Positions 1 to 27,408 of a stretch of 27,408 nt of DNA are shown in pieces. The notes below the pieces were generated by a model. The model was not told the origin of the DNA. It searched no databases and saw nothing but the letters and a program-made list of their open reading frames with translations. Source of the stretch: a virus. The stretch covers positions 1 through 27,408 of the IMG/VR virus record IMGVR_UViG_3300036822_000102. The stretch is one strand, 5' to 3'. The translations under genes and the position numbers were made by a program. The number at the start of each line of letters is the position of its first letter. Position 1 is the stretch's first letter.

Positions 1-6
1 GGTAAG

Positions 7-16
7 CTACTCTTAA
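7..16 (+). promoter_or_regulatory. RpoS-type extended -10 of sdsR
   Basis: The string CTACTCTTAA at 7-16 closely matches the sigma-S preferred -10 element (CTAYACTTAA type). It lies about 7 bases before the expected 5' end of the downstream small RNA. SdsR is known to be strictly RpoS-dependent, so this fits the RNA identification. The -35 region is outside the window. Confidence 0.6.
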
Positions 17-19
17 AGT

Positions 20-126
20 GCACGGCTGAACAAGCTTTGCACAAAATGCCAACTTTTAGCGCACGGCTCTCTCCCAAGAGCCATTTCCCTAGACCGAATA
101 TAGGAATCGTATTCGGTCTTTTTTTG
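20..126 (+). ncRNA. sdsR: SdsR (RyeB) small RNA
   Basis: From about base 47 to 126 the sequence closely follows the SdsR/RyeB RNA of Escherichia and Salmonella as remembered. It has the unstructured ATGCCAACTTTTAGCGC segment, the GGCTCT/AGAGCC hairpin and the final GACCGAATA/TATTCGGTC terminator with a T7 tail. The first ~25 bases differ from E. coli but still form a GTGCA/TGCAC hairpin, as in the known RNA. The start at about 20 is inferred from the sigma-S -10 element, giving about 107 nt against about 104 in E. coli. SdsR is a stationary-phase, Hfq-dependent regulator that represses several mRNAs by base pairing. It is the only clear host gene in the window and marks the prophage junction. 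The 5' end is uncertain by a few bases. Confidence 0.9.
92..126 (+). other. SdsR terminator and probable prophage attL
   Basis: A 9-bp stem (GACCGAATA/TATTCGGTC) with a 9-base loop is followed by seven T residues, making a strong intrinsic terminator for sdsR. Immediately after it the sequence no longer resembles the normal sdsR neighbourhood and phage-type genes begin, with the integrase reading towards this end. The 3' end of ryeB is a reported insertion hot spot for horizontally acquired DNA in Salmonella. I therefore infer that the att core lies in this hairpin. The second att copy is not in the window, so the exact core cannot be defined. Confidence 0.6.
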
Positions 127-329
127 TTTATCATTTTAAAACAGTGAGTTACAAGTAAAACAATCACTTATCACGCCTCCTGTTATACCGTATTACACCC
201 TTTTTCTTCCTCTGTCGCCACTTTGCCGCCATTGAAATCAGCCGCGATCGTCTGCTGCAACCACATCATTGATGTGCTTTAACAGTTTTTCTCCCTAGAA
301 ATGGTTTTTAATACGTTAAAATTGCATTG
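127..329. other. Intergenic prophage end, no gene seen
   Basis: About 200 bases between the sdsR terminator and the promoter of the pentapeptide gene contain no convincing reading frame on either strand. A small hairpin (CACATCA/TGATGTG) sits near 265-280. The stretch could hold arm-type integrase or IHF sites, but I could not identify any clear repeats. Confidence 0.4.
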
Positions 330-359
330 TTGTCATGATTTCTATAGCATCTGTAAAAT
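330..359 (+). promoter_or_regulatory. Sigma-70-type promoter of pentapeptide gene
   Basis: TTGTCA at 330-335 (5 of 6 matches to the -35 consensus) and TAAAAT at 354-359 (5 of 6 to the -10 consensus) are separated by 18 bases. They sit about 40 bases before the proposed GTG start. The promoter would give this accessory gene its own expression, independent of phage late control. Confidence 0.55.
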
Positions 360-398
360 TATTTACTGTTTTAATTACTAATTTTCTTGGAGGGGAAG

Positions 399-1247
399 GT
401 GAGACAGGCATGGCGTTCATTGTATCCAACGAATTATATATTTTTAATATTCAGCGTAATTGTAGTATTACTATCATTTGGTTGGGGATATTATAATAAT
501 AATCATTATCCTTATAGCTCTAACTCTTTTTATAATTTTGGTTTTTTTCAATACCTTTTAATAAATCTTAATTCTTCAATTGTAGATTTTTTAGTGTTAG
601 GTGTTATTGTCATCTTTTTTGAAAGAAGAAGAGAACACACTAGTAAGCAAAATGCTCTGATTGACGACTTAAAAGATTATGCGTCCTACTCTTCAGATGA
701 GATTAATTTAAAAAAAGCAGGATTGCTTAAAAGATTAAGTCAGGCTAAAGTGAGAGACCTTAGCATTCAAAGAATCATAATAACAAGTATATCTATCAAG
801 GAAATGAATTTTAGTTCTGGAGATATTTCCGGATCGAGTTTTGAAAAAACAAAAATGAGAAAGGTTTACTTAAATAATATGATGTTGAAATCGGTAAATT
901 TCAACGGGGCGAACTTGGATGGGTGTCATTTTAAAAACTGTAATATGTACAATTTGAAAATGAAAGAAGCCAATGCTAGCGGGATACAGCTTAATGATTC
1001 TAGTTTGGTTAATGCTCAGTTTTATAACTCAGAATTGAAGGGTTGTGATCTTAGAAATTGTGATTTGACAAATGTAAACTTCGAAGGGGCGAACCTCAAT
1101 CGTGCAAATCTATTAGGTGCGAAAAATCTAAATATAGACGAACTGGTAAAGGCTAGAAGTCTTAATTACATTTCGGTAGATGAAAATATATTAGAAGAGA
1201 TAAAAAAGAGAAGACCGGATAGTATTCACCAAAAGAAACGGCATTAG
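399..1247 (+). CDS. Membrane-anchored pentapeptide-repeat protein
   Basis: Predicted protein of 282 aa. The GTG at 399 is chosen because GGAGGGG lies 5 bases upstream; an in-frame TTG at 387 is less likely. Two hydrophobic segments lie near residues 10-32 and 48-72, followed by a basic FFERRRE stretch and a charged linker. Residues ~135-255 are pentapeptide repeats of the A(N/D)LXX type, visible as FNGANLDGCHF, CDLRNCDL and FEGANLNRANLLGA. Such repeats fold as a right-handed quadrilateral beta-helix, here probably cytoplasmic beneath the membrane anchor. The gene is strongly AT-rich compared with the phage late genes, lies between the probable attL and the integrase, and has its own promoter. 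This is the pattern of an acquired accessory gene. No enzymatic function can be assigned; a role in exclusion or defence is only a guess from its position. Confidence 0.85.
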   Translation: MRQAWRSLYPTNYIFLIFSVIVVLLSFGWGYYNNNHYPYSSNSFYNFGFFQYLLINLNSSIVDFLVLGVIVIFFERRREHTSKQNALIDDLKDYASYSSDEINLKKAGLLKRLSQAKVRDLSIQRIIITSISIKEMNFSSGDISGSSFEKTKMRKVYLNNMMLKSVNFNGANLDGCHFKNCNMYNLKMKEANASGIQLNDSSLVNAQFYNSELKGCDLRNCDLTNVNFEGANLNRANLLGAKNLNIDELVKARSLNYISVDENILEEIKKRRPDSIHQKKRH

Positions 1248-1310
1248 GGAATCGAACCCTATGGCTAAGGAACTTAATCCTTAGTTGACCCGCATCGTGC
1301 CCATCGGTAT
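1240..1310 (-). other. tRNA-like remnant or double hairpin
   Basis: Read on the - strand, this stretch contains a perfect T-arm-like hairpin (TAGGG, loop TTCGATT, CCCTA) preceded by a second hairpin (CTAAGGA, loop TTAAGT, TCCTTAG) where an anticodon arm would be. The second loop has the wrong size for a tRNA. The 7 bases after the T arm find no pairing partner upstream, and there is no CCA. It is therefore not a functional tRNA. It may be a decayed tRNA fragment carried by an element, or simply hairpins that end convergent transcription of the pentapeptide gene and int. Confidence 0.35.
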
Positions 1311-1371
1311 GAAAAAAATACAACGATCTTACTGTAAAGTCAAGATCAGAAACAAATTAAAGGCGTATCTC

Positions 1372-2400
1372 TTATGAGAGATGGAATGCTGCTAGCGGAT
1401 TTAGTCTCAGAGTTTCCTCTAAATGGTCTGGCGCGAAATGGGCGTAGCGCATCGTTACCCTGATATCTGAGTGCCCAAGGATTCGCTGCAAGACTATGAT
1501 ATTTCCTCCACCCATCATGAAGTGGCTAGCAAAGGTATGGCGGAGCACATGTGTCATTTGTCCTTCTGGCAAGGTTATATTCGCCAGTCTCAGAACTCGA
1601 TAAAATTGCTTGTAGCAAGGATCAAACTCTTTTTCATCCAGTATTATTAGCTCGTCATATAATTCTTTCAAGATGGGGACAGTTCTGTTTTTCTTCCCTT
1701 TGGTGTTGGTATACGTGATTTTATATTTTGATATCTGCGATGGTCTTAGTTTTGCGGCCTCATTCCATCTGGCGCCAGTTGATAGGCATATCTTTACGAT
1801 AAGTGTTAACTCTGGGTTGCCATGAGTATGGCAGGCGTTTATCAGTGCTTTTATTTTCTCATTATTCAGCCATGCCATTTCCTTTTCTGGCTGATCAAAC
1901 TCTCTGATGTTTTCCAATGGATTTGGCAGTGACCATTCGCCGAGTCGTTTTAATTCGTTAAACACTGCCCGCAAAAAAGCTTGTTCACAGTTAACCGTTC
2001 CCGTGCTGACTTTTCTTGTTTCAAGGCTGGTGCTATACCCGTTATCTATTTCTCCCCTTAGTCGCTGATCACGATAATGAGCCCAGTCTTTTGGGGTGAT
2101 CTCTGAAGCTACAGGGTTCCCCAGGCCGTTACAGATAATGACTAGTTTTCCGAGCCGCCCTTTTTTGTCGTTTAATGAGCAGCCATGCAGCCTGTACCAC
2201 AGATCGATCAACTCGCTAAGCTTTCGTTTGTCTTCCTTATCGCCCAGCCAGGGCTTAGCCTTGGCCTGGTCGAGCTGATAGCTCTCGTAGGCGAGCGCCT
2301 CTCCCTTGGTGGCGAATTGCTTACGGGTACGCTTGCCGCCCCTCCCGTTGTGATAGAACTCGCACAGCCACTTGCCGGTGCTCAATTTTCTTACGGTCAT
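1372..2400 (-). CDS. int: P2-type tyrosine integrase
   Basis: Site-specific recombinase of 342 aa that would catalyse integration and, with an excisionase, excision. The start MTVRKLSTGKW at 2400 is chosen because it aligns with the P2 Int N-terminus (MAIKKLDDGRY). The longer frame to 2460 runs through an inverted repeat. Residues 1-60 form the arm-binding domain and ~70-165 the core-binding SAM-like domain. The catalytic domain shows R211 (STGARWNEA), a lysine in the TKGKKNRTVP hairpin, H284 and R287 (THVLRHTF), H310 (ILGHS) and the nucleophile Y319 (MRYAHFAP), all conserved with P2 Int. The gene reads towards the presumed attL. Unlike in P2, it lies in tandem with ogr on the same strand instead of facing it across attP. 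It appears intact. Confidence 0.95.
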   Translation of the reverse strand: MTVRKLSTGKWLCEFYHNGRGGKRTRKQFATKGEALAYESYQLDQAKAKPWLGDKEDKRKLSELIDLWYRLHGCSLNDKKGRLGKLVIICNGLGNPVASEITPKDWAHYRDQRLRGEIDNGYSTSLETRKVSTGTVNCEQAFLRAVFNELKRLGEWSLPNPLENIREFDQPEKEMAWLNNEKIKALINACHTHGNPELTLIVKICLSTGARWNEAAKLRPSQISKYKITYTNTKGKKNRTVPILKELYDELIILDEKEFDPCYKQFYRVLRLANITLPEGQMTHVLRHTFASHFMMGGGNIIVLQRILGHSDIRVTMRYAHFAPDHLEETLRLNPLAAFHLS

Positions 2401-2427
2401 ACTCGTAGATCCAGTGAACCAAATTAG

Positions 2428-2463
2428 ACATTGAATACTGTATATAATAACAGTATTCAATGT
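2428..2463. promoter_or_regulatory. Perfect 14+14 bp inverted repeat upstream of int
   Basis: The arms ACATTGAATACTGT (2428-2441) and ACAGTATTCAATGT (2450-2463) are exact reverse complements around the 8-base spacer ATATAATA. The spacer region contains -10-like elements on both strands (TATAAT on +, TATTAT on -), 28 bases upstream of the int start codon. This has the form of an operator over the int promoter, bound by a dimeric regulator, or of a cruciform. The regulator is not identifiable from this window. Confidence 0.6.
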
Positions 2464-2491
2464 TTGTGTACGGCTGGTTCAAACATGGATC

Positions 2492-2518
2492 AAAAAAAAC
2501 CGCTGGCGGCGGGTTTAT
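2492..2518 (-). terminator. Intrinsic terminator downstream of ogr
   Basis: On the - strand, a hairpin (AACC-C-GC ... GC-GGTT with one bulged C) ending in eight T residues follows the ogr stop codon directly. It would end the FI-to-ogr late transcript before int and so separate late transcription from integrase expression. Confidence 0.65.
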
Positions 2519-2520
2519 GG

Positions 2521-2739
2521 TTAGAAGTGCAGGGCGGTTTGGCCAGACTTTGATGGGTGCGGTGGCGCTGGGTCAACCTGGCCGGGCTTAACAATGGAGC
2601 GAACAAAAGTTTCCATCGTGATAAAGACATGACTGCAATTTACGTTTGTGCATTGGTTGTAACGCTCTTTTGTCGTTGCTGTCACTTCGTTACTACTGCG
2701 GGTGTGCGCCGCATGGCCGCACAAAGGGCATCGCATCAT
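2521..2739 (-). CDS. ogr: Ogr/Delta late-gene transcription activator
   Basis: Zinc-finger activator of 72 aa that binds upstream of P2 late promoters and contacts the RNA polymerase alpha subunit. Start MMRCPLCGHAAH matches P2 Ogr (MFHCPLCQHAAH), and GAGG lies 8 bases upstream. In-frame upstream codons back to 2796 are not needed. Zinc ligands C4, C7, C30 and C35 form the family pattern C-X2-C-X22-C-X4-C. The C-terminal IVKPGQVDPAPPHP segment is also conserved. It is the last gene of the late tail operon, with a terminator immediately after. Its predicted target sites (TGT-N12-ACA) occur upstream of FI, V and O/P in this window, so activator and sites are both present. Confidence 0.95.
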   Translation of the reverse strand: MMRCPLCGHAAHTRSSNEVTATTKERYNQCTNVNCSHVFITMETFVRSIVKPGQVDPAPPHPSKSGQTALHF

Positions 2740-2812
2740 GATATTAGCCTCTACTGTATCGATATACATACAATAGCACGATGTTTGAAAAAGCAAATAT
2801 TAAACTTGCAAA

Positions 2813-3910
2813 TCACTCCATGTCGAGATCGGTTATCTTCACCTCAAGCTCAAGCGCCGTGGTAAACCCGCCATCTGCCACTGTGTGCGTTACCGTGGTT
2901 ATCGTCCAGTGTGCAGCGTCAATCTGGCGCTTGAAACCCTTAACTGATACCGGCACCTCCGGGTAAAGCTCTGCCCGGCCCTTGGCCAGCGTAATTGAGA
3001 ATTGCGCGGCGCCGCGCTGGATTCGTTCCCAGTTTGCCTTGGCTGCCCGGCGAGCGTTGGACGCGTTTGCGTAGGTCCGACTCAGTACATAAACGTTATC
3101 GTCGGTGCCTATCAGGTACTCTCCCTGTTTATCCTGAGCAGGCACTTTGGCGGTGGTCGTCTTGCGCTTGCGCTTCCTCTTTACCTTTACCGTTTGTGGC
3201 TTCGCCGCTTTTGTGTCGAGCCAACTGGCTGAAACGCCAGTATAGGCGTCTCGGTCAGCTAAGGTAAATTGGTGCTCATCGCCGTCAGCCCGAAGGATTG
3301 TCATTGCCGGTAATGGCTTACCGCTGGCATTCACTCCCTGGCCCTGTTTAATGAATAGCAGCCTTCCATATTTTACTGCTGCAATAGCGCCTACGCGGCG
3401 CGCCAGGCGCATCAGGAAGCTGCCATCTGATTCATTCGTTTGATCGATATGGTCGATAGCGATAGCGGCCATTTGCGGACTGATTGCCTGCTCAAGTTTA
3501 TGGCGGGCTGCAAATTGTTTAACGATCTCGCCGATGGTGGTTTTTGAATATGACTTTTCACGCTTGATATTCAACGTGTTCCTGAAGTCGGCGCTTCTCC
3601 CTCTCAGCGTCACCTTGTCCGGGGTTCCTGAGTGGCCAATTTCATCAATAGTGAAGGTGCCTTTATTTATCATTGGCTCGCCTTTCCAGCCCAACTGCAA
3701 CTCCAATTGAACGCCGCGTGAAGGCAGATCAACAGCGCCGTCGGCATCGTCAAGTTCGATATCAAGCTGATCCGCCTCGAATCCGCGGTTGTCGGTCAAC
3801 GTGAGGGATATCAACCGGCTTTCCAGTCTTGTGGTTATGTCCTTACCGTTAAGAGTTATCTTGAATGCAGGCGCGCTATCCCGGCCGCTCAGCCAGTCTG
3901 GAGTGTTCAC
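2813..3910 (-). CDS. D: Tail protein gpD (baseplate hub)
   Basis: Protein of 365 aa (P2 gpD 387 aa), the P2 counterpart of the T4 gp27-like baseplate hub that carries the tail spike. It has a GTG start (MNTPDWLSGRDSAPAFKITL) overlapping the U stop codon by 4 bases, which indicates translational coupling. The N-terminal part (FKITLNGKDITTRLESRLISLTL) and the block WERIQRGAAQFSITLAKGRAELYPE are typical of the family. Residues ~242-252 form an unusual basic run (KVKRKRKRK) in a linker. It is followed by ogr after a 73-base gap that may hold a minor promoter. Confidence 0.95.
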   Translation of the reverse strand: MNTPDWLSGRDSAPAFKITLNGKDITTRLESRLISLTLTDNRGFEADQLDIELDDADGAVDLPSRGVQLELQLGWKGEPMINKGTFTIDEIGHSGTPDKVTLRGRSADFRNTLNIKREKSYSKTTIGEIVKQFAARHKLEQAISPQMAAIAIDHIDQTNESDGSFLMRLARRVGAIAAVKYGRLLFIKQGQGVNASGKPLPAMTILRADGDEHQFTLADRDAYTGVSASWLDTKAAKPQTVKVKRKRKRKTTTAKVPAQDKQGEYLIGTDDNVYVLSRTYANASNARRAAKANWERIQRGAAQFSITLAKGRAELYPEVPVSVKGFKRQIDAAHWTITTVTHTVADGGFTTALELEVKITDLDME

Positions 3911-4368
3911 GAAAGAAGCCCCCCAATAGCTGTTGCCGCCTGGTCTTTCATGATACTAAGTTGCTCCTGCAGGTCGCCGAGCATTGTGCCCAAGTCATCA
4001 TCCACTCGCTTTAACTTCAGCGTAAACTCAATGCGCCTGGCGCCGCCATCCCTGAAGAATACGGACTTGTTTAGATCCAACCCTTCAATGACAAACATCC
4101 CGTAAATGGTCCCACTGCCATCCAGCAACGACCATGCCTTGCCGAGATCGGCGATTGTTTGCAGGGCGAGCAATGACAGGCGGCCGCCAGTGATTTCCGG
4201 CAGTAACACGCCACTTAGTGTAATTGTGTCGTTTTCTGGGCCCACATATTGCGCTGACGGCCGCTTTCCTATGCGGTTGTTGGTTGGGTAGCGCCATGCC
4301 ATTTGATGCTGCAGCTCCTGATAGGGGACCGTTTCAAGCATAAAGACGTATAACCCGAGTGCCATCAT
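3907..4368 (-). CDS. U: Tail protein gpU
   Basis: Tail-assembly protein of 153 aa (P2 gpU 159 aa). The protein begins MMALGLYVFM, and the conserved block ITLSGVLLPEITGG with LDGSGTIYGMFVIEGL is diagnostic. Three ATGs occur in a row. The middle one at 4368 is chosen because GGGTGGG lies 7 bases upstream and it matches related proteins. It overlaps the T stop codon. The homologous phage protein acts at the tail terminus or baseplate; the precise role in P2 is less well defined. Confidence 0.93.
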   Translation of the reverse strand: MMALGLYVFMLETVPYQELQHQMAWRYPTNNRIGKRPSAQYVGPENDTITLSGVLLPEITGGRLSLLALQTIADLGKAWSLLDGSGTIYGMFVIEGLDLNKSVFFRDGGARRIEFTLKLKRVDDDLGTMLGDLQEQLSIMKDQAATAIGGLLS

Positions 4369-6911
4369 CATAATTCCCACCCCAGATCACGATCAGAAAA
4401 ATTACTGCGCGCCTTGGCCGCGTCTTTTTGCATATGCTCGCGGAGCGCTTTCACCGCATCTGATGCTACAGCTTTGCCGTTCAGGTTATTCCTAGCGTCA
4501 ACACTGAGATCGATCTTCGGCTGATAGTAGAAGTTACCGCCGCTTGGTGCCTTAACGGGTTTCATGCTGGAGCCGGTGAAACGAATGGCCATATCATTGG
4601 CCGTGTAACCTGTTGGCGCCGGCTCGCCCACGGAACCATATTTCTGGGCTATGGGGTTATTTTTTAGCAGCTCATTCGTCTGGGCTAATGCCTCGTTTTT
4701 TTGCGGCAACAGGTCCAGCTTTTCAAGCAACCATTTAAAGCCATCCATGACTGCGCGCAGCGGGGCGGTGATAACGTCCAGCCCTCGCTTCAGTCCAATG
4801 CCGATTTTTTCAGCAGCACTACTGGCCGCCCGTTTTATTTCTTCCCAGGTTTCGCTGGCTTTAACGCTTATGCTGGTCCAGACGCCAGAAATGTAATCCT
4901 TGATGGCTTGCCATTTCTCGCTGGTATATGCACTGATGCTGTCCCACAGCCTTTTAAATTTCGGCCCCAGGGTGTCCCAATTCATCCAGATATAGATTGC
5001 AGCGGCGGCGATGGCGGCGACTACTGCAAGGATAGGGTTTGCGAGCATCATTCTGCCCATCCAAAGAATTGCTTTGCCTGCACCTCTGAAAGACTTGGCA
5101 AGCAACCCCAGTACTGATGGGCCTTTGATTCCGAGCATGCTCAACGATAGCCGTAGCAACGCGAATGGCCCTATGATTGCCGCAACACCCAGTATAAGCC
5201 CGCCTAACGCCACAGTGATCGCGGTAACTGCAGCGGCCGTTTTGATTAAAACTGCTGCCATTCTTGGGTGCGACTCAATAAAGCGTCGAGTCCAGCCTAT
5301 AATGTTTTTAAACCAACCCATGATGTCCATTAACGCCGGGCGTAACTTTTCACCCATATCGCTAAACATATTCACGGCGCCAGTTTTTAAAAGTAGAAAT
5401 TGAGATGATAGGGAATTTTTATCGATATTTGATTCCCTTTGCATTGATCCCTTTGCATTTCCGCCTTGTGTCAAATTTAGCTGCCTAATAAATTCATCAA
5501 CCTGCAACCCAAGTTTCTGGGCATCATCACCAAATTCCTTACCGAACAACATTGTCATAACGCTGAGTTGGCGCTCTTTCGAGAGCCCCTTAATTCGGCC
5601 AAGCACATCTTTGATCGTATCTACAGCGTTATAAGCAATGCCTTTCTCAAGTTTGTTTGCGTTCAAGCCAAGAATTTTCATGCCCTGCAGGAATCTTTTA
5701 CCCTGCATTGAAGCTATACCCAATTCACGGACCATGGCTTTACTTGCTGACGCTGCAATCTCTGGCTGGGCCCCCAATGAAAGGAATGTAGATCCAAGGG
5801 CTGCAGCCTGTTTGTAGTTCAACTTGTCCGCAGTATCCCCCATCCTTTGCAGCACATTTATAATGTCTGCTCCCTTTGCCTGAGTATTGTCATCCAGATA
5901 ATTAAGCGTGTCTCCGAGCTCTTCTATTTTCTTAGTCGGTACACCATAAAGGAATGCTATTTTTCCCAGATCGTCAGCCAACTGGTCGGCAGGCAACTCA
6001 AATGCTTTCGCAGCTTTCGCTGCAGTCATTGCGAACCCAAGGAGATCAGCTTTCTGTTTTACCCAAGGATCTTTATCGCTGGCGACACCCATTCTGGCAC
6101 CACCCTCAACCAAGGCAGCAAAATCTAAGGCCCCATTTTCCATTGGTTGTAGTTCTGCCGCTGCCTTAATAGCCTTCTGAATTTCGTAATATTTTGCTGT
6201 TCTATACCCCTTGTCATCCAGCAGGGGATTTACCTGCTTGGCTACACCCTTCATTGCATCTTCCAGGTTGCTGTAGCTTCTGATTGCCGCCACAACTGGT
6301 AATCCACCCGATACTCCAGCGGCCATTGTTGCTGCGCCAGCACCGGCTACACTATTTCTCAGCTCTCTGGTTTTGTCATATTTCGCTTTTGCGTCATTCA
6401 TTCTGCGCTGTTGCTCGCCAGCGCGCCTCAGCTGTCGTTCTTGCTCCTTCAGCAGCCTGTTATAGCGGGCGGTTTCGCTGGCGATTCTGTTTGTAGCACC
6501 GGCGCCATCGGTGGCAGATACCCCCATGCGGTAAAGTTCTGAGCGCACCCGTCCCATCTGAGCAACTTCGCTTTTTTGCCGTTGTTCTAACCGGTCTACC
6601 GTTCGCCACTGGTCCTCAAGGGCTTTGGTCTGCTTTTTGGTGGGATTTTCAAGCGCGCCCATTTCGCGCGTCATCATTTGGGCTTTCAGCTTGGCGCCAG
6701 TCAGTTCGTCGGCAGTTTTCTTAATGGACGCCTGCAGCGAATTGAAGGTGTTCAACTGGTCGCCGGCGGCGCTCAGTCGCTTCAGTTCATCACGGGAGTT
6801 TTTGACGGCAGCGGCCAGCGCTTTATTGCTGGCCTGCATGGTCTTAAAGGGGCGGGTGATTTTGTCCACCGCGTTCAGGATAACCTGCAGTCTTAGATTG
6901 CGGTCACTCAT
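4368..6911 (-). CDS. T: Tail tape measure protein gpT
   Basis: Protein of 847 aa (P2 gpT 815 aa) that sets tail length and is thought to line the tube lumen. The ATG at 6911 (MSDRNLRLQVILNAVDKITRPF) is preferred over the GTG one codon upstream. It overlaps the E' stop by 8 bases. N-terminal residues ~15-190 are predicted coiled coil (many K/E/R/Q heptads). Residues ~555-650 are hydrophobic and include several membrane-like helices (VTAITVALGGLILGVAAIIGPF is one). The C-terminal region is soluble and mixed. The middle of the gene (~5300-6300) is visibly richer in A and T than its ends, which suggests mosaic exchange. Confidence 0.95.
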   Translation of the reverse strand: MSDRNLRLQVILNAVDKITRPFKTMQASNKALAAAVKNSRDELKRLSAAGDQLNTFNSLQASIKKTADELTGAKLKAQMMTREMGALENPTKKQTKALEDQWRTVDRLEQRQKSEVAQMGRVRSELYRMGVSATDGAGATNRIASETARYNRLLKEQERQLRRAGEQQRRMNDAKAKYDKTRELRNSVAGAGAATMAAGVSGGLPVVAAIRSYSNLEDAMKGVAKQVNPLLDDKGYRTAKYYEIQKAIKAAAELQPMENGALDFAALVEGGARMGVASDKDPWVKQKADLLGFAMTAAKAAKAFELPADQLADDLGKIAFLYGVPTKKIEELGDTLNYLDDNTQAKGADIINVLQRMGDTADKLNYKQAAALGSTFLSLGAQPEIAASASKAMVRELGIASMQGKRFLQGMKILGLNANKLEKGIAYNAVDTIKDVLGRIKGLSKERQLSVMTMLFGKEFGDDAQKLGLQVDEFIRQLNLTQGGNAKGSMQRESNIDKNSLSSQFLLLKTGAVNMFSDMGEKLRPALMDIMGWFKNIIGWTRRFIESHPRMAAVLIKTAAAVTAITVALGGLILGVAAIIGPFALLRLSLSMLGIKGPSVLGLLAKSFRGAGKAILWMGRMMLANPILAVVAAIAAAAIYIWMNWDTLGPKFKRLWDSISAYTSEKWQAIKDYISGVWTSISVKASETWEEIKRAASSAAEKIGIGLKRGLDVITAPLRAVMDGFKWLLEKLDLLPQKNEALAQTNELLKNNPIAQKYGSVGEPAPTGYTANDMAIRFTGSSMKPVKAPSGGNFYYQPKIDLSVDARNNLNGKAVASDAVKALREHMQKDAAKARSNFSDRDLGWEL

Positions 6912-7328
6912 CACTTTCTCCGCTTCGAATCAGTGCCCGGTGCCGCCAGTCCCAAAGTTCGGTTAAGGTGAACGGGTACATTTCCGACGGCGGCCAGTGG
7001 AAGATGGCGGCGATATCCGCCATCAGGTCTTCAACAGTTAAACCGGCCGGGATTCCAACGCCGATTTCGGCAACAAAAAACTGACGATGCCGCCGGCCAG
7101 CTGCGTAAAGTCGGCCGGATCCATTTCACTGATTTCCTGCTGCGTCAGTGACGGTGTGGAAACGCGCGGCAAGACGGTTGCCACCGCGGAATAATCCATT
7201 TCCAGCAGGTCGGCCAGCTTCACGCCACGCAGCGCGCCAGACTGCGGCTTGGTCAAGGTGATCTCAGTGATTTCGGTCTTGCCGCGTTGGACTGGGGTGT
7301 CTAGCGTCACTTTGGTCGGTTCGGTCAT
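6904..7328 (-). CDS. E': gpE+E' tail chaperone made by -1 frameshift
   Basis: The E reading frame is extended by a programmed -1 ribosomal shift at T TTT TTG (7080-7074). The zero-frame part contributes 83 residues up to the AGT codon, then Phe-Phe are read across the slip. A further 56 residues follow (starting VAEIGVGIPAGLTVED and containing FHWPPSEMYPFTLTEL and WDWRHRA), ending at the TGA at 6904-6906. The total of 141 aa compares with 142 aa for P2 E+E'. Such paired chaperones bind the tape measure protein during tail assembly (lambda G/GT type). The E' stop overlaps the T start (ATGAGTGA), which would couple translation. The E' part has no plausible independent start with a good ribosome binding site, although one ATG lies inside. 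Confidence 0.92.
7038..7328 (-). CDS. E: Tail protein gpE
   Basis: Tail assembly protein of 96 aa (P2 gpE 91 aa). The start at 7328 (MTEPTKVTLDTPVQRGKTEI) has GGAG 9 bases upstream; a GTG five codons earlier is less likely. The conserved LPRVSTPSLTQQEISEMDPADF segment, shortened here, identifies the family. It is the unshifted product of the E/E' pair, and about nine of ten ribosomes are expected to end here in the P2 model. It lies between the tube protein FII and the tape measure T, as in P2. Confidence 0.93.
   Translation of the reverse strand: MTEPTKVTLDTPVQRGKTEITEITLTKPQSGALRGVKLADLLEMDYSAVATVLPRVSTPSLTQQEISEMDPADFTQLAGGIVSFLLPKSALESRPV
7074..7080 (-). other. Programmed -1 frameshift slippery heptamer
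   Basis: On the - strand the heptamer T TTT TTG lies in the correct X XXY YYZ phase of gene E (codons AGT TTT TTG). It is identical in form to the site known for P2 E/E'. A one-base backward slip places the ribosome in the frame that stays open to 6904. Confidence 0.92.
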
Positions 7329-7388
7329 TTGGTTGTGCTCCACGATTTTCAGAAAGAAGTGGGCGCCGGCGTTCCGGCGCCGAAGGAA

Positions 7389-7904
7389 TTACAGGCCGAT
7401 GGCCTGGCGGTGTTCAGCCAGGCGGTCGACGCTGCCAAAGCTTTCGATCATGTTCACCGTGTCGATCTCGCAAATTTCTTCGCCGGCGATAGTCAACTTG
7501 AAGTAGGTCACGGCGGTAGAAATTTTGGTGGTCGAGTTTTCGCCCTGCTTGTGCTCGCCAAAATCCAGCTCTTTATGGCGGCCGCGGATCACCGCTTCGA
7601 CCGCCTGCACTTCGCCGGTGTCATCGCGCTGAATTGAGCCGGTATAACGCAGCATGACGCCATCCAGTTTTGCAACGCCCATCTGCTTAATCGGCAGGGC
7701 TTCGATGCCGCCAATTGTCCATTCAATATCAAGCGCGTCGTCATCCAACCCCAGATCGACTTTGGCGCTACCGCTCATGCCGCCGCCGCGGTAATTCTCA
7801 AGCTTGCGCGTCAGCTTTGGCAGCGTCAGGGACTCAACGATCCCCTGCCAGTTGTTCCCCTCATTGAAGAGGTTCAGGTATTTCAATTTGCGTGGTAATG
7901 CCAT
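7389..7904 (-). CDS. FII: Major tail tube protein gpFII
   Basis: Protein of 171 aa (P2 FII 172 aa) that polymerises into the inner tube of the contractile tail. The N-terminus MALPRKLKYLNLFNEG and the block LPKLTRKLENYRGGGM are typical. It follows FI by 10 bases in the same operon, driven by the activator site at 9168-9185. Confidence 0.96.
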   Translation of the reverse strand: MALPRKLKYLNLFNEGNNWQGIVESLTLPKLTRKLENYRGGGMSGSAKVDLGLDDDALDIEWTIGGIEALPIKQMGVAKLDGVMLRYTGSIQRDDTGEVQAVEAVIRGRHKELDFGEHKQGENSTTKISTAVTYFKLTIAGEEICEIDTVNMIESFGSVDRLAEHRQAIGL

Positions 7905-7914
7905 TGCGTGCCCC

Positions 7915-9090
7915 TTAGCTGTTCACGTTCTGGGTGAAATTGACCAGGTACTGATCAGTGATGCGCTGGCGTAACAGTAAGTTTTCCAGCGGCGGGACCG
8001 GCGTATAGTCGTAATCAATGACCAGTTTCCCGGCTTTCAGCGTGTCTTTATCGTTCGCCGTGTTATCAATCCAGGCATTGCCGTCGATGATGTAGCCGGC
8101 AGATTTCAGTTCACGGAATTTGGCCTTGATACCTTCCAGGATATCTTTGGCAAGTGATGGGTGCAGTGGCATGTCAACGGCCCACATGTGCGCCTCTGCC
8201 ATTGTGTCCGCCAACACCTGCGCAGTGCGGGTGTAGTTTTCAAACTGGAACAATGGATCATCGGAACAGGTGCGGGAACCCCAGAACTTATAGCCATCCT
8301 TGCGGATCAGTGTGGTGACGTCGTTCTTGTTCAGCAGGTTGGCATCGGTGGCGCTGTCCTGCAGGTCCCAAAACACATCTGCATTGATGCCGGTCACGCC
8401 ATTAACGCCGACGTTTGACAGCGTTTTGTGCCAGCCCGTCTGCTGGTCAATTTTGGCGCGCAGTCCCAATGCGCGGGCGGTTGCGAACGCCGTCGCGTCT
8501 GCATTGGTCACAGTGTCCCAACTCAGAAAATCTGGCCAGATCAGCATGGCCTCGCGCTGGCTAAAGTTCTCGCGATAAGCAATGGCTTCGGAAACCGTCT
8601 TGCATCCATAGGTGCTCAGGTAGGCGAATGCGCGAAGGCTTTGAGCTACTGACAGCAATTCAGTGGCGACGGCCTTACTGTCGTGGCCAGGCACACCCAG
8701 AATGCGCGGCTTTACACCTAACAAACTTTGCGCAGCCAGCAGGGCTTTCATGCCGGTTTTCTTGCCCGTAGTGGCGTCAACTCCGCCGATGATGTTGGTT
8801 GTGGTTTCAGCCTCGGTGTCGCCTTGTTCGACACGGACAACAACGGTAACTGGTTTTGCCTGGTCGGCGATAGCATCTAGGGAGCGGGCGAGGGTGCCGG
8901 TTTCTCCGGCCTTGCCGCTTGCGGCCAGGACGTCTGTCAGCAATACAGGAGTGTTGAGTGGGAAGGCCGTAGCATCGGCATCGTCGGCGGTGCAGACCAT
9001 CCCCACAATTGCTGTGCTTACGGTTGTGATTGCGCGGGTACCCTCGTTAATTTCGAGGACACGAACGCCATGATGATAATCTTCAGCCAT
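7915..9090 (-). CDS. FI: Major tail sheath protein gpFI
   Basis: Protein of 391 aa (P2 FI 396 aa) that forms the contractile sheath. The start [19 protein letters not shown] has GGAG 9 bases upstream. Conserved sheath features include the [11 protein letters not shown] segment and the C-terminal [21 protein letters not shown] and [19 protein letters not shown] motifs (each shortened here). It is the first gene of the FI-FII-E-T-U-D-ogr operon. A CATAGC -10-like element at 9125-9130 and an Ogr-type site lie upstream. Confidence 0.96.
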
Positions 9091-9167
9091 CGGGCGGATC
9101 TCCGGTTCCGGTTAAGGTTTCTCCGCTATGGTGTTCGTTGATGGCGTCAAGTGCATGCGCTGGGCAT

Positions 9168-9185
9168 TGTGTGGCGGCTGGCACA
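9168..9185. promoter_or_regulatory. Ogr-type activator site of late promoter PF
   Basis: TGT-N12-ACA is embedded in a longer palindrome (CATTGTG, 10 bases, CACAATG). Ogr/Delta proteins bind TGT-N12-ACA centred about 55 bases upstream of P2 late transcription starts. The centre at 9176.5 predicts a start near 9121, 31 bases before the FI start codon. A -10-like CATAGC is placed correctly at 9130-9125. Confidence 0.85.
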
Positions 9186-9233
9186 ATGGCCAGGTGTCTT
9201 GCTGTGGGTGTCTATATTTGTCGGCATGGCCAA

Positions 9234-9253
9234 CACAGCCAATGATGGCTGTG
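9234..9253. repeat. 8-bp hairpin upstream of PF
   Basis: CACAGCCA, a 4-base loop and TGGCTGTG form a perfect stem in the otherwise empty 9091-9401 intergenic stretch. There is no T run on either side, so it is not an obvious intrinsic terminator. It could slow transcripts coming from the accessory gene into the FI operon or be a leftover of a lost Z/fun-type gene. The rest of 9091-9401 contains no gene that I can support apart from the PF control site. Confidence 0.35.
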
Positions 9254-9401
9254 CTGCAGGAAAAAATGAAGCCCCGGAGTGGGACTCATGTGTATCAGCT
9301 CAAACTTAACCTGGCTGTTTCCACTGGCATCATTTAAACAAATCTAGCAGTCAGCTTTGTACTGGTAACCGACATTAAGGCACTTCTCTTTTACCAAAAA
9401 A

Positions 9402-10397
9402 TCATATAGTCAAAGGGTCTGAAATCCATTTTTTATTATGCCCTTCACGATAACAATCATAAATAAGAAGATTTCCTCTACTACCTTGCGGAATTTCAAT
9501 TTCAGGAATGTAATAATTTGCAGGGTCACTATTTTCAAATGAAATTGAGAAATGTTGATTTACAATTGTTGATAGTGTTGTTTTAGACTCTATCAAACTA
9601 AATGGCCCGTATTTTGTGCAATACATCACAATGCATGCAGCTACTGCTTCCATCACGTTTTCCAGAGTTGAAAAATTAAATGCACCAGATCTGTCATGTT
9701 TTGTTTTATTATATGCATCATACCATGTTAATGAGGTGGTTGGATTGGTAACAGACCAACTATCAAATGGTTTAAAATCCCTCAGTCCATGGTAATTCAA
9801 ATACTGTATTTTAAAATCATTTAAAAAACACTTATCCAAAAGTTTAATGTAATCATTAGTGTTGTATCTCCCATTCGATCTAGCTCCATTTGTTTTATTT
9901 ATGATCGACACCCATTGATTTTCCACCTCAGTACATGCGAGAATCAATAGTTCCCTGCATTTATGGCTATATGAATTTAGGCCACTAGAACTAGGTTCAA
10001 TATATAATAAAATATCATCTATTTTTTCAATGAGAACTCGTAGCGCTTGTTCTGATGCGCGCTTTTCAAATTCATCAATACCTAGAGCGACTTCTATATC
10101 GTCCACATTGTAAAGTGATGGTCTCCACACCCCTTGAGTCGCATGCCCGACCTCTTTGTTCAATGGCTGGATATTTTTAGAGCCAAAAACCTTTTGCACC
10201 CAGTCAGTTAAACTTCCATTTTTACTCTCAATTACAGTTAATCCCACTGAAATAATATTGAATCTAACATCACGCCCATAAAAGTGCACAAAATGGCTTG
10301 ATGTTTCGTAAGCATAACCAATTCTCTGATTAATATGGGTTGTGGTTTCAAAGTGAGGAATGCGAGTATGTGTGTTTTCGTACCAAATTCCGTTCAT
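9402..10397 (-). CDS. Accessory protein with HEPN-like motif
   Basis: Predicted protein of 331 aa, not recognised at family level. Residues ~105-170 form a helical region (KRASEQALRVLIEKIDDIL, then SHKCRELLILACTEVENQW). Residues ~224-262 contain WYDAYNKTKHDR followed by a helix (LENVMEAVAACIVMYC). The YNxxKHxR pattern after paired helices resembles HEPN-type abortive-infection proteins, where the His and a nearby polar/basic residue take part in RNA cleavage. The N-terminal ~100 residues and the C-terminal ~60 look like beta-rich additions. There is no signal peptide or membrane segment. The gene is AT-rich and lies in the same orientation as the tail operons, exactly where P2 carries the Z/fun exclusion genes (between the fibre genes and FI). 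It has its own AT-rich upstream region. A toxin or defence role is inferred, not shown. Confidence 0.8.
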   Translation of the reverse strand: MNGIWYENTHTRIPHFETTTHINQRIGYAYETSSHFVHFYGRDVRFNIISVGLTVIESKNGSLTDWVQKVFGSKNIQPLNKEVGHATQGVWRPSLYNVDDIEVALGIDEFEKRASEQALRVLIEKIDDILLYIEPSSSGLNSYSHKCRELLILACTEVENQWVSIINKTNGARSNGRYNTNDYIKLLDKCFLNDFKIQYLNYHGLRDFKPFDSWSVTNPTTSLTWYDAYNKTKHDRSGAFNFSTLENVMEAVAACIVMYCTKYGPFSLIESKTTLSTIVNQHFSISFENSDPANYYIPEIEIPQGSRGNLLIYDCYREGHNKKWISDPLTI

Positions 10398-10417
10398 AGT
10401 AATCCCTATTAAAAATT

Positions 10418-10423
10418 ATTATA
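10418..10423 (-). promoter_or_regulatory. Possible -10 element of HEPN-like gene
   Basis: A perfect TATAAT on the - strand lies 20 bases before the ATG at 10397, within a very AT-rich stretch. AGGG, 6 bases before the ATG, could be the ribosome binding site. No good -35 is seen at the right distance, so the promoter may be weak or need an activator. Confidence 0.4.
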
Positions 10424-10597
10424 CGCTCATCCGTTAAAAATATATATTTAGAGCTTATAGTGTCATATAGCTTAACCTACTATTTCCTTAGTCTAACTAT
10501 AGTGCCATAAGTAATTTAATTTTTGGATTTTATTTGTGTTTATCCAAATTGAATATGTGTGCTAAGAAAGTCCGTTCCTTGCACAAAACCGCCCGTC

Positions 10598-10612
10598 AGC
10601 TTAGGCTAAGCT
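10598..10612. repeat. 15-bp palindrome downstream of H
   Basis: AGCTTAGGCTAAGCT is a perfect 7+1+7 palindrome located 42 bases after the H stop codon, at the border between phage-like and AT-rich DNA. It may be a protein-binding site or a recombination scar. It has no T run and no loop, so it is not a terminator. The rest of 10398-10654 shows no gene; a P2 gpG-like fibre chaperone is absent. Confidence 0.4.
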
Positions 10613-10654
10613 CTGTGTTGTAACCCTGCTAGATCAAGGTCTGAGCTATGAAGC

Positions 10655-11737
10655 TTATGCTACGCGGTGCCATAGCATTTGTAGCTTGTGGCGCTCAACG
10701 ACGCTAACCGCTTCGCCTTGGCCCATAGCCTCCGTTTGCGCCCAGACGGTATGGGCGTGCGGTGGCACTGCAACTTGGTGAGTATGATCTCCGTCTTCGC
10801 TTGTATAGTTGCGGGTTCTGCGGCTGTCGTTATCAGAACCGACAATATAATCGTCATCCCATACTTCACCGGGCGCAACCATCCCCCCTTGATGTCTGTG
10901 TCTTCCTTCAGGCGCTGTTTGCAGATTTTGTACGCCATGCTCGCTAGTGCTACCCGATACGTTCAATACGGACACTGGCAGATGCGCACGCGTGATGCTC
11001 ACTGTGTCGCTTCCACCCATAGTGCCCACGTCTGATCCGTCTGCTTTTGCAGTTCTTATCGTCAGGTATTCGCCGGAATACTCCCATGTTGACCACGGCC
11101 ATTTAGCGTTAGGGTTCACGTTCTGGTTGAATAGGCGTGAAGTTCCTAGAGGGTTATCTAATTCCCAGGCGTCACGAATTGCATCTTTTATCGCTTCAGC
11201 AATCTCATCTTTGACGTTTTTGCTCAACTCGCTTAACGCTTCATCTGTGTAGTCTTTGGCTGCGTCTTCCGCCCCTTTGACGTCTTCGGCGGTTGCCAGG
11301 ATAACCGATGGATCAGCAATCAGTTCAACCGCCGCGGTGCTACTGACTTTCAACTGCATTCTGATGATTTGAAATCGGCCGGAGCCTTCAGCCAGCAGTG
11401 GCTTATAGGTTTCCGGCATATTACCCACCGCGATGCATTCGCCATCCTCTGCGTATAGCGCCAGTTCACGCAGCCAGAATCCGCCAATCTGTGGCGGCAT
11501 AATCATTTCAGCCTCAATAACGCTGGCGTCACTGTCAGCGATCACTAGCTTATTCAGTTCGCCGCGATACTGCTCTTTGATCAGGTTTGTGTTGGCGCCA
11601 TTCGGTATTGGCAGTAAGCCGTCACCGTCACCAACGGCCATCTCTACGATGGCTATCGGCGCGCCTGTAACGGCAGCATTTGCCAACCGCTCTGCGCCTG
11701 CGGTGGTGATCAATGCGCTGTATTTTTTATCACTCAC
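10655..11737 (-). CDS. H: Short tail fibre protein, gpH-like N-terminus
   Basis: Protein of 360 aa, much shorter than P2 gpH (669 aa). It has a GTG start with GGAGGT 6 bases upstream. Residues 1-150 match the P2 gpH attachment domain (ITTAGAERLANAAVTG, MAVGDGDGLLPIP, PPQIGGFWLRELALY), which binds the baseplate. Residues ~160-195 are a helical linker. The C-terminal part contains three HxH motifs (GRHRHQG, DGDHTHQ, PPHAHTV), which in tail fibres bind metal and stabilise the trimer tip. It ends HKLQMLWHRVA, like other complete fibre ends. No assembly chaperone (gpG) follows. It is probably the last gene of the V-to-H operon. Confidence 0.9.
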   Translation of the reverse strand: MSDKKYSALITTAGAERLANAAVTGAPIAIVEMAVGDGDGLLPIPNGANTNLIKEQYRGELNKLVIADSDASVIEAEMIMPPQIGGFWLRELALYAEDGECIAVGNMPETYKPLLAEGSGRFQIIRMQLKVSSTAAVELIADPSVILATAEDVKGAEDAAKDYTDEALSELSKNVKDEIAEAIKDAIRDAWELDNPLGTSRLFNQNVNPNAKWPWSTWEYSGEYLTIRTAKADGSDVGTMGGSDTVSITRAHLPVSVLNVSGSTSEHGVQNLQTAPEGRHRHQGGMVAPGEVWDDDYIVGSDNDSRRTRNYTSEDGDHTHQVAVPPHAHTVWAQTEAMGQGEAVSVVERHKLQMLWHRVA

Positions 11738-11776
11738 GCTGGGACCTCCATACTTTGATTATTTTCTGGCACTTCA

Positions 11777-12520
11777 TTAAATTGAGATCCCGCGGCGACT
11801 GTAATAGCCCAGGAAATACAGGTAAATCTGCATCAATTCTTCATCACTCAGCACGCGATCAAAGATCAAACCGGCATACTGGCGATGTTTGGCACTTCCC
11901 TCAACGCGACTTTGCCCGATGAGATAGGTCAGCGCCGGATTCGCGAACGAGGTTACAGGCGCGCCAGGTGAAACACTCTTCACCTGGCTGTTAGTCAGAT
12001 CACCAATTTTTAAACCATTACCCAGATCACGCCCATGGAAGAACGCTGGGCTACGGTCAGTGCTGCGAGTATTCATCCCCAGGCTGTATGCGCCGTTATA
12101 CGGATTTCCGTCTGCTCCTGTGCCCTTGTAGTGCGAATACATGTAAAGGGCAGAGGGGGTTGGCCCCTGAGTGCATAGCGACTTGCCAGCATCTGCGCTG
12201 CCTTTGTAGCTGGAAATCAAGAAGCAGCGGCTTGTCTGGGTCGAATCTGTGTTGTTAGCGATGGAAATCAGCGTAGCTTTCTCGCTGGTTGGCACGCGGG
12301 TATCCAGATAATTCCCGGTGGAAAACTCGAAAGCCTCACCGTTTTGTGTCGGGTTACCGTAAGCTGCCGCCGGTGATCCACCGGGGGCCAGGTTGGCCGT
12401 GAGGTTGCCACGCCCGAAAATATTGGCGTATTTCAATCCCTCGGTGCTGAAAGGGGGATTCCAGCCGTCAGGCTTGGAAATAGAGGCGCCGGCAACATTG
12501 GATTTAATGACCATGACCAT
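11777..12520 (-). CDS. Putative lectin-like tail tip protein
   Basis: Predicted protein of 247 aa, not recognised with certainty. It lies between two fibre genes: 5 bases after the esterase-like fibre stop codon and 39 bases before H, so it belongs to the host-recognition cassette. GGAG lies 10 bases before the ATG. The sequence is rich in Gly, Ser, Thr, Asn and aromatics, without membrane segments. Its C-terminal LIFDRVLSDEELMQIYLYF resembles the end of concanavalin-like (LamG/laminin G-type) sugar-binding domains in phage receptor-binding proteins. A carbohydrate-binding role is inferred from that resemblance and from position. Confidence 0.75.
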   Translation of the reverse strand: MVMVIKSNVAGASISKPDGWNPPFSTEGLKYANIFGRGNLTANLAPGGSPAAAYGNPTQNGEAFEFSTGNYLDTRVPTSEKATLISIANNTDSTQTSRCFLISSYKGSADAGKSLCTQGPTPSALYMYSHYKGTGADGNPYNGAYSLGMNTRSTDRSPAFFHGRDLGNGLKIGDLTNSQVKSVSPGAPVTSFANPALTYLIGQSRVEGSAKHRQYAGLIFDRVLSDEELMQIYLYFLGYYSRRGISI

Positions 12521-12525
12521 AATAA

Positions 12526-14676
12526 TTATTCTCCGATCTCAATCGGTTCACAAAATTGCACCGATGCGTTGTTTAATGGGTAAGGTTTACCGACCAGTTC
12601 AGCAATATTTTCATCAGCAGCTTGGTTTGAATCTGCGTGATATTCGTAGTTCGCCAGCGATGCGAAACCGTCACTGTCAAAAACGTTCCCGTTTCCGTTG
12701 TGGGTGGTTTTATCTCCGTACCAGAGTTTGGCCGCACCTGATGGCACGCTTGCCAGAGTGATCTTGATGATGGTATCGGCCACAATTTCCACTGACTCGA
12801 TAGGGATAGCCCCGGCGCTGTCAGTGACACGGAAACCTTTGTCCACGTATATCGTTGGCACACGGCCAACATAGGATGGACGGAATTGCAGCGGTGGGCT
12901 GGGCACGTGGTAAAGAACATAAATCACGCGGCCAATGCGAATAATCTTGATAGGGCCGAGTGGCTCCCAGCCCTGGCCTTCGTTGATAACACGATGCATT
13001 ACCTTGGCAAATTGCATATCCATCCAACGATAGCCATTGCTTGTGAGATGTCCGCCCTTGTCCGGGAACGGGTAAGCCGGCGTAACCAGATAGGCGTTGG
13101 CGTTTTCTTTGCAGAACTCCCATTGCGCCATGCCGATCCCCAGCTCGTAGGTATCAACGGTATAACCCCCACCGGTCTGGTACATAAAGATGGCAGGGGG
13201 GGATTTTTGCCCGGCAATGCCATACGCCATGTCATCAGTCATATTCTTTAGTAACAGTGTGTCCAACCTTGAGCGATATCCGACCTTGGTTTGCACACCA
13301 CCACGCATGCCGTTGTAGTTCCACTCGCCCTGGATGAAGATAAAGGCCGCAATGGCATAGCTGACGCCCATCTGATCCGCGATGGCCTTGACCTGCTGCA
13401 CCGCCTGAAGGGGACGCAGATACAGTTGAGGGTTTGCATTTTTTGACAGCTCTTCGATGGTGCGTCCATTCACGCCCGTGCTTGATACAACGAAGCGCCG
13501 CGCCGGATCTCGTTCCAGGCTGTTCTTTTGCAGCCATAATTTGCGTAAGAAATTGCCTAGGGCCGCTCCACCTTCACCTTCATTTCCGGCGTTAAATGCC
13601 AATGCATTACTTTCTGCATCAGTGAGAACCTGAGCGCCATCCCCTGATTGAACCACTGCTTTCAGCGGCTTGAGCGCGGACTCACCAACGGGCACGAATT
13701 CAGCGGCGGTGCGGCTTTTGGGGCGCACGCTGTCGCCCAGCATTAAATTATCGTAACCGACGATGGGTTCATTACTGAGTGCCGGGTGCCCCTCTTGCTG
13801 CGTACCGAGGCTTTGGCTGTAGATCAACAGGTGATTCAGGGCGGAAACCAGGCGCTGAATATCGGCGTTGTAGCGGTCGCGTACTGACTGCGAATAGGCC
13901 TTGTTCTGCGCGTCATGCGCCACTAAATCAAACTCGCTGACGCCGCTACCACCGGTGCCGATAGGGTTGCCTTCGATATCGATGCAATCCTTGAAAAAAC
14001 CGTCGGCGTCCTCAAGTCTCAGCCAGGCATCCGGCGTGGTCAGCGTGGAGAACGAGCCGTGCCCCTGCAGGGCTTTCGGGGCCACATCTCCCGAAGGGTT
14101 GACGAGTTCAACAATAAAATCATCGACGTCCTGGTAAATAATCCCCGCCTGTTCGCCGATATGAGTCATTTTTAGCTCATCAAGGAAAATCCCCTGCGGC
14201 GATAGCAGGCTTTTGATGGTGCCAAATGCGCCATTATTGAATAGGCGCCAGACCGAAAAATAATCATCGTCAACAATGTCTAACAGCAGGTTACTAATGG
14301 CTTCGTTGACGTGAAAATAATCTGTAACTTTTTTAACTAACTCCCCGGTGGGTAGCGTTCGGCCTGTTGGCGTAGCGACGCCGTCTATATTTTTATATTC
14401 GGCCGCCCAGGCGTCAGCATTTTCAATACGTACAGAAAATCGTGCATTCAAGGCGATGCTGCCATCATTAATTTTTGCCTGCGCTTTTTCTGCATTATCA
14501 AAAGGCTGCTCACCAACGGATAGCCCTTCAATGGCCTGTTTTAAATATTGTGTGCGATTCGCCAGTTGTTGCGGCTGAATATTAGCAACACCGTCACGGC
14601 CGCCTTTTACTTTATCACCGCGCTGTATTTGATAAACGCTATCTTCCCAGCGTCCGCTTTCGGTAATTTTCGTCAT
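12526..14676 (-). CDS. Tail fibre with SGNH/sialate-esterase-like domain
   Basis: Protein of 716 aa. The ATG at 14676 lies one base after the I stop codon (TAATATG), and longer frames run into I. Residues ~1-50 (RGDKVKGGRDGVANIQPQQLANRTQYL, shortened) are a common baseplate-proximal fibre motif. The central region carries SGNH-type hydrolase blocks: SQS at ~288-289 (nucleophile candidate Ser289, replacing GQS), QGEWN at ~449-453, and the DxxxH-like block D539-KGG-H543 with LTSNGY. This resembles carbohydrate acetylesterases that trim O-acetyl groups from surface polysaccharide. The C-terminal ~110 residues look like a beta-rich domain (VPTIYVDKGF, LWYGDKTTHNGNGN). The likely role is host-surface recognition with deacetylation. 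The hydrolase assignment is by motif only. Confidence 0.85.
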   Translation of the reverse strand: MTKITESGRWEDSVYQIQRGDKVKGGRDGVANIQPQQLANRTQYLKQAIEGLSVGEQPFDNAEKAQAKINDGSIALNARFSVRIENADAWAAEYKNIDGVATPTGRTLPTGELVKKVTDYFHVNEAISNLLLDIVDDDYFSVWRLFNNGAFGTIKSLLSPQGIFLDELKMTHIGEQAGIIYQDVDDFIVELVNPSGDVAPKALQGHGSFSTLTTPDAWLRLEDADGFFKDCIDIEGNPIGTGGSGVSEFDLVAHDAQNKAYSQSVRDRYNADIQRLVSALNHLLIYSQSLGTQQEGHPALSNEPIVGYDNLMLGDSVRPKSRTAAEFVPVGESALKPLKAVVQSGDGAQVLTDAESNALAFNAGNEGEGGAALGNFLRKLWLQKNSLERDPARRFVVSSTGVNGRTIEELSKNANPQLYLRPLQAVQQVKAIADQMGVSYAIAAFIFIQGEWNYNGMRGGVQTKVGYRSRLDTLLLKNMTDDMAYGIAGQKSPPAIFMYQTGGGYTVDTYELGIGMAQWEFCKENANAYLVTPAYPFPDKGGHLTSNGYRWMDMQFAKVMHRVINEGQGWEPLGPIKIIRIGRVIYVLYHVPSPPLQFRPSYVGRVPTIYVDKGFRVTDSAGAIPIESVEIVADTIIKITLASVPSGAAKLWYGDKTTHNGNGNVFDSDGFASLANYEYHADSNQAADENIAELVGKPYPLNNASVQFCEPIEIGE

Positions 14677-14677
14677 A

Positions 14678-15277
14678 TTATTTCCCGGAATAGTGATAGT
14701 CGCCGCTGAAACCCACAGCGCCGTTATATTTGATGCTGTCATCCGGCTCGTAATCGGCAGGGTAGACAGTGACGATATCGCCGTCATGCATGGCGGCGGC
14801 GGCGTACACCAGGCCCTTTGTTCTGGCGCTCAAACTTAATTGCCAAATATGACGGCTGACCGGCTTGGCATCGCCAATTAGCCGCTCCAACTCATTTACA
14901 ATTTCTTCGGTTATCCCGATGTCCATCACGTCAATCGTTAAACGAAACGTGCCGGCAGGGTCGGCAACCTCCCACCATTCCTCGATCGCCATGGTGTATC
15001 CCATGTTTTCGATCACGCGATTAATGGCCGCGACCGTCCCTTTCCGGCGGTGGATGTAAAAGGCGTCTTTAACGGATTTGCGCTTCTCTGCTGCTGGCCA
15101 TTTTTCATCCCACCGATCGACCGAAAAAGCCCAGGCCAGGTAGGGCAGAAAAACAATCGGACATTTGTCCGGGTTCCACAGGTCACGCAGTGGCACATTT
15201 AGATCGCTAACTGCAGCGCATGCCTCTGCCGCGCGGCGTTCAAGCGGTGAAGAACCTGGCGGCAGCAGGCTATTCAT
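14678..15277 (-). CDS. I: Baseplate protein gpI
   Basis: Protein of 199 aa (P2 gpI 176 aa), a tail-wedge protein that links the baseplate to fibre proteins. The start MNSLLPPGSSPLERRAAEAC at 15277 aligns with P2 gpI, and the ATG overlaps the J stop codon (GATGAATAG). The block LAWAFSVDRWDEKWP is strongly conserved. The C-terminal extension beyond P2 gpI (SIKYNGAVGFSGDYHYSGK) may fit the different fibre that follows. Confidence 0.94.
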   Translation of the reverse strand: MNSLLPPGSSPLERRAAEACAAVSDLNVPLRDLWNPDKCPIVFLPYLAWAFSVDRWDEKWPAAEKRKSVKDAFYIHRRKGTVAAINRVIENMGYTMAIEEWWEVADPAGTFRLTIDVMDIGITEEIVNELERLIGDAKPVSRHIWQLSLSARTKGLVYAAAAMHDGDIVTVYPADYEPDDSIKYNGAVGFSGDYHYSGK

Positions 15278-16178
15278 CCGATCCACCAATTACAACGCGG
15301 GCATCTGTGCAGTTGGCGGCCTGCGTTTTGTCCAACACCACATCGGCAGGTGGATTGCGTAGCTCTACACGCTGTACGCCCTGAGTGTGCAGTGCTGCAT
15401 AAATTGCTGTTAGGCGGATATCGCGCCCAAGGCGCCGCTGCTCGTTGATATAGGCATTCAGGCGCTTTTGTGCGTCGGCAAGGATTGGTTCTTGCGCTGG
15501 CCCCGGATAGACATAAAGCACGGCGTCAATCCCATAGTTGATGATGCTGGCAGATTGAACTGTGAGGCGATCAGCTACGGGCCGTACTGCCTGATCGTTA
15601 AGTGCAGCGTCAACTTTCGCCAGCAATTCGGGGGAGGCCGTTCCATCCCCTTCGCGGGAAAGAATCGTGACAGTGACCAGCGCCGGCGCAGGGCTAATTG
15701 CTGATGCGTCAGCAACCTTTCCATCGGCGCTCAGTGCGTGGAACTCATAGGCGCCGGTTGGTCCGGCAACGCTCATTCCCTCGAATGCCGCAGGGATGCG
15801 CTGGCGAAAATCTACATCTGATTCCATTTCCGCCTCAACAGGCGGAATAGCTTCGCTGTCAGCCGGGGTGATCATCAGCCGCGGCGTGTTGTTGTTGGCG
15901 CCAAGTTGGTCGAGATCGCCACCGATGGCATACGCCACCATTACGGCTTTTGCAGCCTCGTTGATACGCTGGCGCAATAGCACTTCTCTATAAGCATTCT
16001 CCTGCAGCAACATCACGATCGGCTCGGATTCCAGCTCCAATGTACGTGCTATGGCCTCGCGCTGATCGTCAGGATAGAGCTCAAGCAGGCGCGCCTTTCT
16101 TTCCTCAAGCAGATTTTCAAAGCTCAGTGTTTCCACTACCTGGGGTGGCGGCAGCTGCGAAAGGTCGATCACGCTCAT
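15270..16178 (-). CDS. J: Baseplate protein gpJ
   Basis: Protein of 302 aa, the same length as P2 gpJ, forming the outer baseplate wedge (T4 gp6-like family). MSVIDLSQLPPPQVVETLSF, LRQRINEAAKAVMVAYA and the C-terminal GVQRVELRNPPADVVLD are typical. It overlaps W by 4 bases at its start and I at its end, showing the tight V-W-J-I operon. Confidence 0.95.
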   Translation of the reverse strand: MSVIDLSQLPPPQVVETLSFENLLEERKARLLELYPDDQREAIARTLELESEPIVMLLQENAYREVLLRQRINEAAKAVMVAYAIGGDLDQLGANNNTPRLMITPADSEAIPPVEAEMESDVDFRQRIPAAFEGMSVAGPTGAYEFHALSADGKVADASAISPAPALVTVTILSREGDGTASPELLAKVDAALNDQAVRPVADRLTVQSASIINYGIDAVLYVYPGPAQEPILADAQKRLNAYINEQRRLGRDIRLTAIYAALHTQGVQRVELRNPPADVVLDKTQAANCTDARVVIGGSDE

Positions 16179-16525
16179 GATGCGCTCCCGTAAGGAATTG
16201 AAATATTGATGCTCGCCGTGGTGTCGTTCCTGCTGCCGGAGACATCTACGATCATTTGGCCGTCAATCTGCGTGGTCACAGTGACGACCGTCAGTGATAC
16301 GCGCGGTTCCCAGCGGTTGATAGCGCTGTATGCTGCGGCCATCAGTTGCAATCTGGTTGTGTCGTTTTGAGGCTGATCGATCAGCTCGGACATCAGCGAG
16401 CCGAACGGGCGCCGGGTGATCCTGCTGCCGATTGGAGTCAGCAAAATTTTGCTGATTGATTGACGAATGTGATCGATATCTTCGACGGCTCGGCCGCTAA
16501 TGGTGTTCATGCCCTGGTACATCAT
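16175..16525 (-). CDS. W: Baseplate protein gpW (gp25-like)
   Basis: Protein of 116 aa (P2 gpW 115 aa) of the T4 gp25/GPW baseplate wedge family. MYQGMNTISGRAVEDIDHIRQS and the PIGSRITRRPFGS block (ITRRPFGS corresponds to P2 VMRRDYGS) are clear. The two ATGs at 16525 and 16522 are both possible starts; the first overlaps the V stop codon as ATGA. Confidence 0.95.
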   Translation of the reverse strand: MMYQGMNTISGRAVEDIDHIRQSISKILLTPIGSRITRRPFGSLMSELIDQPQNDTTRLQLMAAAYSAINRWEPRVSLTVVTVTTQIDGQMIVDVSGSRNDTTASINISIPYGSAS

Positions 16526-17115
16526 TTCACCGGTCCTCCCGATTCTTCGTCACCTTTCTTCACCCCACTATGCGCATGCTCATCAACGATGACGCCATTA
16601 GATGTGAAGTGGCCGCCGCTGTGGGTGATGTCGCCTGCCATCGTCCCGCCATCAGTGACTGATAGTTGAGCCGTTTCCAGCAACTGAGTGCATGTGACTT
16701 TTGGTGTTTCCAACCTGATCCCTGTTGCCGCCTTAAACAGCGCTGTTTTCACACCATCCACAGTCAGGGCGCCAGCTTCGGGGTCATAGCTGAACCTTGC
16801 ACCGTCGGGGAACTCCGCAACCAAGGCATTCTTCGAATCCGAGGGAGCCGAGTGAGCGTCCGAAAAAATGGCCGGCAGAACAAAGGCTGTTGTCAGCTCG
16901 CCGGCCATACTCAAAATCAGCACCTGCTCCCCGACTGATGGCGCCCACCATGTGCGCGCACTGCCTGCGCGCATGGTCAGCCATTTGAGCGGCGTGGTTT
17001 CAAGCGCGCCGGTTTGCACTCGGCATAGGCAGTTCTCTGTATCGACCTCGGAAATGGTTCCGATTCGGATCAGATTTGTGAGCAGGCGTAGGAGTTCAGA
17101 AAGTTGTGTATTCAT
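16522..17115 (-). CDS. V: Baseplate spike protein gpV
   Basis: Protein of 197 aa (P2 gpV 211 aa), the trimeric membrane-piercing spike at the tail tip. The start MNTQLSELLRLLTNLIRIG matches P2 gpV (MNTLANIQELARALRNMIRTG). A GTG at 17121, with AGGTGG 6 bases upstream, is a serious alternative. The OB-fold part contains SARTWWAPSVGEQVLIL, and the C-terminal beta-helix part ends with the HAHSG histidine motif expected for the metal-binding tip (H-x-H). It is the first gene of the V-W-J-I-fibre operon, with an Ogr-type site upstream at 17162-17179. Confidence 0.94.
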   Translation of the reverse strand: MNTQLSELLRLLTNLIRIGTISEVDTENCLCRVQTGALETTPLKWLTMRAGSARTWWAPSVGEQVLILSMAGELTTAFVLPAIFSDAHSAPSDSKNALVAEFPDGARFSYDPEAGALTVDGVKTALFKAATGIRLETPKVTCTQLLETAQLSVTDGGTMAGDITHSGGHFTSNGVIVDEHAHSGVKKGDEESGGPVK

Positions 17116-17161
17116 TGGCACAGCTTGCCACCTAACTTTTTGATTAGGCACATCGATGACT

Positions 17162-17179
17162 TGTATGAGCCATGATACA
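17162..17179. promoter_or_regulatory. Ogr-type activator site of late promoter PV
   Basis: TGT-N12-ACA lies inside the perfect inverted repeat TTGTAT-N8-ATACAA, centred 55.5 bases from the V ATG. It matches the Ogr/Delta consensus and the expected PV position. The site overlaps the upstream end of the open frame on the + strand, so the true start of that gene must lie further right. Confidence 0.8.
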
Positions 17180-17212
17180 ATTTTCGTTTTTAAAGTGATG
17201 AAAGGGGAACCT

Positions 17213-18031
17213 GTGGAATCTGAGCAAGTTATTGACGCGTTAAAAAAGTTTAACGACAGACTGGAGAATGAGGTGGCTCCAGCCTATGACGATAAAGGGG
17301 CAGAATTCGGAGATCAGCGTTATGCAGCATTCAAACGTTCTTTTTCAAGGTTTATAAAGGAGGAAATACCTTCTGAAATATCAAACTGTAATAATGTATT
17401 GACACAGCGAATTTACAAAGTACGCATGAGGTATGTGCCGGAGAGTCAATATTTTTGGAGTTGCAATGGAGAGAGAGTTGCCTCCTACATTGATTCTTTG
17501 ATAATTGATATTGAGAATGGTGAGTTTGAGCTAAGAGCTGAACCTGCAGAGCATGAAGAATTGGAAAGCAAACCAGTTGAATCTAAACCATATGATAAAG
17601 TATTTATAGTTCATGGGCATAATGAAGAGGTCAAGCTTAGGACTGCTAGGTTTGTTGAGAAACTAGGATTTACAGCTGTCATTCTTCACGAACAAGCAAG
17701 TCGCGGTAAAACTATAATTGAAAAGATAGAACATTATACAGATGTCAACTTTGCTATTGTTCTTTATACTCCTGATGATCTTGGAAATACAATTGAACAA
17801 GCTAAGGCTGGGGAGTTGAACTCTAGAGCAAGGCAAAATGTCATTTTTGAACATGGATACTTAATGGCTAAAATTGGCAGGGAAAATGTTGTTGCGCTTG
17901 TTAGTGATAGATTAGAGTTACCTAATGATATTAGTGGTGTTGTCTATGTTTCTGATGCAAGTTGGGAGATGGATATTGCAAAAGAAATGAAGTCAACAGG
18001 ATACGATGTGGACTTTAATAAGTTATTCTAA
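17213..18031 (+). CDS. TIR-like (CAP12/PycTIR family) effector protein
   Basis: Predicted protein of 272 aa. The GTG at 17213 is chosen because AAGGGG lies 5 bases upstream and earlier ATGs (17156, 17165, 17198) lack ribosome binding sites or overlap the PV control site. Residues ~1-110 are a helical N-terminal domain. Residues ~128-265 form a TIR-like nucleotide-binding domain of the PF10137 type: KVFIVHGHNEEVKLR (129-143), HEQASRGKTIIEKIE (159-173, with E170 the candidate catalytic Glu), LYTPDDLG, and RARQNVIFEHGYLMAKIG. TIR domains of this family act as NAD+-degrading effectors in CBASS and Pycsar defence. No cyclase gene is adjacent, so here it would act alone or with an unseen sensor. 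It is AT-rich, on the strand opposite the late genes, between V and S where P2 carries orf30. The defence role is inferred. Confidence 0.9.
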   Translation: MESEQVIDALKKFNDRLENEVAPAYDDKGAEFGDQRYAAFKRSFSRFIKEEIPSEISNCNNVLTQRIYKVRMRYVPESQYFWSCNGERVASYIDSLIIDIENGEFELRAEPAEHEELESKPVESKPYDKVFIVHGHNEEVKLRTARFVEKLGFTAVILHEQASRGKTIIEKIEHYTDVNFAIVLYTPDDLGNTIEQAKAGELNSRARQNVIFEHGYLMAKIGRENVVALVSDRLELPNDISGVVYVSDASWEMDIAKEMKSTGYDVDFNKLF

Positions 18032-18036
18032 TCTTC

Positions 18037-18061
18037 AGGCCGTTTTTATATTGGGCGGCCT
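18037..18061. terminator. Possible bidirectional terminator
   Basis: AGGCCG and CGGCCT form a 6-bp stem with a 13-base loop containing a T5 run, located between the ends of the converging TIR gene (+) and S (-). Neither side has a strong T tail, so it may only partly separate the two transcripts. Confidence 0.4.
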
Positions 18062-18507
18062 TAATTACTAAGATGATTTATCAGAATATCACCGACGGCA
18101 GTGATGATTGGATCATTCAGTCCAAATAATTGGCGGGCGTCGTATTTCACGGTTGGTCCTTGCTTGCTGACTTTGTCGCGCAGCCCGTAATGGTGCACGC
18201 GCGCAATGCGCATAACGCTGCCGGCAAAGTAAACGGCGGCCTCGTCTGCCGTGGTTGCTGTTTTCATAAAACGCGAGGTTTGTAGCTTGCTAAACATTTT
18301 CCGGCGTATCCGCCCCTTTTTGTTGCGGCCCTGCGGTTTTCGCTCGGCATAAGGTGTTCCGTCCGGGTTGCGTTGCTGACTGATCTGCTGGCGCTGGCGT
18401 CGGCGCAATTCATTAGCCCACTGGCGAGTTAGTTTTTTCCTCTCTGCCGGAGATAGCTGTGAGGCGAGGGCGGCCAGCCAGTCTTCAATCTGAATAAAGT
18501 CACTCAT
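18061..18507 (-). CDS. S: Tail completion protein gpS
   Basis: Protein of 148 aa (P2 gpS 150 aa), needed to finish tails so that they join heads. The start at 18507 (MSDFIQIEDWLAALASQLSP) matches P2 gpS (MSELKRLDDWLSGL) and overlaps the R stop codon by 8 bases. The longer frame to 18561 has no counterpart. NPDGTPYAERKPQ, IRRKMFSKLQTSRFMK and RIARVHHYGLRDK are diagnostic. Confidence 0.95.
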   Translation of the reverse strand: MSDFIQIEDWLAALASQLSPAERKKLTRQWANELRRRQRQQISQQRNPDGTPYAERKPQGRNKKGRIRRKMFSKLQTSRFMKTATTADEAAVYFAGSVMRIARVHHYGLRDKVSKQGPTVKYDARQLFGLNDPIITAVGDILINHLSN

Positions 18508-18934
18508 TGGGCGCCCACTGATCGGCGTAGGGTGGTTCCGGCTCGGGGACGGCCTCCACAACCATTTGTTGGCCGCTTGCCTCTTTCACGATAACGCGCT
18601 CTGTTAGCTTCAGGTTTATGCTGATGTCACAAGTGGTGTTATTCAGAATATCCACTTCAAACGTGAAGCCTTTATCTCTGCCGTCTGGGTTCGCCATGAT
18701 GTCCGGCTGGTTGCGGCGAAGCCAATACAAAATCACTGCGTTCAGCAGGTTTTGGTCTGCGGAAAAGTCCGTTATCACTAGGTTGAGGGTGTACTGGTAT
18801 TCGAATGAAATGGTTGGCGCCAGGCTGGAAACAACAGCGCCTTCATCAACAAAAATGTGCAGTTTGTCTGGGTTTTTCCCCAGATATTCGATCCCGTCAG
18901 AGAGGGCTTTTCTCAGTGATTCCGGTTTGTTCAT
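18500..18934 (-). CDS. R: Tail completion protein gpR
   Basis: Protein of 144 aa (P2 gpR 155 aa), acting with gpS in tail completion. It begins MNKPESLRKALSDGIEYL and contains FEYQYTLNLVITDFSAD and the ILYWLRRNQPDIM block typical of the family. Its start lies inside the 3' end of the o-spanin gene (38-base overlap) and its stop overlaps the S start. Confidence 0.93.
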   Translation of the reverse strand: MNKPESLRKALSDGIEYLGKNPDKLHIFVDEGAVVSSLAPTISFEYQYTLNLVITDFSADQNLLNAVILYWLRRNQPDIMANPDGRDKGFTFEVDILNNTTCDISINLKLTERVIVKEASGQQMVVEAVPEPEPPYADQWAPNE

Positions 18935-19187
18935 CGCTCTTTTCCTGGCATTGAATAATGGTATCTACCTGATCGGCACATATCGCCCAAGCTGCCTCGG
19001 TGCGGCTCTTTTGCTGTTCCAGATCCCCGTTGGTGAGCGGGTTACTGGCCGGCAACTGGCAGGCGATCAACTTCGGACAACCAGGCGCGATAAGCTGCAC
19101 CTGCGGTGATTGTCGGGCGGGCGTGCAGGCGCACAACATCAGGAGGCAAGCGGCCGTCAGCCCAGGCTTTAAGCTCTGCATTTTCAC
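18897..19187 (-). CDS. lysC: Outer-membrane spanin (LysC/Rz1-like lipoprotein)
   Basis: Predicted protein of 96 aa, encoded out of frame inside and beyond the 3' part of lysB, as for Rz/Rz1 pairs. The GTG at 19187 has GAGG 7 bases upstream; the ATG two codons later (19181) is the alternative. Residues ~10-21 form a lipoprotein signal ending LMLC-A-C, with Cys21 as the lipidated residue. The mature part is short, Pro-rich near its start, and carries CPKLIACQLPASNPLTNGDL, which matches the P2 LysC pattern. It joins with LysB to fuse inner and outer membranes in the last step of lysis. Confidence 0.88.
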   Translation of the reverse strand: MKMQSLKPGLTAACLLMLCACTPARQSPQVQLIAPGCPKLIACQLPASNPLTNGDLEQQKSRTEAAWAICADQVDTIIQCQEKSDEQTGITEKSPL

Positions 19188-19500
19188 GGTACAACCTCGC
19201 AATCAGATTTTCGCGTTGTGACAGAAGGGCGGCTGTATTGGTCATCTGCTGACGCAACTCAGCCTGCGCCCGGTTATTGTTGCTGGCGATCAAGCCCAGA
19301 GTTATCAGCTCGGCGTTTTTAGCTGATAGCTGCGCCGCCATCCCTTCGATGGTTTTTCCCTGCGCCTTGATGGTTACTTGCTGATCGTTGACGGCTCTTT
19401 CATAGGTGCCCAATCGCCAAGTTTTCCACACTAACGCCGCGGCGAGAGCCAGGACGATAGTGGCCACGATCAACCAACTGCGCGGAATGACGGCGGTCAT
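19042..19500 (-). CDS. lysB: Inner-membrane spanin (LysB/Rz-like)
   Basis: Protein of 152 aa with one N-terminal membrane helix (residues ~9-25, LIVATIVLALAAALVW) followed by a long periplasmic coiled coil (~35-115). This is the form of an i-spanin. It begins in an ATGA overlap with the endolysin stop codon and contains the start of the o-spanin gene in another frame. P2 lysB occupies the same place. Confidence 0.88.
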   Translation of the reverse strand: MTAVIPRSWLIVATIVLALAAALVWKTWRLGTYERAVNDQQVTIKAQGKTIEGMAAQLSAKNAELITLGLIASNNNRAQAELRQQMTNTAALLSQRENLIARLYRENAELKAWADGRLPPDVVRLHARPTITAGAAYRAWLSEVDRLPVAGQ

Positions 19501-19994
19501 GTCAGGGCTCCGCCATAACTGACGTATTTTTTCAGAAGGGTTTCAAGCTTATGCTCGGGCTGGCCATATCCGGCACCCGGCAGGCTCGCCCAGATATTGC
19601 GGCACTTTTTCAAAGCCAACTCTATCCGGCCGGCGTTGATGTCGGCCAGGGCTCCGCGTTCGCGTATTAGCTGGATAGCCCACTTATCCTGTGATACTGG
19701 CCCAAAGTCTGGCAGTTTCAGTGCGGTGCGGTAATGGTCCCAATCCTTGATCAAAAACTGGTAGCCGCCTGATGCCGTGCTTCGCTGACCGCGACTGTTA
19801 AACACCTTGCCGGGGCGGCCGCTAGCGAACGGATGATCTCGGTAGCTGGAAAAGGTTTCTGTCTTGCCGTCGATGCCGGTCACGATCACGTTGTAGCCGT
19901 CGTCCGACCTGGCCAAAAGCGTGGGGCCAATTTCACTGAATCGCAGCGTGTCCAGATAGGCGTTAAGGTTAGGAGTGGTGACGATGCGGGCCAT
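19497..19994 (-). CDS. K: Endolysin gpK (lambda R-like)
   Basis: Protein of 165 aa, the same length as P2 gpK. LDTLRFSE with E21, YNVIVTGIDGKTETF, HPFASGRPGKVFN, STASGGYQF and RNIWASLPGAGYGQ match P2 K and lambda R, a lytic transglycosylase whose catalytic Glu corresponds to E21. It degrades peptidoglycan once the holin opens the inner membrane. No signal or SAR helix is present, so export depends on a holin. Its start overlaps the preceding membrane-protein gene by 26 bases. Confidence 0.95.
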   Translation of the reverse strand: MARIVTTPNLNAYLDTLRFSEIGPTLLARSDDGYNVIVTGIDGKTETFSSYRDHPFASGRPGKVFNSRGQRSTASGGYQFLIKDWDHYRTALKLPDFGPVSQDKWAIQLIRERGALADINAGRIELALKKCRNIWASLPGAGYGQPEHKLETLLKKYVSYGGALT

Positions 19995-20298
19995 TTTTCC
20001 CCCTGGCTTTTTGCTTGGCTGGCGCCCGATCTTTTGCCGCGGGCGGTGATGGGATGATCGCCATGATGTTCCCGCGGGAGCGGGTTACTGCCATCAGGAT
20101 CATGAAACTGAAAAGGGCGGTCAGCGCCCCCGACTGCGGGAAGCGACCGAACGCGGAAAAAATTGGCACGGCAGCGCAAATCATGATCACTACGTATGCG
20201 ACGCCGCTGGCCCACGGCTTATGTTTTGCTCCCCGACGCTGGAAAGCCAGCAGGCGGCCGGCAATGAGTAGGCAAATGATCGACGTTATCCAGTGCAT
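19969..20298 (-). CDS. Small membrane protein, holin/antiholin candidate
   Basis: Predicted protein of 109 aa with three hydrophobic segments (residues ~3-18, 31-49, 57-70) and a strongly basic, Pro-rich tail (PPAAKDRAPAKQKARGKNG). This is the form of the small 3-TM putative holin family found in P2-like phages of Enterobacterales. It lies 2 bases after the Y-like gene and overlaps K. P2 lysA lies instead between K and lysB and has no counterpart here, so this protein could fill the timing role or be the main holin. Confidence 0.8.
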   Translation of the reverse strand: MHWITSIICLLIAGRLLAFQRRGAKHKPWASGVAYVVIMICAAVPIFSAFGRFPQSGALTALFSFMILMAVTRSRGNIMAIIPSPPAAKDRAPAKQKARGKNGPHRHHS

Positions 20299-20300
20299 GG

Positions 20301-20669
20301 TTATTTCCCCCTAAATATGCGGAAAATCGGGCTATCCCCGTCCAGCTTCTGCAAGGCAACCAATAATATTTTGATGGCCACACCTGCGGCGACAAATGCG
20401 CCGGCGCCCAGCTTGACCTCAACATCCAGCCCGGTGGCTTTCTTCAGCAGCGCGGCCGCTATCGGGGCGAACAGGCAACCGGCAATAAAGCTGCTTATCC
20501 ATAGCGCGCCGCGTCGCTTCAACGTCAACTCCTGCGACGCCAACACAAATAATGAGGCGCCACCAAAGGCGCCAAGGACAATTGGCGCGGCATCGCCAGA
20601 CAAGACGGAAAGAAGCGTGATCCCGCCAAACGCGAATAGAGTGGTACCGCCTGTTACTGGTTCGCCCAT
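20301..20669 (-). CDS. Putative holin at P2 gpY position
   Basis: Predicted protein of 122 aa with about four hydrophobic segments (~8-24, 28-45, 54-75, 88-106) and short charged ends. The ATG at 20669 (MGEPVTGGTTLF) is used because it lies 4 bases after the X stop codon with GGGA upstream; the frame to 20717 would overlap X. P2 gpY also has a GGEPITP-like segment and lies here, but overall sequence similarity looks weak. The likely role is inner-membrane permeabilisation that releases gpK. Confidence 0.78.
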   Translation of the reverse strand: MGEPVTGGTTLFAFGGITLLSVLSGDAAPIVLGAFGGASLFVLASQELTLKRRGALWISSFIAGCLFAPIAAALLKKATGLDVEVKLGAGAFVAAGVAIKILLVALQKLDGDSPIFRIFRGK

Positions 20670-20673
20670 GACA

Positions 20674-20877
20674 TCAATCCCAAAGTTGAATAATTTGCTG
20701 TGTGGGTGTCGGCGCAATGTCCGGCATTTCTACCGGCGTGCCGTGCGGAATAAATGGCCCGATTTCTGCAAGGCCTGGATTAGCCAATAAGACGACTTCG
20801 GATAGCCCCGCGGTGCGGCCATAGTGGCGCCAGCACAGCTCATCAACGGTGTCGTTTTGGTGGGCTATCACTTTCAT
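20674..20877 (-). CDS. X: Tail protein gpX (LysM-like)
   Basis: Protein of 67 aa, the same length as P2 gpX. MKVIAHQNDTVDELCWRHYG, LLANPGLAEIGPFIPHGTPV and the closing QLWD follow P2 gpX closely. It is an essential tail protein with a LysM-like fold. Its start overlaps the L stop codon (ATGA). Confidence 0.95.
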   Translation of the reverse strand: MKVIAHQNDTVDELCWRHYGRTAGLSEVVLLANPGLAEIGPFIPHGTPVEMPDIAPTPTQQIIQLWD

Positions 20878-21341
20878 CAGATCAGCTCTACAGTCATGTG
20901 TTTTTCGCCCTGGATCAGCCTCATGGCCCAGCGCGCATCCCGCCAGAGTTCATCAATGGATTCGTCCATTTCGTCAGCTCGCTTCCCGCCAGCCCCAGTG
21001 GCATCAAAATCGCGATACCGCTCGTTTAAATTGGCCTTGGTGATGCAGTACACCGCGCGGCTGTAGTGCTGAAGCAAAACGCTTTCGTCGTCCAACTCTT
21101 CTGCCGGCACATTTTCCAGAGCGGCAAAGCCGGCGGCCTGCTGTGCCTGTCGCCACACGGTCAATTCACCATTCACCTCAGCAATAGCATTCAGCGCAGC
21201 ATGGCGCAGCCGTTGCGGGGTGATTGTTCCATCGGTCCTGATGGACTCCTGCAAATCTGACAGATCGACATCCGGCCAAAATTGCGTGTTCTTGATTACC
21301 GGCTTTTCTTTGCCGGACTGGCCTGGCGCCACAAATTTCAT
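20877..21341 (-). CDS. L: Head completion protein gpL
   Basis: Protein of 154 aa (P2 gpL 169 aa), which completes filled heads at the portal vertex. The ATG at 21341 (MKFVAPGQSGKEKPVIKNTQFWPD) is preferred; the longer frame begins with TTG and lacks support. GEKHMTVELI at the end and DESIDELWRDARWAMRLIQG are diagnostic. A 98-base gap without features separates it from M. Confidence 0.94.
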   Translation of the reverse strand: MKFVAPGQSGKEKPVIKNTQFWPDVDLSDLQESIRTDGTITPQRLRHAALNAIAEVNGELTVWRQAQQAAGFAALENVPAEELDDESVLLQHYSRAVYCITKANLNERYRDFDATGAGGKRADEMDESIDELWRDARWAMRLIQGEKHMTVELI

Positions 21342-21439
21342 GATCAAGGCTCTCAATGGGTGGGCGGTGGACGGGGGTATTGATGCGGTATAAAACCTGT
21401 CGCAACGCCCGTGCCGCCCCGCGCGTGGGCACGTTCGGT

Positions 21440-22102
21440 TTAGCCGTTCTCGGCCTTCTTCAACTCGCGTTCGAGTCGTTCAATGTCTTTTTTCACACCA
21501 ACCCGCTCATGCAGCTGGAAGGCGCGGTTTAACTGGTTGAGCGCTAACTCGGGCTGTTCGTTATCGCGCAACCCGTATCCCATGACTTTGTGCAGTTTGG
21601 CGCGTACTTCGTCTGGCATATCATGGTCTTCGATCAGGCTCATAAGGCGCGTCAGGATGGAGAGATTTACCGGCTGCTTGGCGTCGTAGGCTTTCAGGGC
21701 GCTATCCGCGATCTCTTCGGCTACTGCACAGGCGGTTTGGCGTGCATATCGGCTTGGCATCACCAAGCCGTGTTTGAGTGCGTACTCCGCGATGTCGATG
21801 GCACCGTTGTGATCGCCGGCGTCGATGCGCCAGACCATCACATGCATGATTACGTCATCTTGCGCACCCATGCCGGTCTGCAACACTCCGGCCACCCACG
21901 GGGAGTAATGGGGGAGAATTTCGCGCTTAACTTCGGCTTTTTTCTCCTGAGATTGCACCCGCTTCAGTCGGCGGCTGTCCTCTTCAATTTTCAGGAGCAT
22001 CATTTCATAGCCATTGGCATGGCGGCTTAGAGCGCCGCCCTGGCGGGCGGCCTCTTTTGCTTGCACATAGACCATATGGCGCTGCGCTGGGCTCAGGGCC
22101 AT
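21440..22102 (-). CDS. M: Terminase small subunit gpM
   Basis: Protein of 220 aa (P2 gpM 247 aa), the endonuclease subunit of the P2 packaging enzyme that cuts cos. MALSPAQRHMVYVQAKEAARQG, MLLKIEEDSRRLKRVQS and GDHNGAIDIAEYALKHGL are typical. It lies in the O-N-M-L operon, 11 bases after N. Confidence 0.95.
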   Translation of the reverse strand: MALSPAQRHMVYVQAKEAARQGGALSRHANGYEMMLLKIEEDSRRLKRVQSQEKKAEVKREILPHYSPWVAGVLQTGMGAQDDVIMHVMVWRIDAGDHNGAIDIAEYALKHGLVMPSRYARQTACAVAEEIADSALKAYDAKQPVNLSILTRLMSLIEDHDMPDEVRAKLHKVMGYGLRDNEQPELALNQLNRAFQLHERVGVKKDIERLERELKKAENG

Positions 22103-22113
22103 CAGTTAGCCCC

Positions 22114-23178
22114 TTATTCGCCCGCCGGTGCTTCCGGCGCTGGCGCCGCAAACTTGCCGAGCTTGATGTTTTCGATCAGGCAACCACAGCCGTAATCTTC
22201 AACCACATAGGCCTCGTTGACCGATTCGAAGTTTTCGATGCGGTCACGTTTCGGGTTGTCGATAATCAGACGGCGACGGGTGTCTTCCTGCCAGTAGATG
22301 GACAGGTTATCCAGGCGGGTGATCAGCATGGCGTTGGCCGGGAAGAAGGGCGCGCGGACCGCCTGCAGGCCACCCATGCGTTTCTGGCTGATAATCAGAT
22401 CAGCAGCCAGTGTTTCGGTGTTTGGCTGTGACTGGTTCACCAACGGGAAGTACTTATCCGCCAGCAGGCCGCGACCGCAAATTACCACCAAATCCGTATC
22501 ATCCTGGAACCACGGATCGATCAGGTTGTTTACGGCATCCATCACCACGGCATCCAAGTTGGCGAAGTCGCCGTTCTCACCCACACGGATCACAGGCGAA
22601 ACCACGGCGCCTTCGTCATCCACGATTTTATCCATCACGCGTGCCGGTGCGTCGGTGCGGTATTTCTGCAGAAAGCCAATGTTAACGTCCTGCAGCAATG
22701 GGTTGGCGGCACGGTTCGACGTTTTTTCACGCTTCACGCCGTTAAAACCGATCATGATGCGGTCCAGTGCCTGGCGTAACACGATGGCGTCACGGATACG
22801 TTTCTGGAAATCCTGGAACTTGGCCCACAGGTCCAATTTCCCGTATGTGATCGAAGTGTCGAAGTTGGTTTGTTCGCACTTGTATTCGATGGAGTCCAAT
22901 CCGCTTGGATCCGTGGTTTCACGCTCTTTGGTTGAGGTGTCAGTGGTGCTGGCAATCGTTGTGCCGACACCCAGCCCCAAACGTTGACCTGATTGCTCTG
23001 TCACCTGGACAATATTGATCATCTGCAGGAATGCAGCGCTTTCCTGGATTTTGTTTTCCAGCTTTTGTGCGATAGAAGGCTCTACCGCAAATTTAGTGCT
23101 GAATTCGACGGCTACACCGTTCAACTCACCCAAGGTGGTCAGGTAGGCGTTAAATTTAAATCGCGTTTCATTGCGCAT
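22114..23178 (-). CDS. N: Major capsid protein gpN
   Basis: Protein of 354 aa (P2 gpN 357 aa) with the HK97-type fold inferred for this family. MRNETRFKFNAYLTTLGELNGV at the start (shortened here) and MLITRLDNLSIYWQEDTRRR near residue 300 are characteristic. P2 gpN is trimmed by the gpO protease after assembly. The gene is separated from O by 60 bases. Confidence 0.96.
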   Translation of the reverse strand: MRNETRFKFNAYLTTLGELNGVAVEFSTKFAVEPSIAQKLENKIQESAAFLQMINIVQVTEQSGQRLGLGVGTTIASTTDTSTKERETTDPSGLDSIEYKCEQTNFDTSITYGKLDLWAKFQDFQKRIRDAIVLRQALDRIMIGFNGVKREKTSNRAANPLLQDVNIGFLQKYRTDAPARVMDKIVDDEGAVVSPVIRVGENGDFANLDAVVMDAVNNLIDPWFQDDTDLVVICGRGLLADKYFPLVNQSQPNTETLAADLIISQKRMGGLQAVRAPFFPANAMLITRLDNLSIYWQEDTRRRLIIDNPKRDRIENFESVNEAYVVEDYGCGCLIENIKLGKFAAPAPEAPAGE

Positions 23179-23238
23179 AATCGGTAACTCTCCGTAATCA
23201 GTTTTCTATGCCCTATGGGGTATGCCGTGGCCCTGCGT

Positions 23239-24072
23239 TTAGCAGTCGGTTTTTTCGCCGTTGCTTTCACCGCCGCCGCCAGGTGTTAACGGGCGAAATT
23301 TCTGATTGCGGTCCTGCTTGCTCAGGTTGGTCTGCAGGTCGTTAAGTTGCTTGCTCAGTGCGGTGATCTGGGTTTCCAGTGCAGGCACTTTTTCAGCAGT
23401 GGCGTTGAGCTTGGCGACGCTATCGCCGAGGTTCTGTACTTCGCTGGCGACCAGCTCCACAGCCTGATTTACGTCAGAAAAGCGCGCATCGTCATTGGCG
23501 TTACGCTTGGCGAACATCGCCGTGATGCGTGACAGCAGGCCGGGCTTTTGGTCTTCCTGCTCTACAAATTCGATCAGGGCTTCTTCTGCCGCGGTAAAGA
23601 GGTTGTCTTTATGCTGCTTGCGATTAGCCAGTGGGTTTGCTGATGCGGACGCACTGAAGGTGAGGTATTCGGTCCCCAGGCTGGCCGGGTCGTCGGTCAC
23701 GGCCAGGCCAATCAGGTAGGCTTCGCCCGTATCGGCAAATTTCGGGTTTACCTCGATCGAGGTGTAAACCTTTTGCGCTTGCTTAACCATTTCGACTAGG
23801 TCCGCGGTTGGTGCGATGTCGCCATAAAGCGCCATCTTCCCGGCCAGTGGACCTTCGGTAATTTCCTCCGCTGTCAGGCCGGTTACATCACCGAAACGAC
23901 GGAAGGAGCTATCGGGGTGATATCCCTTGATGTGTTCCAGATTTACCCGCGCGCCATAAACTGATGGGTTGTAGTTCTTGGCCATCTGCGTCAGCCATTC
24001 GCGGCTAATGTTGCGGCCGTCGGTTGTCGCACCCTCTACGGCAATACGAAAACGCTTTGATTTAAGTGTCAT
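23239..24072 (-). CDS. O: Capsid scaffold/maturation protease gpO
   Basis: Protein of 277 aa (P2 gpO 284 aa). The N-terminal half is a serine protease whose P2 active residues D19, H48 and S107 correspond here to D18 (TTDGR), H47 (NLEHIKG) and S105 (VYTSIEVNP). The C-terminal part (~190-260) is a long helix with heptads that acts as scaffold for the P2-size head. It is the first gene of the O-N-M-L-X operon. A -10-like CATAAG at 24113-24108 and the shared Ogr-type site at 24152-24169 lie upstream. Confidence 0.96.
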   Translation of the reverse strand: MTLKSKRFRIAVEGATTDGRNISREWLTQMAKNYNPSVYGARVNLEHIKGYHPDSSFRRFGDVTGLTAEEITEGPLAGKMALYGDIAPTADLVEMVKQAQKVYTSIEVNPKFADTGEAYLIGLAVTDDPASLGTEYLTFSASASANPLANRKQHKDNLFTAAEEALIEFVEQEDQKPGLLSRITAMFAKRNANDDARFSDVNQAVELVASEVQNLGDSVAKLNATAEKVPALETQITALSKQLNDLQTNLSKQDRNQKFRPLTPGGGGESNGEKTDC

Positions 24073-24151
24073 TAGTCTGTTCCGGTCAGTGTCGGTAATC
24101 GGTCAGGCTTATGGTTGCGGCGAATAGGGAGGGGAGACAACGAAAGGGCAT

Positions 24152-24169
24152 TGTGTGGTGTTTGGCACA
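24152..24169. promoter_or_regulatory. Ogr-type activator site shared by PP and PO
   Basis: TGT-N12-ACA in the setting CATTGTGTGG...TGGCACAATG, almost the same extended palindrome as at PF. It lies in the 143-base gap between divergent O (-) and P (+), the position of the paired late promoters in P2. The centre at 24160.5 places the predicted O start site near 24105 and the P start site near 24216. Confidence 0.88.
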
Positions 24170-24215
24170 ATGACCGGGAAGGGATGGCAGCGCGGCCGGT
24201 CGGTAGTCTGGCGCC

Positions 24216-25982
24216 ATGACAACGACGACGCTCAACACCGATCTCGATCCCCGCAGACAGGCGATGTTCCTGTACTTTCAGGGGTTACGTATATCCCGCA
24301 TTGCTGAAATGCTGGGAGAGAAGGCCGCAACAGTACACAGCTGGAAGAAGCGCGACAAGTGGGGGAGCATTGGCCCGCTGGAGCAAATGCAACTTACCAC
24401 AACAGCGCGCTATTGCCAGCTGGTGATGAAGGAGCACAAAGAAGGAAAAGACTTCAAGGAAATCGACCTGATCGCCCGCCAGGGTGAGCGGCTTGCCAGG
24501 ATCGGGAAATTCAATAGCGGCGGCAATGAAGCCGACTTAAACCCGAACGTGGCCAACCGCAACACCGGCCCGCGCAAAGCGCCCGAGAAGAATGTTTTCA
24601 GCGACGAACAGACGGAAAAACTTACCGAAATTTTCCATGATTCCCTGTTCAAGTATCAGCGTAACTGGTTTGAAGCTGGCGCCAAGCACCGTATTCGTAA
24701 CATTCTCAAATCCCGCCAGATCGGCGCGACGTTCTACTTTGCGCGTGAAGCCCTGATTGACGCCATCACTACAGGCCGAAACCAAATCTTCCTGTCAGCG
24801 AGTAAGGCTCAGGCGCACGTTTTCAAGCAGTACATCATCGAGTTTGCCCGTGAAGTGGATGTTGAGCTGAAGGGCGACCCGATGACACTCGGCAATGGTG
24901 CATGCCTCTACTTCCTCGGCACAAATGCACGCACCGCGCAGAGCTATCACGGCAACCTGTACCTGGATGAGTATTTTTGGATCCCTCGCTTCCAGGAGCT
25001 ACGCAAAGTTGCCTCCGGCATGGCGCTGCACAAGAAATGGCGCCAGACGTACTTTTCTACACCTTCGAGCCTTACCCATAGCGCCTACCCATTCTGGTCC
25101 GGTGCCCTGTACAACAAAGGCCGCGCCAAGGCCGATCGGGTTGATCTCGATCTCACCCACGCCAACCTGGCGCGCGGCGTTCTCTGCCCGGATGGCCAGT
25201 ATCGCCAAATCATCACCGTCGAGGATGCAGTAAACGGTGGGTGCAACCTGTTTGACCTAGATCAGCTGCGGCTTGAATACGGTCCAGAGGATTATCAGAA
25301 CCTGCTGATGTGTGAGTTTATCGACGATATGGCGTCGGTCTTCCCACTCACTGAAATGCAGGGGTGCATGGTCGATAGCTGGGAGCTGTGGGACGACTTC
25401 GAAGCACTGGCCATCAGGCCTTTCGGTTATCGACCGGTGTGGATCGGTTATGACCCAGCCAAAGGCTCTGCGTCAGGTGACAGTGCCGGTTGCGTGGTTG
25501 TGGCGCCGCCGATGGTGCCGGGTGGGAAATTCCGCATTTTGGAGCGCCACCAGTGGCGCGGCATGGACTTTGCCGCCCAGGCGAAAAGCATCAAGCTTTT
25601 GACCGAGTGCTACAACGTCCAGTACATCGGTATTGACTCCACCGGCGTTGGCCACGGCGTTTATCAGCTTGTGAAACAGTTCTTCCCCGCAGTGCGGGAG
25701 TTTGTCTATCGCCCGGAGGTGAAAAACGCCCTGGTGCTGAAAGCCAAAGACATCATCACACACCGGCGCCTGGAGTATGACGCCGGACACACCGACGTCA
25801 CCCAATCCTTTATGGCTATCCGTAAGGCGATGACCGCCAGTGGTAGCCGACCAACGTATGAAGCCAGCCGCAGCGAAGAAGCCAGCCATGCCGATCTAGC
25901 GTGGGCAACTATGCATGCGCTGTTCAATGAACCGCTTGAAGGCGTCACGGCGGGCAACAGTAATATTGTGGAGATTTTTTAA
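24216..25982 (+). CDS. P: Terminase large subunit gpP
   Basis: ATPase and packaging motor of 588 aa (P2 gpP 590 aa). A helix-turn-helix lies at ~20-45 (ISRIAEMLGEKAATVHSWKK). The ATPase shows Walker A KSRQIGAT (165-172) and Walker B LYLDE with D251 and E252. The C-terminal nuclease-fold domain has D413 (IGYDPAKG), D474 (YIGIDSTG) and D560 (SHADLAWATMH). The start MTTTTLNTDLDPRRQAMFLYF aligns with P2 gpP. No Shine-Dalgarno sequence is visible before the ATG. The gene is divergent from O and followed directly by Q. Confidence 0.97.
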   Translation: MTTTTLNTDLDPRRQAMFLYFQGLRISRIAEMLGEKAATVHSWKKRDKWGSIGPLEQMQLTTTARYCQLVMKEHKEGKDFKEIDLIARQGERLARIGKFNSGGNEADLNPNVANRNTGPRKAPEKNVFSDEQTEKLTEIFHDSLFKYQRNWFEAGAKHRIRNILKSRQIGATFYFAREALIDAITTGRNQIFLSASKAQAHVFKQYIIEFAREVDVELKGDPMTLGNGACLYFLGTNARTAQSYHGNLYLDEYFWIPRFQELRKVASGMALHKKWRQTYFSTPSSLTHSAYPFWSGALYNKGRAKADRVDLDLTHANLARGVLCPDGQYRQIITVEDAVNGGCNLFDLDQLRLEYGPEDYQNLLMCEFIDDMASVFPLTEMQGCMVDSWELWDDFEALAIRPFGYRPVWIGYDPAKGSASGDSAGCVVVAPPMVPGGKFRILERHQWRGMDFAAQAKSIKLLTECYNVQYIGIDSTGVGHGVYQLVKQFFPAVREFVYRPEVKNALVLKAKDIITHRRLEYDAGHTDVTQSFMAIRKAMTASGSRPTYEASRSEEASHADLAWATMHALFNEPLEGVTAGNSNIVEIF

Positions 25983-27026
25983 ATGAGCAAGCGTCATAAA
26001 AAACGCGCATTACCGCCAGTTTACGCCCATAAACAAGCCGCCAACGCGGCAGGGGTTGAAGCCTTTACCTTTGGCGATCCCGTCCCGGTGCTCGACCGTC
26101 GGGAACTGCTTGATTACGTCGAGTGCGTGCGCATGGATAAATGGTATGAGCCGCCGATCAGTTTCGATGGCTTGGCCAGGACGTTCCGCGCTACGGTTCA
26201 CCATAGCTCACCGCTGTATGTGAAGCGCAATATCTTGACCAGCACATTTAAGCCGCATCGTCTGCTGAGTCAGCAGGCCTTCAGCCGTTTCGTGCAGGAT
26301 TACCTGGTGTTTGGCAACGCCTACTTGGAACTTCGGACCAACCGCCTTGGCGACCCGATGGAATTTAGGCCCTCGCTGGCGAAATACACGCGCCGCGGCG
26401 TCGATCTGGATACCTATTGGTTTGTGCAGTATGGCTTGGGTGTTGACCCTTACCAATTCGAGGCCGATAGCGTGTTTCACCTGCTGGAGCCTGACATCAA
26501 CCAGGAGATCTACGGCCTGCCAGAATATCTGTCGGCGCTTAACTCGGCATGGCTCAATGAATCCGCCACTCTGTTCCGTCGCAAGTATTACCAGAACGGC
26601 AGTCATGCTGGCTTCATCATGTACATGAGCGACGCGGCCGCCAACCAGACTGACGTGGATAACATCCGCAACGCTATGAAAGGTGCGCGCGGGCCTGGCA
26701 ACTTCCGCAACCTGTTCATGTACTCGCCGAATGGTAAGAAGGACGGCATTCAGATTATCCCGCTGAGTGAGGTTGCTGCGAAGGATGAGTTCTGGAATAT
26801 CAAAAACGTCACCCGTGATGACCAACTGCACGCGCACCGCGTGCCGCCGCAACTCATGTGCATCGTGCCGGAGAACGCCGGCGGGTTCGGCAACGTGAAG
26901 GAGGCGAGTGAGGTGTTTGTCCGCAATGAGTTGATACCGCTGCAGCGGAGGATGCAGGAGTTAAACGATTGGATAGGGGAAGAGGTCATCGCTTTTAATC
27001 CATATATACTACACGCTGAAAATTAA
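25983..27026 (+). CDS. Q: Portal protein gpQ
   Basis: Protein of 347 aa (P2 gpQ 344 aa), forming the dodecameric portal through which DNA is packaged. YLVFGNAYLELRTNRLGDP, GLPEYLSALNSAWLNESATL and PPQLMCIVPENAGGFGNVK (parts shortened) identify the family. The ATG follows the P stop codon directly, with GGAG 9 bases upstream inside P. A strong terminator lies 36 bases after its stop codon. Confidence 0.97.
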   Translation: MSKRHKKRALPPVYAHKQAANAAGVEAFTFGDPVPVLDRRELLDYVECVRMDKWYEPPISFDGLARTFRATVHHSSPLYVKRNILTSTFKPHRLLSQQAFSRFVQDYLVFGNAYLELRTNRLGDPMEFRPSLAKYTRRGVDLDTYWFVQYGLGVDPYQFEADSVFHLLEPDINQEIYGLPEYLSALNSAWLNESATLFRRKYYQNGSHAGFIMYMSDAAANQTDVDNIRNAMKGARGPGNFRNLFMYSPNGKKDGIQIIPLSEVAAKDEFWNIKNVTRDDQLHAHRVPPQLMCIVPENAGGFGNVKEASEVFVRNELIPLQRRMQELNDWIGEEVIAFNPYILHAEN

Positions 27027-27062
27027 TTAAACTGCCTTAATGTTCTCATAGTAGCTACAGCT

Positions 27063-27091
27063 AAAAAGCACCTATTTTTAGGTGCTTTTTT
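27063..27091. terminator. Strong bidirectional intrinsic terminator
   Basis: A 12-bp perfect stem AAAAAGCACCTA/TAGGTGCTTTTT with a TTTT loop has A5 and T6 tracts at its two ends, so it can work in both directions. It separates the converging Q (+) and the partial gene on the - strand. Confidence 0.9.
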
Positions 27092-27105
27092 ATCAAACAA
27101 TCACT

Positions 27106-27408
27106 CTATTTTCTTGCTTCACGTATATTTAGCCCTTTATATAAACTTTGATGGATATATACTGATCCTGCATCTGGTAGAGTTAAATAAGCATCTTCAC
27201 ATACAAACCTAGCGGTGCCTGAATTACCTAGCCTTACGCCGATTACGGATGCATCGAATAGTCTTTTCATTAACTCTCTAGATGTATACTTAGAGCATAG
27301 TACTGGAACTTTCTCTTCAAGAGTTTTCATGAAATCACCTGTCGAATTATACCTATGCTGAGTTTGCCGTAAAGCCTCTAGTAAAGTACTAAACTCAGGG
27401 AATAATCG
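27106..27408 (-). CDS. C-terminal part of unknown protein, cut by window edge
   Basis: The frame stays open from the TAG stop (27106-27108) to the right edge of the window, giving at least 100 residues. The internal ATG at 27330 is therefore probably not the start, and it has no ribosome binding site. The visible part contains SRELMKRLFDASVIGVRLG, then ARFVCEDAYLTLP and VYIHQSLYKGLNI. This looks like a small winged-helix-like end, similar in style to the C-termini of some large P-loop ATPases of defence or regulatory type. That comparison is weak. The gene is AT-rich and convergent to Q, in the area where P2 has cos and then old/tin. No function can be given from this fragment. Confidence 0.7.
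   Translation of the reverse strand, partial: RLFPEFSTLLEALRQTQHRYNSTGDFMKTLEEKVPVLCSKYTSRELMKRLFDASVIGVRLGNSGTARFVCEDAYLTLPDAGSVYIHQSLYKGLNIREARK

Follow-up and report, generated by a model that had tools for sequence, protein, structure and literature searches.

A predicted LexA operator in the integrase promoter of a clade of P2-like prophages

The integrase gene of a P2-like prophage lies behind a long perfect palindrome, which raises the question of what regulator, if any, this site serves. The prophage is contained, except for its right end, in the window, by which we mean the whole stretch of DNA analyzed here (27,408 nucleotides, positions 1 to 27,408 of IMG/VR virus record IMGVR_UViG_3300036822_000102). 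An original prediction took the palindrome as the site of a dedicated, possibly new regulator of integrase or as a cruciform or recombination-related structure. Its sequence, its fate among relatives, and the placement of int point instead to the host SOS repressor, LexA.

Results

The repeat holds a predicted LexA box within the int promoter

The features of the int promoter region are the following:

1372–2400, minus strand: int, tyrosine integrase gene with start ATG 2400 (Pfam PF24624 and PF00589; phrog_1 integrase; protein tree)
2428–2463, no strand: perfect 14+14 bp inverted repeat (pairing check of the arms and shuffles)
2432–2437, minus strand: predicted weak int –10, TATTCA (inferred from sequence; TAAAAT in many Rahnella relatives)
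2436–2455, no strand: predicted LexA/SOS box, TACTGTATATAATAACAGTA (CTGT-N8-ACAG core, conservation, and host sites)
2455–2460, minus strand: predicted int –35, TTGAAT (from sequence; TTGAAT or TTTACA kept here in relatives)

The two arms (2428–2441 and 2450–2463) are complementary at 14 of 14 positions (100%) and lie 8 nt apart, as originally described. Among 300 dinucleotide shuffles of the window, 3 contained perfectly paired 14-bp arms no more than 60 nt apart; taken alone, the repeat is unusual at about the 1% level, for which "far beyond chance" is somewhat overstated. The sequence of the repeat is far more telling. We defined an E. coli-type LexA operator by a CTG-N10-CAG core, usually CTGT-N8-ACAG, with an AT-rich center, and the repeat contains a CTGT-N8-ACAG core, CTGTATATAATAACAG, at 2438–2453, the sole such site in the window. 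The core of TACTGTATATAATAACAGTA is three mismatches from TACTGTATATATATACAGTA, a match equaled in 0 of 100 shuffles. By a simple count of mismatches to the LexA consensus, the window box (3) falls between the boxes of recA (4) and umuD (2). The "–10-like sequences on both strands" noted in the spacer are the AT-rich center of this box, and the site is, as was also noted, unlike the P2 C and Cox sites, being a single palindrome at int, whereas those comprise short boxes lying, within the immunity region, between repressor and cox/apl.

On the minus strand, which is the int strand, TTGAAT (2460–2455) is followed by a 17-nt spacer with the LexA box and then by TATTCA (2437–2432). The E. coli recA promoter shares this layout (TTGATA-CTGTATGAGCATACAG-TATAAT). 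The window box stands 53 bp ahead of the int ATG and overlaps the predicted promoter of the gene it would control, between –35 and –10, in agreement with the expectation of an operator over the int promoter. The likely int –10 lies outside the spacer of the repeat, in the other arm. This element is weak, with 3 of 6 consensus positions, and a consensus promoter scan returned nothing above its thresholds at int; our promoter call is based on the recA-like layout together with conservation. Because an E. coli-type LexA box sits between the int –35 and –10 in the layout of recA, the regulator is most likely host LexA and not a new phage regulator. The int gene looks intact as a tyrosine integrase. 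A longer reading frame from TTG 2460 crosses the palindrome; TTG 2460 is an unlikely start.

The hosts use sites of the same kind. In Buttiauxella and Serratia genomes that carry relatives of the window prophage, TACTGT-N8-ACAGTA occurs at five or six sites per genome; the motif is found at recA/umuDC, and the sites include recA, umuD-type genes, yebG, and Tum-type or Tum-like small phage genes. In the Buttiauxella genome the int box itself is among these few. The int box seen most often in the clade described below reads, on the other strand, TACTGTATATAAAAACAGTA; this sequence forms the umuD operator in both E. coli and Serratia. Thus int resembles E. coli recA and umuDC in having such a box over its promoter, although those are host repair genes. 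One further TACTGT-N8-ACAGTA site in a Serratia genome (L142, 1501–1520) precedes a gene resembling a secreted non-specific nuclease.

The box is conserved in one integrase clade, and the full arms are not

We fetched 128 loci with related int genes, of which 119 were usable; with the window added, this made 120 rows. CTG-N10-CAG lies 46 to 54 bp upstream of the int start in 83 of the 120, all of them among the 96 members of one int clade; none of the 24 more distant relatives has it. In a tree of 107 int proteins, this clade is well supported and comprises 82 distinct rows, window included, with Serratia, Rahnella, Buttiauxella, Pectobacterium, and others as hosts. The tree was built by a quick method and does not itself separate gain from loss; one gain of the box followed by several losses is the simplest reading. 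Since 13 clade members are without it, the box is not indispensable. They comprise one sub-lineage (L079, L081, L084–L087, L089, and L090), a locus with one extra base (L123), and four with deletion or decay (L001, L080, L009, and L093). In L001 (9880–10001), a Serratia proteamaculans remnant, the deletion fuses tail gene W to a point about 17 bp before int and takes the box with it. Many Rahnella copies have CTGG in place of CTGT, variants to which LexA may bind more weakly.

Across 60 distinct 60-base stretches, information per column was 1.72 bits in the box, 0.97 on the –35 side, and 0.65 on the –10 side (the downstream flank), where CTG and CAG were a requirement for inclusion in the alignment; conservation also extends to the AT-rich N10 and the flanking TA, on which inclusion did not depend. 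It does not extend to the outer right arm (TTCAATGT), and perfect 14-bp arms are present in only 2 of the 60 distinct sequences. We therefore read the long perfect repeat as the sum of a LexA box and a –35 hexamer mirrored by chance in this lineage. Conservation upstream of int, on which the original prediction had staked itself, thus divides: the core is kept and the full arms are not. The exact arms, put forward as grounds for a cruciform or dedicated palindrome, are a lineage-specific extension, and the conserved unit, CTG-N10-CAG, is of the type of host LexA sites (recA, umuDC, yebG) where a dedicated or new regulator had been proposed. The int promoter region had no counterpart at the DNA level in the E. 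coli genomes; in phage records the nearest int was 62% identical, and a deposited phage of the int clade was not found.

These data bear on three other readings. The palindrome could serve a phage regulator, whether CI, Apl/Cox, or a new protein, as its operator, or be a dedicated extended site that needs its full arms, as might be supposed from arms that are perfect in the window phage and longer than a LexA box, and from an outer AAACATT motif conserved on the –35 side. The –35 element largely accounts for that outer left part, however, and the outer right arm is the unconserved one, with perfect arms as rare as stated. Moreover, the cI–apl interval of the relatives, where the phage repressor would act, has no CTGT-N8-ACAG site, which argues that the int box is not that repressor's operator. 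We consider this reading very improbable. We give as little credence to the idea that the box is a relic, inherited as a LexA site but no longer in practical control of int: its loss from the L079–L090 sub-lineage, where int is still there, and the frequency of CTGG variants would fit, but the box is kept in 83 of 96 members while their int proteins have diverged to about 71% identity and the flank has diverged as well. Least probable of all is that the repeat acts as a DNA structure (a cruciform or recombination-related site), since, although AT-rich arms that pair perfectly around a short loop could in principle extrude, the att core lies elsewhere (101–125) and the symmetry stops at or near the LexA box in most relatives.

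int stands apart from cI, between ogr and the attachment site

The features on either side of int are the following:

101–125, no strand: att core, AAAAAAAGACCGAATACGATTCC (given for the minus strand), at the 3′ end of sdsR/ryeB (Rfam RF00111 at 27–125)
2492–2512, minus strand: terminator-like hairpin and T run in the ogr–int gap (by folding; weak here, –5.4 kcal/mol)
2521–2739, minus strand: ogr/delta-type late activator gene (PF04606, E 7e-20), directly upstream of int and the same neighbor in the clade

Wherever the contig could be read, clade members have ogr, or a cargo gene adjoining ogr, upstream of int; outside the clade the gene upstream is a repressor or cargo gene that ends near int. 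Most of the relatives that were folded have a hairpin terminator between ogr and int, with hairpins stronger than that of the window. Of 29 records, 26 have a single cI gene with a CI C-terminal domain, located at the prophage end opposite int. In the relatives, therefore, with int 3′ of ogr and cI at the other end, the two genes are not placed for co-transcription, and the clade int has left the cI–int operon of 186 and Fels-2 for a position alone between ogr and att. From this gene order and the terminator usually found between ogr and int, int appears to rely on a promoter of its own. In a close relative (L129, 1583–2437) the CI repressor has two CI helix-turn-helix stretches (PF07022) followed by the CI C-terminal domain.

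In most members of the int clade the att core lies about 120 bp past int; in 3 of 5 prophages compared it is a direct repeat with its second copy at the cI end; no tRNA att site was found. The sdsR/ryeB sRNA gene is antisense to sraC/ryeA (Rfam), and positions 1–129 of the window, the left end of the prophage, fall within this sRNA pair (RF00111 and RF00101). The sdsR/ryeB site serves most of the int clade and also PhiW104, which attaches in the last bases of sdsR/ryeB, a known phage attachment site (PMC7380047). In the window, about 1.2 kb separates int from the att core and carries a pentapeptide-repeat protein gene (387–1247), cargo whose product has a membrane-like N-terminus; in most relatives this gap has no room for a gene.

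A second LexA-type box precedes a Tum-type gene in relatives

Because the window ends short of the Tum region, the data on a second box come from relatives only. Most complete relatives have exactly two CTGT-N8-ACAG sites, one of them at int, and in nearly all complete relatives the second lies about 25 kb from the first, downstream of replication gene A and ahead of an ORF of about 60 aa. This ORF belongs to phrog_1993 (E 4e-18), which also matches residues 1–61 of 186 Tum (E 1e-22). The gene, a homolog of the half of 186 Tum that carries the antirepressor function and termed Tum-N here, is present in the records of 27 of 29 relatives, with a LexA-type box directly before it in all 27 and an exact CTGT-N8-ACAG in 23. 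In phage 186, Tum is a LexA-controlled antirepressor of CI whose second half is DinI-like, and in PSP3 the antirepressor activity resides in a separate upstream gene (PMC3121763; PMC7708051). Two loci, L081 and L084 (records G015 and G017), have lost the int box and kept the LexA-type box before Tum-N, an apparent natural uncoupling of int from SOS.

Discussion

We consider it highly probable that the repeat is a LexA operator in the int promoter and that DNA damage would derepress int and a Tum-type antirepressor together, so that the prophage excises. The box and its position in the promoter, its conservation in the clade, the second box in relatives, and the relocation of int are read from sequence, and from these we infer LexA binding, derepression on damage, and the effect on excision. 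As long as the lysogen is undamaged, LexA of the host would occupy the int box and keep int off. Damage would activate RecA and lead LexA to cleave itself, allowing int expression, while LexA would simultaneously come off the second box, which in complete relatives lies about 25 kb distant, and release the antirepressor; with boxes at both int and Tum-N, SOS would switch on both genes. Tum-N would then inactivate CI and open the early promoter and genes, probably including that for the excisionase, and the joint presence of integrase and excisionase would excise the prophage.

If the LexA-controlled promoter is the only one that int has, integration as well as excision would be gated by SOS, and efficient integration on infection would be confined to cells with the SOS response switched on, with the phage's own rolling-circle replication as one conceivable trigger. 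The terminator usually following ogr, and cI transcription that converges beyond att, are the basis for a sole promoter. We regard this extension as possible but rather unlikely.

The SOS operon of 186 and Fels-2 (p95-tum) is the closest known system: these are likewise P2-like prophages with a CTGT-N8-ACAG LexA box, a Tum-N homolog, and the same CI family. In 186, the only match to the pattern in the 15.6-kb stretch searched is the annotated p95 LexA site, and in Fels-2 the one match is at the SOS operon. In both, however, int lacks a LexA box and comes immediately after cI in the lysogenic operon, whereas in the clade int stands alone beside ogr with a box of its own. Transcription towards int from the cI operon of 186 drops after UV induction (PMC7708051), which implies that 186 expresses int with the repressor and not with induction; the clade arrangement would thus reverse the logic of 186.

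Integron integrase genes (intI) are also under LexA control, with an E. coli-like LexA box overlapping the promoter (PMC3108266, PMC3948777). The window int is similarly a tyrosine recombinase gene with such a box over its promoter, but it encodes a phage integrase for one att site. It is not itself an integron integrase, scoring 62 bits against TIGR02249 where the cut-off is 265. LexA sites, LexA-controlled antirepressors (186 Tum and N15 AntC), and LexA-controlled integron integrases are already known. A literature search of incomplete coverage turned up no P2-like int described as under a LexA box of its own, which is weak evidence of absence. The clade would represent a classic lysogeny circuit rewired in nature: int has moved, and it and the antirepressor would both answer to the host damage signal, in parallel with LexA control of integron integrases. 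The states of the box within the clade (intact, CTGG, with one base added, or lost) offer built-in comparisons that make the value of an SOS-timed integrase directly testable, and the inducibility of many unstudied prophages could be predicted.

Other cargo in the window

Two further genes lie among or beside the tail genes. A CAP12/Pycsar-type TIR domain gene (17156–18031; PF10137; PADLOC candidate PDC-S35) runs opposite to the tail genes around it and is probably anti-phage defense cargo. At 9402–10397, beside tail genes, lies a gene for a 331-aa protein (phrog_19461, E 4e-187) without an assigned function, probably also cargo.

Follow-up and report, generated by a model that had tools for sequence, protein, structure and literature searches.

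Gene content of the region between gpI and the tail sheath gene

What kind of receptor-binding apparatus is encoded by the three minus-strand genes (716, 247, and 360 aa) that lie between gpI and the sheath gene of a 27,408-base IMG/VR virus contig, that of a P2-like phage? This stretch, hereafter the window, may be a fragment, and the absences reported for it hold for that record only. The original prediction had taken the three genes as one rebuilt assembly, made up of an esterase-like fibre with SQS, QGEWN, and DKGGH motifs, a lectin-like protein, and an H-like protein with three HxH motifs and no chaperone. Gene calls and motif positions place the genes as it described, with the fibre motifs at residues 287-289, 449-453, and 539-543 (Table 1). 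We read the three genes instead as a two-gene fibre module and a separate collar fibre derived from gpH. The module, in our view, is likely to encode one receptor-binding device, a trimeric SGNH esterase fibre (P0001) with three docked jelly-roll subunits (P0002), as in gp14 and gp15 of the Pseudanabaena phage Pan3.

Table 1. Features of the cassette and its borders in the window.
Feature	Position	Strand	Basis or comment
716-aa SGNH-type tail fibre (P0001), ATG start	12526..14676	-	phrog_4201 tail fiber protein, E 2e-165
Fibre N-terminal anchor, residues 1-52	14521..14676	-	Also found on fibres with other bodies that fill this slot in further Peduoviridae
SGNH/SASA esterase domain (predicted), ~residues 278-568	12973..13845	-	Fold matches and conservation
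Putative catalytic-site codons in P0001	Ser289 13810-13812; QGE 13324-13332; Asp539 13060-13062; His543 13048-13050	-	
Fibre C-terminal beta domain (predicted), ~residues 569-716	12529..12972	-	Model; inside 9vyh_o and 7kmm match ranges
247-aa jelly-roll partner (P0002)	11777..12520	-	phrog_4390 (unknown function); model; proposed stoichiometric fibre subunit
360-aa gpH-like tail-collar fibre (P0003), GTG start	10655..11737	-	PF12571 E 1.1e-45; phrog_4618 E 1.2e-119
Three HxH motifs of collar fibre (residues 280-282, 318-320, 327-329)	10751..10900	-	
gpI, upstream cassette border	14678..15289	-	Tail_P2_I PF09684 E 4.4e-48
FI tail sheath, next conserved tail gene past cassette	7915..9090	-	PF04984 E 2.7e-33

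The layout of the cassette is not unusual in Peduoviridae. Members of three RefSeq genera, Vimunumvirus ST147-VIM1phi7.1, Dagavirus ST13-OXA48phi12.1, and Reginaelenavirus 3LV2017, share the order gpI, fibre, 242-267-aa gene, and tail-collar fibre, with fibres that are 58%, 35%, and 31% identical to P0001, respectively; the annotations of these genes go no further than tail fiber, hypothetical, and tail collar. Unlike the window, 3LV2017 has a fibre without Asp539, and opposite-strand tail genes follow its collar gene.

A predicted SASA-type esterase in the 716-aa fibre

The structure predicted for P0001 (pLDDT 82, pTM 0.69) reaches values mostly above 90 across residues 251-716, and at the level of the model it shows the SGNH/SASA esterase fold that had been anticipated. 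The top Foldseek match was 9vyh (E 5e-20), followed by the XAC1771 acetylesterase 7kmm (E 2.3e-11). In VIA comparisons the model gave Z 34.7 against 9vyh_o, where an rmsd of 18 A over 429 residues indicates a different domain arrangement; Z 25.9 against 7kmm (322 aligned, 3.2 A); Z 22.9 against 2apj (219 aligned, 2.5 A); and Z 20.1 against NanS (3pt5). No significant relative emerged when the PDB was searched by sequence with P0001, P0002, and P0003 singly or with a profile of the fibre family.

The three fibre motifs are not due to chance, since they are nearly invariant in a 53-row alignment of the family. Gln288, Ser289, and His543 occur in every row, Gly404 in 51, Gly450, Glu451, and Asp539 in 50 each, and Gln449 in 49. 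The block I serine (Ser289), the block II glycine (Gly404), and the block III QGE are conserved as in the SASA type, of which QGE is the block III form. Likewise, 2apj aligns with GG and QGES at blocks II and III of P0001, at a sequence match that is not significant (E 0.63). Pfam SASA matched 33 of the 53 aligned members at E <=0.1 (best 5.1e-7), and P0001 itself did not reach E 0.1.

A jelly-roll partner and its precedent in Pan3

The model of P0002 (pLDDT 88, pTM 0.87) is a concanavalin-like jelly roll, which bears out the lectin-like fold first proposed. It matched domain 4 of AbnA (5hon) with VIA Z 18.4 (188 aligned, 2.9 A), and several of its BFVD matches bear ConA-like names. The fold is of a type common among sugar-binding proteins, and P0002 may bind sugar as well. 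Pfam Laminin_G_3 had no match to P0002 itself; among the 37 members of the partner family, whose profile was built from 36 partly redundant loci and the window, six matched at E <=1 (best 0.011), and the profile reached 4qvs at E 2.7e-4. Across 11 records Laminin_G_3 gave one match above cut-off (Kapieceevirus) and a weaker one in ST13-OXA48phi12.1, with none in the window. Many entries in the P0002 fold list are binding domains of clostridial neurotoxins; they share the jelly roll at about 10% identity, and we set them aside as giving no hint of toxicity.

The strongest precedent for a joint role comes from Pan3, a short-tailed cyanophage (PMC9837993). Its adjacent genes gp14 (13298-15535) and gp15 (15537-16349) each match a 9vyh sequence from end to end (E 0 and E 3.7e-181, respectively), with three chains of each in a single solved tailspike, so P0002 is most likely a fibre subunit. 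The gene order, an SGNH-type spike and then a jelly-roll subunit, is that of P0001 and P0002. Profile comparison linked the fibre family to gp14 with 97% probability (E 1.1e-10, 239 columns). The partner family matched gp15 weakly (E 9e-4, probability 23%), and the link between P0002 and gp15 therefore rests on the fold, a common one; against 9vyh_p, the P0002 model gave VIA Z 17.0 over 208 residues, at rank 35 among many rows tied near Z 17. The Pan3 spike also differs in its N-terminus, which is head-binding, where the anchor of P0001 would attach to the baseplate. Our literature search found no publication describing 9vyh, and the roles of the Pan3 proteins are those of their PDB names. Against this precedent, the folds of the original prediction stood, and what it had missed was a two-subunit architecture in which P0002 would be a fixed structural partner of the fibre, as gp15 is in Pan3.

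Pairing and co-divergence of fibre and partner

In tblastn searches at E 1e-5, the fibre was found in 92 of 50,697 phage records and P0002 in only nine, all from Klebsiella. Among the fetched loci, some of them redundant, the partner adjoins the fibre in 98 of 117, in addition to the window, and the loci with an adjacent partner include P2-like, Mu-like, and lambda-like backbones. Pseudomonad genes of some 500-600 aa make up 13 of the 19 partnerless loci, and several of them begin with what resembles a signal peptide. Across 35 pairs, identity in fibre residues 251-716 followed identity in the partner (Pearson 0.90, Spearman 0.54), and none of 2000 permutations reached the Pearson value; identity in residues 1-120 correlated at 0.45 with the fibre body and 0.53 with the partner. 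By these comparisons fibre and partner behave as a mobile unit, in which body and partner co-diverge and the anchor is exchanged. At its anchor end P0001 shares 54% identity across 52 aa with a CotH-type fibre and 37% across 182 aa with a fibre of 983 aa.

Four loci carry a second, convergent partner gene, and three of these also have a second fibre; in both of the second-partner loci examined (2/4), long inverted repeats and an invertase flank the set. In the window, a search for an invertible segment gave no resolvase match and, within 9000-16500, no inverted repeat that was both long and near-perfect.

Alternative roles for the two proteins

Might P0002 take the place of gpG as an assembly chaperone of the tail fibre, aiding folding and staying out of the virion? 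It directly follows the fibre gene, as gpG does in P2, and gpG relatives (PF02413) were absent from 37 of 38 records. Phage Mu, moreover, keeps a chaperone gene with its fibre in an invertible cassette, and at loci L023 and L079 the partner sits in an invertible fibre cassette at that chaperone's place. We nevertheless consider this role unlikely, and rejected P0002 as a bare chaperone: the Pan3 counterpart contributes three chains to a solved tailspike, and the fold is one often seen in sugar-binding proteins. The SGNH body also occurs partnerless in pseudomonad genes, several of them secreted-looking, so the partner may be dispensable for its folding. By this analysis P0002 is probably a subunit of the P0001 fibre. 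That it is instead an independent adhesin or cargo gene, there by chance, is highly improbable. ConA-like proteins are indeed widespread in phages, and P2-like phages carry cargo in this region, such as fun(Z) in P2; adjacency in 98 of 117 loci, on differing backbones, and co-divergence with the fibre body both argue against a chance neighbour.

The esterase side of the device raises a different doubt, namely that the SGNH domain is dead and serves only for binding. The textbook block V of SGNH enzymes is DxxH, and we rejected DKGGH as a standard example because its spacing is DxxxH, one residue longer; in addition, the fibre of Klebsiella phage 3LV2017 has NNRTH at this position, and Asp539 is missing from three of the 53 aligned rows. 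Still, we would give a dead domain little chance. Serine and histidine are invariant and the aspartate nearly so, and two pseudomonad relatives with the longer spacing, DKGTH and DKGVH, exceed the Pfam SASA cut-off. Solved structures also include SGNH enzymes that lack the standard acid: the title of the Foldseek match 9h4u names a diluted triad, and NanS (3pt5) is a Ser-His enzyme.

The collar fibre and the missing chaperone

By its match to PF12571 (E 1.1e-45) and an identity of 44% to P2 gpH over 178 aa, the N-terminus of P0003 is a gpH relative; the remainder did not align. The three HxH motifs foreseen for this protein are present and invariant in all four aligned collar proteins, and the tip that they mark is probably metal-bound. 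The absence of a chaperone also held: the gpG family PF02413 gave no hit anywhere in the record at a threshold as loose as E 1, in a search that found gpG in P2 at E 7.7e-40. The record likewise had no Peptidase_S74 self-processing chaperone domain. The window thus departs from P2 in the HxH end of its collar fibre, the lack of gpG, and the extra fibre module ahead of the collar.

A proposed mechanism and its implications

We propose that the P0001 anchor (about residues 1-52) would fix the fibre to the baseplate and that its C-terminal part would act as an SGNH (SASA-type) polysaccharide O-acetylesterase. The jelly rolls, which would dock in a 3:3 ratio, most likely grip the sugar chain of the surface as the esterase strips it of acetyl groups, a division of labour that could let the phage move along or through the polysaccharide. 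Precedent makes an O-acetylated surface polysaccharide, the target originally suggested, a likely one. The two-gene module occupies a swap slot that runs from gpI to the second, gpH-derived fibre with its HxH tip and no gpG.

Whether the scheme extends further is a matter on which we lean slightly towards doubt: several tailed-phage lineages may share a portable module in which an SGNH body and a jelly-roll subunit are co-inherited, join exchangeable anchors, and replace the fibre chaperone, with some prophages flipping two full sets of fibre and partner by a Gin-type invertase. If that wider reading is true, the choice of acetylated surface sugar would depend in large part on the jelly-roll subunit. 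The two-subunit fibre in itself gives a likely role to phrog_4390 and its relatives, a family of unknown function that follows SGNH tail fibres in many prophages. Should sugar binding or solubility require the partner, expression of the fibre alone may miss it. In the available text of PMC13123978, 34 of 50 candidate prophage depolymerases had no detectable recombinant expression; that missing companion genes explain some of these failures is only a guess, the candidates having been chosen as depolymerases.

Comparison with other fibre systems

Comparable pairs from other viruses have been recorded before, and we therefore do not regard the module as a new system. Our literature search, mostly of entries without full text, found no statement of an SGNH fibre and jelly-roll pair as a general module. 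The closest, in its available text, was PMC11058221, where the fLi-Aba02/03 phages are listed with an SGNH fibre and with a gp22 that is concanavalin-like; the available text of PMC5903667 had no bearing on the pair. Similar by description to P0001 are the SGNH-domain tail fibres 164_08 and 174_38 of Klebsiella prophages, which have measured esterase activity and hydrolyse pNPA (PMC13123978); the words "lectin" and "concanavalin" are absent from the main text of that article.

Kapieceevirus ST512-KPC3phi13.2 and Gegevirus ST437-OXA245phi4.1 have the anchor of P0001, the same slot from gpI to the collar, and a companion gene after the fibre. Their fibre bodies show no SGNH family (CotH-like; no Pfam match) and align to the fibre family only N-terminally. 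The Kapieceevirus companion is a Laminin_G_3 protein (E 7.2e-8) weakly linked by sequence to the partner family (probability 5%), and the Gegevirus companion has no sequence link to it.

A two-protein tailspike, gp48/gp49 of Shigella phage B2, is described as an esterase, and Moo19 gp82 is a further esterase tailspike (PMC11654681; PDB 9d84); P0001 gave a VIA Z of only 15.3 to 9d84_A. In B2, gp48 is named tail fiber and gp49 tailspike, so the division of roles differs from that proposed for P0001 and P0002.

Window layout and the three genes

The window is an IMG/VR virus record of 27,408 bases. Its P2-like tail cluster lies on the minus strand and runs in the order V, W, J, I, three cassette genes, FI, FII, E, T, U and D; a transcriptional-regulator gene stands where ogr would be, and the record also encodes an integrase. 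V, W, FII and T were named from position and size, and the remaining genes (I, J, FI, E, U, D, the regulator and the integrase) from searches. The original prediction had the coordinates and motifs of the three cassette genes correct. It had also pointed to a DKGGH block in the fibre, and this motif is present, but its acid lies one residue farther from the histidine than in the textbook SGNH motif, DxxH. We conclude that the finding is real and was mostly well read, that the system belongs to a kind already described, and that its point of interest is the partner of the fibre rather than the esterase.

Coordinates of features in the window and in the fetched loci (L-numbers)
Feature	Location	Strand	Size
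SGNH-type tail fibre (P0001)	12526-14676	-	716 aa
Jelly-roll partner (P0002)	11777-12520	-	247 aa
gpH-like collar fibre (P0003)	10655-11737	-	360 aa
Gene between collar fibre and sheath	9402-10397	-	331 aa
TIR-domain gene	17156-18031	+	
Gene past integrase	387-1247	+	286 aa
Likely invertible cassette, two convergent SGNH-fibre and partner sets	L023:684-6796		
Likely invertible cassette, two convergent SGNH-fibre and partner sets	L079:3659-10288		
Partner open frame, RefSeq NC_047817	L002:8277-9080		267 aa
Anchor (fibre N-terminus) with CotH-kinase-like body, Gegevirus ST437-OXA245phi4.1	L120:2366-5440		

The fibre has a predicted SGNH body

A PHROG search placed the fibre in family 4201, annotated as tail fiber protein (E 2e-165). 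Two collection scans supplied its relatives: one gave 122 viral relatives, of which the best 80 loci were used, and the other gave 32 bacterial-genome loci. A 90% identity cut left 57 fibre sequences, and 52 of these were aligned with P0001 to give 53 rows (L104, L106, L108, L110 and L116 were omitted). Gln288, Ser289 and His543 are present in every row, Gly404 in 51, Gly450 and Glu451 in 50 each, and Gln449 in 49. Asp539 is found in 50 rows; L028, L114 and L115 have a longer segment ahead of the histidine.

An AlphaFold2 model built from this alignment (mean pLDDT 82, pTM 0.69) is mostly above 90 pLDDT over residues 251-716 and largely uncertain over the first 250. Foldseek matched it to the tailspike of cyanophage Pan3 (PDB 9vyh, E 5e-20), and its further PDB neighbours are acetylesterases, including the carbohydrate-acting XAC1771 (7kmm) and sialic acid esterases. 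Pfam SASA matches 33 of the 53 family members at E <=0.1, P0001 not being among them. Because of the neighbours of the model and the SASA matches within the family, we regard the SGNH fold as established at the level of the model, with a putative catalytic activity and a candidate acid residue.

The partner is a predicted jelly roll with a structural precedent

P0002 matched no family in a Pfam search and belongs to PHROG 4390, whose function is unannotated. Its model (pLDDT 88, pTM 0.87) shows a jelly roll and a C-terminal helix, with no confident fold for the first 20 residues. This uncertainly modelled N-terminus is no less conserved than the folded part: among 19 members below 60% identity, mean conservation was 0.52 for residues 1-30, 0.44 for 31-200 and 0.49 for 201-247. 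A conserved, loosely modelled N-terminus is what a docking arm would look like. The top VIA-align rows, in which differences of less than 1 Z are ties, came from AbnA, an arabinanase, through its domain 4 (Z 18.6 to 18.0), from clostridial neurotoxin binding domains (a likeness of fold only) and from an arabinofuranosidase; chain p of 9vyh stood at rank 35 (Z 17.0, 208 residues, 3.1 A). Similarity of partner sequences drops off quickly; tblastn at E 1e-5 against 50,697 phage records found P0002 in 9 and P0001 in 92.

Both window neighbours thus resemble 9vyh, each through a chain of its own. The Pan3 genes for gp14 (a tail spike of 745 aa) and gp15 (a hypothetical protein of 270 aa) are direct neighbours, one base apart, and by phmmer each protein matches 9vyh sequences over its full length, three chains each; the PDB name of the latter is tailspike gp15. 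By the chain sequences and names of the entry, 9vyh is a solved tailspike that combines three SGNH-type chains with three jelly-roll chains encoded by the neighbouring gene. Profile comparison linked the fibre family to gp14 (97%, E 1.1e-10) and, weakly, the partner family to gp15 (23%, E 9e-4). Given the 9vyh precedent, fibre and partner of the window most likely function as gp14 and gp15 do.

Fibre and partner behave as a unit

A partner profile built from 37 sequences (the window and 36 loci, overlapping the loci then counted) found the partner in 99 of 118 sources, that is, 117 loci and the window; these counts include several near-copies, or one contig present in two collections. In 98 loci one partner copy directly follows the fibre or overlaps its end on the same strand, a count that includes two flagged loci whose open frame begins upstream (L109, L112) and two cut by the contig end (L085, L104). 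The pair occurs in P2-like phages, in the Mu-like Burkholderia phage KS10 and in Serratia phage Stoker, which has lambda-like tail genes. In RefSeq NC_047817 the partner annotation is apparently too short, covering 423 bases (locus positions 8658-9080) of an open frame that starts at 8277.

Co-divergence was assessed on 35 pairs (the 37 minus L024 and L043, which are partial). Partner identity tracked that of the fibre body (251-716) (Pearson 0.90, Spearman 0.54), a Pearson value reached in none of 2000 permutations. Against fibre residues 1-120, the Pearson and Spearman values were 0.45 and 0.05 for the body and 0.53 and 0.20 for the partner; against the shaft (121-250), the body gave 0.85 and the partner 0.89. 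Between the window and L011, identity is 91% for the body and 77% for the partner, versus 27% for the first 120 fibre residues.

The 19 loci without a partner comprise 13 Stutzerimonas/Pseudomonas genes of ~500-600 aa, several with a signal-peptide-like start, and six genes of 434 to 1068 aa in Alphaproteobacteria and Bacteroidales. The SASA cut-off is exceeded by two of the pseudomonad proteins, which shows that an esterase body can also occur on its own. The pseudomonad genes (L093-L103, L113, L117), which share the esterase body, may encode secreted esterases akin to that of the phage fibre; L094 and L100 have a YcaO/OsmC gene downstream.

Likely invertible cassettes

A second partner gene, on the other strand and pointing towards the first, occurs in four loci (L022, L023, L072, L079), three of which also have a second, distant fibre; L072 ends inside the second partner stretch. 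The two examined for repeats, L023 and L079, have inverted repeats at or near both fibre starts, 46 (100%) and 47 (98%) bases long, with an adjoining resolvase-family invertase gene (PF00239, E 2.1e-46 and 1.5e-49). From this arrangement both cassettes are likely invertible. In L023 the second fibre falls into another SGNH class (Lipase_GDSL_2, E 9.8e-17), and the partner that goes with it passes Laminin_G_3 (E 3.9e-7). Because each fibre keeps its own jelly-roll gene, cognate fibre-partner pairs are favoured. Invertase relatives occur in 24 further loci, the match being of only 29 residues in L027 and partial in L059, L067, L068 and L083. Searches of the window for a resolvase and, over 9000-16500, for long near-perfect inverted repeats found no such switch.

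The fibre slot, the collar fibre and the chaperone

The order of transcription is fibre, partner, collar fibre in 29 of the 31 sources matching all three profiles; in L011 and L031 the collar match precedes the other two. In two named Peduoviridae the window-type anchor bears other bodies, one CotH-like with a 372-aa companion and one of 983 aa with a Laminin_G_3 companion, so the slot between gpI and the collar accepts different fibre bodies. The CotH-kinase-like case is that of Gegevirus ST437-OXA245phi4.1, whose companion showed no link to the partner family.

P2 gpH is a relative of the collar fibre over 178 residues, whereas the HxH-bearing collar end (~165 residues) differs; its match is to the end part of a different family of tail proteins (phrog_5717, E 7.5e-28), and it may form a metal-bound tip like that of T4 gp37. 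The collar family PF12571 was found in 19 of 38 records. The gpG chaperone family PF02413 was found in one of 38 and in two of nine in a second set, one being P2, the positive control. The L011 match falls in the gene that directly precedes the SGNH fibre and follows an HxH fibre, and that in the L086 genome has the corresponding place on contig C1 (perhaps not the contig of the locus); these positions suggest that a chaperone, if there is one, acts for the HxH fibre.

Relation to earlier work

RefSeq already holds the gene order and the proteins in members of three Peduoviridae genera. What is new is only the link of the 247-aa family to a Pan3-type co-subunit, the joint inheritance of this family with the fibre body and its place in likely invertible cassettes; our literature search found no statement of these three points. 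A 2026 article describes SGNH-domain tail fibres as common in Klebsiella prophages and able to act as esterases (PMC13123978), and another presents a two-protein esterase tailspike in Shigella phage B2 (PMC11654681).

Other genes in the window

The TIR-domain gene (PF10137, CAP12/Pycsar effector, E 6.5e-37; PADLOC candidate defence model PDC-S35, E 2.9e-78) lies between the positions of S and V, where P2 has orf30, is encoded on the opposite strand and is likely anti-phage cargo. PADLOC gave no match for the 331-aa or the 286-aa gene. Both are of unannotated function; the former, in the fun(Z) position of P2, belongs to phrog_19461 (E 4.4e-187) and the latter to phrog_12514 (E 5.9e-52).
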